A stretch of DNA of 64,000 nucleotides from Pseudomonas sp. UBA2684. GTDB lineage: Bacteria > Pseudomonadota > Gammaproteobacteria > Pseudomonadales > Pseudomonadaceae. Below, piece by piece: positions 1 through 64,000 of the stretch. The stretch is from assembly GCA_002354655.1 (NCBI GenBank), contig DELY01000053.1, positions 1 through 64,000 of the forward strand, given 5' to 3'. The notes under the pieces were generated by a model. That model made no database searches. It worked only from the letters and a program-made list of their open reading frames with translations, and was not told the DNA's origin. Every line of letters begins with the position of its first letter. Positions within the stretch are counted from its first letter, which is position 1. Both the position numbers and the translations under genes were made by a program.

Positions 1-36
1 TAAACCTATTTCAGGACTAGACATGGAGAAAAACCG

Positions 37-645
37 ATGAACATGCCGTCCTTGCGTGCGCAGCACTGGCTGATCTTTGCCGCCATTGGCGCGCTGTTCT
101 TCGCCTGCGGCACCTGGTTGGTGCGCCTGGCGCAGCCGGCCGAGCCGTTGCCAGGGCTGCGCGAATGGCAGGCCGAGGTGTTCACGCCGTTGGCCGATGA
201 GCGTTTGACCCTGGCCCGGCTGACGGCCGCGGCCGCCGGCCAGCTGTGGTTGCAGCCGCGTCTGGACGGTGCGCGCTTGCTGTATCGGGCCGAGTGGCAG
301 ACGGGTGACCAGCCGTGGGCGCTGGAGGCGGAACTGGCGCTGACTCAGGCCGAGCGCGCCAGCCTGCTGAGCGCGTTTGGTGCCAGTGTGCAAGCCGGCG
401 AGCAGTCGCTCGGTGAGCAATTGTTGGCTCAGTTGGGCAGTCACCAGATTGCCAGCCTGAGTCTCACGCCACTGCACGATGTCGCCGCCGAACGCCTGAT
501 CAGCAGCCTCGGGGCGCCGCGTCTGCGCCTGGCGCTGGGCGGCGGCCAGGCCTGGGTGTATCCCGATCTGGGGCTGACAGCGCACACGGATGGCGAGCGG
601 CTGCGCCTGTTGCATGCCGTGCCGCGTGAGGCGCAGCAGCGCTAG
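37..645 (+). CDS. Hypothetical membrane-anchored protein
   Basis: A 202-residue protein I cannot assign to a named family. Residues about 11-32 form one hydrophobic N-terminal segment (an uncleaved anchor or a signal peptide). The rest is a soluble domain rich in Ala, Leu and Gln, with no cysteine cluster or catalytic motif that I recognise. A GGAG at 24-27 supports the ATG at 37; a second Met two codons on (43) is an alternative. It lies upstream of lysoplasmalogenase on the same strand, 62 bases apart. Its position next to mtgA matches a conserved hypothetical gene in other Pseudomonas, which is inference from gene order. It is probably a periplasm-facing inner-membrane protein. Confidence 0.7.
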   Translation: MNMPSLRAQHWLIFAAIGALFFACGTWLVRLAQPAEPLPGLREWQAEVFTPLADERLTLARLTAAAAGQLWLQPRLDGARLLYRAEWQTGDQPWALEAELALTQAERASLLSAFGASVQAGEQSLGEQLLAQLGSHQIASLSLTPLHDVAAERLISSLGAPRLRLALGGGQAWVYPDLGLTAHTDGERLRLLHAVPREAQQR

Positions 646-707
646 GCTTGTTCTCTGGGGCGGTGCGCGCGAGTATGCCGAGGCCATAACCAGACACGGA
701 GGCGGCT

Positions 708-1385
708 ATGCCCATCGCTCAACGTTACCTGCTCGGGTTGGCGGCGTTTCTCGGGTATCTGTACATCGCGTTGCTGGTCTGCAAACCCTACCCGCTGAGC
801 TGGTTGCTCAAACCGCTGCCGATGCTGCTGTTTGCCTGGTTGGTCTGGCGCAGCCCGGGTGGGGTCGGTGGTCGTTGCCTGGCGGTGGGTTTTATCGCGG
901 CGGCAGCGGGGGATTTCTTTCTCGATTACGGCAATCGCGACGGCCTGTTCATCCAGGCGCTGCTGGCTTTTCTGTTGACCCAGGTGGCGTTCATCGGCGG
1001 TTTTCTCCAGCTCGGCCATGGCCGGCCGTGGCGTTGCTGGTGGAGCTTGCCGGTGATCGTCTATACCGCGTCGATGACGGCCTGGATGCTGCCGGGAACA
1101 GGTACGTTGCAGGTGCCGGTGGCGCTGTATTTTCTGGGTCTGCTGGGCATGGCGCTAGCGGCGGTGCGCGTCGCAGAGCGGCCAGGGCGCCTGTGGGCGG
1201 GTGCGCTGCTGTTTCTGTTGGCGGATTCGCTGATCGGGGTGAACAAGTTCATCCAGCCGTTTCCGTACGCGGTGCCGGTGATCGTGACGTTGTACTTCAC
1301 CGGCCAGTTGCTGATTGCCTGGGGCCTGCTCAGGCTTTCAGCCAGTCCGGCCACCAGTCCGGGCGTGTCGGTTGCAGCTGATTGA
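708..1385 (+). CDS. Lysoplasmalogenase (YhhN family membrane protein)
   Basis: A 225-residue integral membrane protein with about seven or eight hydrophobic helices spread over its whole length, as usual for the YhhN/TMEM86 family. Animal members hydrolyse the vinyl-ether bond of lysoplasmalogens; the role of bacterial members is poorly known. Conserved acidic positions typical of the family are visible, for example the FFLDYGNRDG stretch around residues 70-80. A strong GGAGG at 698-702 fixes the start at 708. The 3' end overlaps the end of mtgA on the other strand by 56 bases (1330-1385), so the two genes converge with no room for a separate terminator. Confidence 0.8.
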   Translation: MPIAQRYLLGLAAFLGYLYIALLVCKPYPLSWLLKPLPMLLFAWLVWRSPGGVGGRCLAVGFIAAAAGDFFLDYGNRDGLFIQALLAFLLTQVAFIGGFLQLGHGRPWRCWWSLPVIVYTASMTAWMLPGTGTLQVPVALYFLGLLGMALAAVRVAERPGRLWAGALLFLLADSLIGVNKFIQPFPYAVPVIVTLYFTGQLLIAWGLLRLSASPATSPGVSVAAD

Positions 1386-2064
1386 TGTAGTGGCTGCCGC
1401 CGAGTTGGCGCATCTGTTGACGAATCCAACTGGCGCGCCGGCTGACATAGCCGCTCGGGCGGCTGGCGCTCCATTCCCGCGGGTTCGGCAGCACGGCCGC
1501 CAGCAAACTGGCTTGCTGAGCCGACAGGTAAGGCGCGCCAACCTTGAAGTGATGCCGCGCCGCGGCTTCGGCGCCGAACACGCCAGCGTCCCATTCGACG
1601 CTGTTGAGGTACACCTCGAGAATCCGCTGCTTGGGCCAGAGCAGTTCGATCAGCGCGGTGAACCAGACTTCGGCGCCTTTGCGCAGCCAGCTGCGCCCCG
1701 ACCAGAGGAACAGGTTTTTCGCTACCTGCTGGCTCAAGGTGCTGGCGCCGCGCACCGAGCCGCCTTGCTGATTGTGCGCCAGCGCGGCCTGGATCGCCGC
1801 GACATCGAAGCCCCAGTGTTCGGCGAACTTCTGGTCCTCGCCGGCGATCACTGCGATTTTCAAATCGTCCGACAGCTCATCCCAAGGGCGCCAATTGCGT
1901 TGCAGGTCGATCGGTTGGCCGTCGATCCAGGATTCGATCTTGCGCTCGACCATCAGCGCCGTGCCGGGCGGCGGCAGCCAACGGAACACGAGCACCAGCA
2001 GAGCCGAGCCGGCCATCAGCCAAAGCAGCAGTTTGAACAGGCGACGGCGAATGGATCGGAACAT
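1330..2064 (-). CDS. mtgA: Monofunctional biosynthetic peptidoglycan transglycosylase MtgA
   Basis: A 244-residue GT51-family glycosyltransferase that polymerises lipid II into glycan strands at the inner membrane without a transpeptidase domain. Residues about 10-30 form the single transmembrane anchor. The catalytic-Glu motif AGEDQKFAEHWGFD and the later motifs GASTLSQQVAKNLFL and LEVYLNSVEW are all present in family order. The reading frame stays open upstream to 2259, but the ATG at 2064 (MFRSIRRR) gives the usual family length and places the anchor at the N terminus. The gene is divergent from the DUF423 gene, with 67 bases between the starts, and overlaps the lysoplasmalogenase gene tail to tail. 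Confidence 0.93.
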   Translation of the reverse strand: MFRSIRRRLFKLLLWLMAGSALLVLVFRWLPPPGTALMVERKIESWIDGQPIDLQRNWRPWDELSDDLKIAVIAGEDQKFAEHWGFDVAAIQAALAHNQQGGSVRGASTLSQQVAKNLFLWSGRSWLRKGAEVWFTALIELLWPKQRILEVYLNSVEWDAGVFGAEAAARHHFKVGAPYLSAQQASLLAAVLPNPREWSASRPSGYVSRRASWIRQQMRQLGGSHYINQLQPTRPDWWPDWLKA

Positions 2065-2131
2065 GCGAGCTTGGCCGGGTTGAGTTTGCGCGCCATTATA
2101 GCGGTCGATTCCCGCTTGTCTGGAGTGATGC

Positions 2132-2503
2132 ATGGCGCGTCTGTGGTTGTTGTTGTCGGCCTTCGCCGGTTTTAGCGGGGTCGGCCTGGGTGCTTTCGCC
2201 GCGCATGGCTTGAAAAACACGCTCAGCGCGGAGTACCTCGCGGTGTTCCAGACCGGCACGCACTATCAATTGATCCATGCGTTGGCGCTGTTCGGCGTCG
2301 CCCTGCTGGCGTTGCAAGCGCCCGGACGCCTGGTGAACCTGGCTGGCGGCTTGTTTGCCCTGGGTATCGCGCTGTTCTGCGGCAGCCTGTACCTGCTCAC
2401 CCTCAGCGGTATCGGCATGCTCGGCATCATCACGCCATTCGGCGGCCTGGCGTTCTTGGCAGGCTGGTTCTGCCTCGGTCTGGCCGCTTGGCGCTTAAGC
2501 TGA
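2132..2503 (+). CDS. DUF423 family small membrane protein
   Basis: A 123-residue protein with four predicted transmembrane helices. It begins MARLWLLLSAFAGFSGVGLG and contains the family motif GAFAAHGLK just after helix 1, which is diagnostic of DUF423 (E. coli YgdD-like). The biochemical role is unknown. A GGAG at 2122-2125 precedes the ATG at 2132. It is transcribed away from mtgA and is followed 102 bases later by thiS. Confidence 0.85.
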   Translation: MARLWLLLSAFAGFSGVGLGAFAAHGLKNTLSAEYLAVFQTGTHYQLIHALALFGVALLALQAPGRLVNLAGGLFALGIALFCGSLYLLTLSGIGMLGIITPFGGLAFLAGWFCLGLAAWRLS

Positions 2504-2543
2504 CTCGGGCGTCAGAAAGCTGGACGAATGGCGCCCTTTAGCC

Positions 2544-2572
2544 TTGGTCATCGCCCGTGATCGGGCTAGAAT
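2544..2572 (+). promoter_or_regulatory. Candidate sigma-70 promoter for thiS
   Basis: TTGGTC at 2544-2549 and TAGAAT at 2567-2572 are separated by 17 bases, a good sigma-70 spacing. Transcription would begin near 2580, leaving a leader of only about 25 bases before the thiS ATG at 2606. That leader is too short for a TPP riboswitch, and no TPP-aptamer sequence was seen. This is a motif match by eye. Confidence 0.45.
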
Positions 2573-2605
2573 GCCGGCCCTCTTTCCAGTTGTGATCGCT
2601 CCGTC

Positions 2606-2806
2606 ATGCGCATTCAGTTGAACGGTGAATCATTCGAACTGCCCGATGGCCAGACTGTCGCGGATTTGATCGGCCGTCTGGACCTGGCTGGGCGCCGCGT
2701 GGCGGTCGAGCTCAACCTGGATATCGTGCCGCGCAGCCAGCACGCCGCCACCGCGCTTCGCGACGGTGATCGGATCGAAGTGGTGCACGCCATTGGTGGC
2801 GGCTGA
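2606..2806 (+). CDS. thiS: Sulfur carrier protein ThiS
   Basis: A 66-residue ubiquitin-fold protein. It starts MRIQLNGESFELPDGQTV and ends with the Gly-Gly tail (VHAIGGG) that is adenylated and thiocarboxylated to carry sulfur for the thiazole ring of thiamine. The short length and C-terminal GG are diagnostic. thiG follows on the same strand after 166 bases, so the two proteins that act as a complex are encoded together, although the gap is unusually wide and may hold an old repeat. Confidence 0.95.
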   Translation: MRIQLNGESFELPDGQTVADLIGRLDLAGRRVAVELNLDIVPRSQHAATALRDGDRIEVVHAIGGG

Positions 2807-2808
2807 TC

Positions 2809-2945
2809 GGGCCGTTGAACATTATTGCGTTCGGCCAGGCCGCGTTGGACTCCGTGCGAAAATGCTCACGTACAGCCGTACGCGCGGTCTTTTCGTTGGA
2901 TTGCAGTGCGCCCGACCGTCGCCCGCTACAGTTGCCAAAGCCTGT
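2809..2945 (+). repeat. Possible degenerate copy of the CAGGCCGTTGAAAAA repeat
   Basis: Between thiS and thiG the sequence begins GGGCCGTTGAAC and contains GCGTTGGACTCC and AAAATGCTCACGTACAG. These line up in order and spacing with GGCCGTTGAAAAAC, GCGTTAAAAAC and AGAATGCTCATTTACAG in the intact element at 58695-58906. The far end is not recognisable. This may be an eroded or truncated copy, and the similarity could also be partly chance. Confidence 0.3.
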
Positions 2946-2972
2946 TGTCAGGCGTCCAGCTAGGAGTCTCCG

Positions 2973-3764
2973 ATGAGCCACGTTCGCAGCGACAAGCCCT
3001 TTACTCTGGCCGGCCGTACCTATCAGTCGCGCCTGCTGGTGGGCACCGGTAAGTACAAGGACCTCGAGGAAACCCGCGCGGCCATCGAGGCTTCGGGCGC
3101 GGAGATCGTCACCGTGGCGGTGCGCCGCACCAATATCGGGCAGAACCCCGGCGAGCCGAACCTGCTGGATGTGATCAGCCCTGACAAGTACACCATCCTG
3201 CCCAACACCGCCGGCTGCTACGACGCCGCCGAAGCGGTGCGCACCTGCCGCCTGGCCCGCGAGCTGCTCGACGGCCACAAGCTGGTCAAGCTGGAAGTGC
3301 TGGCCGACCAGAAGACCCTGTTCCCCAACGTGATCGAAACCCTCAAGGCCGCCGAAGTGCTGGTCAAGGACGGTTTCGACGTGATGGTCTACACCAGCGA
3401 CGACCCGATCATCGCCCGCGAGCTGGCGGCCATGGGCTGCATCGCGGTGATGCCGCTGGCCGGGCTGATCGGCACCGGGCTGGGCATCTGCAACCCGTAC
3501 AACCTGCGCATCATCCTCGAAGAGGCGAGCGTGCCGGTGTTGGTCGATGCCGGGGTCGGCACCGCGTCGGACGCCACCATCGCCATGGAGTTGGGCTGTG
3601 AGGCGGTGCTGATGAACAGCGCCATCGCCCATGCGCAGAACCCGATTCTGATGGGCGAGGCGATGAAGCACGCGATCATCGCCGGGCGCATGGCCTACCT
3701 GGCCGGGCGCATGCCGAAGAAACTCTATGCCAGTGCCTCGTCGCCGCTGGATGGCCTGATCTAG
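2973..3764 (+). CDS. thiG: Thiazole synthase ThiG
   Basis: A 263-residue TIM-barrel enzyme that makes the thiazole phosphate of thiamine from 1-deoxyxylulose 5-phosphate, dehydroglycine and ThiS-thiocarboxylate. The Lys that forms the imine with the sugar lies in [15 protein letters not shown], and the phosphate-binding loop [18 protein letters not shown] is intact. The start has an upstream AGGAG (2962-2966). Together with thiS it forms the thiazole branch; no other thi gene lies in the window. A MITE-like inverted-repeat element begins six bases after the stop codon. Confidence 0.96.
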
Positions 3765-3770
3765 ATCGAG

Positions 3771-3929
3771 AGGAGCCTGCCGAGCTTGACGCGGTTCTAC
3801 TGCGGAAAGCCGGGTCGGTCATTTTTCCCGCTTTTTCTCGTCAAATAGCAGGCTTTTCTCCTCGAAAACTGAAAATTGCCTCAATCCGGACTTCCCTTCG
3901 TAGCGAACGGTCAAGTCCGGCAGGCTCCT
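3771..3929. repeat. MITE-like element with long terminal inverted repeats
   Basis: The left arm 3771-3790 reads AGGAGCCTGCCGAGCTTGAC. The right arm 3910-3929 is its inverted copy with 18 of 20 positions matching. The similarity continues inward imperfectly (GCGGTTCTACTGCGGAAAG against the inverted CGTTCGCTACGAAGGGAAG). The interior is AT-rich (TTTTTCCCGCTTTTTCTCG) and has no coding capacity. It fills nearly all of the space between thiG and trmB, so it may supply the trmB promoter or the thiG terminator. No clear target-site duplication was seen. Confidence 0.55.
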
Positions 3930-3944
3930 GATAACGAGCACAGC

Positions 3945-4664
3945 ATGACTGAATCGCAGCAACAGCCCGAGCCGGCTGAAGACACCTCCAAGCACCGCGC
4001 CATCAAGAGTTTTGTGATGCGCGCCGGGCGCATGACCGAAGGCCAGCAACGCGGCCTCGATCAGGGCTGGCCGAAGTTCGGCCTGGAGCTGGAGGCCGGT
4101 GCCGCGGATTTCGACGCGGTATTTGCTCGCCGTGCGCCGCGCACCCTGGAGATCGGCTTCGGCATGGGTCATTCCCTGTTGGAGATGGCGGCAGCGGCGC
4201 CGGAGCAGGACTTTATCGGCGTCGAGGTGCACAAACCGGGCGTTGGCGCGCTGCTCAACGGCCTGATGACGCAGAACCTCAGCAACGTGCGGGTGTACAG
4301 CTGCGATGCCCTGGAAGTGCTGCGTCAATGCGTGGCCGACGCCAGCCTCGACCGTCTGCTGCTGTTCTTTCCCGACCCGTGGCACAAGTCGCGGCACCAC
4401 AAGCGGCGTATCGTCCAGCCGGCCTTCGCCGAACTGGTGCGGCAGAAGCTGAAGATTGGCGGCGTGCTGCACATGGCCACCGATTGGGAGGCCTATGCCG
4501 AGTACATGCTGGAAGTGATGAACGTAGCGCCGGGTTACACCAACCTGGCCGCCGATGGGCGTTGTGTCGAGCGCCCCAGCGAGCGCCCGACCACCAAGTT
4601 CGAGCGGCGTGGCGAGCGCCTCGGCCACGGCGTGTGGGACCTGAAGTTCCAGCGCAGCGTATAA
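3945..4664 (+). CDS. trmB: tRNA (guanine-N7-)-methyltransferase TrmB
   Basis: A 239-residue class I SAM-dependent methyltransferase that forms m7G46 in the variable loop of tRNAs. The SAM-binding loop is [15 protein letters not shown], followed by the family signature [16 protein letters not shown]. The C-terminal [12 protein letters not shown] stretch is also typical. The frame is open upstream to 3876, but the first 23 codons lie inside the MITE-like element, and family alignment favours the ATG at 3945 ([10 protein letters not shown]). No strong ribosome-binding site precedes it. Confidence 0.94.
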
Positions 4665-4954
4665 GCACCTGCTGATGCGCGCGCCAGCGAGGCCTTTCGC
4701 TGGCATAGGCTGGGCTTGCGCCCACCCCATACGGCATAGCGAGATTCCGCACGCGGAGGCAACAGGTTTCACGCGCTGAACTATCGGCGCGGCACGGCGC
4801 ACAGCCGCCACAGGGACGAGATTGCAGAAGATCGGGACCACCCGGCGCCAGGACGGCTCCTCACCGCAAGACGGCATCAATAAAGCTCGGCCTCTTCCGG
4901 TCGGCGTACAAAAAAATAGTGGCGTGCGATGCGGTGCGCCGCGAGGAGAACGCT
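4665..4954 (+). other. Intergenic region trmB to DUF1329 gene
   Basis: These 290 bases carry no convincing gene. Soon after trmB there is a hairpin with arms GCCAGCGA (4683-4690) and TCGCTGGC (4697-4704) without a T-tract, a possible weak terminator. The last part has an A-run (AAAAAAATAG, about 4911-4920) and the ribosome-binding site GAGGAGA used by the next gene. No promoter could be assigned with confidence. Confidence 0.5.
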
Positions 4955-6298
4955 GTGTTGAGAACATCTTCAATTCTGCTGCTGGCGGCCATTGCGTTGC
5001 AGGCGCAGGCCAAGGTCGACACGGTTCAGGCCGCGCGCCTGGGCCAGGACCTGACCCCGCTGGGCGGTGAGCGCGCCGGCAATGCCGCCGGCACCATTCC
5101 GGCCTGGGACGGTGGCCTGGCGCAACCGCCGGCCAACTACCAACCCGGCATGCACCACCCTGACCCCTATGCCGGCGACCTGCCGCTGTACCAGGTCAAC
5201 AGCCAGAACCTCGCGCAACACCAGGCGCAGTTGCCGGCCGGCATACAGGCCTTGCTGGAGCAGAATCCCGACTACGCTCTGCGCGTCTACCCGACCCGCC
5301 GCAGTGCCGCGGCGCCGCAGCGAATCTATGACGCCACTCGCTTCAACGCCTTGAACGCCGAGTTGATCTCCGGCGGCAACGGCGTGGCCGGGGTCGCCGC
5401 CGGGGTGCCTTTCCCGCTGCCGCAAAACGGCCAGCAAGCCATCTGGAACCACATCATGCGTTACCGTGGCGACCAGATCAGTTTTGTCACCAACCAGGCC
5501 GCGGTGCTGGCCAACGGCGCCTACAACCTGCTCAAGCTGGAACGCGACATCTACTTCCTCTATGGCCGCGCAGGCGTCAGCCCGCAGGACCTGGACAACA
5601 CCCTGTTCTACTACAAGTACAAGGTGGTCGCGCCGGCCAAGCTGGCCGGTTCGGCGCTGGTGGTGCAGGAAACCCTCGATCAGGTGCTGGCGATCCGCAA
5701 GGCCTGGCGTTTCAACCGTGGCGAACGCCGCGTGCGGCGCCTGCCGATGCTGGCCTACGACACCCTGCAACCGGACACCAACGGCATGGCCACCGCCGAC
5801 GTGGTCGACTCCTATAACGGCGCGCCGGATCGCTACGAGTGGAACTTGCTCGGCAAGCAGGAAATGCTGGTGCCGTACAACAGCTACGCGGTGCACCAGA
5901 AAGACCTCCCCTACGAGCGCATCCTGCAACGCAACACGGTCAACCCCGAGTTGCTGCGCTATGAGCTGCACCGCGTCTGGGTGGTCGAGGCCGAGCTGCG
6001 CAAGGGCTTCAGTCATCCGTACGCCAAGCGCCGCTTCTACCTTGACGAGGACAGCTGGCAAATCCTCGCGGTCGATCTGTACGACAAGGATGGCGAGTTG
6101 AGCGGGCTGCAAGAAAGCCACCCGATCAGCTACTACGACGTGCCGATGTTTGGCAGCACCCTGGAGACCATCTACGACTTCAAGGGCAGCCGCTACTTTG
6201 TCGATGGCCTGGATAACAACGAGCCGATGTATGACTTCAACGCGCCGTTGACGCCGCGCGACTTCACCCCGCAGGCCCTGCGCCGCGCGGGTAACTAA
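4955..6298 (+). CDS. DUF1329 family exported protein
   Basis: A 447-residue secreted protein of the DUF1329 family, often annotated as outer-membrane lipoprotein-sorting-like. A short signal peptide (LRTSSILLLAAIALQAQA) is followed by the typical mature start KVDTVQAARLGQDLTPLGGERAGN; Trp- and Tyr-rich strands follow. A GTG start at 4955 is chosen because GAGGAGA (4942-4948) sits just upstream and the signal peptide then starts the protein. DUF1329 genes are often paired with DUF1302 genes, but no DUF1302 gene is present here. Molecular function is unknown; a periplasmic or outer-membrane carrier role is inference. Confidence 0.85.
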   Translation: MLRTSSILLLAAIALQAQAKVDTVQAARLGQDLTPLGGERAGNAAGTIPAWDGGLAQPPANYQPGMHHPDPYAGDLPLYQVNSQNLAQHQAQLPAGIQALLEQNPDYALRVYPTRRSAAAPQRIYDATRFNALNAELISGGNGVAGVAAGVPFPLPQNGQQAIWNHIMRYRGDQISFVTNQAAVLANGAYNLLKLERDIYFLYGRAGVSPQDLDNTLFYYKYKVVAPAKLAGSALVVQETLDQVLAIRKAWRFNRGERRVRRLPMLAYDTLQPDTNGMATADVVDSYNGAPDRYEWNLLGKQEMLVPYNSYAVHQKDLPYERILQRNTVNPELLRYELHRVWVVEAELRKGFSHPYAKRRFYLDEDSWQILAVDLYDKDGELSGLQESHPISYYDVPMFGSTLETIYDFKGSRYFVDGLDNNEPMYDFNAPLTPRDFTPQALRRAGN

Positions 6299-6307
6299 GC
6301 CCGCTCC

Positions 6308-6330
6308 GGCGCTGGCCGGCGGCCAGCGCC
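6308..6330. terminator. GC-rich hairpin after the DUF1329 gene
   Basis: GGCGCTGGCC (6308-6317) and GGCCAGCGCC (6321-6330) form a perfect 10-bp stem with a 3-base loop, ten bases after the stop codon at 6298. No T-tract follows, so it is at best a weak terminator or RNA-stabilising hairpin between two convergent genes. Confidence 0.4.
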
Positions 6331-6419
6331 GAAGGCATACGGCGGCGCGTCATGATCGCTCGGCGCTGCGGCGTCCGGTAAAAAACCGAGGTGCAGCCGT
6401 TCGGCGCTGTTTAAGCGCC

Positions 6420-7829
6420 TCAGAACGAGGCGAGGATGCGCCCGAGCACGGCCATCGCCTGCTCGCTCTGCGCGTTCCACGGGTGGCCGTAGTTCAGCCG
6501 TGCGCAGTTACCGAAGCGCCGCGTGGCGGAAAAGATCGGCCCCGGCGCGAGGCTGATGCCCTGGGCCAGAGCCAGCTGGAACAACTGCAGCGAGTCGACC
6601 TGCTCGGGGAATTCGAACCAGAGAAAATAGCCGCCGTCGGGCCGCGTCACCCGCGTGCTGGCCGGGAAATGCCGCGCCGCCGAGGCGAGCATCGAGGCCT
6701 GCTGAGTCTCCAGGGCGTGGCGCAGCTTGCGCAGGTGGCGGTCGTAGCCGCCGTGTTGCAGGTAGTCGGCCAGTGCCGCCTGGGCCGGCACCGACGGCGA
6801 AATGGTGGTCATCAGCTGGAGCCGGGCGATCTGTTCGGCGTAGCGCCCGCCGGCCACCCAGCCAACCCGGTAGCCCGGCGCGAGGCACTTGGAGAATGAG
6901 CCGCAGTGCATCACCAGGCCGTCGCGGTCGAAGCTCTTCACCGGTTTGGGCGGCTGCGCGGAGAAATACAGCTCGGCGTACACGTCGTCCTCGATCAGCG
7001 GCACCTGATGCTGTTGCAACAACTCATAGAGCGCGCGCTTTTTCGCTTCGCTCATGCTCGCGCCAAGCGGGTTCTGCAAGCTGCTCATAAACCAGCAGGC
7101 CTTGATCGGCAGCCGCTCGAGGCTGGCGGCGAGGCTGTCCAGGTCGATGCCTTCGCGCGGGTGCATGGGGATCTCCAGTGCCTTGAGCTGGAGCCGTTCG
7201 AGGACTTGCAGGGTGGCGTAGAACGCCGGTGCTTCGATGGCCACCAGGTCGCCCGGCTGCGTCACGCATTGCAGGCAGAGGTTGAGCGCTTCCATGGCAC
7301 CATTGCTGATCACCAGCTCCTCCAGCGCCAGCATGACCCCGCTGACCCTATAGCGCAGGGCGATCTGTCGGCGCAGGTTGGGGTTGCCCTCGGTCATGTC
7401 GGCGATTACCGCATGGGCCGGCATGCCGCGCAGGCTGTGGGCCATGGAGCGGGCCAGACGCTGCAGCGGGAACAGCGCCGGGCTGGGGAACGCCGAGCCG
7501 AAGGGCACGGTATCGGGGTCTTTCAGCGAGCCGAGCACCGAGAACACCAACTCGCTGACATCCACGGCGGTGGTCTCGGCCTGGCGCGTGCCGATTTCCG
7601 GCTCGGGCAACGGGCGTTGTGCATGTTCGCGGACGAAATAGCCCGAGCGCGCGCGTGCCAGAATCAGGCCGCGGCGCTCCAGCAGGTAATAGGCCTGAAA
7701 CACCGTCGACGGGCTGACCCGGTAAGTGCGACTGGCATGCCGCACCGAGGGGATTTTTTCGCCCGGCGCGAGCACGCCGCTGCGGATCAGCGCGGCGATT
7801 TCATCGGCAAACTGCTCATAGCGCTTCAT
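6420..7829 (-). CDS. MocR-type transcriptional regulator (GntR HTH fused to PLP aminotransferase domain)
   Basis: A 469-residue two-domain protein. Residues about 1-70 are a winged helix of the GntR type (IRSGVLAPGEKIPSVRHASR, then RVSPSTVFQAYYLLERRGL). Residues about 100-469 are a fold-type I aminotransferase domain with the PLP-lysine motif GSFSKCLAPGYRVGWV. Such MocR/PdxR proteins use PLP chemistry as a sensor rather than as free catalysts. The frame extends upstream to 7970, but the ATG at 7829 (MKRYEQFADEIAALI) begins the HTH domain properly. Its target is not obvious: the neighbours are ccoG on the same strand upstream and the DUF1329 gene, which converges on it. Confidence 0.88.
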   Translation of the reverse strand: MKRYEQFADEIAALIRSGVLAPGEKIPSVRHASRTYRVSPSTVFQAYYLLERRGLILARARSGYFVREHAQRPLPEPEIGTRQAETTAVDVSELVFSVLGSLKDPDTVPFGSAFPSPALFPLQRLARSMAHSLRGMPAHAVIADMTEGNPNLRRQIALRYRVSGVMLALEELVISNGAMEALNLCLQCVTQPGDLVAIEAPAFYATLQVLERLQLKALEIPMHPREGIDLDSLAASLERLPIKACWFMSSLQNPLGASMSEAKKRALYELLQQHQVPLIEDDVYAELYFSAQPPKPVKSFDRDGLVMHCGSFSKCLAPGYRVGWVAGGRYAEQIARLQLMTTISPSVPAQAALADYLQHGGYDRHLRKLRHALETQQASMLASAARHFPASTRVTRPDGGYFLWFEFPEQVDSLQLFQLALAQGISLAPGPIFSATRRFGNCARLNYGHPWNAQSEQAMAVLGRILASF

Positions 7830-7902
7830 CGTGCCAGGGCCCGTGGCGGCTGCAGAGAGAGCACCATACTCTACTGGCTGGGCAGCGTGCATGCGACCCG
7901 CT

Positions 7903-9318
7903 TCAGCGCTGCGCGGGGGCGACGAAGGTGCTGGTGGCGCTGACGCGGTGGTGCGGCTCGTCCAGCTCAATCAGCTCGAAACGCAGGGTGTAGGGTGACG
8001 GCGCGGCCAGCTCGGCGGTCAGCGCCACGCTGACCGGCAGATCGAGGATTTCCCCCGCGGCCAGGCGCAGCTCACGTGTGCCCTGCAAGGTGAAGGGGCC
8101 AGCGTCGGCCAGTGCCAGGGCATAACGGCGCGTCTGCTGGGTTTTATTGATGACCTTGAGGCTGTAGATGTTCTCGATCTGCCCCAGTGGGTTCTCGCGG
8201 AACAGGCCGCGGTCTTTGCTCACGTCCAGCGACAGCAGTGGCCGGGTGTCCAGCGCCCAGACGAAGGCCGCGAGCATCAGCAGCAACATGGCGGCGTAGC
8301 TGAGCAGTTGCGGGCGCAGCCATTGCGTCTTGCCGCCCGCCAGGGCGCGCTCGGAGGTGTAGCGCACCAGGCCGCGGGCATAGCCCATCTTGTCCATCAC
8401 CGTGTCGCAGGCGTCGATGCAGGCGCCACAACTGATGCAGTCCAGTTGCAGGCCGTCGCGGATGTCGATGCCGGTCGGGCAGACCTGCACGCACAGGGTG
8501 CAATCGGTGCAGTCGCCCAGGCCCTGGGCCCGGTAGTCGGCCGTTTTCTTGCGCGGGCCTCGGCCCTCGCCGCGCGCGCTGTCATAGGTCACCAGCAGGG
8601 TGCTGTCGTCGAACATCACGCTCTGGAAACGCGAGTAAGGGCACATGTGCAGGCAGATTTTTTCGCGCAGCCAGCCGGCGTTGAGGTAGGTGGCGGCGGT
8701 GAAGAACAGCAGCCAGAACGCTGTGGTCAGCCCCAGTTGCAAGCTGAGCAGCTCGCGCAGCAGTTCGCGAATCGGCGTGAAGTAGCCAACGAAGGCCAGT
8801 GCCGTGGCCAGGCTCACCGCCAGCCACAGGCCATGCTTGGCGGCGCGGCGCAGCAGCTTGTTCGTTGACCAGGGCGCGGCATCCAGCTTGATCCGCTGGT
8901 TACGGTCGCCCTCGGTGATTTTCTCTGCCCACATGAACACCCAGGTCCACACGCTTTGCGGGCAGGTGTAACCGCACCAGACGCGGCCGGCGAATACGGT
9001 GATAAAGAACAGGCCAAAGGCGCAGATGATCAACAGTGCCGAGAGCAGGATGAAATCCTGCGGCCAGAAGGTCGCGCCGAAAATATAGAACTTGCCGGCG
9101 GCCAGGTCCCACAGCACCGCCTGGCGCTCGCCCCAGTTCAGCCAGGCGGTGCCGAAGAACAACAGGAACAGCGCGCCTGCACCGTACAGGCGCAGGCTGC
9201 GGAACAGTCCGGTGAAGCTGCGGGTATGGATGGCGCCACCGGCTTGTGCGGGTGTCAGGCGCACGGACGTGCGCGGGTCGATCGTCTCGACGAGTGTGGC
9301 GGGAATGCGCTCGGTCAT
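7903..9318 (-). CDS. ccoG: Cytochrome c oxidase accessory protein CcoG
   Basis: A 471-residue membrane ferredoxin of the RdxA/FixG family, needed for maturation of cbb3-type cytochrome oxidase; in Rhodobacter it acts as a Cu(II) reductase for copper delivery to CcoN. Several transmembrane helices occur in the first 230 residues. Two 4Fe-4S clusters follow (CTDCTLCVQVCP and CISCGACIDACD), with a periplasmic Ig-like C-terminal domain. The motif GRVWCGYTCPQSVWTWVF is typical. The start at 9318 (MTERIPATLVE) is preferred over a Met seven codons upstream. The ccoNOPQ and ccoHIS genes are not in the window, and no ANR-type box (TTGAT-N4-ATCAA) was found upstream. Confidence 0.93.
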   Translation of the reverse strand: MTERIPATLVETIDPRTSVRLTPAQAGGAIHTRSFTGLFRSLRLYGAGALFLLFFGTAWLNWGERQAVLWDLAAGKFYIFGATFWPQDFILLSALLIICAFGLFFITVFAGRVWCGYTCPQSVWTWVFMWAEKITEGDRNQRIKLDAAPWSTNKLLRRAAKHGLWLAVSLATALAFVGYFTPIRELLRELLSLQLGLTTAFWLLFFTAATYLNAGWLREKICLHMCPYSRFQSVMFDDSTLLVTYDSARGEGRGPRKKTADYRAQGLGDCTDCTLCVQVCPTGIDIRDGLQLDCISCGACIDACDTVMDKMGYARGLVRYTSERALAGGKTQWLRPQLLSYAAMLLLMLAAFVWALDTRPLLSLDVSKDRGLFRENPLGQIENIYSLKVINKTQQTRRYALALADAGPFTLQGTRELRLAAGEILDLPVSVALTAELAAPSPYTLRFELIELDEPHHRVSATSTFVAPAQR

Positions 9319-9511
9319 ACAGTTCGCCCCATCTGGCATGGTCAGGCGGGGTGCATGATCGAGGTTCGGCGGTGCCGATAACAGACTCAGATTTTCAAAT
9401 AAAAAGCGGATCAGATGCCGCGTCCCGCACCGCTCATCCCAGGCCGTGCGCAGGTTCGGCGTACCTCGCCGATAGCGATGACCCGCAGGGCGCGTTACGT
9501 GTGTTGATGCA

Positions 9512-9835
9512 CTAGTTGCGATCCGCCAGCACGCCGATCAGGAAGAACACCAATAGCAGCACCGGCGCCAGGGTGTAGTTGTTGAAGTGACCGAGGCCCT
9601 GGGCCAGCCAGGGGGTGATGAAGACCATCGCCAGGCCGTAACCGACCGCGCAGACCAGCACGAAGATCAGCGTGCGGAAGAAGAAGTTCAGGCCGCCAAT
9701 CGAGCGTTGCACCCAGGCATTGATGCCGGGGCCGAACAGCACGAACAGGGTGGCCATGATCGCCAGGGAAATGTCGTACAGGTGGCCACGGCTCCAGCGC
9801 GACAGGGTGGCAATCAGGTCGAAGAGCAGATCCAT
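9512..9835 (-). CDS. DUF3392 family membrane protein
   Basis: A 107-residue protein with three predicted transmembrane helices (about residues 20-37, 50-72 and 85-103), matching DUF3392 in size and in its N terminus MDLLFDLIATLSRWSRGHL. Function is unknown. It is the last gene of the metX-metW-DUF4426-rdgB-hemW run and begins 37 bases after the hemW stop, so it is probably cotranscribed. Confidence 0.8.
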   Translation of the reverse strand: MDLLFDLIATLSRWSRGHLYDISLAIMATLFVLFGPGINAWVQRSIGGLNFFFRTLIFVLVCAVGYGLAMVFITPWLAQGLGHFNNYTLAPVLLLVFFLIGVLADRN

Positions 9836-9872
9836 GCGGGGTCCTTAGCGCAGCGGGCGCACAAGCAGCCGA

Positions 9873-11069
9873 TCAAGGCAGAAAATGTTGCAGCAGGTCG
9901 TTGAGAAACAGCTGGCCTTCGCGGGTGGCGGCCAGGCGTGCCGGGTCGCTGTGCAGCAGGCCACGGCTGAGCGCTTCGGCGCGGGCGTCGGCCAGCAGGC
10001 TCAGCGGCAGGCCGGTGCGCTGAGTGAACAGCTCACTGGCGACGCCGTCCGTGAGGCGCAGCACATTCATCAGAAATTCGAAGGGTAATTCGTCCTGGCT
10101 CAGTGCGCGCTCGCCGGCGGTAAAGCGTTTGCCGGCAGCCAGGTAGTCTTTCGGCAGGCGGGTTTTCCAGCTGCGGCTGATCGTTCCATCCGGGCGGCTC
10201 AGCTTGGCGTGGGCGCCGGCGCCGATGCCGAGGAAGTCGCCGAAGGTCCAGTAATTCAGGTTGTGCCGCGCCGCCTTGCCGGGCTGGGCGTAGGCCGATA
10301 CCTCGTATTGCGCGTAGCCGTGCGCGGCGAGCAGCGCCTGGCCGGCTTCCTGGATGTCCCAGAGGATGTCATCTTCCGGCAGCGTCGGTGGCTGGTTCCA
10401 GAACACCGTGTTCGGCTCCAGGGTCAGCTGGTACCAGGACAGGTGCGTCGGTGCTTGGGCGATGGCGATGCGCAGGTCGTCCAAGGCGTCGTCGATGGAC
10501 TGCTCGGGCAGGCCGTGCATCAGGTCCAGGTTGAAGTTGTCGAAACCGGCGGCACGCGCCATGTCGGCCGCGCGGATCGCCTCGTCGCCATCGTGGATGC
10601 GACCCAGGGCCTTGAGCTTGGCGGCTTGGAAGCTCTGCACGCCGATCGACAGGCGATTGATGCCGAGGCTGCGGTAGGCGGCGAACTTGGCCTGCTCGAA
10701 GGTGCCGGGGTTGGCCTCCAGGGTGATCTCGATATCCGCCGCGAACGGCACGCGGCGCTCCACGCCTGCCAGCAGGCGGCCGAGGGCCTTGGCCGAGAAC
10801 AGGCTGGGGGTGCCACCGCCGAAAAAGATCGACGTCAGCGGGCGGCCATAGACCTGGGGCAGCTCTTCATCGAGGTCGGCGAGCAGGGCGTCGATGTATT
10901 CTTCTTCCGGTAGCGTCGGCCCGGCGGCGTGGGAGTTGAAGTCGCAGTACGGGCACTTCTTCACGCACCAGGGAATATGGATATACAGCGCCAGTGGCGG
11001 TAGCTCGAACGCACTGTGGTGCCCCGCGCCCTCTGGGAGAGGGATCGGGGTTGAGGACGGCTGGTTCAT
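9873..11069 (-). CDS. hemW: Radical SAM heme chaperone HemW
   Basis: A 398-residue radical SAM protein. Cysteines 35, 39 and 42 in [15 protein letters not shown] coordinate the 4Fe-4S cluster, followed by [10 protein letters not shown] and a HemN-like C-terminal domain. HemW proteins lack the extra residues of true coproporphyrinogen oxidase HemN and bind heme for delivery to respiratory enzymes; many databases still call them HemN-like. The ATG at 11069 overlaps the rdgB stop (ATGA), so translation is probably coupled. This chosen start gives the normal family length although the frame is open to 11162. Confidence 0.93.
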
Positions 11070-11656
11070 GTCAGGCCCAGTCGTTGCTTCAGCAGCGCCA
11101 TGGCGCGGGCGCGGTGGCTCAGCTGGTTCTTCTCGGCGGGTGCCAGCTCGGCGCTGGAGCATTGGCGTTCCTCGACCCAGAACAGCGGGTCGTAGCCGAA
11201 ACCGTGGGCGCCCCGCGCGGCATGCAGGATGCGTCCGTGCCAGAGGCCTTCGCAGAGAATCGGCAACGGGTCGTCGGCATGGCGCACCAGTGCCAGGGCG
11301 CAGACGAACTGCGCGCCGCGCTGCGCGTCCGGCAGGTCTTTCAGCACCTCTAGGAGTTTCGCGTTGTTCGCCGCATCGCCCTGGCCATCGGCATAGCGCG
11401 CCGAGTAGATGCCCGGCGCGCCGCCGAGAAAGTCCACCGCCAGGCCGGAGTCGTCGGCCAGCGCTGGCAGGCCGGAGACGCGTGCGGCGTGGCGCGCCTT
11501 GAGAATCGCGTTCTCGACGAACGACAGGCCGGTCTCTTCCGGCTCCACGCTGCTGAACTCGCCGATCGAGCGCACGCGCACCGCGGCGCCGAGCATGGCC
11601 TGGAGTTCCTTGAGTTTGCCGGCGTTATGGCTGGCCAGTACGAGTTCGCTGATCAT
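11066..11656 (-). CDS. rdgB: dITP/XTP pyrophosphatase RdgB
   Basis: A 196-residue Ham1-family nucleotide pyrophosphatase that removes dITP, dUTP-like and XTP bases from the nucleotide pool. The N-terminal motif [14 protein letters not shown] and the metal-binding motif [14 protein letters not shown] are intact, as is [11 protein letters not shown]. The ATG at 11656 overlaps the stop of the DUF4426 gene by four bases (ATGA), and its own stop overlaps the hemW start in the same way. The downstream gene order is rdgB-hemW, as in many gammaproteobacteria. Confidence 0.95.
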
Positions 11657-12072
11657 TCGTCGGGGAAGAATTCCTGGTTGAAGTCGACGCTGTGGGCGAC
11701 GCCGTCGCTGGCGCGCACCGTGATGGTGAAGCGCAGCACTTCCCGCGATTCGAAGGGGAACTGTGCCAGGTAGTAGATCGCCGTGCCTTCTTTGACCTGC
11801 TTGAAGTTCAGCGGGTAGTTGCGCCCGAGCAGGTTCTTCACTGCGCCGCTGACGCTGGCGTTGCTCGGCTGGCCGGCCTTGAGCACGGAGATGTTCACCA
11901 CGCCCTGGGTCTTGCTGCGGACCAGGCCGTTGGCGGCGGCGATATCCGGTTGCAGGAAGCCGGAATTGAAGGCGATGTAGTGTACGTCCAGGTCGCCAAA
12001 GCTCTGCTTGCGCTCGGCAAGCGCCGGCAAGCTCAGGCACAGGGCGATAAACAGTAAGGCAATGCGACGCAT
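11653..12072 (-). CDS. DUF4426 periplasmic protein
   Basis: A 139-residue protein with a clear signal peptide ([19 protein letters not shown]) and a small beta-rich domain beginning [20 protein letters not shown], typical of DUF4426. Function is unknown. AGGAG lies eight bases upstream of the start. It sits between metW and rdgB in the metX run, a position conserved in Pseudomonas, and its stop overlaps the rdgB start. Confidence 0.88.
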
Positions 12073-12111
12073 GATGGTTCTCCTGATGAATCGACCTGAA
12101 CGGCCGCCAGC

Positions 12112-12732
12112 TCAGTTGGCGATTGTCACGTCGTGGGCGGTGCGACCGCTGATCCGGTAGATGCCGATCTCACCTAATAGATTAGGCCAGATACGGCTGG
12201 CCCAGCCGTGGCGATGGTCGCGATCCACAGCCAGGCGATCCAGCACCTTGGCGTCTTGCGCGCGGCACAGGCGCTCGAAGTCGTCGAAGGTGCAGAAGTG
12301 GATGTTCGGCGTGTTGTACCAGGTGTAGGGCAAGAAGTCGGAAACCGGCATGCGCCCCTTGCTCGTCAGGTACCAGCGGCAGCGCCAGTGGGCGAAGTTG
12401 GGGAAGGTGATGATGCAGGTCTTGCCGACCCGCAGCATCTCCGCCAGCACTTTGTCCGGGAAATGCAGGGCCTGCAGCGACTGAGTCATCACCACCACAT
12501 CGAAGCTGTTGCTGGCGAAGTTGCCGAGGCCCTTGTCGAGGTTCTGCTCGATGACGTTGACGCCCTTGCTCACGCATTGGGCAATATTGTCGGGGTCGAT
12601 TTCCAGGCCGTAGCCAAACACCTGCTTGTGCTCCGCCAGCCAGGCCAGCAGTTCGCCATTGCCGCAGCCGAGGTCGAGCACCCGGCTGCCGGCGGGTATC
12701 CAGTCTTGGATGATGTCCAGATCGGCTCTCAT
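12112..12732 (-). CDS. metW: Methionine biosynthesis protein MetW
   Basis: A 206-residue protein with a SAM-methyltransferase fold. The SAM-binding loop [17 protein letters not shown] and the later [11 protein letters not shown] are visible. MetW is encoded next to metX in Pseudomonas and other proteobacteria and is needed with MetX for homoserine acylation in methionine synthesis; the exact reaction is not settled in all species. The gene begins seven bases after the metX stop, so they are cotranscribed. Confidence 0.95.
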
Positions 12733-12739
12733 GCGTGCC

Positions 12740-13879
12740 TCATACTGCGATTCGATTCATATAGCTGCTGAAGGCCTGCAAGTAGCGCGGGATCGGCATC
12801 AGGAAGGCGTCGTGGCCCTGCGGCGCGTCGATTTCCAGGTAGCACACGTTCTTGCGCGCGGCCGTCAGCGCATCGACGATTTCCCGCGAGCGCGCGGGCG
12901 AGAAGCGCCAGTCGGTGGTGAAGGACATCACGCAGAAATCCGCCGTGACATGCGCCAGGGTCTTGGCCAAGTCGTCAGCGCACGCGGCCGCCGGGTCGAA
13001 GTAATCCAGCGCCTTGGTCATCAGCAGGTAGGTGTTGGCGTCGAAACGCCCGGAAAACTCCTCGCCCTGGTAGCGCAGGTAGCTTTCCACCTGAAATTCG
13101 ACGCTGTGGAAGTCGTAGTTGAGTTTTTCGCTTTTCAGGCCACGGCCGAATTTCTCGCCCATGGCGTCGTCCGACAGGTAGGTGATGTGGCCGACCATGC
13201 GCGCCAGCATCAGCCCTCGCTTGGGAATCACGCCCTGTTCCTGGAAGTGCCCGCCGTGGAATTCCGGGTCGGTGAGGATCGCCTGGCGCGCCACTTCGTT
13301 GAAGGCGATGTTCTGCGCCGAGAGCTTGGGCGCCGAGGCGATGGCTAGGCAATGGCGCACGCGCTCGGGGTAGCTGATGGTCCATTGCAGGGCCTGCATG
13401 CCGCCGAGGCTGCCGCCAACTACCGCGGCCCATTGCGCGATGCCGAGGGCGTCGGCCAGACGGGCCTGGCTGTGCACCCAGTCTTCCACGGTCATCACCG
13501 GGAAATCCGCGCCGAACGGTTTGCCGGTGGCCGGGTTGAGGCTGGATGGCCCGGTCGAGCCGTTGCAGCCACCGAGATTGTTGAGGCTGACGACGAAGAA
13601 TTTGTTGGTGTCGATCGGTTTGCCCGGGCCGATGCAGCTGTCCCACCAGCCGGGCTTGCGCTCGTCCGCGCTGTGGTAGCCGGCGGCGTGGTGGTGGCCG
13701 GACAGGGCGTGGCAGATCAGCACGGCATTGCTCGCCGTGGCATTCAGCTCGCCGTAGGTTTCGTAGATCAGTTGGTAGTCGGCCAGGCTGCGCCCGCAGG
13801 CCAGCGCCAGGGGTTCAGCGAAATGCAGCACCTGGGGCGTTACCAGGCCAACAGAGTCTTGGGGAAAGGCAGTCGGCAT
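12740..13879 (-). CDS. metX: Homoserine O-acyltransferase MetX (succinyl-type in Pseudomonas)
   Basis: A 379-residue alpha/beta-hydrolase-fold enzyme for the first committed step of methionine synthesis. The nucleophile elbow is [14 protein letters not shown]. The catalytic Asp and His are expected near TTDWRFSP and in [12 protein letters not shown]. The family uses acetyl-CoA or succinyl-CoA; Pseudomonas members with a metW neighbour are usually succinyltransferases, which is inference here. It heads the operon metX-metW-DUF4426-rdgB-hemW-DUF3392. The 91 bases upstream separate it from a toxin gene on the same strand and contain a short GC hairpin. Confidence 0.94.
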
Positions 13880-13939
13880 CGACCCTGCTCGTAATAAAGG
13901 AAAAGGAAGTGCAAAAGAAAGAGCAGCAGTCTAAAGAGC

Positions 13940-13954
13940 GCCGCCCCAGGCGGC
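13940..13954 (-). terminator. Short hairpin between the zeta-like toxin gene and metX
   Basis: GCCGCC (13940-13945) and GGCGGC (13949-13954) form a 6-bp stem with a 3-base loop, just after the toxin stop at 13971. Read on the minus strand it is followed by a pyrimidine-rich stretch (GCTCTTTAG). It could attenuate read-through from the toxin-antitoxin pair into metX. Confidence 0.35.
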
Positions 13955-13970
13955 AAGAACAGTGCTTGGC

Positions 13971-14582
13971 TCAGTCAGGGACGCATTGCTTGATTTGCAG
14001 GGCCCATTCAGGAATATCGGCATCGGCGGCGTAGGTCTTGCAAAGATGCCCTTGGCGAGTGCGGAACAGTAGGCGAGGACTGTGATCGTTTACGGAGTTA
14101 TCGTAGATGTATAGCCGATCTACCAGTGAAGCCAGTTCAACGCAGTTTGCTATGGATTTTGTATAGCGCGAGACAATTTTGCTGATGGGGACTTCATGTC
14201 CGCCGTCCATGTAGCGGTAGGTAATTCGATAGGCGTTGATGGCCGGGTGTGAGGTGCTGACGAAGAAAACCCTGACAAAGAAGCCCGCATCGACCGCGCG
14301 TTGAATGAAATCAAGCTTGTTCTGCGTGGATAGCACGGTTTCAAATGCAAGGCTGCGCCTGTCATTTAGGCATTGCTCGCGCAAGTCTTCGGATTTTTTC
14401 GCTGCTTGTCTGAACGCTTCTTCTGAGTTCCAGCCTCCGAACTCGTCTTGGGCGATTTCGTCCGGATTGACGAATGTGCAGCCGGACAACCAGTGATGCT
14501 CTCTCAGCGTTTCAGTGATTGAGGTTTTGCCGGAGCCATTAGGTCCGGCGAAAACGATCAGCTTGGGTTTGCTTTCAGGCAT
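13971..14582 (-). CDS. Zeta-toxin-like P-loop kinase
   Basis: A 203-residue P-loop NTPase of the zeta toxin/AAA_33 type. The Walker A motif GPNGSGKTS spans residues 13-21 (Lys19). The NPDEIAQDEF stretch and RSLAFETVLS match the substrate-binding segments of zeta-like kinases, which in canonical members phosphorylate UDP-N-acetylglucosamine. Its start overlaps the stop of a 64-residue partner by eight bases. Base composition looks clearly more AT-rich than its neighbours, and the pair lies beside the metX promoter, suggesting recent acquisition. Toxicity and target are inference; some solitary zeta-like kinases are not toxins. Confidence 0.78.
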   Translation of the reverse strand: MPESKPKLIVFAGPNGSGKTSITETLREHHWLSGCTFVNPDEIAQDEFGGWNSEEAFRQAAKKSEDLREQCLNDRRSLAFETVLSTQNKLDFIQRAVDAGFFVRVFFVSTSHPAINAYRITYRYMDGGHEVPISKIVSRYTKSIANCVELASLVDRLYIYDNSVNDHSPRLLFRTRQGHLCKTYAADADIPEWALQIKQCVPD

Positions 14583-14769
14583 TGTGGGGTGTGCGAGTCG
14601 CCGCGCTTTTCTTCTTGGCTTTGATTGCTTGAGTCAGTGCTTCAGTGAGCTGGCTATCTACTCGCGCCACTCTGTTATGGGCGAGTTGACGAACCTGTGA
14701 CATCAGGTTCGAGAGCTGCGTGTCGCTGGGATCGTCCTGCGAGGTAATCAGACTGAAGTGGCTTTTCAT
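14575..14769 (-). CDS. Small putative antitoxin of the zeta-like pair
   Basis: A 64-residue, mostly helical, basic protein (MKSHFSLITSQDDPSDTQLS at the start, Lys-rich tail KAKKKSAATRTP). I recognise no named antitoxin family, and it is not an obvious epsilon homologue. The start at 14769 is well supported by AGGAGG at 14776-14781. It overlaps the following kinase gene by eight bases, the usual layout of antitoxin-first modules. The frame stays open upstream but only as an antisense shadow of the dynamin-like gene. Confidence 0.65.
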   Translation of the reverse strand: MKSHFSLITSQDDPSDTQLSNLMSQVRQLAHNRVARVDSQLTEALTQAIKAKKKSAATRTPHNA

Positions 14770-14837
14770 CACAATAAGCCTCCTACTTGTGGCTCTAGAT
14801 TTGCAGCATATGGGGTTCGTTGCTGAAAGCCAACTGG

Positions 14838-16820
14838 CTATTCGCCGACGCTGTGCGGCCGTGCGGCGCCTGGCAGGCTGACCACTTTGCCTTGGCGCTG
14901 GATCGGCGCGGGGCGGCGCAGGACGCGCAGCATTTCGTTGGCTTGGGTCAGTTGCTGCTCCAGCTCGTCGCTGTAGCGCCCCAATTGCTGGCTGCGCTGG
15001 CGCGTCTGTTGGGTTTCCTGGGCCAGGGCCTTGAGCCGCAGCATGTGGGTTTCCAGCAATTGCTTGTGTTCCAGGGTGTGCTGCATCAGTGGCATCAACG
15101 CGTCGCTGGCCCATTGTTCGGCTTCCAGACGCAGGCGCTGGTGCAGGCCGATGACTTCCTGCACCAGGGTGGCGAAGAAGCGCTTGGTCAGGCTGCGCTG
15201 CTCGGTCAGCAGGGTTTTCAGGTGCAGGCGGAACTGATCGGCTTTGCCCTGCTGCTGCTTGAGTTCGCGCAAGTAGCGGGCGATGTTGAACTGCGGCGCA
15301 TCGACGCCGTGCAGCGGGTTCTCTTCGTTGTGCCGGCGATAGATGGCGGCGACCATCTTGTTGGCCATCTGGGCTTCCTGCTCCAGGCTGTGCAGGTCGC
15401 TTTCCACCGCGCGGAAGAAGTGCAGGATGGCCTGGTTGATGCCCAGGGTGGTCCAGCTGCCGGTGAGGTTACGGCGCACTCTGTGCAGGTGCTCTTCCAG
15501 GCGTTCCGGGCGCGCCGCCGCCCGCAGCAGATCGCCTTGGCGCTTGAGCAGGCGCTGGTTGGTCTTCAGCCCGAGCAGGCGTTTGTGGTGCTGGCTGTGG
15601 TCTTCCTTGGTCTTGGCGGTCAGCTCAAATAGCATCTGGCCGTTGTCGTGCTGGTGGTTGCTGAGCAGCGCTTGCTGTTCGTTGACCTTCTCCAGGCGCA
15701 GGTTGAGCACATGCTGGCTGTTTTGCAGCAGCGCCAACACCTGGGTGACCACGCGGTCCTCGATCAGCCGTTCCTTCTGCGTGACGATACGCTCGCAGAG
15801 CAGGTTTTCCAGGTTGCTCATCTGGCTGCGGATCAGCAGTTCCTGGTCTTTGCGCACCTTGGCCAGCAAGGCTTGCTTGGCCGACAGCGGCAATACATCT
15901 TCGGGTTTGATACCGAGCTGTTTGGCGGTGGTTTTCTGGATTTGCTGAATCGCGTTCTGCACGAAGGCTTCGCCGGCGAGGTCGTCCCACAGCACGTCGA
16001 TCTTGTTCAGTACGGCGAACAGGCTGGTCTGGGTGTCTTCGTCGAGTTGGCGGATATGTTGCTGCCAGACCGCCATGTCGCTGGCGGTGACCCCGGTATC
16101 GGCGGACAGCAGGAAGATGATCGCCTGGGCGTTGGGCAGCATCGACAGGGTCAGTTCCGGCTCGCTGCCGAGGGCATTCAGGCCGGGCGTGTCGAGAATG
16201 CGCAGACCCTGGCGCAGCAGCGGGTGATCGAAGTTGACCATGGCGTGGCGCCAGGCCGGTACCAGCACCTGACCGGGCTTGCCGGTGCCTTCCAGCATGT
16301 CCGGGTGGAAGCCCAGCTGAATCGCCTGTTCGACGGGCATCGGTTTGGTTTTCGCCACCTGGGTGAACGCCTGGACCATATTGTCCGGGTCGCTCAGGTC
16401 CAGCGGAATGTTCACCCAGTGCCGGGGGATGCGCTTGAATTGCGACACGCTGGCTTCGGCCACACGGGTCTCGATCGGCAGCAGGCGGATATAGGAGCGT
16501 TCCGAGCGCGGATCGAAGAACAGCTCGGTGGGGCACATGGTGGTGCGTCCGGCCTGCGAGGGCAGCATGCGCTGGCCGTATTCGGAGAAGAACAGGCTGT
16601 TGATCAGCTCGGTCTTGCCACGGGAAAATTCGCCGACGAAGGCCAGGGTGATGTGATCGGTGCGCAACAGGCGCAGGGCGCGTTCGAGTTTGGCTTCCAC
16701 CGCGTCGGAATTCAGCCGGTTGTTCACCAGCCAGCTGCGGTAGCGGGTGATCTCGCGCATCAGCTCGCGCTTCCAGGTGACGTAGGCGTCGACCTGTTGA
16801 CTGAGACGTTCCATGCTCAT
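14838..16820 (-). CDS. Dynamin-family GTPase
   Basis: A 660-residue bacterial dynamin-like protein. The GTPase domain has the P-loop GEFSRGKT (residues 63-70), the G2-region threonines in GRTTMCPTEL, DTPG (210-213) and NKID (272-275). From about residue 340 to 640 it is Leu-, Gln- and Glu-rich helix, consistent with a stalk and coiled coil. There is no obvious transmembrane paddle. Bacterial dynamins remodel membranes or help during membrane or phage stress; the role of this one is unknown. A Met two codons after the chosen start (16814) is possible. It stands alone on the minus strand, upstream of the TA pair. Confidence 0.88.
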   Translation of the reverse strand: MSMERLSQQVDAYVTWKRELMREITRYRSWLVNNRLNSDAVEAKLERALRLLRTDHITLAFVGEFSRGKTELINSLFFSEYGQRMLPSQAGRTTMCPTELFFDPRSERSYIRLLPIETRVAEASVSQFKRIPRHWVNIPLDLSDPDNMVQAFTQVAKTKPMPVEQAIQLGFHPDMLEGTGKPGQVLVPAWRHAMVNFDHPLLRQGLRILDTPGLNALGSEPELTLSMLPNAQAIIFLLSADTGVTASDMAVWQQHIRQLDEDTQTSLFAVLNKIDVLWDDLAGEAFVQNAIQQIQKTTAKQLGIKPEDVLPLSAKQALLAKVRKDQELLIRSQMSNLENLLCERIVTQKERLIEDRVVTQVLALLQNSQHVLNLRLEKVNEQQALLSNHQHDNGQMLFELTAKTKEDHSQHHKRLLGLKTNQRLLKRQGDLLRAAARPERLEEHLHRVRRNLTGSWTTLGINQAILHFFRAVESDLHSLEQEAQMANKMVAAIYRRHNEENPLHGVDAPQFNIARYLRELKQQQGKADQFRLHLKTLLTEQRSLTKRFFATLVQEVIGLHQRLRLEAEQWASDALMPLMQHTLEHKQLLETHMLRLKALAQETQQTRQRSQQLGRYSDELEQQLTQANEMLRVLRRPAPIQRQGKVVSLPGAARPHSVGE

Positions 16821-17188
16821 CCTGCGTTCCTCTCGGTAGCGCGTCCGTTGGGTGACCTTGGCGTAGCGCTCGCCCAGGTGCTCTAGGTGGTCCGCTGACT
16901 GTCCGTGGTACGCGGCTCCACGCCCAATAATCGCGCATCGGGCTATCGCGCATTATGCGGTGCGGATTAGCCGCGTCAATTGGCCATCATCAGTGTCCCG
17001 CCTTATGGTCTGTCAAACAGACCCAACGGTCAGGTTCAGCGCTGTCGGCAACTGCTGCGGTTGTTTGATGCGCACGCGCTTCTGCCGGCGTTGCTGGCGC
17101 TTTCCAGGCTCCCCCTGGCGTTTGCCGACGGCAAACGCCAGGGGGAGAAAGGCCAGCAACAGACCCGTGTCCCGGCGGTAAAACCCCA
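16821..17188. other. Intergenic region dynamin gene to yggT
   Basis: These 368 bases lack a supported gene. The part next to 16820 should hold the dynamin gene promoter. The middle (16975-17080) shows no clear motif. The part near yggT contains a large near-perfect hairpin (17090-17160), described separately. Confidence 0.5.
17090..17160. repeat. 71-nt compound hairpin after yggT
   Basis: A perfect 18-bp inverted repeat (CTCCCCCTGGCGTTTGCC at 17109-17126, its complement at 17130-17147) closes on a 3-base loop. Outer arms GTTGCTGG (17090-17097) and CCAGCAAC (17153-17160) extend it with a small internal loop. It lies 29 bases beyond the yggT stop on the minus strand. There is no adjacent T-tract, so it may be a factor-dependent terminator, an RNA-protecting hairpin or a palindromic repeat. 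Confidence 0.6.
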
Positions 17189-17779
17189 TCAGATCGCCAG
17201 GCTGAGGCCTTTGAGCATGCCGGCCATCACCGCCAGGTTGCGAATCACCAGCATGTCGATCAGGTTGAGCAGGAGGAAGGCGACGATGGGCGACAGGTCC
17301 AGCCCGCCCATGCTTGGCAGGATGCGGCGGATCGGCATCAGCAAGGGCTCGCAGATCTGGTTGACCAGCTCGACGCCAGGGTTGTGGCTGCCCTGGGCGA
17401 CCCAGGAGAGGATCACGCTGATGATCAGGGCGAAGAAGAACACCTTGAGGAACAGCGCGGTGACGCCAATGATCGACCAGACCAGCAGCTGTAACGGGTT
17501 GTCGAGGCCGTAGCCCATCAGCATCAGAGTCAGCGCCATCAGCAGCAACTGCACCAGAATGGCTAGCACCAGCGAGGCCAGGTCGAGGCCGGCGAAGCTG
17601 GGAATGACTTTACGCAGCGGCTTCAGCAGCGGGTGGGTGGCGCGCACGATGAACTGGCTGAGCGGGTTGTAGAAGTCCGCGCGGACCAGTTGCAGTATGA
17701 AGCGCAGCAACACGATCAGCAGGTACAGGCTGCCGATGGTTTGCAGGATATAAATAGCCGCAGTGTTCAATCCAATCAT
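17189..17779 (-). CDS. yggT: YggT family membrane protein
   Basis: A 196-residue protein with two YggT repeats, each carrying two hydrophobic helices (about residues 10-30 and 60-90, then 100-130 and 165-190). The motif VRATHPLLKPLRKVIPSF in the first half and NQICEPLLMPIRRILPSM in the second are the family signature. YggT proteins are linked to osmotic or cell-envelope homeostasis. AGGAG lies upstream of the start. It begins ten bases after the proC stop, in the conserved order yggS-proC-yggT. Confidence 0.93.
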   Translation of the reverse strand: MIGLNTAAIYILQTIGSLYLLIVLLRFILQLVRADFYNPLSQFIVRATHPLLKPLRKVIPSFAGLDLASLVLAILVQLLLMALTLMLMGYGLDNPLQLLVWSIIGVTALFLKVFFFALIISVILSWVAQGSHNPGVELVNQICEPLLMPIRRILPSMGGLDLSPIVAFLLLNLIDMLVIRNLAVMAGMLKGLSLAI

Positions 17780-17789
17780 CTTCTAGCTC

Positions 17790-18635
17790 CTATTGGCCCA
17801 GTTGTTCGGCCAGTTCAGCCGAGCGGTGGGCAGCCGCATTCAATGCCTGTTCGACCAGCGCCGCGAAGCCGCCAGCCTGGAATGTGTTGATGGCCGCTTC
17901 GGTGGTACCGGCCGGCGAGGTGACGCGGCGGCGCAGTTCACTGGCATCGACATCGCTGGCCACGGCCATACGTGCGGCACCGAGGGCCGTGTGCAGGGTC
18001 AGCTGGGCAGCGGTGGCACGCGGCAGGCCGAGTTTTTCGCCGGCGGCGGTCATCGCTTCGATCATCAGGAAGAAATACGCCGGGCCGCTGCCGGACACCG
18101 CCGTGACCGCATCGAGCAACTGCTCTTGGTCCAGCCACAGGGCCAGGCCAACGGCGCTGAGCAGTTGCTCGGCCTGCTGGCGCTGCTCGCTGGAGACATG
18201 CGCATTGGCGTACAGGCCACTGACGCCCTGGCGCAGCAGCGCAGGGGTATTGGGCATGCAACGCACGATGGCGCAGACGTTCGGTCGGGCCGCACTGGAC
18301 TGCGGGGCGAGCCAGCGCTCCAGGCTGGCGCAGCTGATGCCGGCCGCGATGGAAACGATCAGCTGACCGGCATGGACATGTGCGGCGAGGTCCAGGCACA
18401 TGTCTTTCATTGCTTGCGGCTTGACGGCGAGGACGATGACATCGGCACCCTGGATGGCTTCGGCATTGCTGGCAAAGGTGTCGATCGCGTATTCCGCGGC
18501 GATCTTCGCGCGTTGTTCGGCGCCACGGTCGCTGGCACGGATGGCACTGGCTGCCACGCCTTGTGCGCGCAGGCCGCCGATCAGGCTGGCTGCCATATTG
18601 CCAGCGCCGATAAAGGCAATGCGGGGAGTGGTCAT
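17790..18635 (-). CDS. proC: Pyrroline-5-carboxylate reductase ProC
   Basis: A 281-residue NAD(P)H-dependent reductase for the last step of proline synthesis. The Rossmann motif is IAFIGAGNMAASLIGG, and the C-terminal dimerisation signature is present (AVTAVSGSGPAYFFLMIEAM, then SPAGTTEAAI). AAGGAAG precedes the ATG. It lies between yggS (37 bases upstream) and yggT. Confidence 0.96.
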   Translation of the reverse strand: MTTPRIAFIGAGNMAASLIGGLRAQGVAASAIRASDRGAEQRAKIAAEYAIDTFASNAEAIQGADVIVLAVKPQAMKDMCLDLAAHVHAGQLIVSIAAGISCASLERWLAPQSSAARPNVCAIVRCMPNTPALLRQGVSGLYANAHVSSEQRQQAEQLLSAVGLALWLDQEQLLDAVTAVSGSGPAYFFLMIEAMTAAGEKLGLPRATAAQLTLHTALGAARMAVASDVDASELRRRVTSPAGTTEAAINTFQAGGFAALVEQALNAAAHRSAELAEQLGQ

Positions 18636-18672
18636 TACGGGCTTCCTTTATAGAGTCGTGGGCATGCAGGGC

Positions 18673-19353
18673 TTAGGCATAGTCGCGGGTGCCAAACAGG
18701 GCGGTACCGATCCTGACCCAAGTCGCCCCTTCGGCGATGGCCGCTTCCAGATCATGGCTCATGCCCATGGACAGGGTGTCGAGGCCGAGGTGCAGCTGTT
18801 CTTGCAGTTCACGCAAGCGGGCAAACGCCGCGCGTTGTGCGGCCTGATCCTCGCTCGGTTCGGGAATTGTCATCAATCCGCGCAGCTTGAGGTTGGGCAG
18901 TTGTGTAACCGCCTGTGCCAGTGCCGGCAGCTCTTGCGGGCTACAGCCCGATTTGCTGGCTTCACCGCTGACGTTCACCTGCAGGCAGATATTCAGCGCC
19001 GGTAAGTGCGCCGGGCGTTGTGCGGACAGGCGTTCGGCGACCTTCAGGCGATCGACCGAGTGCACCCAGGCGAAATGCTCGGCAATGGCACGGGTCTTGT
19101 TCGATTGAATGGGGCCGATGAAATGCCAAATCAATGGCAAATCGCTCAATTCGAGCTGTTTTTCCAAGGCTTCCTGCAGGTAGTTTTCGCCGAAATCGTG
19201 CACGCCGGCGGCATGCGCTTGGCGAATCGCGAGCGCCGGTTTGGTTTTGCTCACCGCGAGCAGGCCAATCGTCGCATTATCTCGCGCAGAGGCTTGCGCC
19301 GCCTCACGGATGCGCGCTCCGACCTTTGCAATATTCTCTGCTATCGTGGACAT
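18673..19353 (-). CDS. yggS: PLP homeostasis protein YggS (PLPBP family)
   Basis: A 226-residue alanine-racemase-fold PLP-binding protein that buffers pyridoxal phosphate and affects amino-acid pools. The PLP-lysine motif is LLAVSKTKP. Other family stretches are HDFGENYLQEALEKQ, WHFIGPIQSNKTRAIA and SMGMSHDLEAAIAEGATWVRIG. The ATG at 19353 (MSTIAENIAKVG) gives the normal family length. It is divergent from pilT with 62 bases between the starts, the arrangement found in many gammaproteobacteria. Confidence 0.95.
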   Translation of the reverse strand: MSTIAENIAKVGARIREAAQASARDNATIGLLAVSKTKPALAIRQAHAAGVHDFGENYLQEALEKQLELSDLPLIWHFIGPIQSNKTRAIAEHFAWVHSVDRLKVAERLSAQRPAHLPALNICLQVNVSGEASKSGCSPQELPALAQAVTQLPNLKLRGLMTIPEPSEDQAAQRAAFARLRELQEQLHLGLDTLSMGMSHDLEAAIAEGATWVRIGTALFGTRDYA

Positions 19354-19415
19354 TACTTGCGCCAGCCGCCTAGGTCTGCGGCATTCTACCTGCTTGCTTG
19401 TCATTAGGGAGTCCC

Positions 19416-20450
19416 ATGGATATCACCGAGTTGCTTGCCTTCAGCGCCAAGCAAGGCGCGTCGGACCTGCACCTCTCTGCTGGTCTGCCGCCGATGATTC
19501 GGGTCGACGGCGATGTGCGCCGAATCAACTTGCCGGCCCTGGATCACAAGCAGGTGCATGCGCTGATCTACGACATCATGAATGACAAGCAGCGCAAGGA
19601 TTTCGAGGAGTTCCTCGAGACCGACTTCTCTTTCGAAGTGCCTGGCGTCGCGCGTTTCCGGGTCAACGCCTTCAACCAGAACCGCGGTGCCGGCGCGGTA
19701 TTCCGTACCATTCCGTCCAAGGTGCTGAGCATGGAAGACCTCGGCATGGGCGAGGTGTTCCGCAAGATCACCGACGTGCCGCGCGGCCTGGTGCTGGTGA
19801 CCGGGCCAACCGGTTCGGGCAAGTCGACCACCCTGGCGGCGATGCTCGACTACCTCAACAGCACCAAGTACCACCATATTCTGACCATCGAAGACCCCAT
19901 CGAATTCGTACACGAGTCGAAGAAGTGCCTGGTCAACCAGCGCGAGGTGCACCGCGACACCCTGGGCTTCTCCGAAGCGCTGCGCTCGGCCTTGCGCGAA
20001 GACCCGGACATCATTCTGGTCGGCGAGATGCGTGACCTGGAAACCATCCGCCTGGCGCTGACCGCCGCGGAAACCGGCCACTTGGTCTTCGGTACCCTGC
20101 ACACCACCTCGGCAGCCAAGACCATTGACCGGGTGGTCGACGTGTTCCCGGCCGAAGAGAAATCCATGGTCCGCTCGATGCTCTCGGAATCCTTGCAGTC
20201 GGTGATTTCGCAAACCCTGATCAAGAAGATCGGTGGTGGCCGCGTGGCGGCGCACGAGATCATGATAGGCACGCCGGCGATCCGTAACCTGATCCGCGAA
20301 GACAAGGTCGCGCAGATGTACTCGGCTATCCAGACCGGCGGTTCGCTGGGCATGCAGACCCTCGATTCCTGCCTCAAGGGTCTGGTGGCGAAGGGCTTGA
20401 TCACCCGCGAAAATGCCCGCGAGAAATCCAAGACCCCGGAAAATTTCTAA
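19416..20450 (+). CDS. pilT: Type IV pilus retraction ATPase PilT
   Basis: A 344-residue hexameric secretion ATPase that depolymerises type IV pili for twitching motility. The Walker A motif GPTGSGKST covers residues 130-138. The Asp box (LTIEDPIEFVH), Walker B region (DPDIILVGEMRD), His box (GHLVFGTLHT) and the PilT-specific AIRNLIRE motif are all intact. The chosen ATG at 19416 gives exactly the length known for P. aeruginosa PilT. It is followed by pilU after 108 bases. Confidence 0.97.
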   Translation: MDITELLAFSAKQGASDLHLSAGLPPMIRVDGDVRRINLPALDHKQVHALIYDIMNDKQRKDFEEFLETDFSFEVPGVARFRVNAFNQNRGAGAVFRTIPSKVLSMEDLGMGEVFRKITDVPRGLVLVTGPTGSGKSTTLAAMLDYLNSTKYHHILTIEDPIEFVHESKKCLVNQREVHRDTLGFSEALRSALREDPDIILVGEMRDLETIRLALTAAETGHLVFGTLHTTSAAKTIDRVVDVFPAEEKSMVRSMLSESLQSVISQTLIKKIGGGRVAAHEIMIGTPAIRNLIREDKVAQMYSAIQTGGSLGMQTLDSCLKGLVAKGLITRENAREKSKTPENF

Positions 20451-20459
20451 TTGTCTTCG

Positions 20460-20477
20460 GCCCGCCGTCCGGCGGGC
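20460..20477 (+). terminator. Hairpin between pilT and pilU
   Basis: GCCCGCC (20460-20466) and GGCGGGC (20471-20477) form a 7-bp stem with loop GTCC, nine bases after the pilT stop. No T-tract follows, so it may only attenuate transcription into pilU. Confidence 0.4.
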
Positions 20478-20558
20478 TGGGGATTCGAACCGCTGGCGAG
20501 ACGCGCCCCAGCAGTTGGCCATTGGTTAAGCGCGTACTGGTGATGGGCGAGACAACGC

Positions 20559-21704
20559 ATGGAATTCGAGAAACTGCTGCGCCTGATGGTGGAGAAAGGC
20601 GGCTCCGACTTGTTCATTACCGCTGGCGTGCCGCCGTCGATGAAGGTCAACGGCAAGATCATGCCCGTCACCAAGACGCCGATGTCGCCGGAGCAAACCC
20701 GGGAAACCGTGCATTCGGTGATGAACGAGCAGCAGCGCCGCGACTTCACCGAAAACCACGAGTGCAACTTCGCCATCAGCGCCCGCGGTGTCGGGCGCTT
20801 TCGCGTCAGTGCGTTCTACCAGCGCAACCTGGCCGGTATGGTGCTCCGGCGCATCGAGACCAACATCCCGACGCTGGACGACCTCAAGCTGCCGGAAATC
20901 CTCAAGAAACTGGCGCTGACCAAGCGTGGCCTGGTGCTGTTTGTCGGCGCCACCGGCACCGGTAAATCCACTTCGCTGGCGGCGATGATCGGCTACCGCA
21001 ACAGGAACAGCAGCGGCCACATCATCTCCATCGAAGACCCGATCGAATATATCCACCAGCACCAGAGCTGCATCGTCACCCAGCGCGAAGTCGGCATCGA
21101 CACCGAGTCGTTCGAGGTGGCGCTGAAGAACACCCTGCGCCAGGCGCCGGATGTGATCCTTATCGGTGAGGTGCGCACCCGCGAGACCATGGACCATGCC
21201 GTGGCCTTCGCCGAAACCGGTCACCTGTGTCTGGCTACCTTGCACGCCAACAACGCCAACCAGGCGCTGGACCGGATCATCAACTTCTTCCCCGCCGACC
21301 GGCAGAATCAGGTGTGGATGGACCTGTCGCTCAACCTCAAGGCCATCGTTGCCCAGCAGCTGATTCCCACTCCGGATGGCAAGGGTCGCCGTGCGGTGAT
21401 CGAGGTGCTGATCAATACCCCGCTGGCCGCCGACTTGATCCGCAAGGGCGATGTGCATGAACTCAAGGCGCTGATGAAGCGTTCCACCGAGCAGGGCATG
21501 CAGACCTTCGATCAGGCGCTGTACAACCTCTACAGCCAGGGCGAAATCACCTATGAAGATGCCTTGTTGTATGCCGACTCGGCGAACGACCTGCGTCTGA
21601 TGATCAAGCTGGGTTCGGAAACCGACGGCGATCATCTGTCGAGCATGTCCCAGGGCTTGTCGCTGGAAGTCAGCGAGGAAAATCCGGGTCGGCGTTTCCG
21701 CTAA
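20559..21704 (+). CDS. pilU: Type IV pilus accessory retraction ATPase PilU
   Basis: A 381-residue PilT paralogue that supports retraction force together with PilT. Walker A is GATGTGKST, and the Asp box SIEDPIEYIHQH and Walker B region PDVILIGEVRT are intact. The C terminus extends beyond PilT with an acidic tail, as in PilU. The 3' end overlaps the convergent downstream gene by 35 bases (21670-21704). Confidence 0.96.
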   Translation: MEFEKLLRLMVEKGGSDLFITAGVPPSMKVNGKIMPVTKTPMSPEQTRETVHSVMNEQQRRDFTENHECNFAISARGVGRFRVSAFYQRNLAGMVLRRIETNIPTLDDLKLPEILKKLALTKRGLVLFVGATGTGKSTSLAAMIGYRNRNSSGHIISIEDPIEYIHQHQSCIVTQREVGIDTESFEVALKNTLRQAPDVILIGEVRTRETMDHAVAFAETGHLCLATLHANNANQALDRIINFFPADRQNQVWMDLSLNLKAIVAQQLIPTPDGKGRRAVIEVLINTPLAADLIRKGDVHELKALMKRSTEQGMQTFDQALYNLYSQGEITYEDALLYADSANDLRLMIKLGSETDGDHLSSMSQGLSLEVSEENPGRRFR

Positions 21705-22548
21705 CCCCCGCGCTGCGCGCGGTGTTGTGGCGAATACGCTTACCGGCCTTGTGCGCGACGGCTTGTGCCTGGCCGTTGCGCTGCGCCCCGGCCCGCGCTT
21801 GACTCATCAGTTGCGGAATCAACGGGCCTTCCGGCAGGTTCTTCCAGAACCGTACCGGCAGACTATTCTCCAGCACGCTGCGGTTCAGGCGCGCCGGGTT
21901 GAAGGTGCTGCCGTAGTAAGCCAGCCATAACGCTTCGCCTTCATCGTCCTGCGCGCGCGCCAGGCGTTGCCAGTCCACGGGGCAGGGTTTGGCGTAGTGC
22001 AGCTGCTGGCCATCGCAGTACACGCCGTCCTCCGGCGTGGCGATTAACCAACTGTGCTGGCCCATGCGCTCGGCGAAATGCGCCGAAGCGCTGGCCAGAA
22101 TGTCGTGGGCCGGCTCATGCCACGCCACGAACTGCGGAGGCCCGGCGGCGGCAGTGCGCGGGTGGAAGCGCAAAAAAGCGTGCAGATGATGGGCCTCACG
22201 GCGTACCGATTTGAGGCGTTTGTGCAACTCACTGCCATCGCTGTCGCCGGGCAACATGGCCGCAAGGTCGCCCTGGGCCACTCGCCAGAGGATGCGGTAG
22301 AGCAGGCTCCAGCGGTTGTCGACGCGAAATTCTGCGGCGCTTTGCAGCTGTTCGAGCAGTTGCCGTGGAATGCGCGGTGTCCTGTCTGGCGGGGTAACTG
22401 CTAGCGGCAGCGTAGGCTCATCGAACAGGCCGCTGTTGTCCTCATCGCTCGACCAACTGATCTGGTGCGGTGCAACGGCCTGTTGTAACAGTTCGCGCGC
22501 GTGCTGGCGCCAGCCGGCGAAACTGCCGTCGAAACGGATGCAGTGCAT
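21670..22548 (-). CDS. Putative DNA metabolism protein, TIGR03915-type partner of a radical SAM protein
   Basis: A 292-residue protein beginning MHCIRFDGSFAGWRQHARE, with the DUF4130-like core RREAHHLHAFLRFHP and WLIATPEDGVYCDG. Members of this family occur beside a radical SAM protein, and some are fused to a uracil-DNA-glycosylase-like domain. No such C-terminal fusion is present: the protein ends in a short basic tail. Its ATG overlaps the upstream stop by one base (TAATG), so translation is coupled and the pair forms one operon behind a LexA box. The biochemical role is unknown; DNA repair or modification is inferred from family fusions and the promoter. Confidence 0.82.
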   Translation of the reverse strand: MHCIRFDGSFAGWRQHARELLQQAVAPHQISWSSDEDNSGLFDEPTLPLAVTPPDRTPRIPRQLLEQLQSAAEFRVDNRWSLLYRILWRVAQGDLAAMLPGDSDGSELHKRLKSVRREAHHLHAFLRFHPRTAAAGPPQFVAWHEPAHDILASASAHFAERMGQHSWLIATPEDGVYCDGQQLHYAKPCPVDWQRLARAQDDEGEALWLAYYGSTFNPARLNRSVLENSLPVRFWKNLPEGPLIPQLMSQARAGAQRNGQAQAVAHKAGKRIRHNTARSAGVSGNADPDFPR

Positions 22549-23759
22549 TACCAGAGTGCCATCTGTGCGGGGCTTTCGCTGAGTTGCTGGCGTAGCAGCA
22601 GGGATTCGCTGGTCGCCTGCAATGGGCGGTAATCCTGGGTGATGATGAAGGGTTTGGCTTTTTCCAGGGCGCAGCGCAGGCGTGTGAGGTCATCGAAGCG
22701 GATGCGCTTTTGCCGCCTCAACGCGACCAGGCGCTTGGCGCTCAGCACGCCAATACCTGGGATGCGCGCGATCATGCTCGGTTCAGCACGGTTGAGGTCA
22801 ACCGGGAAATGCTCGCGGTTGTTCAGCGCCCAGGCCAGCTTGGGGTCGATATCCAACGCCAGGTTGCCGGGGCCGCTGAGCAGTTCGCCGGCCTCGAAGC
22901 CGTAACCGCGCATCAGAAAATCCGCTTGGTACAGGCGGTGTTCGCGCAGCAGCGGCGGCGCTTCGAAGGGCAGGCTTTTGGGGCTTTGCGGGATCGGGCT
23001 GAAGGCCGAATAGTAGACGCGGCGCAAGCGATAGCTGCCATACAGCGCCTGGGCGGTGTGCAGGATGGTGCTGTCGTCGGTGGCGTCGGCGCCGACGATC
23101 ATCTGTGTGCTTTGTCCGGCGGGGGCGAAGCGCGGCGAACCTTTCTCCTCCCTGGCTTGGCTTTCGCCTTGGTGGATCGAGTGCATGGCCTGTTTGATGG
23201 TGAGCACCTGTTTTTCCGGCGCCAGGCGAATCAGGCTGCTTTCGGTTGGCAGTTCGATGTTCACGCTGAGGCGGTCGGCGTACCGGCCCGCCTCGGCAAT
23301 CAGCAGGGGGGCGGCGTCGGGGATGGTCTTCAGGTGGATATAGCCGCGAAACTCGTGCTCTTCGCGCAGCAGTTTGGCCACGCGGATCAACTGCTCCATG
23401 GTGTAGTCGGCCGAGCGAATGATCCCGGAGCTGAGGAACAATCCGCTGATGCAATTGCGCGCGTAGAAATCCAGGGTCAGGGTCACCACCTCTTCCGGGG
23501 TGAAGCGCGCCCTCGGTACGTCGCTAGAGCGGCGATTGACGCAGTATTGGCAGTCGTACAGGCAGAAGTTGGTCAAGAGGATTTTCAGCAACGCCACGCA
23601 GCGGCCGTCGGGGGTGAAGCTGTGACAGATGCCCATGCCATTGGTGGCGCCGAGGCCGCTCTTGCCCTTGGAGCTGCGCGTCGGTGCGCCGCTGCTGGCG
23701 CAGGACACGTCGTACTTGGCGGCGTCGGCGAGTACGGTGAGCTTGTCGATCAGTTGCAT
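22548..23759 (-). CDS. Putative DNA modification/repair radical SAM protein (TIGR03916-type)
   Basis: A 403-residue protein. Cysteines 66, 70 and 73 (NFCLYDCQYCVN) form the radical-SAM cluster site, with other conserved Cys residues at 20, 45 and 54. A helix-hairpin-helix-like DNA-binding motif (IARIPGIGVLSAKRLVALRR) sits at about residues 333-352. The family is always found with the TIGR03915 protein encoded just downstream. No substrate is known. A near-consensus LexA box ends 17 bases before the start codon, which strongly suggests induction by DNA damage. Confidence 0.86.
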   Translation of the reverse strand: MQLIDKLTVLADAAKYDVSCASSGAPTRSSKGKSGLGATNGMGICHSFTPDGRCVALLKILLTNFCLYDCQYCVNRRSSDVPRARFTPEEVVTLTLDFYARNCISGLFLSSGIIRSADYTMEQLIRVAKLLREEHEFRGYIHLKTIPDAAPLLIAEAGRYADRLSVNIELPTESSLIRLAPEKQVLTIKQAMHSIHQGESQAREEKGSPRFAPAGQSTQMIVGADATDDSTILHTAQALYGSYRLRRVYYSAFSPIPQSPKSLPFEAPPLLREHRLYQADFLMRGYGFEAGELLSGPGNLALDIDPKLAWALNNREHFPVDLNRAEPSMIARIPGIGVLSAKRLVALRRQKRIRFDDLTRLRCALEKAKPFIITQDYRPLQATSESLLLRQQLSESPAQMALW

Positions 23760-23775
23760 GGGTAGATCCAGTTAA

Positions 23776-23791
23776 CTGTTTATATATACAG
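23776..23791 (-). promoter_or_regulatory. LexA (SOS) box upstream of the radical SAM operon
   Basis: CTGTTTATATATACAG fits the gammaproteobacterial LexA consensus CTGT-N8-ACAG and differs from the ideal CTGTATATATATACAG at one position. It ends 17 bases upstream of the radical SAM start codon and would overlap its promoter. The TM2 gene on the plus strand starts at 23918, 127 bases away, and is less likely to be the target. Confidence 0.85.
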
Positions 23792-23917
23792 TATTGTGGA
23801 TTGCCCGGCCGGCTTCAAGCGGTTCGTTGCGTAAAGCCTGCCGACGGATTTCCCCTCCACTGGAAACCTCGCGTAGATTGAGGCGTCAGATAGATCTCAT
23901 GCCAGCAGGAGGCAGAC

Positions 23918-24316
23918 ATGCAGCGACAAGATACCCATAGCAAACTCATCGGTTACTTACTGTGGATCTTCGGATTTCTCGGGGCGCACCGCTTCTATTA
24001 CGGCAAGCCGGTCACCGGAACCATCTGGTTTTTCACCCTCGGTTTGTTGTTCGTCGGCTGGATCATTGACCTGTTCTTGATCCCGGCGATGGACCGCGAG
24101 GCAGACCTGCGCTTTACCGCCGGCGAAACCGACTACAACGTCGCCTGGATTCTGCTGACCTTCCTCGGCATTTTCGGTGTGCACCGCATGTACCAGGGCA
24201 AGTGGATCACGGGAATCATCTACCTGTTCACCGGCGGCCTGTTCCTGATCGGCGTGCTCTACGATTTCTGGACGCTGAATACCCAGGTGTCGCTGAAGAA
24301 CGCGGCGCGCGGGTAA
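23918..24316 (+). CDS. TM2 domain protein (NINE family)
   Basis: A 132-residue membrane protein with two TM2 repeats. Each has the pattern GxxGxHRFYxGKxxTGxxxxxT: FLGAHRFYYGKPVTGTIWFF near residue 20 and GVHRMYQGKWITGIIYLFTG near residue 88. Four transmembrane helices are expected. GGAGG lies upstream of the ATG. Function is unknown. It is divergent from the SOS-controlled operon. Confidence 0.85.
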   Translation: MQRQDTHSKLIGYLLWIFGFLGAHRFYYGKPVTGTIWFFTLGLLFVGWIIDLFLIPAMDREADLRFTAGETDYNVAWILLTFLGIFGVHRMYQGKWITGIIYLFTGGLFLIGVLYDFWTLNTQVSLKNAARG

Positions 24317-24418
24317 ACCGCTGCGGGTGGGCAAGGCTGTGCCATGCCCACCCCGGAGGTTTCTGCGAGTAGGGCGGGGATGCCGAAGGCTTGTCCGCCG
24401 CAATCACGCGCAATCCAT

Positions 24419-24448
24419 GCAAAAGCCCGCCGATTGGCGGGCTTTTGC
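24419..24448. terminator. Bidirectional intrinsic terminator between TM2 gene and pyrC'
   Basis: GCAAAAGCCCGCC (24419-24431) and GGCGGGCTTTTGC (24436-24448) form a 13-bp stem with loop GATT. The A-run before and T-run after the GC stem give a classical terminator in both directions, between the convergent TM2 gene and the pyrRBC' operon. Confidence 0.85.
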
Positions 24449-24461
24449 ATGGGCGTATGGT

Positions 24462-25733
24462 TCAGGCCTGGTAGCTGATATGCCCGTCGACCAGGGTGTA
24501 GCGCACGGCGCCGGGCAGGCAGTGGTCGATGAAGGGGCAGTTGGCGCCTTTGGAATACCAGCGCTCGCCCGCCACGGTCGACGCTTGCGGATCGAACAGC
24601 AGAATATCCGCGGGCGCGCCAGCCGCCAGGCGTCCGGCCGGCAGGCGCAGGGCGTTGGCCGGGCCGCTGCTGAGACGGGCAAGCAGGGTGGGCAGGTCGA
24701 GCAGGCCGTCCTGCACCAGGCTCATGGCCAGCGGCAGCAGCAGTTGTACGCTGCTGATGCCCGGCTCGGTGGCGCCGAACGGCGCCAGTTTGGCATCGCG
24801 CTCATGGGGCTGGTGGTGGCTGGCAATCGCCGCGATCACTCCGCTCTTCACTGCGTCGCGCAGGCCGTCGCGGTCGGCGCGGGTGCGCAGCGGCGGTTGC
24901 ACGTGATACAGGCTGGAGAAGTCGATCAGCGCCTCGTCGGTGAGGATCAACTGGTACAAGGCCACATCGGCGCTGACCGGCAGGCCGCGTGCCTGGGCGG
25001 CAGCAATCAGCTCGGCGCCACGGGCACTGGTCAGCTGGCTGAAGTGCGCGCGCACGCCGGTTTGTTCGACCAGCAGCAGGTCGCGGGCCAGGGCCACGGT
25101 CTCGGCGGTTTCCGGAATGCCCGGCAGGCCGAGGAAGCTGGCGGTGGCGCCTTCGTGAGCCAGACCGCCTTCGGCCAGGTCATGGTCCTGGGAGTGGAAG
25201 ATCACCGTCAGGTCGAAGGTCGCCGCATATTCCAGGGCGCGGCGCAGGGTACGTACGTTGCGAAAGCTGTCCAGGCCGTTGCCGAAGGCCACGCAGCCGG
25301 CGTCGCGCAGCGCCACCAGCTCCGCCAGTTGTTCGCCTTCCAGGCCCTTGCTCAGCGCGCCGATGGGGAACACTTTGGTGTGCCCGGCTTCGCGGGCGCG
25401 GTCGAGAATCAGCTCGGCTACCGCCGGGGTGTCCAGCACCGGCTTGGTGAACGGCGGGCAGCACAGGCTGGTGACGCCGCCGGCCGCCGCAGCCAGGGTT
25501 TCCGTGGCAATGCTGCCTTTACGGCTGTAACCCGGTTCGCGCAGGGCGACGTTGAGGTCGACCAGTCCGGGGGCGGCGACCAGACCGTTGGCGTCGATGG
25601 TTTGCTCGGCGACGAAGCCGGCCGGGGCTTGGCCGATAGCGGCAATTTTGCCGCCTTCGACATAGATATCGGCGAGCTGATCGAGGCTGCTGTTGGGGTC
25701 GATCACTCGGGCTCCGAGGATACGGATACGCAT
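24462..25733 (-). CDS. pyrC': Dihydroorotase-like protein PyrC' (probably non-catalytic ATCase subunit)
   Basis: A 423-residue amidohydrolase-fold protein encoded directly after pyrB. In active dihydroorotases the metal-binding motif is HxH after PGLIDxH; here residues 60-66 read LNVALRE, so both His are replaced (N61, A63). Later conserved stretches remain (ASHHQPHERDAKLAPFG near 290). In Pseudomonas such inactive PyrC' proteins are a structural part of the aspartate transcarbamoylase dodecamer, and a separate active dihydroorotase is encoded elsewhere. The start overlaps the pyrB stop by one base (TGATG). Confidence 0.9.
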   Translation of the reverse strand: MRIRILGARVIDPNSSLDQLADIYVEGGKIAAIGQAPAGFVAEQTIDANGLVAAPGLVDLNVALREPGYSRKGSIATETLAAAAGGVTSLCCPPFTKPVLDTPAVAELILDRAREAGHTKVFPIGALSKGLEGEQLAELVALRDAGCVAFGNGLDSFRNVRTLRRALEYAATFDLTVIFHSQDHDLAEGGLAHEGATASFLGLPGIPETAETVALARDLLLVEQTGVRAHFSQLTSARGAELIAAAQARGLPVSADVALYQLILTDEALIDFSSLYHVQPPLRTRADRDGLRDAVKSGVIAAIASHHQPHERDAKLAPFGATEPGISSVQLLLPLAMSLVQDGLLDLPTLLARLSSGPANALRLPAGRLAAGAPADILLFDPQASTVAGERWYSKGANCPFIDHCLPGAVRYTLVDGHISYQA

Positions 25734-26743
25734 CAGTTCTGCTCCTCGGCATCTTGATTGAGTTGGCGCTGGGCGGTCTGCCCGCTCATGGCCATGGACA
25801 GCACGGCCATGCGGATGGCGATGCCGTAGGTGACCTGGTTGAGAATCACCGATTGCGGGCCGTCGGCCACCGCCGACTCGATCTCCACGCCGCGATTGAT
25901 CGGCCCCGGGTGCATGACCAGGGCGTCCGGCTTGGCCAGCTTGAGGCGTTCTTCGGTGAGGCCGAACAGGCGGTAGAACTCGCCTTCACTGGGCAGCAGG
26001 CCGCCGGTCATGCGCTCGCGCTGCAGGCGCAGCATGATCACCACGTCGACGTCTTTGAGGCCTGCCGCCATGTCGCTGTAGACCGTCACACCGTACTGCT
26101 CGATACCCACCGGCAATAGGGTTTTCGGCGCGATCACGCGGATGTCCGGGCAGCCGAGGGTCTTCAGCGCGAGCATGTTCGAGCGCGCCACCCGTGAGTG
26201 CAGGATGTCGCCGACGATGGCCACCGAGAGGTTTTCGAAGCTGCCCTTGTGCCGGCGGATGGTCAGCATGTCGAGCATGCCTTGAGTCGGGTGAGCATGG
26301 CGGCCGTCGCCGCCGTTGATGATCGCCAGGTTCGGGCACACGTGCTCGGCAATAAAGTGCGCCGCGCCGGAGTCGGCGTGGCGCACCACGAAGATGTCGG
26401 CGGCCATGGCTTCGAGGTTACGCAGGGTGTCGAATAGCGTCTCGCCCTTGCTGGTGGAGCTGGTCGACACGTTCAGGGTGATGACGTCGGCAGACAGGCG
26501 CTGGGCGGCCAGTTCGAAGGTGGTGCGGGTGCGCGTGGAGTTCTCGAAGAACACGTTGCACACGGTCTTGCCGCGCAGCAGCGGGACTTTCTTCACCGCG
26601 CGTGCGCCGACTTCGAGGAAGGAGTCGGCGGTGTCGAGGATTTCCGTCAGCAGCTCGCGCGGCAGGCCGTCGAGCGAGAGGAAGTGGCGCAGTTGGCCTT
26701 GGTCGTTCAGCTGCAGCGGGCGCCTGGCGGCTATGGTCGTCAT
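25733..26743 (-). CDS. pyrB: Aspartate carbamoyltransferase catalytic subunit PyrB
   Basis: A 336-residue transcarbamoylase that makes N-carbamoyl-aspartate in pyrimidine synthesis. The carbamoyl-phosphate motif [16 protein letters not shown] and the aspartate-binding region MLRLQRERM are intact. An N-terminal extension of about 15-20 residues relative to E. coli PyrB is usual for the Pseudomonas class A enzyme, which binds regulatory nucleotides. The ATG at 26743 is used rather than one seven codons upstream. It lies between pyrR, ten bases upstream, and pyrC'. Confidence 0.95.
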
Positions 26744-26753
26744 CTGGCGAGTC

Positions 26754-27260
26754 TCAGTGGGCAAGCGTCTGGAGTTCGAGGGTCAGCGGCGTGGGGCCGG
26801 TCAATTTTACCCGCTGATCACTGGCCAGCGACAGGGTGGCGCCAACCACGTCCGGGCGGATCGGCAGCTCGCGGGCATTCAGGTCGAGCAGGCTGACCAG
26901 GGTTACGCTGGCCGGGCGGCCATAGTCGAACAGCTCATTGAGCGCGGCGCGGATGGTGCGGCCGCTCATCAGCACGTCGTCGATCAGTACCAGGTGCTGG
27001 CCTTCGATCTCGAAGGGTAGTTCGGACGGTTGCACCTGCGGGTGCAGGCCGTTCTGGGTGAAGTCGTCCCGGTAAAAGGACACATCGAGAATGCCCAGCG
27101 CGTCCTGGCGACCTAGCGCTTCCAGCAGCGCCTGAGCGACCCAGACGCCGCCAGTGCGGATGCCGATAAAGCGCGGTTCGCCGATCTGCCGTTGGTTGAG
27201 GTGGTCGATCAGTTCCGCGGCCATCTGCGGCAGCAAGTCGGCGGGGTTGGGTAGACGCAT
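26754..27260 (-). CDS. pyrR: Bifunctional pyr regulatory protein / uracil phosphoribosyltransferase PyrR
   Basis: A 168-residue type I phosphoribosyltransferase-fold protein. The PRPP-binding motif is [20 protein letters not shown]. In Bacillus PyrR binds pyr mRNA; in Pseudomonas it is encoded ahead of pyrB and its regulatory mechanism is less clear. AAGGAG lies upstream of the ATG. It heads pyrR-pyrB-pyrC'. Confidence 0.94.
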
Positions 27261-27339
27261 TGCAAACTCCTTGTGTGCAGGTCGTGTGAAAACCGCGGCG
27301 CATCGGTGATGCGGGGTTTTTAGCCGCCCCGTGATGTGG

Positions 27340-27786
27340 TTATCGACTCGGGCTGTTGTCGGCCAGCCAGCCTTCGAGCAGCAGGGCGGCGGCCAGCGCG
27401 TCGACCGGGCGTTCGCGGTAACCGCTGTTCTGCCCGTGCTGCAAGCGTTCGCCTTTGGCGGCGTAGGTGGTCAGGCGTTCATCGTGGGTGTGTACGGGCA
27501 GGTTGAAGCGGCCGTTTAGGCGGCGGGCGAATTTTTCCGCGCGCTCGCTCATCTCGCTAGGCGTGCCGTCCATGTGCAATGGCAGGCCGACGACGATGGC
27601 ATCGGGTTGCCATTCGTTGACCAGCGCCTCGACCTTTTGCCAGTCGGGCACGCCGTTTTGCGCTTTCAGTACGCAGAGTTCGCGGGCCTGGCCGGTGATG
27701 ACCTGGCCGACCGCCACGCCGATCTGTTTGCTGCCGTAATCGAAGCCGAGCAACAGGCGCAGCGGCTTTGCCTTCGCGTCGGCCAT
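27340..27786 (-). CDS. ruvX: Putative pre-16S rRNA nuclease YqgF (RuvX)
   Basis: A 148-residue RNase H-fold nuclease. It has the catalytic Asp in [16 protein letters not shown], the Glu-region [17 protein letters not shown] and the terminal Asp region [19 protein letters not shown]. The family matures the 5' end of 16S rRNA and was first proposed as a Holliday-junction resolvase. Its start overlaps the yqgE stop by one base, the conserved order being yqgE-yqgF-pyrR. Confidence 0.93.
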
Positions 27787-28355
27787 CAGGCGTGCCCGGC
27801 TTGCGAAGTGAGCAGGCTGAGGTTGATGCCTAGACGCGCAGCGGCGGCATTCAGGCGCTGGTCGAAGGGCAGGTCAAAGAGAATGGTGTTATCCGCGGGG
27901 CAGGTCAGCCAGGCATTGTCGGTCAGCTCGTTTTCCAGCTGGCCGGCTTCCCAGCCGGCATAACCCAGGGCGATCAGGTATTTTTCCGGACCAATGCCGT
28001 CGGCGATGGCGAACAGCACGTCTTGCGATGTGGACAAGCCCAGTTCGCCCAGTTCCAGGGTCGCCTGAAACTGCGGACCGGCCGGGTGCAGGACAAAGCC
28101 GCGGTCGGTCTGTACCGGGCCGCCGGAGAAAATCGGCAGGCTTTGGCAGCGCGCGGGCGGCTCGGTTTCAGGGCGCAGTTGCTCGAGCACATCGGCCAGG
28201 TTGAGGCCGTTCGGGCGGTTGATCACCAGGCCCATGGCGCCTTGTTCGTTGTGCTCGATCAGGTAGGTGACGGTCTGCGCAAAATGCGGATCGGCCATGT
28301 GTGGCATGGCAATCAGGAAGTGATGCTTGAGGTAGCTGGGGCTGGCGTCTTTCAT
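27786..28355 (-). CDS. yqgE: YqgE/AlgH family protein
   Basis: A 189-residue protein of the YqgE/AlgH family (UPF0301). The typical N-terminal stretch is LKHHFLIAMPHMADPHFAQT, followed by GAMGLVINRP and FSGGPVQTDRGFVLHP. The first member in Pseudomonas was named AlgH for an effect on alginate, but the molecular role is unknown. It is upstream of, and coupled to, ruvX. Confidence 0.94.
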   Translation of the reverse strand: MKDASPSYLKHHFLIAMPHMADPHFAQTVTYLIEHNEQGAMGLVINRPNGLNLADVLEQLRPETEPPARCQSLPIFSGGPVQTDRGFVLHPAGPQFQATLELGELGLSTSQDVLFAIADGIGPEKYLIALGYAGWEAGQLENELTDNAWLTCPADNTILFDLPFDQRLNAAAARLGINLSLLTSQAGHA

Positions 28356-28434
28356 GCCCGTTAGCTTAAAGCCTGTGGCCTGAGCCGGGAAGCCAAACCG
28401 CTAATCGGTGCTGCGGTTTGCCAGGCATGGCCGG

Positions 28435-29331
28435 CTAGTTGCTCGACAGGCGGTCGCCGCGCTCGAACCGCCAAGTGCGGATGATTTCCAGGCGGTCGAC
28501 ATCGGCCAGGTCGCCGGTAAAGGGCGCGAAGGGTGCGGCGAGGCGCACGATACGCTGTGCTGCCTGGTCGAGCAGGCTATGGCCGGAGGATTCGAGTACC
28601 TGGACTTCATATAAGGTGCCGTCGCGGTTGATCGACACCAGCAAGCGCAGGTTGCCATAAATCTGTTGGCGGCGAGCGTCGTCCGGGTAGTTGAGGTTGC
28701 CGATGCGTTCGACCTTCTTGCGCCACTCGTCCTTATACCAGGCGCCTTTGTCGCGCATGGTCGAGGCGGCGTTGAGGCGGTGGATCTTCGGGCGTTTGGC
28801 GTATTGCTGAATGTCCTGAGCCAGTTCGGCTTCCAGGCTGGCAATTTCTGCCGATAACTGCGCGCTGTCGAACACCGGTGCCGGACGCACTTGTGGGACT
28901 GGCTTGCTTTCTTCGCGCTTGACTGGGGTTTTTTGCGGCTGCGGGGCGCGGGTGGCGACGGCGGCTTTTGGGGCTTCCTGGCGAACCGCGGGTTGTTGCG
29001 GGGCGGCCGGCGGGGTCACGCGTTTGACTTGGGTGTCCTGGAATAGCGCCTGCTCGGTGGTCTTGGGCGCGGCCTTGTGTTCCAGGGTGCCGCTACCTTG
29101 CTGGTTGTCTTGGGCGAGGAAGTCGGCCTCTTTGGGCTTCTCCTCACTCTTGAAGGTCGACAGGGTGATTTCCAGGGTTTTGCTGATCTGACTGGGCTCG
29201 GCCAGGGTGAAGCCCAGGCCGAGGATTAGTGCGGCATGCAGCGCCGCCGCGAGGAACAGGGTGAAGCCCAGGCGATCCGCCGGGCGGACGCCGGTGGGGA
29301 GCGAATCGGGTGGGGTAGCGGCTGCGTTCAT
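28435..29331 (-). CDS. tonB3: TonB-like energy transducer (TonB3 type)
   Basis: A 298-residue protein with one N-terminal transmembrane helix (about 20-41), a Pro-, Lys- and Gln-rich periplasmic spacer (about 90-160) and a TonB C-terminal domain ending around VDRLEIIRTWRFERGD. The gene lies between yqgE and gshB, the locus of tonB3 in P. aeruginosa, where it is needed for twitching motility and pilus assembly rather than mainly for iron uptake. No exbB or exbD is nearby. The ATG at 29331 is favoured over one 16 codons upstream because the helix then lies near the N terminus. Confidence 0.88.
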   Translation of the reverse strand: MNAAATPPDSLPTGVRPADRLGFTLFLAAALHAALILGLGFTLAEPSQISKTLEITLSTFKSEEKPKEADFLAQDNQQGSGTLEHKAAPKTTEQALFQDTQVKRVTPPAAPQQPAVRQEAPKAAVATRAPQPQKTPVKREESKPVPQVRPAPVFDSAQLSAEIASLEAELAQDIQQYAKRPKIHRLNAASTMRDKGAWYKDEWRKKVERIGNLNYPDDARRQQIYGNLRLLVSINRDGTLYEVQVLESSGHSLLDQAAQRIVRLAAPFAPFTGDLADVDRLEIIRTWRFERGDRLSSN

Positions 29332-29387
29332 CGTGTTCGGGGTCAGCTCAGGTTGCCGCGCAGTCTGCCGAGGGCTCATGCAAAAGT

Positions 29388-30350
29388 CTATGAAGCACTG
29401 CGCGCATTGAGCTTCTCGGCAATCTTATCCATCAAGCGTTCGCCGATGCGCGTATCGAAGGCCGCATCGATCTCGCGGATGCAGGTCGGGCTGGTCACGT
29501 TGATCTCGGTCAGGTGCTCGCCAATCACGTCCAGACCAACGAACAGCAGGCCTTTCTCGCGCAGGCTCGGACCGACTGCGGCGGCAATCTCGCGGTCGCG
29601 CTCGCTCAATGGTCGCGCTTCGCCGCGGCCACCTGCGGCCAGGTTGCCACGGGTCTCGCCGGCAGCCGGGATGCGCGCTAGGCAGTATGGCACCGGCTCG
29701 CCGTCAATCATCAGAATGCGCTTGTCGCCGTCCTTGATCGCCGGCAGATAGCCTTGCGCCATGATCTGCTGGGTATCGTGGGCGGTAAGGGTCTCGAGAA
29801 TCACCGAGAGGTTGGGGTCGCCCTCGCGGTGGCGAAATATCATCGATCCGCCCATGCCATCGAGGGGTTTGAGAATGATGTCACGCTGCTCTTTGGCAAA
29901 CTCGCGCAGAATGTCGGATCGACGGCTGACCAGGGTCGGCGGTGTGTACTGGGGAAACTGGGTAGCAAAGAATTTTTCGTTGCAGTCGCGCAGGCTCTGC
30001 GGCCGATTGACCACCAGCACGCCGGCTTGCTCGGCTTGTTCCAGCAGATAGGTGGAGTAGACGAACTCGTTGTCGAAGGGCGGGTCCTTGCGCATCAGGA
30101 TCACGTCCAGCTCGCTCAACGGCATGTCCTGCTCGTCGCCTAGCTCGAACCAGCGTTGCGGGTCGTTGAACACCTTGAGTGCACAGGTGCGCGCGCGGGC
30201 CTGGCCCTTGGCCTGGTAGAGATCCTTCTGCTCCATATAGAAGAGGGTCCAGCCGCGTGCCTGGGCGGCCAGCAACATGGCCAGCGAGCTGTCTTTCTTG
30301 AAGGCGATCTGGGCGATGGGGTCCATGACTATGCCGAGGCGAACGCTCAT
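29388..30350 (-). CDS. gshB: Glutathione synthetase GshB
   Basis: A 320-residue ATP-grasp enzyme joining gamma-glutamylcysteine and glycine. It begins SVRLGIVMDPIAQIAFKKDS. The ATP-grasp motifs IILKPLDGMGGSMIF and the glutathione-synthase stretch LFVGLDVIGEHLTEINVTSP are intact. The ATG at 30350 matches the family N terminus. It is divergent from pilG across 238 bases. Confidence 0.96.
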   Translation of the reverse strand: MSVRLGIVMDPIAQIAFKKDSSLAMLLAAQARGWTLFYMEQKDLYQAKGQARARTCALKVFNDPQRWFELGDEQDMPLSELDVILMRKDPPFDNEFVYSTYLLEQAEQAGVLVVNRPQSLRDCNEKFFATQFPQYTPPTLVSRRSDILREFAKEQRDIILKPLDGMGGSMIFRHREGDPNLSVILETLTAHDTQQIMAQGYLPAIKDGDKRILMIDGEPVPYCLARIPAAGETRGNLAAGGRGEARPLSERDREIAAAVGPSLREKGLLFVGLDVIGEHLTEINVTSPTCIREIDAAFDTRIGERLMDKIAEKLNARSAS

Positions 30351-30588
30351 GGGGATTCTCCGTGAAGGGCGGCAACTAAAGGGGGCCGAGGCGGCGTGTG
30401 GCGCCAGGGTGGCGCTGAGCGGCCGGGTGGTCAAGGAAAAAACCTTGCCCTTCCGCGGCTTATAGCTTGCATGTAGAGAGTGTGCTAAAAAGGCCCGACG
30501 ATTGGGTTGCAGCCCATCGGTGGCAGGGCCTCAGGCGCACTGATATAACGCAAAAATAACGACTCACCGAGGCGATGGTAGGGCAAAC

Positions 30589-30996
30589 ATGGAACAGCAT
30601 TCCGAAGGTTTGAGGGTGATGGTGATCGACGACTCTAAAACGATTCGTCGTACCGCAGAAACCCTACTAAAGAAGGTGGGTTGCGAGGTGATTACCGCGG
30701 TAGACGGCTTCGATGCTTTGGCAAAGATTGCCGATACCCACCCGAGTATCATTTTTGTCGACATCATGATGCCGCGGCTCGATGGCTATCAAACCTGTGC
30801 CCTGATCAAGAATAACAGTGCTTTCAAATCCACCCCGGTGATCATGCTGTCCTCTAAGGACGGTTTGTTCGACAAGGCCAAGGGTCGCATCGTCGGCTCC
30901 GATCAGTACCTGACCAAGCCCTTCAGCAAAGAAGAGCTGCTCGGTGCGATCAAGGCGCATGTGCCCGACTTTACCCCGGTGGAACAAGCATCCTGA
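30589..30996 (+). CDS. pilG: Twitching motility response regulator PilG
   Basis: A 135-residue single-domain CheY-like receiver. The acidic pocket VMVIDDSKTIRR, the phospho-acceptor Asp58 (FVDIMMPRLDGY) and the Lys in QYLTKPFSKEE are all present. In P. aeruginosa PilG, phosphorylated by ChpA, promotes pilus extension and raises cAMP through CyaB. It is the first gene of pilG-pilH-pilI-pilJ-pilK-chpA-chpB-chpC. Confidence 0.97.
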   Translation: MEQHSEGLRVMVIDDSKTIRRTAETLLKKVGCEVITAVDGFDALAKIADTHPSIIFVDIMMPRLDGYQTCALIKNNSAFKSTPVIMLSSKDGLFDKAKGRIVGSDQYLTKPFSKEELLGAIKAHVPDFTPVEQAS

Positions 30997-31044
30997 CGTC
31001 TGGCTGGACAGCCTTAGACGCCTCTTCATGTATTGGGAAACACC

Positions 31045-31410
31045 ATGGCTCGAATTCTGATTGTTGATGACTCGCCGACCGAGATGTACAAATTGACTGC
31101 CATGCTGGAAAAGCACGGTCATCAAGTGCTCAAGGCGGAAAATGGCGCGGACGGCGTTGCTCTGGCGCGCCAGGAAAAGCCCGATGCGGTACTGATGGAC
31201 ATCGTCATGCCTGGCCTCAACGGCTTTCAGGCGACCCGTCAGCTGACCAAAGATGCGGACACCAGCCACATCCCGGTGATCATCGTCACCACCAAAGATC
31301 AAGAAACCGACAAGGTCTGGGGCAAGCGCCAAGGCGCGAAAGACTACCTGACCAAGCCGGTCGACGAAGAGACACTGCTGAAAACCCTGAATGCGGTATT
31401 GGCCGGCTGA
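31045..31410 (+). CDS. pilH: Twitching motility response regulator PilH
   Basis: A 121-residue CheY-like receiver with Asp52 (VLMDIVMPGLNGFQ), acidic pocket ILIVDDSPTE and KDYLTKPVDEE. PilH opposes PilG, favouring retraction or acting as a phosphate sink. The ATG at 31045 (MARILIVDDS) gives the family length rather than one four codons upstream. It lies 48 bases after pilG. Confidence 0.97.
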   Translation: MARILIVDDSPTEMYKLTAMLEKHGHQVLKAENGADGVALARQEKPDAVLMDIVMPGLNGFQATRQLTKDADTSHIPVIIVTTKDQETDKVWGKRQGAKDYLTKPVDEETLLKTLNAVLAG

Positions 31411-31458
31411 TAATGCCGTGCAGGTCCGTAATTAAATAAGAAGAAGGCCACGGTTGGC

Positions 31459-31995
31459 ATGTCGGACGCGCAGACTCCCTTTCAAACCCTCCTCGGAATC
31501 GACCAGCGTTGTCGATTGCTGGCGGCTGGCCTGCCTTCGCAGCAGTCGGCTGTACAGACCTGGAGCGGTATTGGTTTTCGCATGGGCGAGCGCTTGTTCG
31601 TCGCGCCGATGGGTGAGGTCGGCGAAGTGCTGCATGAGCCGCGTCATACCTTGTTGCCCGGCGTGAAAAACTGGGTCAAGGGTGTGGCTAACGTGCGTGG
31701 CCGGTTGCTGCCGGTGATGGATCTGTGTGGTTTCTTCGGCAATGAGCTGTCGCCACTGCGCAAGCAACGGCGGGTGCTGGTGGTCGATCACCAGGATGTA
31801 TTCGCCGGCCTCACGGTCGATGAAGTGTTCGGCATGCAGCATTTCCCAGTGGACACCTTCTCCGAGCAGCTGCCGCCGCTCGAGGCGTCCATTCAGCCAT
31901 TCATTCACGGTGTCTTTCAACGCGAGCAGCCCTGGTTGGTGTTCAGCCCACATGCGCTGGCCCAGCATCCGGGGTTTCTCGATGTGGCGTATTAA
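31459..31995 (+). CDS. pilI: CheW-like coupling protein PilI
   Basis: A 178-residue CheW-domain protein linking the chemoreceptor PilJ to the kinase ChpA. Recognisable stretches are GIGFRMGERLFVAPMGEVGE, VKGVANVRGRLLPVMDLCGF and VLVVDHQDVFAGLTVDEVFG. It lies between pilH and pilJ. Confidence 0.95.
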   Translation: MSDAQTPFQTLLGIDQRCRLLAAGLPSQQSAVQTWSGIGFRMGERLFVAPMGEVGEVLHEPRHTLLPGVKNWVKGVANVRGRLLPVMDLCGFFGNELSPLRKQRRVLVVDHQDVFAGLTVDEVFGMQHFPVDTFSEQLPPLEASIQPFIHGVFQREQPWLVFSPHALAQHPGFLDVAY

Positions 31996-32079
31996 CAGCT
32001 TTTCGGTTGGGTCGGCTTTGCCGGCCTTTTGGCGTTACATGGGAACCGTAGTGCGGTCGGTCCAGGCGGGGGCCAGTTA

Positions 32080-34125
32080 ATGAAAAAACTAAATACAGGC
32101 AATCTATTCGCGGGTACGCGCAGCAGTACGCTGATCGCAGGACTGTTTATCGTCCTGATCGTTTCCATCGTGCTGTTGTTCGCCAACTTCGCCTACATCA
32201 ACACCCAATCGAACTACGATACGGAATACATCAGCCACTCCGGTGAGCTGCGGGTTCTGTCCCAGCGTATCGCCAAGAACGCCACCGAAGCGGCGGCGGG
32301 CACCTCGGAGGCGTTTGGGTTGTTGCGCGATGCGCGCAACGACTTCCAGACCCGTTGGGGCTACCTGACCGACGGTAACGAAGAGGGCGGCGTGCCGCCT
32401 GCTCCGGAAGCTGTGCAAGCGCAGATGGCTGCCGTGCAGCAGGATTGGGACAGCCTGCGGCAGAATACCGATGCCATTCTGGCCAGCGAACAAACCGTTC
32501 TTTCCCTGCACCAGGTAGCCGCCACGTTGGCGGAAACCATTCCGCAGTTGCAGGTCGAGTACGAAGAAGTGGTCGACATCCTGCTGGAAAGCGGCGCGCC
32601 CGCGGCCCAGGTTTCGGTCGCTCAGCGTCAGTCGCTGCTCGCCGAACGTATCCTTGGTTCGGTGAACAAGGTGCTCGCCGGTGACGACGATTCGGTACAG
32701 GCCGCCGACATGTTCGGTCGCGACGCCAGTCTGTTTGGTCGCGTACTGGCAGCGATGCTCGAAGGCAACGCGGCGATGGAAATCGCCCAGGTGAACGACG
32801 AGGAAGCCCTCGAACGTTTGGCGGAAATTTCCGAACTCTTCGAATTCGTTTCTGGCTCGGTGGACGAGATTCTCGAAACCTCGCCGGAACTGTTCCAGGT
32901 GCGCGAGTCGGCCAACGGCATCTTCAGCGTGTCGCAGACCCTGCTGGACAAGGCCTCGGAGCTGGCTTCCGGCTTCGAAGACCTGGCCGACGGTCGTGCC
33001 CTGAATACCCTGATCGGCTATGTGCTGGGCGCTCTGGCCTTGGGCTCGATCATCCTCATTGGTATCGTCATGGTGCGTGAAACCAACCGCCGCCTGAGCG
33101 AGACCGCCGAGAAGAACGAACGTAACCAGGCGGCCATTCTGCGTCTGCTCGATGAAATCGCCGACCTCGCCGACGGTGACTTGACCGTGGCCGCGACGGT
33201 AACCGAAGACTTCACCGGCGCCATCGCTGACTCCATCAACTACTCCATCGACCAGCTGCGTGATCTGGTCGCAACGATCAACCTGACCGCCGTTCAGGTG
33301 GCGGGTGCCGCCCAGGAAACCCAGGCCACGGCGATGCACCTGGCTGAGGCTTCCGAGCACCAGGCCCAGGAAATTGCCGGCGCATCGGCGGCGATCAACG
33401 AAATGGCCGTGTCGATTGACCAGGTATCGGCGAACGCCTCGGAATCCTCCGCGGTAGCGGAACGTTCCGTAGCCATCGCCAACAAAGGCAACGAAGTGGT
33501 GCACAACACCATCACCGGCATGGATAACATCCGTGAGCAGATCCAGGACACCTCGAAGCGGATCAAGCGCCTCGGTGAATCGTCCCAGGAGATTGGTGAC
33601 ATCGTTAGCCTGATTAACGACATTGCCGACCAGACCAACATCCTCGCACTGAACGCCGCGATCCAGGCCTCCATGGCCGGTGACGCAGGCCGAGGCTTCG
33701 CCGTGGTAGCGGACGAAGTACAGCGCCTTGCTGAACGTTCCTCTGCCGCAACCAAGCAGATCGAGGCGCTGGTTAAGACGATTCAGACCGACACCAACGA
33801 AGCGGTTATCTCGATGGAGCAAACCACCTCCGAAGTGGTGCGCGGTGCTCGTCTGGCGCAGGACGCCGGGGTGGCCCTGGAAGAGATCGAGAAGGTATCC
33901 AAGACCCTCGCGGCCTTGATCCAGAACATCTCCAACGCGGCGCGTCAGCAGGCTTCGTCGGCCGGTCACATCTCCAACACCATGAACGTGATCCAGGAGA
34001 TCACCTCGCAGACTTCATCTGGTACCACCGCCACCGCCAAGAGCATTGGTAACTTGGCCAAGATGGCCAGTGAGATGCGTAAGTCGGTGTCCGGCTTTAC
34101 CTTGCCGGACGGGGAGCAGGCTTAA
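32080..34125 (+). CDS. pilJ: Type IV pilus chemoreceptor PilJ
   Basis: A 681-residue methyl-accepting chemotaxis protein. Transmembrane helix 1 spans about residues 18-40, followed by two PilJ-type periplasmic four-helix modules. Helix 2 is at about 308-333, then HAMP and a long cytoplasmic signalling coiled coil. The hairpin tip is [18 protein letters not shown], which differs from the usual EAARAG of other receptors, as known for PilJ. The start at 32080 ([12 protein letters not shown]) begins directly before helix 1. It senses surface contact or pilin in P. aeruginosa. Confidence 0.96.
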
Positions 34126-34169
34126 GCGAGCGCGGCACGGCGGTCCGTAAGGGGCGCCAGCCGAAGCCC

Positions 34170-35051
34170 ATGGCCATGAGCGAGGGGCACACCATGCAGT
34201 CAGGCGTCTGGGCCTTGCAACCCTTGGTGGACATGTCCGCCGCGGAGTTTCGTGCTTGGCAGGCGTTGCTCGAAGAGCGTACTGGAGTGGTTATCAGTGA
34301 GCAGCGTCGGGCGTTTCTGCAGACCAACCTGAGTGCGCGCATGCGTGAGCTGGGGGTGGCGGATTACGCCAGCTATTACAGCCAGGTGACCAATGGCCCA
34401 CGCGGTGCGGTGGAGTGGTCGACCTTGCTGGATCGTTTGACCGTGCAGGAAACCCGTTTTTTCCGCCATCGACCGTCTTTCGAAGTGCTCGAAAGCTACC
34501 TGCGCGAGCGTCTGGCGCAAGGTCTGCAACGGCCGTTGGAGTTGTGGAGTGTGGGCTGTTCAAGCGGTGAAGAGCCGTATTCGCTGGCGATCAGCGCCGC
34601 TGAAGTATTGCGCGATACCGAGCAGCCCGAGCACTTTGGCGTGACCGGCACTGACATCAGCCTGAACGCCCTGAGCAAGGCGCGCGATGGCCAGTATGGT
34701 GCGCGCAAGTTGGAACAGATGGACACAGACCTGTGTCAGCGCTATTTCGCGACCCAGGCCGATGGACGCTTCAAAGTAGTGCCGAGCCTGGCGGCGCGTG
34801 TGTGTTGCGCCAAGCTTAATGTGCTGGAACTGGCGAAGGCGCCAATGTCCGGTATGGATGTCATTTTTTGTCAGAACTTGCTGATCTATTTTCGTCGCTG
34901 GCGTCGCCGCGAGATCCTCAATCGCCTGGCCGAGCGCCTGGCACCGGGTGGTCTGCTGGTGGTGGGGGTCGGTGAAGTGGTCGGTTGGCAGCACCCGGAG
35001 TTGCTCCCGGTGGCCGACGAGCGAGTGCTGGCGTTTACCCGCAAGGGATAG
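34170..35051 (+). CDS. pilK: CheR-type methyltransferase PilK
   Basis: A 293-residue chemoreceptor methyltransferase. It has a CheR N-terminal helical domain and a SAM domain with LWSVGCSSGEEPYSLAI, GTDISLNALSKARDGQYG and DVIFCQNLLIYF. It is expected to methylate PilJ glutamates using SAM. ATG codons at 34170, 34176 and 34194 are possible starts. A MITE-like repeat begins exactly one base after the stop codon. Confidence 0.95.
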   Translation: MAMSEGHTMQSGVWALQPLVDMSAAEFRAWQALLEERTGVVISEQRRAFLQTNLSARMRELGVADYASYYSQVTNGPRGAVEWSTLLDRLTVQETRFFRHRPSFEVLESYLRERLAQGLQRPLELWSVGCSSGEEPYSLAISAAEVLRDTEQPEHFGVTGTDISLNALSKARDGQYGARKLEQMDTDLCQRYFATQADGRFKVVPSLAARVCCAKLNVLELAKAPMSGMDVIFCQNLLIYFRRWRRREILNRLAERLAPGGLLVVGVGEVVGWQHPELLPVADERVLAFTRKG

Positions 35052-35256
35052 CAGGCCGTTGAAAAATGTAGGCGAGGCAGCCAGTGCAAGGCGCAACGAC
35101 CAACGGGAGTAACAGCCGAAGGGCGAGCGCCAGCGAGTCAAAACAGGCGAGGACGCGACTGGGGTCGCATTCGACTTTACGAGCGGTAAATGGGGCTCGC
35201 ATCCGAGCCTGCTTTTAACGCAGCGATGGCAACGCAGGTAGTTTTTCAACAGCCTG
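35052..35256. repeat. MITE-like palindromic element between pilK and chpA
   Basis: The left end is CAGGCCGTTGAAAAA (35052-35066) and the right end TTTTTCAACAGCCTG (35242-35256), a 15-bp terminal inverted repeat with 14 matches. The interior (AGGCGAGGCAGCC, GGGAGTAACAGCC, CGTTAAAAGCAGG on the other strand) is the inverted counterpart of the element at 58695-58906. Flanks are ATAG and ATAA, a near match to a 4-bp target duplication. It has no coding capacity and ends 34 bases before the chpA start. Confidence 0.75.
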
Positions 35257-35290
35257 ATAAGGCAGAGCCAAGTATATGAGTGGAGTGGCT

Positions 35291-38200
35291 ATGGGTGATC
35301 GGCACGACTATGTCGCCCTGGAGTGGGTCAAAGGCGAAATCGCGGAAACCCTGAAGCAGGCGCGCCAAGCCCTGGAGGCGTTCGTCGAGAACCCGCAGGA
35401 TCCGACGCGCATGCGCTTCTGCCTGACCTACGTGCACCAGGTTCACGGCACTCTGCAGATGGTGGAGTTCTACGGCGCAGCGTTGCTCGCCGAAGAGATG
35501 GAGCACCTGGCCCAGGCGCTGATGGAAGGCCGCGTGACCAACCAGGGCGAAGCCCTGGAAGTGTTGATGCAGGCGATTCTGCAGCTGCCGGTGTACCTCG
35601 ACCGCATCCAGACTGCGCGGCGCGACCTGCCGATGGTGGTACTGCCGCTGCTCAACGATCTACGTGCGGCCCGTGGCGAGAAGCTGCTGTCGGAAACCAG
35701 CCTGTTCTCCCCCGATATGTCCGGGCGCATGCCGGCGTTGTCCGTCGAGTCCCTGGCCGAGCTGCGCACGGCGGAACTGCCGGTGCTGCTGCGCAAGCTG
35801 CGGCAGATGCTGCAAATGGCCTTGGTCGGGGTGATCCGCAACCAGGACCTGGCGACCAACCTGGGTTACATGGCGCGGGTGTTTGCGCGCCTGGAAAACC
35901 TTTGTAAAGACGCGCCGCTTGGGCCGTTGTGGCAGATCGCCTCGGGCCTCGTCGAGGGGTTGGCCAATGGCAGCGTGGTCAACGGCACGTCGATGCGCAC
36001 CCTGTTGCGTCAGGTCGACAAAGAGCTCAAGCGACTGTCGGAACAAGGTGCGGATGGGATTAACCAGGCCGCGCCCGATGAACTGACCAAGAATCTGCTG
36101 TTCTATGTGGCCAAGGCGCCCGCGCAGTCGCCACGTATCCGCACCCTGAAAGAGCAATACCGCCTCGACGACGCCCTGCCGGACAACGAGGTGGTCGACG
36201 AAGAGCGGGCCCGCCTGGCCGGGCCGGACCGCGATGCCATGCGTTCGGTGGTCGGTGCCCTCTGCGAAGAGTTGGTGCGGGTCAAGGACAGCCTCGATCT
36301 GTTCGTACGCAGCGATCGTCAGCAGGTCAGCGATCTGGAGACCTTGCTGGCGCCGCTCAAGCAAATCGCCGACACCCTGGCGGTTCTGGGTTTTGCCCAG
36401 CCGCGCAAAGTCATCGTCGACCAGATCGACGTGGTGCATGGCCTGTCCCTGGGCAAGCAAGAGCCAAGCGATGCGGTGTTGATGGATGTCGCGGGGGCGC
36501 TGTTGTATGTCGAGGCGACCCTGGCCGGAATGGTCGGCCCTGCGGAAGACGGGGGCCGCGAAGAGAGCCACCTGCCGACCACCGATGTCGCGCAGATTCA
36601 CCAGCTGGTGATCAAGGAAGCGCGCAACGGCCTGGAGCAGGCCAAAGACGCGATCATCGAATTTATCGCCTCGCAGTGGAACCACGAACACCTGGCCCGT
36701 GTGCCCGAGCTGTTGACCCAGGTGCGTGGCGGTCTGGCGATGATTCCGCTGGCGCGTGCCGCGGAACTGTTGAATGCCTGCAACCGCTATATCCAGGAAC
36801 AGCTGCTGGCGCGCAAGGCCGTGCCGAATTGGCAGAGCCTCGACACCCTGGCCGATGCGATCACCAGCGTCGAGTACTACCTGGAACGCTTAGCCGAAGA
36901 TCACGCCACCCAGGGTGACCTGATTCTCGACGTGGCTGAGGAAAGCCTGGAGAGCCTGGGCTATCCGCTGAAAGAAAAACCTTCGATTCTTGACCGCGTC
37001 GAGCCGTTGCCGGAGCCTCCGGCACCGCTTGCCGATCCCCTGCATGACATCGAAGTGTTGGCCGACGAACCGCTCGACAGTGAGTGGTCGAGCGACGCGC
37101 TGGACGATTCCACGCCAGCGCTCAGCCTTGAGCCGGCAGACGAACTGAGTAGCGCATTTGCCGAGTTGGACGGTACGGCCGCCGAGCCGGTGGTGTCGTC
37201 ACTCGTCACTGACCCGTCGCTGGAAACCGATCTGCAAGCGCTTGACTTCAGCGTCGAGTTGCCGGATGACGCCCCCCTGCCAATGCTGGAGTTCAGCGAA
37301 GAGCCGGGCCTGCCGTTCAGTGGCGAAGAGCTGCAACTGGACGAGCTGAGTCTGGACGAACTGAACAGCCCGGCCAATTGGGATGAAGCCGAACTGGCAT
37401 CGTTGGAGCTGCCGGACATCGAGTTGCCGAGTGCGCCGGAAATTTTTGCCGAGCCGCTGGCACCGGTGGAAAAACCGCTGTCGATGGCCGATGTGATGGC
37501 CGCGCCGGTGCAAGCGATCAACCCTCCGGCGCATGACGTGCCGCCGAGTTTACTGCCGCCACCGGCCGACGAAGAGCCGATTGATGACGAGTTGCTGGAA
37601 GTCTTCATCGAGGAAGCCGGCGAAGTGCTGGAAACCATTGCCGAGTACTTGCCGCAATGGTCCGTAAACCCTGATAACAAAGAGGCCCTGAGCGAAGTGC
37701 GCCGCGCCTTCCACACCCTCAAGGGCAGTGGTCGGATGGTCCGTGCACTGGTGATCGGCGAGCTGGCCTGGTCGATCGAAAACCTCTTCAACCGCTTGCT
37801 CGATCGCAGCATCCAGCCGAGTGCCGAGGTGCAGCAGGTGGTTGACGACGTCGTCGCGCTGATGCCGGCGTTGGTTGACGAGTTTGCTGCCAAGGCCCAG
37901 CGCCAGCGCGACGATGTCGACCTGCTGGCCGCGGCCGCCCACGCCCTGGCGAAAGGCCAACACCTCCCAAAATCTGACGCCCCGGCTGCATCGGTAGCCG
38001 AGCCTGCGGGCGAACTTGAGGCTGCCGCAGCTGTGGATGACGACGCCGAAGTGCTCGATGGCGAGCTCCTCGACAGCGAGCCTCTCGATGGCGAGCCCCT
38101 CGATCCGCAGCTGTTGGAGATTTTCCGCAACGAGGCGGAAACCCATCTCGATACCCTGGTGGGTTTCCTTACCGATTGCGCCCAGGAACTGCCGCAACCG

Positions 38201-41200
38201 GTTACCGACGACTTGCAACGTGCCCTGCATACGCTCAAGGGCAGCGCCTACATGGCCGGTATTCTGCCGGTGGCGGAGATTGCCGCACCGCTGGAAAAAC
38301 TGGTCAAAGAATTTAAAACCAACCTGATCCCCATGGATCTGGCTGAAGCCGAACTGTTGAGCAGCGCCGAGAAACTCTTCCGGCTTGGCTTGGGCCAATT
38401 GGAAAACCGGCCGCTGGCGCCGTTGCCTGGCGCGGTAGAGTTCCTCGAACGTGCGCACAAGCTGCACCAGGAACGTCTGGAAACCGCGGAAAACAACCGT
38501 AAAGGTGAGCAGGGCGAAACCCGCGATCCGCAACTGATTGGTATTTTCCTCGCCGAAGGCATGGACATTCTGCTGGACGCCGAAGATTTGCTGCGCCGTT
38601 GGCGCGAGCATCCGTCGGAGCGCCAGGAGCTCAGTGCCCTGCTGGACGAGTTGACGACCCTTGGGCGCGGCGCGGAAATGGCCGAACTGCCGCAGATCGA
38701 CGAGCTCTGCGAAGCCTTGCTTGACCTCTACGGCGCCGTCGAAGAGGGCAGCCTGGCCGTCAGCGAGCGCTTCTTCAGCGAAGCCGAACAGGCCCATGAA
38801 GCGCTGATCAGCATGATGGATCAGGTCGCCGCCGGGTTGCAGGTCAGCGCTGAGCCGGCGCGTGTCGAAGCGCTGCGCGCCCTGCTCGGTGAGGCGCTGG
38901 ATCCTCGTGCCCTGGCGCTATTGTCCAGCGACGGCCAGGCCGGACTGGAGATTGTCGAGCTGGATGAGGCCACGGCGGCACTCGAACGGCATCAATGGTT
39001 GCGCGAGACGGCGGCTGAAGCGTCAAGCGATCTCGACGTGCAAGTCGCCGAAGAGGCGCCGAGCCAGGCATTCGAAGGCTTCTCGTCCGAGGCCGAGTCG
39101 ACCGGCCCCGCCACCGTCTACGAGGCGCTGGATGAGGAGATGGTGACGATCTTCCTCGAAGAGGCGGTGGATATTCTGGAAAGTGCTGGCCAGTCGCTTG
39201 AGCGCTGGTTGGCCGAGCCTGACAACAAGGCCGCCCTGTCGTCGCTGCAGCGTGACCTGCATACCCTCAAGGGTGGCGCGCGCATGGCCGAGATTCGCCC
39301 GATTGGCGACCTGGCCCATGAGCTGGAATCCTTGTACGAGGGCTTGGTGGATCGGCGCTACAGCCATTCCCCGCAACTCGCCGGCCTGCTGCAACAAAGC
39401 CACGACTGCCTGGCGCTGCTGCTTGAACAGCTGCAAAGCCGCGCCGAGCTGCATCAGCCGTTGGCGCTGATCGAGGCGATTCGAAATTTCCGCCAAGGTG
39501 GGGCGCAGAGCTTGTCTGCCGCCGTGGCGCAGCCCGAGACTGATTTCGAAGCCGAAGCCGAAGCCGAAGCCGAAGCCGAAGCCGAAGCCGAAGCCGAAGC
39601 CGAAGCCGAACTTGCGCTTGAAGAGCCGCAAGACCTTGCGGCGCTGCCCTTGGCGCAGGTCGACGATGAAGCGATCGTTGACGAACCCGCACAGGCATAT
39701 GAGGTCGAGCCGCTGACCGCCCTGGCGGCGCACGTCGCGGCCGATGCCGTCGATCCTGCGGCGCCGACGGCCGAGGATAGTCCGCCATCGGCAGTGCCTG
39801 TGGTCGAGGAGGAGCGCGACGAAGAGTTGGTAGAAATCTTCCTCGAAGAAGGTTTCGACATCATCGACAGTTCCGGCGCCGCGTTGCAGCGTTGGATGGA
39901 CGACGTCGACAACAGCCTTGAACTGGAAGCCCTGCAACGCGACCTGCATACCCTCAAGGGCGGTGCGCGGATGGCGGAGATCCGCGAGATCGGCGATCTC
40001 GCGCATGAACTGGAATTCCTCTACGAAGGGCTGTGCGGGGGGCGTTTGCGGGCCAGTCAGGCCTTGTTCGGTCTGCTTCAGGCCTGCCACGATCGCCTGG
40101 CCGAGATGCTCGACGCGGTGCGCGGCAAGCGTCCGGTACCGAGTGGCGACGCGCTGATCGAGACGATCAAACGCTTCCGCGCCAACCCCGATGAACAACT
40201 GAGCATGCCGTCCGCGGTGCAGCTCAAGGCGGCGCTCGCCAGCCAGAATGAGGATGACGCCGAGTCGGACATCCTCGATATTTTCCTGGAAGAGGCCGAC
40301 GACCTGCTGGAGTCCATGGAGGCCGCTATCGGCCGTCTGGAGGACGGCCGCGAGGATGGCGGTGCACTCGATGATTTGCTGCGCATCCTGCACACCCTCA
40401 AAGGCGGTGCTCGCCTGGCTGGGCAGAAACGCCTGGGTGATTTGAGCCACGATTTGGAATCGCACCTGACGGACGCCCAGCAGCAAGGCGCGCCGTGGCC
40501 GGAAAGCTTGTTCCTCGACGTGCAGTCCGGTTTCGAAGGGCTGCAGAAGGAGCTCGACCAACTGCGCCAGCGCCTGCACGACAGCCTGGCTGCGGAAAGC
40601 GCGGAGCCGGTGCAGGGCGAGGCCGTTGTGGCGCCGACGCAATTACCGAGCCTGGCCGCGCCGATTATTGCCGCCAGTGATCGGCCGACTCACGAACTAG
40701 TAGCCAAGGTGCTGCCGTTCGTCCGTCGTGCCGAAGAGGCGGCCCAGGAAGCCGCGTCCCGCCGAGCTCCGCAAGAGCTGGTCAAGGTGCCGGCGGAGTT
40801 GCTTGAGGGTCTGGTTAATCTGGCGGGTGAAACCTCGATTTTCCGCGGTCGGGTCGAGCAGCAGGTCAGCGACTTCGGTTTCACCCTGAGCGAGATGGAA
40901 GCCACCATCGACCGCGTGCGCGATCAGTTGCGGCGCCTGGATATCGAAACCCAGGCGCAGATTCTCAGCCGCTACCAGGCCGAGGCCGAACGCGCCGGCT
41001 ATGAAGATTTCGACCCGTTGGAAATGGACCGTCACTCGCAGTTGCAGCAACTGTCGCGCGCGCTGTTCGAGTCGGCCTCCGACTTGCTCGACCTGAAGGA
41101 AACCCTGGCCACGCGTAACCGCGATGCGGAAACCTTGTTACTGCAACAGGCGCGGGTCAACACCGAATTGCAAGAAGGCCTGATGCGCACCCGCATGGTG

Positions 41201-42628
41201 CCGTTCGACCGTCTGGTGCCGCGCTTGCGTCGTATCGTGCGCCAGGTGGCGGGCGAACTGGGCAAGCAAGTCGAATTCGTCGTCGGCAACGCCGAGGGCG
41301 AGATGGACCGTACCGTGCTGGAGCGTATCGTCGCGCCGCTGGAGCATATGCTGCGTAACGCGGTCGATCATGGCATCGAGCCGGCGGCAGTGCGTCGCGC
41401 TGCCGGCAAGACCGAGCAGGGCACCATCCGCCTGAGCCTGGGTCGCGAGGGCGGCGATATCGTCCTCAGCCTGGCCGACGACGGTGGCGGCATTAAGCTC
41501 GAGGCGGTCAAACGCAAGGCCATCGAACGCGGCCTGATGGATGCCGACTCGGACCTGACCGATCACGAAGTGCTGCAGTTCATCCTCGAAGCGGGGTTCT
41601 CCACCGCCGAACAGGTGACGCAGATTTCCGGGCGGGGCGTCGGCATGGACGTGGTGCACTCCGAGGTCAAGCAACTCGGCGGCTCGATGAGTATCGACTC
41701 GACGCCCGGCGTCGGCACCACCTTCCTGATTCGTCTGCCGTTCACCGTGTCGGTCAACCGTGCGCTGATGGTGCTGTCCGGCGAAGACCTGTACGCCATT
41801 CCGCTGAACACCATCGAAGGCATCGTGCGGGTTTCGCCGTACGAGCTGGAAGCTTACTACGCACCCGATGCGCCGCGTTTCGAGTACGCCGGGCAAGCCT
41901 ATGAGTTGCGCTACCTGGGCGACCTGTTGAACAACGGTCAGCAGCCCAAACTGGTCGGTCAGAGCCTGCCGTTACCGGTGATCCTGGTGCGCTCCAGCGA
42001 GCACGCGGTGGCGGTGCAGGTCGACTCGCTGGCCGGCTCGCGGGAAATCGTGGTGAAGAGCCTCGGCCCGCAGTTCGCCGGGGTGCACGGTATCTCCGGT
42101 GCGACCATCCTCGGTGACGGCCGCGTGGTGGTGATTCTCGACCTGCTGGCGACCATTCGCGTGTTGCACGCGCACTTGCTCAACCAGTTGCAGCCGCGTC
42201 TGGCCGGGCATACGGCGACGGCGGCGGAAATCGAAGCGGATCGGCCGACCCTGGTCATGGTGGTCGACGACTCGGTCACCGTGCGCAAGGTCACCAGCCG
42301 TCTGCTCGAACGTAACGGGATGAACGTGCTGACGGCCAAGGATGGGGTGGATGCCATCTCGCAGTTACAGGAGCACAAGCCCGACATCATGTTGTTGGAT
42401 ATCGAGATGCCGCGCATGGACGGTTTCGAAGTCGCCACTCTGGTGCGCCACGACGAGCACCTGAAAGACCTGCCGATCATCATGATCACCTCGCGTACCG
42501 GTGAGAAGCACCGTGAGCGGGCCATGGCCATCGGGGTCAACGAGTACCTCGGCAAGCCGTATCAGGAGTCGTTGTTGCTCGAAACTATTTCGCAACTGGT
42601 GGATCGCCACCCGGCCAAACGGACATGA
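35291..42628 (+). CDS. chpA: Chemotaxis hybrid histidine kinase ChpA
   Basis: A 2445-residue CheA-type kinase that phosphorylates PilG and PilH. Phosphotransfer sites with His are seen at H49, H808, H980, H1324, H1553 and H1701 (five are HTLKG motifs). Thr replaces His in two such modules, at T476 (TQVRGG) and T1122 (TTLGRGAEM). After these come a dimerisation and ATPase region (NAVDHGIEP; DDGGGIKLEAVKRKAIERGL), a CheW domain from about 2140, and a C-terminal receiver (VVDDSVTVRK, LLDIEMPRMDGF, EYLGKPYQ). An (Ala-Glu) tract lies at about 1421-1440. The ATG at 35291 has GGAG six bases upstream; 35276 is the alternative. Confidence 0.96.
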   Translation: MGDRHDYVALEWVKGEIAETLKQARQALEAFVENPQDPTRMRFCLTYVHQVHGTLQMVEFYGAALLAEEMEHLAQALMEGRVTNQGEALEVLMQAILQLPVYLDRIQTARRDLPMVVLPLLNDLRAARGEKLLSETSLFSPDMSGRMPALSVESLAELRTAELPVLLRKLRQMLQMALVGVIRNQDLATNLGYMARVFARLENLCKDAPLGPLWQIASGLVEGLANGSVVNGTSMRTLLRQVDKELKRLSEQGADGINQAAPDELTKNLLFYVAKAPAQSPRIRTLKEQYRLDDALPDNEVVDEERARLAGPDRDAMRSVVGALCEELVRVKDSLDLFVRSDRQQVSDLETLLAPLKQIADTLAVLGFAQPRKVIVDQIDVVHGLSLGKQEPSDAVLMDVAGALLYVEATLAGMVGPAEDGGREESHLPTTDVAQIHQLVIKEARNGLEQAKDAIIEFIASQWNHEHLARVPELLTQVRGGLAMIPLARAAELLNACNRYIQEQLLARKAVPNWQSLDTLADAITSVEYYLERLAEDHATQGDLILDVAEESLESLGYPLKEKPSILDRVEPLPEPPAPLADPLHDIEVLADEPLDSEWSSDALDDSTPALSLEPADELSSAFAELDGTAAEPVVSSLVTDPSLETDLQALDFSVELPDDAPLPMLEFSEEPGLPFSGEELQLDELSLDELNSPANWDEAELASLELPDIELPSAPEIFAEPLAPVEKPLSMADVMAAPVQAINPPAHDVPPSLLPPPADEEPIDDELLEVFIEEAGEVLETIAEYLPQWSVNPDNKEALSEVRRAFHTLKGSGRMVRALVIGELAWSIENLFNRLLDRSIQPSAEVQQVVDDVVALMPALVDEFAAKAQRQRDDVDLLAAAAHALAKGQHLPKSDAPAASVAEPAGELEAAAAVDDDAEVLDGELLDSEPLDGEPLDPQLLEIFRNEAETHLDTLVGFLTDCAQELPQPVTDDLQRALHTLKGSAYMAGILPVAEIAAPLEKLVKEFKTNLIPMDLAEAELLSSAEKLFRLGLGQLENRPLAPLPGAVEFLERAHKLHQERLETAENNRKGEQGETRDPQLIGIFLAEGMDILLDAEDLLRRWREHPSERQELSALLDELTTLGRGAEMAELPQIDELCEALLDLYGAVEEGSLAVSERFFSEAEQAHEALISMMDQVAAGLQVSAEPARVEALRALLGEALDPRALALLSSDGQAGLEIVELDEATAALERHQWLRETAAEASSDLDVQVAEEAPSQAFEGFSSEAESTGPATVYEALDEEMVTIFLEEAVDILESAGQSLERWLAEPDNKAALSSLQRDLHTLKGGARMAEIRPIGDLAHELESLYEGLVDRRYSHSPQLAGLLQQSHDCLALLLEQLQSRAELHQPLALIEAIRNFRQGGAQSLSAAVAQPETDFEAEAEAEAEAEAEAEAEAEAELALEEPQDLAALPLAQVDDEAIVDEPAQAYEVEPLTALAAHVAADAVDPAAPTAEDSPPSAVPVVEEERDEELVEIFLEEGFDIIDSSGAALQRWMDDVDNSLELEALQRDLHTLKGGARMAEIREIGDLAHELEFLYEGLCGGRLRASQALFGLLQACHDRLAEMLDAVRGKRPVPSGDALIETIKRFRANPDEQLSMPSAVQLKAALASQNEDDAESDILDIFLEEADDLLESMEAAIGRLEDGREDGGALDDLLRILHTLKGGARLAGQKRLGDLSHDLESHLTDAQQQGAPWPESLFLDVQSGFEGLQKELDQLRQRLHDSLAAESAEPVQGEAVVAPTQLPSLAAPIIAASDRPTHELVAKVLPFVRRAEEAAQEAASRRAPQELVKVPAELLEGLVNLAGETSIFRGRVEQQVSDFGFTLSEMEATIDRVRDQLRRLDIETQAQILSRYQAEAERAGYEDFDPLEMDRHSQLQQLSRALFESASDLLDLKETLATRNRDAETLLLQQARVNTELQEGLMRTRMVPFDRLVPRLRRIVRQVAGELGKQVEFVVGNAEGEMDRTVLERIVAPLEHMLRNAVDHGIEPAAVRRAAGKTEQGTIRLSLGREGGDIVLSLADDGGGIKLEAVKRKAIERGLMDADSDLTDHEVLQFILEAGFSTAEQVTQISGRGVGMDVVHSEVKQLGGSMSIDSTPGVGTTFLIRLPFTVSVNRALMVLSGEDLYAIPLNTIEGIVRVSPYELEAYYAPDAPRFEYAGQAYELRYLGDLLNNGQQPKLVGQSLPLPVILVRSSEHAVAVQVDSLAGSREIVVKSLGPQFAGVHGISGATILGDGRVVVILDLLATIRVLHAHLLNQLQPRLAGHTATAAEIEADRPTLVMVVDDSVTVRKVTSRLLERNGMNVLTAKDGVDAISQLQEHKPDIMLLDIEMPRMDGFEVATLVRHDEHLKDLPIIMITSRTGEKHRERAMAIGVNEYLGKPYQESLLLETISQLVDRHPAKRT
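39551..39610 (+). repeat. (GCCGAA)10 hexanucleotide tract inside chpA
   Basis: Ten perfect tandem copies of GCCGAA encode ten Ala-Glu dipeptides in the linker between two HPt modules of ChpA (H1324 and H1553). Loss or gain of any number of units keeps the frame. The codons are all identical (GCC GAA), unlike the mixed codon use of nearby acidic linkers, which points to slippage rather than protein-level selection alone. Confidence 0.95.
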
Positions 42629-43644
42629 CTGAAAAAAGCGCGGCACGTATCGCAGTGATTGCCGACACCTCGTTGCAGCGCCATGTGCTGCAACAGGCGT
42701 TGACCGGCAGCGGCTATCAAGTGGTGCTCAACAGCGACCCGGCGCGTCTGGATGAAGCAATGCTGTGCGCCTGCGAAACCGATTTGTGGTTGGTCGACCT
42801 GGCGCAGTCGGACGACTCGCCGCTGGTCGATAACCTTATGGAGCGCGCCTTGGCCCCGGTGCTGTTCGGTGAGGGGCATGCCCCCGAGCGGCACTCCGAG
42901 AATTACCCACGCTGGGAGCGGCGGCTGTTCGGCAAGTTGAAAAAACTGGTCGGCGACCCGTCGCAAGCGGTAGGCCCGAGCTTGCAGGCGTTGCTTGCCG
43001 AGGCGCAGCGCCCATCGCGCCTGGACTTGCCGCAAGTGCTGGCGGATACGCCATTGGTGGCGGGTGAGCCTGCCCGCCAAGTCTGGCTGTTGGCGGCTTC
43101 GCTCGGCGGCCCGGCGGCGGTAAAAGCCTTTCTCGATGCTCTGCCGGGCGGTTTGCCGGTGGGTTTTATCTATGCCCAGCATATCGACGCCAGCTTCGAG
43201 TCGGCGTTGCCGCAAGCAGTCGGTCGGCACAGCCAGTGGCACGTCAACCCGGCCCGGCATGGCGATCCGGTGCGCTGCGGCGAAGTGGTGGTGGCACCGA
43301 TCAGCCGCGAATTGGGCTTTAGCGACGAAGGCACGATGCAGGTCAGCGAGCGTGCCTGGCCTGAGCCCTACAGCCCGTCGATCGATCAGATGATGCTCAA
43401 CCTGGCGCAGCACTACGCCGGGCTCTGCGGGGTCATCGCGTTCAGCGGCATGGGCAGCGATGGCAGCGCCGCGGCCGCTTATGTGCGGCGCCAGGGCGGC
43501 ACAATCTGGACCCAGCGCGGCGATACATGCGCCAGTCCGAGCATGCCGGACAGCCTGCGTGAGGGTGGTTACAGCAGTTACAGCGCCGACCCGCGCGAGC
43601 TGGCCGAGGCATTGGTCAATCACTTGGCCGAGCAATGCAGTTGA
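42625..43644 (+). CDS. chpB: CheB-type methylesterase ChpB
   Basis: A 339-residue receptor methylesterase or glutamine deamidase that opposes PilK. The N-terminal receiver-like domain has a candidate phospho-acceptor at D58 (LWLVDLAQ). The C-terminal catalytic triad is S159 (LLAASLGGP), H186 (YAQHID) and D279 (FSGMGSDGS). The ATG overlaps the chpA stop by four bases (ATGA), indicating translational coupling. Confidence 0.95.
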   Translation: MTEKSAARIAVIADTSLQRHVLQQALTGSGYQVVLNSDPARLDEAMLCACETDLWLVDLAQSDDSPLVDNLMERALAPVLFGEGHAPERHSENYPRWERRLFGKLKKLVGDPSQAVGPSLQALLAEAQRPSRLDLPQVLADTPLVAGEPARQVWLLAASLGGPAAVKAFLDALPGGLPVGFIYAQHIDASFESALPQAVGRHSQWHVNPARHGDPVRCGEVVVAPISRELGFSDEGTMQVSERAWPEPYSPSIDQMMLNLAQHYAGLCGVIAFSGMGSDGSAAAAYVRRQGGTIWTQRGDTCASPSMPDSLREGGYSSYSADPRELAEALVNHLAEQCS

Positions 43645-43753
43645 TGGTGATGTCCGTTCCCTCATCTGGCGCTGCGTGGGCGCCGGGCATGAGGCCGGTG
43701 TCGCCAGGCGCTTTTCAGGTTAATTCGGGTCGAGCCCCGCATAGGATGTTTTC

Positions 43754-44224
43754 ATGAGCCAAGCCGTAGCCACCCCGAATACTGTCAGCAGCCTGACCGG
43801 CCTGTTGGTGCCGCTGGCCGACCGTACCCTGTTGCTGCCCAACGTGGCGGTTGCCGAGTTGATTCCCTACCGCGCCCCGCAAGTCAGCACCGGCATGCCT
43901 GCCTGGTTTCTCGGCCAGATCGCCTGGCGTGACCTGCGCTTGCCATTGCTGTCGTTCGAAGCGGCTTCCGACGGCCAGGCGCAGATCGGTGCCGGTGCAC
44001 GGGTGGCGGTGATCAATGCCCTCGGTGGTCGGCCCAAGGTCAAGTTCATCGCTCTGCTGGTGCAAGGCATTCCCCGCTCGTTGAAAGTCGGTGCCGACCT
44101 GCTGCGCGCCGATGCGCCCTTGGCCCCGCTGGAGCTGGATGCGGTGAGCATCGGCGACGATGTGCTGAAGATCCCCGATCTGATCGGTTTAGAGCAGAAG
44201 CTCGCGGATGCCGGATTGATCTGA
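43754..44224 (+). CDS. chpC: CheW-like protein ChpC
   Basis: A 156-residue CheW-domain protein, a second adaptor of the Pil-Chp array, proposed to link extra receptors to ChpA. Typical stretches are LTGLLVPLADRTLLLPNVAV and GQIAWRDLRLPLLSFEAA. AGGA precedes the ATG. In P. aeruginosa the regulator chpD and the LysE-like chpE follow; here the cluster ends with chpC and rsmE converges on it. Confidence 0.92.
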   Translation: MSQAVATPNTVSSLTGLLVPLADRTLLLPNVAVAELIPYRAPQVSTGMPAWFLGQIAWRDLRLPLLSFEAASDGQAQIGAGARVAVINALGGRPKVKFIALLVQGIPRSLKVGADLLRADAPLAPLELDAVSIGDDVLKIPDLIGLEQKLADAGLI

Positions 44225-44226
44225 GG

Positions 44227-44373
44227 GTAGGGCGGGTTAGGCGCGCCGGCCTCTACGCGATTACCTGGGCCCACCATCGGCCGCGAGCCGAACTCCGCTG
44301 CGCTGGGTTACGCGGCGCCCGATCATCTGTGTCGAGTGCACGCTCGCTATGCAGCGCCGCTAACCCAGCCTAC
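44227..44373. repeat. GTAGGG-type inverted repeat, locus A
   Basis: GTAGGGCGGGTTAG (44227-44240) is mirrored by CTAACCCAGCCTAC (44360-44373), 12 of 14 matching when inverted. The region between is GC-rich with smaller palindromes. It fills the convergent space between chpC and rsmE and runs into the end of rsmE (stop at 44370). It shares the GTAGGG end with loci at 45146 and 53694. Confidence 0.5.
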
Positions 44374-45089
44374 AGATCCCCCCACAATTGCTGTGCCACG
44401 CTAAGCGCGACAACCGGCGCGGTTTCCGTGCGCAGCACCCGGGGACCGAGGCGTGCGGCATGAAATCCCTGATGTGTTGCCTGTTCGACTTCGGCATCGG
44501 TCAAACCGCCCTCGGGACCGATCAGAAAGGCCAGGGACTGCGGTTGTGCGTGGCTGGTCAGGGGCTTGGCGACCGGATGCAGCACCAGCTTCAACTCGGC
44601 CTGCACCTGATGCAGCCAGTCGTTCAGGCTGATCGGTGGCTGAATAGTGGGCAGCACCGAACGTCCACACTGCTCGCAGGCGCTGATCGCCACTTGGCGC
44701 CAGTGGGCCATGCGTTTATCGGCGCGCTCGTCTTTCAGGCGCACTTCGCAGCGCTCGCTGACAATCGGGCTGATCGTATTGGCGCCTAACTCGGTAGCTT
44801 TCTGGATCGCCCAGTCCATCCGTTCGCCGCGCGACAGGCCCTGGCCTAGATGGGTATGCAGGGGTGATTCGGCCTGGCCGGCAAACGCTTCGCGCAACTC
44901 GACCCGCACATTCTTCTTGCCCACCTCGATCAGCTCGCCGAGAAACTCCTGGCCACTGCCGTCGAACAATTGCACGGCATCACCGACGGCATGCCGCAAT
45001 ACGCGGCCGATATAGTGCGCCTGGGCTTCCGGCAGCTCGTGCTGGCCAAGGGAAAGCGGGGCGTTGATAAAAAAGCGGGATAGGCGCAT
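44370..45089 (-). CDS. rsmE: 16S rRNA (uracil1498-N3)-methyltransferase RsmE
   Basis: A 239-residue SPOUT-class (knotted) methyltransferase that modifies U1498 of 16S rRNA. An N-terminal PUA-like domain begins MRLSRFFINAPLS. The SAM knot motifs are LAFLIGPEGGLTDAEVE and ARLGPRVLRTETAP. The ATG at 45089 gives the family length, although the frame stays open to 45665 through the bioA shadow. Confidence 0.95.
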   Translation of the reverse strand: MRLSRFFINAPLSLGQHELPEAQAHYIGRVLRHAVGDAVQLFDGSGQEFLGELIEVGKKNVRVELREAFAGQAESPLHTHLGQGLSRGERMDWAIQKATELGANTISPIVSERCEVRLKDERADKRMAHWRQVAISACEQCGRSVLPTIQPPISLNDWLHQVQAELKLVLHPVAKPLTSHAQPQSLAFLIGPEGGLTDAEVEQATHQGFHAARLGPRVLRTETAPVVALSVAQQLWGDL

Positions 45090-45145
45090 GGGCATCACTA
45101 CAGGCGGCAAAGTCGAAGCGGGAAAGCTTAATGCTTTTGACGTGG

Positions 45146-45239
45146 GTAGGGTGGATAACGCTGTGCTTATCCACCACGACGGCTGCGGGGGAGTCTGAAT
45201 GACTATCGGTGGAAAACGCTTCGCGGTTTTCCACCCTAC
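45146..45239. repeat. GTAGGGTGG paired-hairpin repeat, locus B
   Basis: The terminal inverted repeat GTAGGGTGG (45146-45154) and CCACCCTAC (45231-45239) encloses two internal hairpins: GGTGGATAACGC... with TTATCCACC (about 45150-45173), and GGTGGAAAACGC with GCGGTTTTCCACC (45209-45235). It lies between rsmE and bioA and ends at the bioA stop. The same two-hairpin layout recurs at 53694-53769. Confidence 0.7.
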
Positions 45240-45241
45240 GT

Positions 45242-46648
45242 TCAACCCGGATCGCGAAAACCCGGGAAGCGCGTATTGCCCTGGGCCACGCTGATCGAGG
45301 TGCGGGTCGCCAGGTCGATGCCTTCGCTCGCCACCTCGGCGAGGAAATCGATCTGCTCGGGGCTGATCACGTAGGGCGGCAGGAAATACACCACGCTGCC
45401 CAGCGGCCGTAGCAGCGCGCCGCGCTCGAGGGCGTGCTGATAGACCTTGAGGCCGCGGCGTTCCTGCCAGGGGTAGGCCGTCTTGCTGGCTTTGTCCTGG
45501 ACCATTTCGATGGCCAGGGCCATGCCGGTCTGGCGCACCTCGGCGACATGTGGGTGCTCGACCAGGTGTGCGGTGGCGCTGGCCATGCGTGCGGCGAGTG
45601 CCTTGTTCGCCTCGATCACGTTGTCCTGCTCGAAGATGTCCAGGGTCGCCAGTGCGGCGGCACACGCCAGCGGGTTGCCGGTGTAGCTGTGCGAGTGGAG
45701 GAAGGCGCGCAGGCTGTCGTACTCGGCGTAGAACGCCTGGTAGACCTGGTTGGTGGTCAGGCAGGCTGCCAGCGGCAGGTAACCGCCGGTGAGGGCTTTC
45801 GACAAGCAGAGGAAGTCCGGGGTAATGCCGGCCTGTTCGCAGGCGAACATCGTCCCGCTACGACCGAAGCCGACGGCGATCTCGTCGAGGATCAGGTGTA
45901 CGCCGTAGCGGTCGCAGGCCTCGCGCAGCAGCGTCAGGTAGATCGGGTGGTACATGCGCATGCCGCCAGCGCCTTGAATCAGCGGCTCGACGATCACCGC
46001 CGCGACTTCGTGGGCATGCTCGGCGAGGGTCTGTTCCATGTGCGCGAACATCGTCCGCGAGTGCGCTTCCCAGCTGACGCCTTCGGGACGGAAGTAGCAG
46101 TCCGGGCTCGGCACCTTGAGGGTGTCGAGCAACAGCGCTTTGTAGGTGTCGGTGAACAGCGCGACATCGCCCACCGACATGGCCGCGACGGTTTCGCCGT
46201 GGTAGCTGTTGGACAGGGTGACGAAGCGTTTTTTCTCGGGTTGGCCGACGTTGAGCCAGTAGTGGAAGCTCATCTTCAGCGCGACTTCGATGCACGAAGA
46301 GCCGTTGTCGGCGTAGAACACCCGATCCAGGCCAGCCGGCGTCAGCTTGACCAGGCGCTCGGATAACTCGATCACCGGGGCATGGCTGAAGCCGGCGAGG
46401 ATCACGTGCTCCAGCTGGTCGACCTGATCCTTGATGCGTTGGTTGATGCGTGGGTTGGCGTGACCGAAGACATTGACCCACCAGGAGCTGACGGCGTCGA
46501 GGTAACGCTTGCCGTCGAAGTCTTCCAGCCACACGCCTTCGCCGCGTTTGATCGGCACCAACGGCAACTGCTCGTGGTCTTTCATCTGGGTGCAGGGGTG
46601 CCAAAGCACAGCCAGGTCACGTTGCATCCAGTGGTCGTTCAGGCTCAT
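45242..46648 (-). CDS. bioA: Adenosylmethionine-8-amino-7-oxononanoate aminotransferase BioA
   Basis: A 468-residue class III PLP aminotransferase of biotin synthesis that uses SAM as the amino donor. The PLP-lysine motif is LCLSKALTGGYLPLAA. WHPCTQMKDHEQLPLVPI near the N terminus, LDAVSSWWVNVFGHANPR and the cofactor site YHGETVAAMSVG are typical. GGAGAG precedes the ATG. The other bio genes are elsewhere. It is divergent from the cytochrome b561 gene. Confidence 0.95.
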   Translation of the reverse strand: MSLNDHWMQRDLAVLWHPCTQMKDHEQLPLVPIKRGEGVWLEDFDGKRYLDAVSSWWVNVFGHANPRINQRIKDQVDQLEHVILAGFSHAPVIELSERLVKLTPAGLDRVFYADNGSSCIEVALKMSFHYWLNVGQPEKKRFVTLSNSYHGETVAAMSVGDVALFTDTYKALLLDTLKVPSPDCYFRPEGVSWEAHSRTMFAHMEQTLAEHAHEVAAVIVEPLIQGAGGMRMYHPIYLTLLREACDRYGVHLILDEIAVGFGRSGTMFACEQAGITPDFLCLSKALTGGYLPLAACLTTNQVYQAFYAEYDSLRAFLHSHSYTGNPLACAAALATLDIFEQDNVIEANKALAARMASATAHLVEHPHVAEVRQTGMALAIEMVQDKASKTAYPWQERRGLKVYQHALERGALLRPLGSVVYFLPPYVISPEQIDFLAEVASEGIDLATRTSISVAQGNTRFPGFRDPG

Positions 46649-46942
46649 CTAGGCTCTCTCCATCATCTGCGGCAAGCCTATCAGATGCGCTTACGCGGGT
46701 GCGCGCCACAGCGGCCACGATAATCCGCACAGGAGAAATCGGCGGAGGGCCATCTATCCGCTCTAGAATGCCGCTGGTAGGCTGGCTGCTGAACTTATCG
46801 AGGGCGCGCTAGCCTAATTTCTCTGGTGGAAATATCTGGCTTTAATATCGAGCTGATCGATGATTAAAAGCGGAAATTTCCGCTTTTAATCGATAGGTTT
46901 GTCGCTAGTCTTGTTTCCATCGTTTTTACGGAACGCATCTCG
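46649..46942. other. Divergent intergenic region bioA / cytochrome b561
   Basis: These 294 bases contain the promoters of two divergent genes. The half nearer cybB is clearly AT-rich and includes the 30-bp perfect palindrome at 46862-46891. No additional gene was seen. Confidence 0.5.
46862..46891. promoter_or_regulatory. 30-bp perfect palindrome upstream of cytochrome b561 gene
   Basis: The left half GATTAAAAGCGGAAA (46862-46876) is followed at once by its exact reverse complement TTTCCGCTTTTAATC. The centre has no spacer. It lies 51 bases upstream of the cybB ATG. A dimeric repressor operator or a cruciform is possible, and as RNA it would form a long stem. I recognise no known operator. 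Confidence 0.6.
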
Positions 46943-47488
46943 ATGCAATTGCGCAATTCCTCCGCCCGCTATGGTGCGGTTAGTATTTTCCTGCATTGGT
47001 TGGTGGCTGTTGCGGTGTTCGGTCTGTTCGGCCTTGGCTATTGGATGGTCGGCCTGGATTACTACAGCAGCTGGTATACAACGGCGCCGGACATTCACAA
47101 GAGCCTCGGCATTTTACTGTTCGTGGTGATGCTCGGGCGCATGCTCTGGCGCTGGCTCAGCCCGCTGCCGGCCAGCCTGCCGAATCATGGCCGGCTGACC
47201 CGCCTGGGCAGCAAGTTCGGCCATGCCTTCCTGTACGTCGGCTTGTTTGTGCTGATGCTCTCCGGCTACCTGATATCCACCGCCGATGGCCGCGCTATCG
47301 AGGTATTCGGCTGGTTTAGCGTGCCGGCCACCCTCACCAGCATTCCCGACCAGGAAGACATTGCCGGCCTGGTGCACGAGTACCTGGCCTGGGCCCTGGT
47401 TATTGTTGCCGGCCTGCATGGCCTGGCAGCGCTGAAGCACCACGTTATCGACCGCGACCGTACCCTGGCGCGGATGCTCGGCCGCTAG
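46943..47488 (+). CDS. Cytochrome b561 family protein
   Basis: A 181-residue di-heme membrane cytochrome with four transmembrane helices. Heme-ligand histidines are expected in [36 protein letters not shown] and [12 protein letters not shown]. Family members transfer electrons from ubiquinol and in E. coli (CybB, CybBs) oxidise superoxide. It is followed by a yceI gene after 71 bases; pairing of b561 with YceI is frequent, suggesting a shared quinone or redox role (inference). Confidence 0.92.
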
Positions 47489-47559
47489 CAGGCCGTTTTG
47501 TTCCTGGTGCGTGGAATGGTCCACGTGCCGACCCGTACACCCTCATAAGGAGAATGCCC

Positions 47560-48138
47560 ATGTTGAAGAAAACCCTCGCCGCACTGGCACTCGGTTCCGT
47601 TCTGTTCGGCGCCGGCCAGGCAATGGCTGCCGACTACGCGATCGACAAAAAAGGCCAGCACGCGTTCGTCAATTTCAAGATCAGCCACCTCGGCTACAGC
47701 TGGCTGTACGGCACGTTCAAGGACTTCGACGGCAGCTTCAGCTTCGACGACAAGAACCCCGAGGCGAGCAAGGTCAGCGTGACGCTGAACACCACCAGCG
47801 TCGACACCAACCATGCCGAGCGCGACAAGCACATTCGCAGCGCTGACTTCCTCAACGTCAGCAAAAATCCGACCGCCACCTTTGAGTCCACCTCGGTGAA
47901 GTCCACCGGCGAAGGCGCTGCCGATATCACCGGCAACCTGACCCTCAACGGCGTTACCAAACCAGTAGTCATCGCCGCCAAGTTCATTGGTCAGGGTGAT
48001 GATCCGTGGGGTGGCTACCGCGCGGGTTTTGAAGGCAGCACCACACTGAAGCTGAAAGACTTCGACATCCAGAAAGACCTCGGCCCGGCTTCCCAGGAAG
48101 TAGAGCTGATCATCTCGGTGGAAGGCGTGCGCAAGTAG
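47560..48138 (+). CDS. YceI family periplasmic protein
   Basis: A 192-residue secreted lipocalin-like beta-barrel. A signal peptide ([20 protein letters not shown]) is followed by [20 protein letters not shown]. YceI proteins bind polyisoprenoid or quinone-like lipids. The P. aeruginosa protein at this locus has also been described as the small protease PasP. AAGGAGA (47547-47553) fits the ATG at 47560 better than the one at 47554. Probably cotranscribed with the b561 gene. Confidence 0.92.
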
Positions 48139-48215
48139 GATGGGGCGGGCGGCGCTCCGCTGAGCGCAGCGATACCCATGTCGATGGCGTGATCCACAGC
48201 GCTGACTCTGCACAA

Positions 48216-48248
48216 ACAAAAACGCCGCCCAATGGGCGGCGTTTTTGT
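48216..48248. terminator. Bidirectional terminator between yceI and rhlE
   Basis: Arms ACAAAAACGCCGCCC (48216-48230) and GGGCGGCGTTTTTGT (48234-48248) form a 15-bp stem with a 3-base loop. A- and T-runs on either side make it an intrinsic terminator for both converging genes. Confidence 0.9.
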
Positions 48249-48262
48249 ATCCGGCTAGCTGA

Positions 48263-50125
48263 CTAGGACTCTTCGCGGTTACGCGTCAGCAGGGCCGGCT
48301 TCTCGCCGCGCGGCCGGGCGTTCGACAGTTCGTCGAGTTGCTCCGGCGTCGGGAAGCGGTCCAGGCGCGAGCCCTTGTGCACGATCACCGGCTGCTTGTC
48401 GCGCGGGCTTTTCACGGCGGCTTCCTGGCGTGGCAGCTCGTCGCGGTTCAGCGAGGTGGTGCGGGTATCGCGCGGCGGACGCGCCCGACCGGAGCCGTTA
48501 CGGCCCTGGCCGCCTTGGCCACCAGCGCCCTGACGACGGCCTTGTGCACCCGCGCCAGCACTTGCGCCGCTGCCATTGCTGCGCGGGGGTTTAGCCGGGC
48601 GCGCGCCTTGGCCAACGCCATTGCTGGCGCTCGGGCCGGAAGCAGGCGCACCGGGCCGACGGCCACGGTTCTGCTGCTTGTTCTGGTTCGGGCTGACATA
48701 GTCGGCACGGTTGCCGAAATTATCGATTTCATCATCGCGGAACTCGTCCGGCGCGCGATCCGGAGGCAAGGCAGGCACCGCCGGCGCGGCAGCACGGGCC
48801 GTGCCACGTGGCTGTTGCGTGCGGCCGCCCTGGGGCTTGGCGCGACCGTGGTCCTTGCCGGTGTCTTTGCCCTTGTCCTTGCGGCCGCCACCGTGGCGTT
48901 CGCCGCTGGGGCTGCCGCCGCGCGGTGGGCGTGGCTTCTGCGGCTCACGCACTTCCGGACGCTCCGCTTCGACCTTGCTGGCGTCGAAACCGAGCAGATC
49001 GCCATCGGGGATCTTCTGCTTGGTCATCCGTTCGATGCCCTTAAGCAGCTTTTCTTCGTCCGGCGCGACCAGCGAGATCGCTTCGCCGCTACGCCCGGCC
49101 CGGCCGGTACGGCCGATGCGGTGCACGTAGTCTTCCTCGACGTTGGGCAGCTCGAAGTTGACTACATGCGGCAACTGGTCGATGTCCAGGCCGCGTGCGG
49201 CGATGTCGGTGGCGACCAGGATGCGCACCTGGTTCGCCTTGAAATCGGCCAGGGCCTTGGTGCGTGCGTTCTGACTCTTGTTGCCGTGAATCGCCACGGC
49301 CGGCAAGCCATGCTTGTCGAGGTATTCGGCCAGGCGGTTGGCACCGTGCTTGGTGCGGGTGAACACCAGCACCTGTTCCCAGGCGCCGGCGGTAATCAGG
49401 TGGGCGAGCAGGGCGCGTTTGTGGCTGGCCGCTAAGCGGAATACGCGCTGTTCGATGCGCTCGACCGTGGTGTTCGGCGGCGTGACTTCGATGCGTTCCG
49501 GGTTGTGCAACAGTTTGCCGGCCAGGTCGGTGATGTCTTTCGAGAAGGTCGCCGAGAACAGCAGGTTCTGGCGTTTGCTCGGCAGGCGCGCGAGGACCTT
49601 CTTCACGTCATGGATAAAGCCCATGTCGAGCATGCGGTCGGCTTCGTCGAGCACCAGGATTTCCACGTGCGACAGGTCGACGCTGCCTTGTCCGGCGAGG
49701 TCGAGCAGGCGGCCGGGGCAGGCCACCAGGACGTCGACGCCCTTGGCCAGGGCTTGCACCTGGGGGTTGATGCCAACGCCGCCGAACACGCAGGCGCTGA
49801 CGAATTTCAAATCGCGGGCATACAGCTTGAAGCTGTCATGCACCTGGGCGGCCAGCTCGCGGGTTGGGGTCAACACCAGCACGCGCGGTTGTTTCGGGCC
49901 ATGGCGGTGCTCGCGATCCGGGTGACCGTTGGGGAACAGTCGCTCGAGGATCGGCAGGGCAAAACCACCTGTCTTACCTGTACCCGTCTGGGCCGCCACC
50001 ATCAGGTCGCGACCTTGCAACGCGGCGGGGATGGCCCGCTGTTGCACCGGAGTGGGTTGGGTGTAGCCGGCGGATTCGACCGCACGGACTAATGCCTCGG
50101 AGAGACCGAGGGAGGCAAAGGACAT
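48263..50125 (-). CDS. rhlE: DEAD-box ATP-dependent RNA helicase RhlE
   Basis: A 620-residue helicase. Core motifs include the Q motif ([10 protein letters not shown]), AQTGTGKT (residues 45-52), [27 protein letters not shown], and [15 protein letters not shown]. After about residue 380 comes a long low-complexity tail rich in Gly, Arg, Lys, Gln and Pro, typical of RhlE paralogues in Pseudomonas and likely to bind RNA or promote condensation. AGGA precedes the ATG. In P. aeruginosa the gene at this position is next to mexAB-oprM, which is missing here. Confidence 0.92.
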
Positions 50126-50309
50126 GTGTAATCCTGTCTAGTGAGGGCGCAGCCCTATGGGGTGTATTGCCTGGCTTGAATCGCGCGTGGGGCGCGCAAT
50201 CCCGTCCGGTACTACTGGCCTCTGGGGCTAGCATCCGGGCGCAAGCCTGGCGGGAAGGCCGGAGTATAACAGAGCGCAGCTATTGCGCAGCTGTCGGCTG
50301 CTTAACGGT

Positions 50310-51083
50310 TTAGCGCAGGTCGGCGGTCGGTGGCGCCGCACGTTGCGCGCTATAGCGCGCGATCAGGGCGGCGTAGGCCGGCTCGCGCTTGAAACGGCGC
50401 AATGCCTGGCTGAAACGTTGGGCCAATGGGGCCAGCCCGGCATCGCGGCGCAGGCCGAGGTAGAGCGCGTCGCGGCTGACGACGCGCGGATGGTGGGCGA
50501 TCGCGTCGTCCAGGCCCATCTGCGCGATCAGGAAGTGCCCGCCGCGTTTGTCGTTGATCACCAGGTCGACGCGGTCACGCAGCAGCTTGCCGAAATTGGC
50601 CGCATGGCTCGGCGCCGGTTCGCGGGTAAACAGCTCGGACTCGCGAAATTCCGGGTTGGCATACCAGTAGCCGGCGGAAACCCCGACCTTCAGCCCTTGC
50701 AGGTCCTTGAGGCGCTGGTAGGGGTAGGGCCGCGCCTTGGCGTAGAACAGCACGAACTCGACCTGCGACATCGGCTCGTCGGGGAAAACGATCGTGGCCT
50801 GGCGTTCCTCGGTGCGGAAAATATCCAGAATCGCGTCGGCCTGGCCTTGTTCCAGCGCTGCCAGGCAACGCTTCCACGGCAGCAGTTGCCACTCGGCTTC
50901 GACGCCCAGGCGTTGCAGGACGATGTGCGCGGTGTCGTAGTCGAGGCCGCGCAGTTCGCCGTTTTCTTCATAGATGTACGGCGCCCAGGCTTCGCTGACG
51001 ATGCGCAGGGGCTGAGCCTGCGCAGCGAGGCTCAGGCCGATCAGGAATAGTGCGACGAGTATTTGACGCTTGAATAATGGCAT
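50310..51083 (-). CDS. Periplasmic solute-binding protein (SBP family 3)
   Basis: A 257-residue exported protein with a signal peptide (QILVALFLIGLSLAAQA) and a family 3 solute-binding fold: PLRIVSEAWAPYIYEENGEL, then GLDYDTAHIVLQRLG and VDLVINDKRGG. Such proteins usually bind polar amino acids for ABC importers, but no permease or ATPase gene is adjacent, so it may be an orphan or serve as a sensor component. The ligand cannot be told from sequence. Confidence 0.85.
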   Translation of the reverse strand: MPLFKRQILVALFLIGLSLAAQAQPLRIVSEAWAPYIYEENGELRGLDYDTAHIVLQRLGVEAEWQLLPWKRCLAALEQGQADAILDIFRTEERQATIVFPDEPMSQVEFVLFYAKARPYPYQRLKDLQGLKVGVSAGYWYANPEFRESELFTREPAPSHAANFGKLLRDRVDLVINDKRGGHFLIAQMGLDDAIAHHPRVVSRDALYLGLRRDAGLAPLAQRFSQALRRFKREPAYAALIARYSAQRAAPPTADLR

Positions 51084-51181
51084 ATCGCCAGGTTATCCAG
51101 GCTCACCCGCTTTGAGTAGTGACTCATGGGTCGCATGTCGGTGTTGTGTGATGCAGATCGCAAAAAACGCGTCGCGGCATG

Positions 51182-51213
51182 CGGCGGCGCCAGGGTCTTG
51201 GCTGGCGCCGCCG
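51182..51213 (-). terminator. Hairpin downstream of ppnN
   Basis: CGGCGGCGCCAG (51182-51193) and CTGGCGCCGCCG (51202-51213) form a perfect 12-bp stem with an 8-base loop, nine bases after the ppnN stop on the minus strand. A run of six T follows only about 15 bases later, so it is a moderate terminator candidate. Confidence 0.6.
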
Positions 51214-51222
51214 TCGGTGGTC

Positions 51223-52596
51223 TTACTTGGCTAGCCGGTAGCACGGCACGTAGGCGCTGTTGCCCGGCAGCTTCATGCGGTGCTGGTCGACGAATGCCTG
51301 CAGGAGCAGATCCAGCGGTTGCAGGATGTCGCGGTCGCCGTTGATGTCATAAGGGCCGTGCTGTTCGATCAGGCGGATGCCCTGGTCTTTGACGTTGCCG
51401 GCGACGATGCCGGAGAACGCACGGCGCAAATGCGCGGCCAACTCATGCACGGGCTGGTTACGCGTCAGCTTGAGGCTGGCCATGTTGGCGTGGGTCGGGG
51501 CGAAGGGGTGCTGGAAGCTTTCGTCGATCTTCAGCAGCCAGTTGAAGTGGAAGGCGTCATCGTGCTCGCGGCGGAACTGCTTGACCGCCTTGATGCCCTG
51601 GGCCATTTCCTGCGCCACCCGCTCCGGGTCGTCGAGGATGATCGTGTAACGCTGCTGGGCGGTCTCGCCGAGGGTCGCGCCGATGAACTCGTGCAACTGC
51701 TGCAAGTACGGCGCAGCGCGCTTCGGCCCCGTGAGGATCAGCGGGAAGGGCAGGTTCTGGTTGTCCGGGTGCATGAGGATGCCGAGGAAATACAGCAGCT
51801 CTTCGGCCGTACCGGCGCCGCCCGGAAAGATGATGATGCCGTGGCCGACGCGCACGAAGGCTTCCAGGCGCTTTTCGATGTCCGGCAGGATCACCAGCTC
51901 GTTGACGATCGGGTTGGGCGCTTCGGCGGCGATGATCCCCGGCTCGGTCAGACCCAGGTAGCGGCCGCGGACATTACGCTGCTTGGCATGCGAGATGGTC
52001 GCGCCTTTCATCGGCCCCTTCATCACCCCCGGGCCGCAGCCGGTACAGATGTCCAGGCCGCGCAGGCCCAGTTCGTGGCCGACTTTCTTGGTGTATTTGT
52101 ATTCTTCGCTGCTGATCGAGTGGCCGCCCCAGCACACCACGATCTTCGGCTCCACGCCGGCGCGCAGGGTGCGGGCGTTGCGCAGCAGGTGAAACACGTA
52201 GTCGGTGATGCCCTGCGAGCTGCCGAAATCGACCCGCTGGTTTTCCAGCTCGCTCTGCGTGTAGACGATGTCGCGCAGGGCGCTGAACAGCATCTCGCGG
52301 GTGCTGGCGATCATCTCGCCGTCGACGAAGGCATCGGCGGGCGCATTCAGCAGCTCCAGGCGAATGCCGCGATCCTGTTGATGAATGCGGATCTCGAAGT
52401 CCGGGTAGGCTTCCAGGATGGTCTTGGCGTTATCGCTGTGCGAGCCGGTATTGAGGATCGCCAGGGCGCACTGGCGGAACAGCCCGTACACGCTGCCGGA
52501 GCCGGTTTCGCGCAGCTGCTGCACTTCGCGTTGCGAAAGGGTTTCCAGGCTGCCTTTGGGCGAGACTGAGGCGTTGGTGGTTTTTCGTGCGGTCAT
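51223..52596 (-). CDS. ppnN: Pyrimidine/purine nucleotide 5'-monophosphate nucleosidase PpnN (LOG family)
   Basis: A 457-residue protein matching E. coli YgdH/PpnN in length. The central LOG (lysine decarboxylase-like) domain has GCGPGVMKGPMKGA and the PGGAGTAEELLYFLGI active-site motif. Flanking N- and C-terminal domains are those of PpnN. The enzyme cleaves nucleoside monophosphates to base and ribose 5-phosphate, and in E. coli is activated by (p)ppGpp. GGAGCG lies upstream of the ATG at 52596; a Met ten codons upstream is less likely. Confidence 0.92.
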   Translation of the reverse strand: MTARKTTNASVSPKGSLETLSQREVQQLRETGSGSVYGLFRQCALAILNTGSHSDNAKTILEAYPDFEIRIHQQDRGIRLELLNAPADAFVDGEMIASTREMLFSALRDIVYTQSELENQRVDFGSSQGITDYVFHLLRNARTLRAGVEPKIVVCWGGHSISSEEYKYTKKVGHELGLRGLDICTGCGPGVMKGPMKGATISHAKQRNVRGRYLGLTEPGIIAAEAPNPIVNELVILPDIEKRLEAFVRVGHGIIIFPGGAGTAEELLYFLGILMHPDNQNLPFPLILTGPKRAAPYLQQLHEFIGATLGETAQQRYTIILDDPERVAQEMAQGIKAVKQFRREHDDAFHFNWLLKIDESFQHPFAPTHANMASLKLTRNQPVHELAAHLRRAFSGIVAGNVKDQGIRLIEQHGPYDINGDRDILQPLDLLLQAFVDQHRMKLPGNSAYVPCYRLAK

Positions 52597-52831
52597 GTGG
52601 CGCTCCATGAAGGTGATACCGCGCAAGCCGTGCTCGAGGAGCCTGGCGGCCTGTGTCCGTGGCCGAAGAAGTGCTTGCTGCGGGTGTGGCGCGAGGGCGT
52701 CGTGGCGCTGAGCCTAACAGCCTGGGTGCCGGCTTTCGCGTCGCGCGTTGTGACCAGCCGGCGCTGGACAAGTGCCGCGACCCGCAACGCGCGGGTGCGG
52801 CATGCGCCGTGCAATAGCTCTGGCGCGGCAC

Positions 52832-53677
52832 TCAGCGTGGCAGCTTGAGGTTATTCCAGATCGCCAGGCTCGGCTCGGCCTGGTTCAGGGTGTAGAAGTG
52901 CAGCCCTGGCGCGCCGCCTTGCAGCAGACGTTCGCACATCTCGCTGATCACCTGCTCGCCATAGGCCTGGATGCTCTCGATGTCGTCACCGTAAGCCTCC
53001 AGTTGCTTGCGCACCCAGCGTGGAATTTCCGCGCCGCAGGCGTCGGAGAAGCGCGCCAGCTTGCTGTAGTTGGTGATCGGCATGATGCCGGGCACCACCG
53101 GGATATTCACCCCGAGTTTCTGCACGCGCTCGACGAAGTAGAAGTAGCTGTCGGCGTTGAAGAAGTACTGGGTGATCGCACTGTCGGCGCCGGCCCGGGC
53201 CTTGCGCACGAAATTGGCGATATCGTCCTCGAAATTGCGTGCCTGCGGATGCATCTCCGGGTAAGCGGCGATTTCGATATGGAAGTGGTCGCCGCTCTCT
53301 TGGCGAATGAAGCTGACCAGTTCGTTGGCGTAGCGCAGCTCGCCGCTGGCCATGCCCATGCCGGACGGCAGGTCGCCACGCAGGGCGACGATGCGTTTGA
53401 TCCCGGCGTTCTGGTACAGGGCCAGCAGCTCGCGCAGCTCGGCCTTGCTGTCACCGACGCAGGACAGGTGCGGTGCGGTCGGCACCTTGATCTCGCCATC
53501 GAGTTGCAGCACGGTGTTCAGCGTGCGGTCGCGGGTGGAACCACCGGCACCGTAGGTGCAGGAGAAGAAATCCGGATTGTAGCTGGCCAGTTGGCGCGCC
53601 ACGTTCAGCAGTTTTTCGTGCCCGGCTTCGGTCTTGGTCGGAAAGAACTCGAAGCTGTAACGGCGTTCTTGGGACAT
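52832..53677 (-). CDS. metF: 5,10-Methylenetetrahydrofolate reductase MetF
   Basis: A 281-residue FAD-dependent TIM-barrel enzyme that makes 5-methyl-THF for methionine synthesis. It has RYSFEFFPTKTEAGHEKL near the start, SCTYGAGGSTRD, VALRGDLPSGMG and GADSAITQYFFNAD. The ATG at 53677 (MSQERRYSFEFF) is correct for the family; the upstream open frame runs through a palindromic repeat. It lies downstream of ahcY on the same strand. Confidence 0.96.
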   Translation of the reverse strand: MSQERRYSFEFFPTKTEAGHEKLLNVARQLASYNPDFFSCTYGAGGSTRDRTLNTVLQLDGEIKVPTAPHLSCVGDSKAELRELLALYQNAGIKRIVALRGDLPSGMGMASGELRYANELVSFIRQESGDHFHIEIAAYPEMHPQARNFEDDIANFVRKARAGADSAITQYFFNADSYFYFVERVQKLGVNIPVVPGIMPITNYSKLARFSDACGAEIPRWVRKQLEAYGDDIESIQAYGEQVISEMCERLLQGGAPGLHFYTLNQAEPSLAIWNNLKLPR

Positions 53678-53693
53678 AAAGAGTTTCCACGTT

Positions 53694-53769
53694 CGTAGGG
53701 TGGACGTGCGCAGCTTGTCCACCGTCATGCTCAAGAAGGTGGACAAGCCTTCGGCATGTCCACCCTACG
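53694..53769. repeat. GTAGGGTGG paired-hairpin repeat, locus C
   Basis: CGTAGGGTGGAC (53694-53705) is mirrored by GTCCACCCTACG (53758-53769). Between them lie two hairpins, GGTGGACGTGCG with CTTGTCCACC and GGTGGACAAGCC with GGCATGTCCACC. It fills most of the 102-base gap between ahcY and metF and may separate their expression. The layout is the same as locus B at 45146-45239. Confidence 0.75.
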
Positions 53770-53779
53770 CCTCGGTTGC

Positions 53780-55303
<1,524 letters not shown>

Positions 55304-55401
55304 CAGGTGGCGGGAGCGACCGGAGCGGAGCCGGTCGTTTGAAGCTTGCGGATTATAGCCATGCCGGCGCCTAAGCCCAAGGTTTTCCGTCGGCCAATTG
55401 G

Positions 55402-55430
55402 CCGTGCCGCCAGCCTTGCGGGCGGCACGG
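55402..55430. terminator. Hairpin between ahcY leader and MAPEG gene
   Basis: CCGTGCCGCC (about 55402-55411) and GGCGGCACGG (55421-55430) form a stem of about ten pairs; the plus-strand continuation is TCATGGCATTTTTC with a T-run. It lies upstream of the MAPEG gene start, so it may be part of that leader rather than a terminator. Confidence 0.35.
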
Positions 55431-55494
55431 TCATGGCATTTTTCAGGGGCCTGACACAAGCTGCCGCACTCATCCCCTGGGTTCTGGAGTTGCC

Positions 55495-55881
55495 ATGACT
55501 GTCGCCTACTGGTGTGTGTTGATCGCCTTGTTCTTGCCTTATCTGTCCACCGTCACGGCCAAGGCCGTCAGCGGCGGCTTTAGCCCGAAGCACAACCATG
55601 ACCCGCGCGCCTTGCTGGCCAGCCTCGAAGGGCTGGGGCGGCGGGCGAATAATGCCCAGCTCAACAGTTTCGAGGTCACCCCGGCATTTGCGGCGGCAGT
55701 GATCATCGCCCACCTGGCCGGTGGCGCCGAACAGGCTTTACTCGACCAGCTGGCGATCGCGTTCATCATCAGCCGCCTGGCGTATTTCATCTGTTACCTG
55801 GCCGACTGGGCGCCCTTGCGCTCGTTGGTCTGGTTCGCCGGCATGGGGCTGATCATCAGCCTGTTTGCGGTGTCGGCGTGA
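55495..55881 (+). CDS. MAPEG family membrane protein
   Basis: A 128-residue protein with four predicted transmembrane helices. The family motif DPRALLASLEGLGRRANNAQ followed by LNSFEVTPAFAAAVI is typical of bacterial MAPEG proteins (related to microsomal glutathione transferases). Its substrate is unknown. GGAG lies upstream of the ATG. It is divergent from ahcY. Confidence 0.88.
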   Translation: MTVAYWCVLIALFLPYLSTVTAKAVSGGFSPKHNHDPRALLASLEGLGRRANNAQLNSFEVTPAFAAAVIIAHLAGGAEQALLDQLAIAFIISRLAYFICYLADWAPLRSLVWFAGMGLIISLFAVSA

Positions 55882-56034
55882 CCCGAAAGCGTTTGTGACC
55901 GGCCGGTCATTGCCCCGTTGTGGTGCATTTTGCGGGGCGAAGGCGGCCCACAGGCGCCTTGGGCCTGGCCGTGTTTTTGCTTGGGCCTGGGCATTTGGCG
56001 GGGATTTCCCGCCTAGCCTGCCCAGGAGCCTGCC

Positions 56035-57624
56035 ATGTCCGCCACCCTGTTTTTCGACCGCCTGCTGCGCACCGTCGGTCTGCGTACCCTGAATCAGCAG
56101 TTCCTGTTTTCTTACGCGCTGATGTTCGTCCTCGCGGTCACCGCTTCGGTGGCGCTGTACCTGAGCATGTCGGTGTCGCCGGAGACCATCAGCGTCGCTG
56201 GCGCGCAGCGCATGCTCAGCCAGAAGATGACCAAGGAAGCCCTGCTGCTGCGCGAGCAGGTGATCGCCCGTGGCGCCCTCGACGCGACCATGGCGCAATT
56301 CGACCAGGCCCATCGCGACCTGCTCGGCGGCAACTCGGCGCGCAATATCAGCGCCATCCAGGCTGCGGATATCCAGGCGCAGATGGCTCAGGTCGGCCAC
56401 CTCTGGCAACGCTTTCGCGCCCAGCTGGAGCGTCTGGCGAATGGCGATGCGAGGGTCGAGCTGGCCGGCCTGGAGCAGCAGTCGAGCGAGCTGCTGCGCG
56501 AGACCAACAAGGCGGTCGGATTGATGGCCGCGCATGCCGAGCGCATGCAGCGTACGCAGATGTGGCTGGCCTTTGCCTGTGTGCTGGGCATCCTGCTGCT
56601 GGTGGTGCTTGGCCGCCAGTTCGGCCTGCGTCCGCTGATGGGTAACCTGCAGGCGGTGCAGGGCGCGCTGACCCGCGTTGGCGCTGGCGACTTTACCCAG
56701 GCGCTGGCTGGGCAGCACCAGGACAACGAGATCGGCCGCATCTTCAGCGGCTACAACCGCATGCAGGAGCAAGTGCGCAGCCTGCTCGCCGAGGTCAAGG
56801 AAACCGGTGGGCGTACCGGCCGGCATGTCGACGAGGTGGTGGCGGCGGCGCAGGCGGCGGGCGGCGGCGTACGGCGCCAGCACGAAGACCTCGACCAGGT
56901 GGCCACGGCGATGAACGAAATGAGCGCGACGGTGGCCGAGGTGGCGCGGCATGCCGCCCACGCCGCGGAGTCGGCGCGCGGGGCAGACGCATTCGCGCAA
57001 ACCGGACAGAGCGCGGTGCGCCGCAGCGCCGAGCTGGTGGCGGCGCTGTCCGCGCAGTTGCAGCGCAGTGGCGATCAGGTGCAGCGCCTGGAGCACGAGA
57101 CGGCCGGGGTCGGCAAGGTGCTGGAGGTGATCACCGGGATCGCCGAGCAGACCAACCTGCTGGCGTTGAACGCGGCCATCGAAGCGGCACGGGCCGGCGA
57201 GGCCGGGCGCGGATTCGCCGTGGTCGCCGACGAAGTGCGCACCCTGGCCAGCCGCACCCAGCAGTCGACCGGGGAAATCCAGGCGATCATCCAGCGCTTG
57301 CAGGGCGGCGCCCGCGAGGCCGTGTCGGCCATGCAGCAGAGCGCCACGCTGGCCCACGACAATCTGGCGCATATCCAGGAGGCCACCGAGGTGCTGGCCA
57401 GCATCGTCGGCGCGGTGGACAGCATCAACGCCATGAACGCGCAGATCGCCACTGCCGCCGAGGAGCAATGCCAGGTGGCGCAGGATATCGACCAGCGCGT
57501 GACGCATATTTCCAGCCTGGCCGAGCAGACCCATGGCGACGCGGAAACGGTGATGCAGGCCAGTGCGCAGATCCAGGGCGAGGTGCAGCAACTCAATCAC
57601 CACCTCGGCCGCTTCCGCACCTGA
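56035..57624 (+). CDS. Methyl-accepting chemotaxis protein with a PilJ-type sensor
   Basis: A 529-residue chemoreceptor. Transmembrane helices are at about 22-44 and 178-198. The periplasmic domain opens [20 protein letters not shown], the pattern of PilJ/type IV pili MCP N-terminal domains; a domain of this type binds nitrate in the P. aeruginosa receptor McpN. HAMP follows, then the signalling hairpin [25 protein letters not shown] precedes the ATG. It is followed 108 bases later by a heme-binding lipoprotein gene. Ligand is inferred only from domain type. Confidence 0.9.
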
Positions 57625-57732
57625 GTGCGGCGCGTCACCGGTCGCGTCGGACATGTTTGCTCATGCTCGGCGCTTGGCCTCGGCCGGCGGAGTGAGGATA
57701 CTGGCGGCCTTTTTCAGCGTGCCCTGAGACCG

Positions 57733-58182
57733 ATGAAACCTACACGCCTTGCCCTCGCCGCCTTTGCCTGCCTGACCCTTGCCGCTTGCGGCGGGGTCGA
57801 CCCGAACTCGCCGATGGGCCAGCGCCAGGCGATTTTCAAACAGATGCTCAACACCAGCGAAGACCTCGGCGGCATGCTGCGCGGGCGGCTGGCATTCAGC
57901 GCGCCGCGCTTCGTCGCCGGCTCTGCCGAGTTGGATCAGCTGTCGCGCACGCCGTGGCAACACTTTCCGCAAATCAAGGATGAGGGCGACAGCCGCGCCA
58001 AGGACGATGTTTGGCAACGTCAGTTGCGGTTCCAGGAGCTGGCACGCGAGCTGGAAGGCGCCACCGCCGCGCTGGTCGTGGCGAGCGCCGCGAGCCCGCT
58101 GCACAGCGCCGAGCTGGTGGCGCCCATGCAGCGGGTAGAAAACAGCTGCAAGGCTTGCCACGAAGAGTTTCGCGCCTACTGA
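57733..58182 (+). CDS. Cytochrome c (class II-like) lipoprotein
   Basis: A 149-residue protein with a lipoprotein signal peptide ending LTLAAC (Cys19 would be lipidated). The heme c site CKACH (139-143) lies close to the C terminus, the arrangement of cytochrome c' and c-556 proteins. The mature part is helical. The start at 57733 (MKPTRLALAAF) places the signal peptide first. It should sit on the periplasmic face of a membrane. Being just downstream of a chemoreceptor gene it may be cotranscribed with it; a sensing role is speculation. Confidence 0.85.
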   Translation: MKPTRLALAAFACLTLAACGGVDPNSPMGQRQAIFKQMLNTSEDLGGMLRGRLAFSAPRFVAGSAELDQLSRTPWQHFPQIKDEGDSRAKDDVWQRQLRFQELARELEGATAALVVASAASPLHSAELVAPMQRVENSCKACHEEFRAY

Positions 58183-58192
58183 GCACGCGTGA

Positions 58193-58591
58193 TCAGCGGT
58201 TCAACTGATCTTCGGCCTGCTTCAGCTCTTCACGCGCCTCGGCCAGTTTGGCCTGGCGCGTGGCGATCTTCTCGGCATCGCCTTTGGCCATGGCTTCGCG
58301 CAGGTCGACCTCGCGCTCGCTGACTTCCTGTGCGGCGCCGCGCACCTGCTCTTGCCGCTCCTGGCGCAGCGACTCATCGCTGCAATTCGCGACTACCTCA
58401 CTCAGGGCTTTTTCCAGGCCGGCTTGCTGGCGGCTGTTGCCGTGCTGGCGGGCTTCTTCGAGCTGTACGTTGATGGCTTGGCGTTTGGCCGCGCAGCCGG
58501 TCAGCGGGGTATCGGCTTGTGCGGCGAATGTCGCGCTGCCGAGCAAGGCGCTGGCGAGCGCCAGGCCGGTAAAGATCGATTGCTGGACCAT
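58193..58591 (-). CDS. DUF1090 family periplasmic protein
   Basis: A 132-residue exported protein. A signal peptide (about residues 1-25, ending FAAQA) precedes a helical, charged domain with the family pattern GCAAKRQAINVQLEEAR and a conserved Cys in VANCSDESL. Coiled-coil helices rich in Glu, Arg and Lys follow. E. coli YqjC is a relative; function is unknown. GGAG precedes the ATG. Its stop lies ten bases beyond that of the convergent cytochrome gene. Confidence 0.88.
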   Translation of the reverse strand: MVQQSIFTGLALASALLGSATFAAQADTPLTGCAAKRQAINVQLEEARQHGNSRQQAGLEKALSEVVANCSDESLRQERQEQVRGAAQEVSEREVDLREAMAKGDAEKIATRQAKLAEAREELKQAEDQLNR

Positions 58592-58694
58592 AGGTCACTC
58601 CATTGAGAGAGGGAAACACTGATTTGGACGCGCTAAAGCTTACTGTCTTAGCGGTCCATAGGTGGGCTTTTTGATCTTCCAGTCAGGTATTTAG

Positions 58695-58906
58695 CAGGCC
58701 GTTGAAAAACTACCTGTGTTGCCGATACGGCGTTAAAAACAGGCTCAGAATGCTCATTTACAGCACGTAAACTGCGCTTGATTCGCTGCGCTCACCCTGC
58801 GGGCCAGCCATTGGCTGTTACTCCGCTACGCTGCGTTTCTCGCCTGTTTTTGTCGGGGGCGCGTAGCCTTGTCTCGGCTGCCTCGCCTACGTTTTTCAAC
58901 GGACTG
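58695..58906. repeat. MITE-like palindromic element with TTAG target duplication
   Basis: The ends are CAGGCCGTTGAAAAA (58695-58709) and TTTTTCAACGGACTG (58892-58906), inverted repeats with mismatches at the outer positions. Exact 4-bp direct repeats TTAG flank it (58691-58694 and 58907-58910). Interior sequence (GCGTTAAAAACAGGCTC, GGCTGTTACTCC, GGCTGCCTCGCCTACG) matches the inverse of the element at 35052-35256. It occupies most of the 329 bases between the DUF1090 gene and ligB; the rest, near 58592-58690, should hold the DUF1090 promoter. Confidence 0.8.
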
Positions 58907-58920
58907 TTAGTGGTGTCTGT

Positions 58921-60630
<1,710 letters not shown>

Positions 60631-60671
60631 CTAGTCGCTGGATTGGACTTTAGCCCGCCAATCGGTGAAGT

Positions 60672-60714
60672 CCACCACGCAAAAGCCCCGCACTTGGCGG
60701 GGCTTTTGTGGTGG
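60672..60714 (-). terminator. Intrinsic terminator of metK
   Basis: CCACCAC plus AAAAGCCCCGC (60672-60691) pairs with GCGGGGCTTTT plus GTGGTGG (60697-60714), a long stem ending in T-runs on both strands. It lies just after the metK stop (60724) and ahead of ligB. Confidence 0.85.
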
Positions 60715-60723
60715 CGGCGAAGC

Positions 60724-61914
60724 TTACAGACCGGCGGCGGCGCGCAGGTCGGCGACCTTGTCGGTCTTTTCCCAGGTGAAGGTGGTGAAGGTGTCGTCGC
60801 CGACAGTCTTCTGCTCCGGGGTGCGGCCGAAGTGGCCGTAGGCCGCGGTTTCCTGGTACATCGGGTGCAACAGGTCGAGCATCTTGGTGATGGCGTACGG
60901 GCGCAGGTCGAATACCTCGCGCACCAGCTGGATGATCTTGTCTTCGGCGATCTTGTGGGTGCCGAAGGTGTTGATCGAGATCGAGGTCGGTTGAGCCACG
61001 CCGATGGCGTAGGAGACCTGGATTTCGCAGCGCTCGGCCAGGCCGGCGGCAACGATGTTCTTGGCTACGTAACGGCCGGCGTAGGCAGCCGAACGGTCAA
61101 CCTTGGAGGGGTCCTTGCCGGAGAACGCGCCGCCGCCGTGACGGGCCATGCCGCCGTAGGAGTCGACGATGATCTTGCGCCCGGTCAGGCCGCAGTCGCC
61201 CACCGGGCCACCGATGACGAAGTTACCGGTCGGGTTGATGTGGAACTGCGTGCCTTTGTGCAGCAGTTCGGCCGGCAGGGCGTGCTTGATGATCAGCTCC
61301 ATCACGCCTTCGCGCAGGTCGGCCAGCGACACTTCCGGGTTGTGCTGAGTGGACAGCACCACGGCGTCGATGCCGACCACCTTGCCGTTTTCATACTGGC
61401 AGGTGACCTGGCTCTTGGCATCGGGGCGCAGCCAGGTCAGCAGACCGGACTTGCGCGCTTCGGCCTGGCGCTGCACCAGAGCGTGGGAGAAACGGATCGG
61501 TGCGGGCATCAACACGTCGGTTTCGTTGCTGGCGTAGCCGAACATCAGGCCCTGGTCGCCGGCACCCTGGTCTTCCGGCTTGGCGCGGTCGACACCCTGG
61601 TTGATGTCCGGAGACTGCTTGCCAATGATGTTCATCACGCCGCAGGTGGCGCCGTCGAAGCCGACGTCGGAGCTGGTGTAGCCGATGTCACAGATCACGT
61701 CGCGGACGATCTGTTCCAGGTCGACCCAGGCGCTGGTGGTGACTTCGCCGGCGACGATGGCCACGCCGGTCTTGACCAGGGTTTCCACGGCCACACGGGC
61801 GTGTTTGTCCTGGGCGATGATGGCGTCCAGCACTGCATCGGAAATCTGGTCGGCGATCTTGTCCGGATGGCCTTCGGACACGGATTCGGAGGTGAAGAGA
61901 GAATATTCGCTCAT
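60724..61914 (-). CDS. metK: S-adenosylmethionine synthetase MetK
   Basis: A 396-residue enzyme that makes SAM from ATP and methionine. It has the N-terminal [34 protein letters not shown] and the phosphate loop [19 protein letters not shown]. It begins 17 bases after the stop of the ArsR-methyltransferase gene on the same strand, so the two are probably one operon controlled from the palindrome at 62979. Confidence 0.97.
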
Positions 61915-61931
61915 CTATCGGTTTTCCTGTT

Positions 61932-62945
61932 TTACCGGTGGGTGAGAGTGGCCCGCAGGCCGCTGTGTTCATCTGGCTTGGCAAAGTGCCGCACCTGAAT
62001 CTGGAAACCATTACGTAAACCGACGTACTGGCTTTCGCCAGACGCCAGGCCCGCGGCGACGGCCCAGCGGGCCAGGTCGTCCTGTTCAAACCCCAGCCAG
62101 AGATCGCCACAGGCCTGCCTGGCCCAACTCTGGTTGTGGCTGCACAACTCGGTGATCACCAGGCTGCCACCGGGTTTGACCCGCAGCGCTAGGTGTTTCA
62201 GGGCCTCGGCCGGGGCGGCGAAATGGTGCAGGACCATGTTCAGCACCACGCAGTCGGCGGCCGGGTAGTCGTCGTTCAAGGCATCGGCAAGGTGCAGGGC
62301 GACGTTGCCCAGGCCTTCCTGCTCGCAGCGCATGCGCGCCAGTTCGAGCATCGCCGGGCTGTTGTCCAGCGCCGTGACCCGATGGAAGCGCCGTGCCAGG
62401 TCTGGCAGGAAGCCACCGTCGCCGGGGCCGACTTCCAGTGCCGTGGCCTGGGTGGCGAAGCCCTGCGCATCGAGCAGGGCCAGTACGCTGTCGCGGTACT
62501 GCGGCAGCCCGGCGATCAGGTCCTGCTGGGCCTGGAAGCTCGCGGCGCTGCGGGCGAAGAAATCCTGGCTGGTCGCGGCGCGTTGCTGGTGCACCTCGGC
62601 AATCCGTGCCTGCACGTCCGCCGGCAGGTGCAGCGCATCGATCTCATCGAGCAACGCGGCATGCAGGGTGCCGCCGAGCAACTCGCCCTGGGCCAGCGCG
62701 CGGCGATAGAAGATCGCATTGCCTTCGCGGCGCGTCGCCACCAGGCCCGCCTGGGCCAGCACCTTGAGGTGGTGGCTCATGCCCGACTGGCCGATGGCGA
62801 AAATCTGCGCCAACTCCAGCACGCCGAACGAGTCGTTGGCCAGCGCGCGCAGCACGGTCAGGCGCAGCGGATCACCGCCGGCCTTGCACAGGGCGGCCAA
62901 CTCGTCGGCTGGCTCAAAACGCAACTGGGGCACGCGCATATTCAT
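61932..62945 (-). CDS. ArsR-family regulator fused to a SAM-methyltransferase domain
   Basis: A 337-residue fusion. Residues about 10-95 are an ArsR-type winged helix (LAQIFAIGQSGMSHHLKVLA) without the metal-binding CxC of arsenic regulators. Residues about 150-310 are a class I methyltransferase domain with ALEVGPGDGGFLPDLA and VLNMVLHHFAAP. Fused to metK, it probably senses SAM or SAH and regulates the SAM cycle; SahR-type ArsR regulators do this in other proteobacteria. Whether it methylates anything is unknown. A Met two codons in (62939) is an alternative start. Confidence 0.87.
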   Translation of the reverse strand: MNMRVPQLRFEPADELAALCKAGGDPLRLTVLRALANDSFGVLELAQIFAIGQSGMSHHLKVLAQAGLVATRREGNAIFYRRALAQGELLGGTLHAALLDEIDALHLPADVQARIAEVHQQRAATSQDFFARSAASFQAQQDLIAGLPQYRDSVLALLDAQGFATQATALEVGPGDGGFLPDLARRFHRVTALDNSPAMLELARMRCEQEGLGNVALHLADALNDDYPAADCVVLNMVLHHFAAPAEALKHLALRVKPGGSLVITELCSHNQSWARQACGDLWLGFEQDDLARWAVAAGLASGESQYVGLRNGFQIQVRHFAKPDEHSGLRATLTHR

Positions 62946-62978
62946 AGGGGGCGCAGTCTAGTCGGTCATTTTTCATAC

Positions 62979-63018
62979 AGCAACAGCAATATCAAAAAGT
63001 TTTGATATTGCTGTTGCT
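62979..63018. promoter_or_regulatory. 40-bp palindromic operator candidate between the ArsR-methyltransferase gene and tkt
   Basis: AGCAACAGCAATATCAAAA (62979-62997) and its exact reverse complement (63000-63018) are separated by AG. The core ATATCAAAA-AG-TTTTGATAT is typical of a dimeric winged-helix operator. It lies 34 bases upstream of the ArsR-methyltransferase start and 150 bases upstream of tkt, so autoregulation of the arsR-metK operon is the natural reading. Confidence 0.75.
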
Positions 63019-63167
63019 GGGCGATGAACGAGTCGTGCATGTCGATCGATTGCCCAGAAAACATTGGCCCTGCGACCATCTGTCATTGCCCCGACAGGCT
63101 CCGCTGGGCGAAAATGGCCGCCTTTTTCGACCCCCAGTTGCCCAAGCAGCCCGTAGGAGATTCAGTG

Positions 63168-64000
63168 ATGCCCAGCCGTCGTGAGCGAGCCAATGCCATT
63201 CGTGCCCTGAGCATGGATGCCGTGCAGAAAGCCAACAGCGGCCACCCGGGTGCCCCGATGGGCATGGCGGACATCGCCGAAGTGCTGTGGCGCGACTACC
63301 TCAAGCACAACCCGAGCAACCCGAGCTTCGCCGACCGTGACCGCTTCGTGCTGTCCAACGGCCACGGCTCGATGCTGATCTACTCGCTGCTGCACCTGAC
63401 CGGCTACGACCTCGGCATCGAAGACCTCAAGCAGTTCCGCCAGCTGCACAGCCGCACCCCGGGCCACCCGGAATACGGCTACACCCCGGGCGTCGAGACC
63501 ACCACCGGCCCACTGGGCCAGGGCATCGCCAACGCCGTGGGTTTTGCCCTCGCCGAGAAAGTGCTGGGCGCGCAGTTCAACCGCGACGGCCACCAGATCG
63601 TTGACCACTTCACCTACGCCTTCCTCGGCGACGGTTGCATGATGGAAGGCATCAGCCATGAAGTCTGCTCGCTGGCCGGCACCCTGGGTCTGGGCAAGCT
63701 GATCGCCTTCTACGACGACAACGGCATCTCCATCGATGGCGAAGTCGAAGGCTGGTTCACCGATGACACGCCGAAGCGCTTCGAAGCCTACGGCTGGCAG
63801 GTGATCCGCAATGTCGACGGCCACGATGCCGACGAAATCAAGATCGCCATCGACACCGCGCGCAAGAGCGCGCAGCCGACCCTGATCTGCTGCAAGACCA
63901 CCATCGGCTTCGGTTCGCCGAACAAGCAGGGCAAGGAAGAGTGCCACGGCGCGCCGCTGGGCAATGACGAAATCGCCCTGACCCGCGCCACCCTGGGCTG
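63168..64000 (+). CDS. tkt: Transketolase, 5' part (runs off the window)
   Basis: The first 277 codons of a thiamine-diphosphate-dependent transketolase of the pentose phosphate pathway. Seen motifs are [52 protein letters not shown] and the ThDP/Mg site [13 protein letters not shown] with [15 protein letters not shown] at 63156-63159 supports the ATG at 63168. The remaining part of the gene lies beyond 64000. Confidence 0.95.

Follow-up and report, generated by a model that had tools for sequence, protein, structure and literature searches.

The gene pair analyzed here, a radical SAM gene of family TIGR03916 followed by a partner gene of family TIGR03915/DUF4130, has its closest described relatives in the COG1573-COG4277 operon of Bacteroidetes, in which a uracil-DNA glycosylase accompanies a radical SAM protein with a helix-hairpin-helix. 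We take COG4277 to be the same family as TIGR03916. By COG numbers the two pairs are homologous, and they have LexA control, predicted in our case, and a predicted role in repair in common. LexA-type control of the Bacteroidetes operon has been reported, and like control in Verrucomicrobia and Alphaproteobacteria is cited, in the available text of PMC8565304. LexA control of the pair is therefore not new in kind, having been published for relatives in these three other groups. The original prediction presented the pair as a candidate uncharacterised SOS system; it is indeed uncharacterised, with no reaction described in the literature searched, but as an SOS system it is not fully new, since control of the homologous operon is on record in the same available text. 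The pair in our window (the whole 64-kb stretch of Pseudomonas DNA that was analyzed) differs from the Bacteroidetes operon in having a gammaproteobacterial type of box, CTGT-N8-ACAG, and a partner without a uracil-DNA glycosylase (UDG) domain, while a clamp-binding motif goes unmentioned in the accessible part of PMC8565304. DUF4130 was listed as a predicted mutagenesis-related enzyme in 2013, in a figure legend of PMC3765255. LexA control in Pseudomonas, a clamp-like tail and decay of the fused UdgX domain there were not met in the literature searched, which covered few subscription papers. The text available for PMC5554334, PMC1839093 and PMC10776899 contributed nothing on the pair, and that for PMC3901139 contained general remarks on ImuB and the clamp. 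A 2018 fitness survey may reportedly bear on the TIGR03916 and TIGR03915 families.

Features of the locus are collected in Table 1. Both proteins score far above the curated NCBIfam cut-offs, so that family membership is identical to that of the TIGR03916/TIGR03915 pair.

Table 1. Features of the radical SAM/DUF4130 locus and its neighbours, in window positions.
Feature	Position	Strand	Basis or remark
Gene for a presumed PilT/PilU-type ATPase, convergent neighbour	20559..21704	+	adjoins the pair in 20/124 Pseudomonas loci
Partner gene, TIGR03915/DUF4130, 292 aa, without fused UdgX	21670..22548	-	profile match
Radical SAM gene, TIGR03916, 403 aa	22548..23759	-	NCBIfam profile match
Clamp-binding-like C-terminal peptide QMALW, Q399-W403	22551..22565	-	conserved tail pattern
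Helix-hairpin-helix segment, radical SAM protein residues 319-371	22647..22805	-	HHH_3 and weak similarity
Predicted LexA (SOS) box CTGTTTATATATACAG	23776..23791	.	reads CTGTATATATAAACAG on the radical SAM gene strand
TM2-domain gene, divergent neighbour, outside the unit	23918..24316	+	Pfam; adjoins the pair in 23/124 Pseudomonas loci

The predicted radical SAM gene was confirmed by its match to TIGR03916 (E 5.1e-163, 543 bits; cut-off 343.5), the sole NCBIfam family returned at E 0.001, so that no spore photoproduct lyase (SplB) model was among the matches at that level; the Pfam Radical_SAM profile gave 28.6 bits (cut-off 29.5). The C-terminal helix-hairpin-helix that had been proposed was found as an HHH_3 match at residues 319-358, which is a sub-threshold Pfam match because it reaches 23.1 bits and the cut-off is 27. 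Residues 290-366 also show weak similarity to ComEA/RuvA chains (E 0.016-0.05). Alignment of 52 sequences gave 101 columns invariant in all. The CX3CX2C cluster motif is intact (C66/C70/C73) and invariant among these sequences, and three extra invariant cysteines (C20, C45, C54) precede it with the spacing C-x24-C-x8-C.

In the structure model of this protein (mean pLDDT 88.1), the nearest solved folds are lipoyl synthase and HydE, tied by Z, with 10-14% identity to lipoyl synthase among the matches listed. One possibility is that the pair modifies DNA instead of repairing it, by an SOS-induced insertion of an atom or group such as sulfur with the help of a second, lipoyl synthase-like Fe-S cluster. 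However, HydE, biotin synthase and others lie within about 2 Z of the best match, and the fold ranking is therefore uninformative. Lipoyl synthase has a cysteine spacing other than C-x24-C-x8-C and is not known to have a helix-hairpin-helix. Residues 46-52 of the model have pLDDT below 50, and nothing observed here points to a product. We consider DNA modification of this kind quite unlikely.

The partner protein matched TIGR03915 (E 2.2e-55, 188 bits; cut-off 112.25) and, over residues 78-240, DUF4130 (E 1.8e-32), as expected from the DUF4130-like gene originally described, and its structure model has a mean pLDDT of 89.7. NCBIfam and Pfam profiles returned no UDG domain in it, in agreement with the earlier reading that this partner has no fused UDG-like domain. 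It also lacks the combination of domain and RRxH loop that defines UdgX. The coupling of the two genes can be read directly from the TAATG at 22546-22550, where the radical SAM stop codon overlaps the partner start codon. Four-base overlaps are the rule in Pseudomonas (98 of 123 partners) and one-base overlaps account for a further 22, with the partner on the same strand as the radical SAM gene in 110 of 110 Pseudomonas loci. Across all lineages a partner was found at 236 of 240 loci. In two of the remaining four it lies about 3 kb away (L140, L143), and at the other two (L179, L195) the contig breaks off. The statement that the two families always co-occur holds with few exceptions: all 53 of the 299 Pseudomonadota genomes with TIGR03916 over the cut-off also have TIGR03915 over its own, and three more of the 299 have TIGR03915 alone over the cut-off. 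Both families also match in the Caulobacter vibrioides genome used as a control.

Structure comparison suggested that DUF4130 could be a RecJ-type DHH protein, and 49 of the 50 structure matches listed are, we presume, DHH/DHHA1 proteins. Foldseek E-values did not support this identity, nor did comparing profiles against sequences of RecJ and AlaRS, and no DHH motif was found among the invariant columns; the identity is kept as a lead. Two other identities were tried for the pair and rejected. As a defence system, the enzyme had no match in PADLOC and the partner a single negligible one (E 0.069). As phage genes, the enzyme had one weak match in PHROGs, to a general radical SAM family (E 0.0021), and the partner none; ten phage-collection records match, and the one inspected of two "Acinetobacter phage" records looks chromosomal. 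Relatives of the enzyme were also met on 158 plasmid records, of which 142 are predicted to be non-mobilizable.

Upstream of the radical SAM gene, the palindrome CTGTTTATATATACAG has one mismatch with the ideal box CTGTATATATATACAG, just as originally noted. Its position upstream also stands, with a small correction to the spacing: box and ATG are 16 bases apart, and the reported 17 is the difference of coordinates. This is the sole occurrence of CTGT-N8-ACAG in the 64-kb window. Taken alone, such a frame carries little weight, because 0.59 occurrences are expected per window and 45 of 100 shuffles contained at least one. Sites within three mismatches of CTGTATATATATACAG are expected 0.01 times; the window has one, and one shuffle in 100 had any. 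A promoter and terminator scan called no sigma-70 promoter in 21600-24000 and no terminator. Genome-wide there are 25 occurrences of CTGT-N8-ACAG and 20 of a reversed control pattern, so most of these frames are noise. Nine of the 25, mainly those with AT-rich cores, were picked by eye and inspected. Four precede expected or plausible SOS genes, namely yebG, lexA, a PA0069-family radical SAM gene and topoisomerase III, and no SOS gene could be named for the other five. The same 16 letters as CTGTTTATATATACAG occur 40 bases 5' of yebG. The PA0069-family protein (L003) resembles the window enzyme in having a LexA-type box upstream and a tail, QLALL, and differs from it in belonging to another NCBIfam family, NF033668.

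Among the 149 Pseudomonas sampled, 112 encode a TIGR03916 protein. Our comparison set holds 124 loci (from these 112, one further Pseudomonas, G405, and 11 named ones) with 118 distinct proteins, some of the named loci repeating others. The original prediction had proposed a search of orthologous promoters, and in 123 of the 124 loci the start was found to be preceded, at 8-24 bases, by a box that is exact (67 loci) or has a single mismatch (56 loci). In L167, the exception, the box has two mismatches; L090, L102 and L105 have a near box besides distant matches. Control segments of 118 bases drawn from these loci had the box in 86 of 4527 cases. A conserved CTGT-N8-ACAG just upstream, the mark of the LexA regulon, is thus found at 123 of 124 loci. 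Conservation extends to the immediate flanks: in 119 distinct segments, T and A precede the pattern in 100%, and T (97%) and then A (83%) follow it. Beyond these flanks the positions carry 0.03-0.4 bit of information, apart from a single one that reaches 0.68.

These counts also bear on whether the palindrome is a chance occurrence or serves the divergent TM2 gene. The expectation of 0.59 bare frames per window would allow for chance, but the box is kept 5' of the radical SAM gene in 123 of 124 loci while the TM2 gene adjoins the pair in 23, and we regard either explanation as extremely improbable. The gene we take to encode a PilT/PilU-type ATPase overlaps the end of the partner gene with its own end. 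Within the flanks examined, the pilU/TM2 neighbourhood is shared by only 20 of 124 Pseudomonas loci, and the box therefore goes with the pair.

Other lineages were grouped by inference, with "same class" meaning Gammaproteobacteria in the GTDB sense (including Burkholderiales) and "same phylum, other class" taken as Alphaproteobacteria; L141 was assigned to Xanthomonadaceae, where the tree places it too. Of the 85 alphaproteobacterial loci, 81 have GAAC-N7-GAAC or its complement without mismatch in the 110 bases upstream (control 14/4804), and two of the remaining four, L216 and L236, show a one-mismatch motif by eye. Other gamma/betaproteobacterial loci have CTGT-N8-ACAG within the same distance in 21 of 24 cases (control 19/1445), the exceptions being L120, L199 and L247. 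The lexA promoters carry the corresponding motifs: GAAC-N7-GAAC in all seven tried in Alphaproteobacteria, including the four hosts whose radical SAM genes lack the exact motif, and a CTGT-type box in all four tried in gamma/betaproteobacteria, including the hosts of L199 and L247. These two are Comamonadaceae loci in which LexA is present and the radical SAM box is missing. In Xanthomonadaceae neither the CTGT nor the GAAC motif was found upstream of the radical SAM gene (four of four loci), and xanthomonad lexA-type loci show TTAG-N6-TACTA in four of six, one in each of four genomes. Judging by motifs, the pair seems to have escaped LexA control in Xanthomonadaceae and in those two Comamonadaceae.

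Both verrucomicrobial lexA promoters tried contain TGTTC-N4-GAACA. With at most one mismatch this motif lies near the start in three of seven verrucomicrobial loci over the cut-off and is missing in four. Selenocysteine encoded by in-frame TGA was considered for verrucomicrobial relatives and rejected, as by eye these TGAs are natural stops just after the helix-hairpin-helix. A related family serves as the best natural control: its genome G221 has no LexA over the cut-off, only a short LexA-peptidase match (62.8 bits versus 110.95), and in the family the CTGT frame, with one mismatch, occurs in 1 of 19 loci, LexA having been checked in this one genome. On the gene tree the box has to switch twice between its CTGT and GAAC states. 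The tree suggested that box type tracks the host rather than gene descent; we do not claim this, as a single clade of CTGT-box genes was not rejected (p-AU 0.114).

Taken together, the near-universal box in Pseudomonas, the host-matched motifs elsewhere and the near absence of the frame in the family of G221 give strong support to LexA control, and we have little doubt that the pair is part of the LexA regulon. The original suggestion that the pair is induced by DNA damage gains from this predicted control, given box conservation at 123 of 124 loci; the description of a new SOS system holds in part.

The radical SAM protein ends in QMALW. In the available text of PMC12309361, published in 2025, bacterial clamp-binding peptides are given the consensus QL[S/D]LF or QxxLF. 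The Q and L of QMALW agree with the consensus and W replaces F. QMGLW and QMALW dominate Pseudomonas, and QLSLF and QLELF dominate Alphaproteobacteria. A strict pattern, Q[LM][SDEAGTQ]L[FLWI] within the last 16 residues, was matched by 123 of 124 Pseudomonas, 63 of 85 alphaproteobacterial and 14 of 24 other gammaproteobacterial proteins, by one of three from Verrucomicrobiota and by none of four from Xanthomonadaceae. A looser pattern was matched by 77 of 85 and 24 of 24 in the alpha and other gamma groups. The strict pattern was found nowhere else in the same proteins (0/240), and shuffled tails matched at 0.08-0.16%. In the nearly box-less family of G221 the tail is kept in 19 of 19 proteins with six letters allowed (QLALF, QLSLGF and others). 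The second verrucomicrobial subfamily, which falls below the cut-off, shows no clamp-like tail by eye in 19 loci, its proteins ending soon after the helix-hairpin-helix. Residues 400-403 of the window model have pLDDT below 50, as expected for a docking peptide. It is quite likely that the radical SAM enzyme docks on the sliding clamp by this C-terminal peptide; no link between the TIGR03916 family and the clamp was met in the literature searched by family or motif. Docking in Pseudomonas may be weak. In 59 of 60 distinct Pseudomonas tails (QMGLW, QMALW, QLGLW) the last residue is Trp and not the consensus Phe, and according to the accessible text of PMC12309361 a Gly at position 3 of the peptide weakens clamp binding and the binding measured for QMGLF in B. 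subtilis was weak.

The original prediction had mentioned partners fused to UDG-like domains, and in relatives the C-terminal domain of the partner proved to be UdgX (TIGR03914) in four of four scanned. Judging a fusion likely from a partner length of at least 400 residues, we counted long partners in 73 of 83 alphaproteobacterial loci, 15 of 24 other gamma/betaproteobacterial, three of four Xanthomonadaceae and neither of two verrucomicrobial ones. UdgX is thus likely fused in most alphaproteobacterial relatives and is absent from the window partner. Only 5 of 123 Pseudomonas partners are long with a UDG-like region (L015, L020, L026, L027, L033), and all five lack the RRxH loop with the crosslinking histidine, which is present in 72 of 96 long partners over all lineages. 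As read from these sequences, this shows that uracil targeting by UdgX is not essential in Pseudomonas. Since UdgX has been lost there, the core pair would work, or at least persist, without it.

UdgX links covalently to abasic DNA, according to the text available for PMC10359453. This could point to an accessory of translesion synthesis, a clamp-docked factor that shields uracil or abasic sites or hands them to DinB-type polymerases with radical chemistry secondary. Fusion of such a covalent holder in relatives would fit this role, as would the box in 123 of 124 Pseudomonas loci, the likeness in form of the tail to the C-terminus of the DinB-type polymerase of this genome (QLELFAP) and the predicted link of DUF4130 to mutagenesis in the 2013 legend (PMC3765255). 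However, the radical SAM cysteines and the 101 columns invariant in 52 sequences exceed what a scaffold would need, and the window pair has no UdgX. We consider an accessory role of this sort unlikely. Alternatively, the pair could be an SOS-controlled system that modifies RNA, protein or nucleotides in place of DNA. Many radical SAM enzymes, including the solved fold neighbours listed, act on tRNA, protein or small molecules, whereas the helix-hairpin-helix, LexA-type control in several lineages, the clamp-like tail and a fused uracil-DNA-binding domain all favour DNA, which makes a substrate other than DNA improbable.

The helix-hairpin-helix, SOS control, the clamp-like tail and the UdgX fused in relatives make it plausible that the pair acts on DNA at lesions, and processing of DNA lesions is probably what the pair does. 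In our best reading, to which we give a probability of roughly 60%, a radical enzyme induced by SOS docks on the clamp and works on damaged nucleotides. LexA bound at the box would block transcription of the two-gene operon, which RecA-driven LexA cleavage after DNA damage would release, and the TAATG junction would couple translation of the two proteins. The Fe-S radical SAM enzyme would bind DNA through its C-terminal helix-hairpin-helix while its last residues dock on the beta sliding clamp, and because of this docking it would act at or behind stalled forks. The DUF4130 protein, as an obligate companion, may present the nucleotide or shield it, with the UdgX of most relatives' partners gripping uracil or abasic sites. 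Since relatives' partners carry UdgX, deaminated or abasic-type damage may be, or may have been, the target. The 5'-deoxyadenosyl radical would then repair or chemically convert the damaged nucleotide on clamp-loaded DNA. The fullest form of this mechanism, which we regard as tentative, has an SOS-induced radical SAM enzyme tethered to the replisome by the sliding clamp, where it would convert damaged nucleotides on the spot at stalled forks, together with a modular DUF4130 partner that holds the damage, with or without crosslinking UdgX.

The radical SAM member of the pair occurs in 112 of 149 sampled Pseudomonas and, over the cut-off, in 53 of 299 sampled Pseudomonadota genomes, and the literature searched describes no reaction for the pair. 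The Pseudomonas form without UdgX sets the core reaction apart from the module for uracil crosslinking, which makes it well suited to biochemistry. SOS control in several lineages together with probable clamp docking narrows the search for the substrate to damaged DNA at the fork. If the proposed mechanism is true, the pair would represent DNA repair with radical chemistry brought to the fork by the clamp.

The radical SAM (TIGR03916) and DUF4130 (TIGR03915) families were separated in few of the 299 Pseudomonadota genomes sampled. Apart from G218, where a truncated match falls below the NCBIfam cut-off, the only breaks are three genomes of a single genus, g81 (G345, G362 and G431), with TIGR03915 above its cut-off and no TIGR03916. 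The gene pair also occurs, together with glyS and glyQ, on a 240-kb record labeled 'Acinetobacter phage' (CAKLQH020000003.1), which despite this label looks like bacterial chromosome. Judged by eye, the verrucomicrobial loci L316-L334, which score below the cut-off, form a sister subfamily of TIGR03916 in which SCASSG is mostly replaced by DLACACG and the GICH and GRC cysteines and the tail resembling a clamp-binding motif are absent.

The LexA motif was absent upstream of the radical SAM gene in all four Xanthomonadaceae loci (L141, placed there by inference and tree, L192, L222 and L224). These loci share a palindrome, TCTCA-N5-TGAGA, at most about 50 bases upstream of that gene. Since none of the lexA promoters tried contained this palindrome, it may be the site of another regulator or a hairpin.

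Two further LexA-type boxes were located in the genome of Pseudomonas sp. UBA2684 itself. Like the TIGR03916 enzyme, the PA0069-family radical SAM protein ends in a clamp-like peptide, QLALL. A UDG-superfamily match in this genome is divided between two reading frames, so that the gene is either broken or misassembled. Judging from its upstream box, the topoisomerase III gene is a candidate SOS gene.

Features located in the genome of Pseudomonas sp. UBA2684
Feature	Locus	Contig	Position	Context
LexA-type box	L003	C30	2271-2286	20 bases upstream of PA0069-family radical SAM gene
LexA-type box CTGTATATCCATACAG	L002	C19	2285-2300	upstream of topoisomerase III gene
Split UDG-superfamily match	L251/L252	C50	4375-4837
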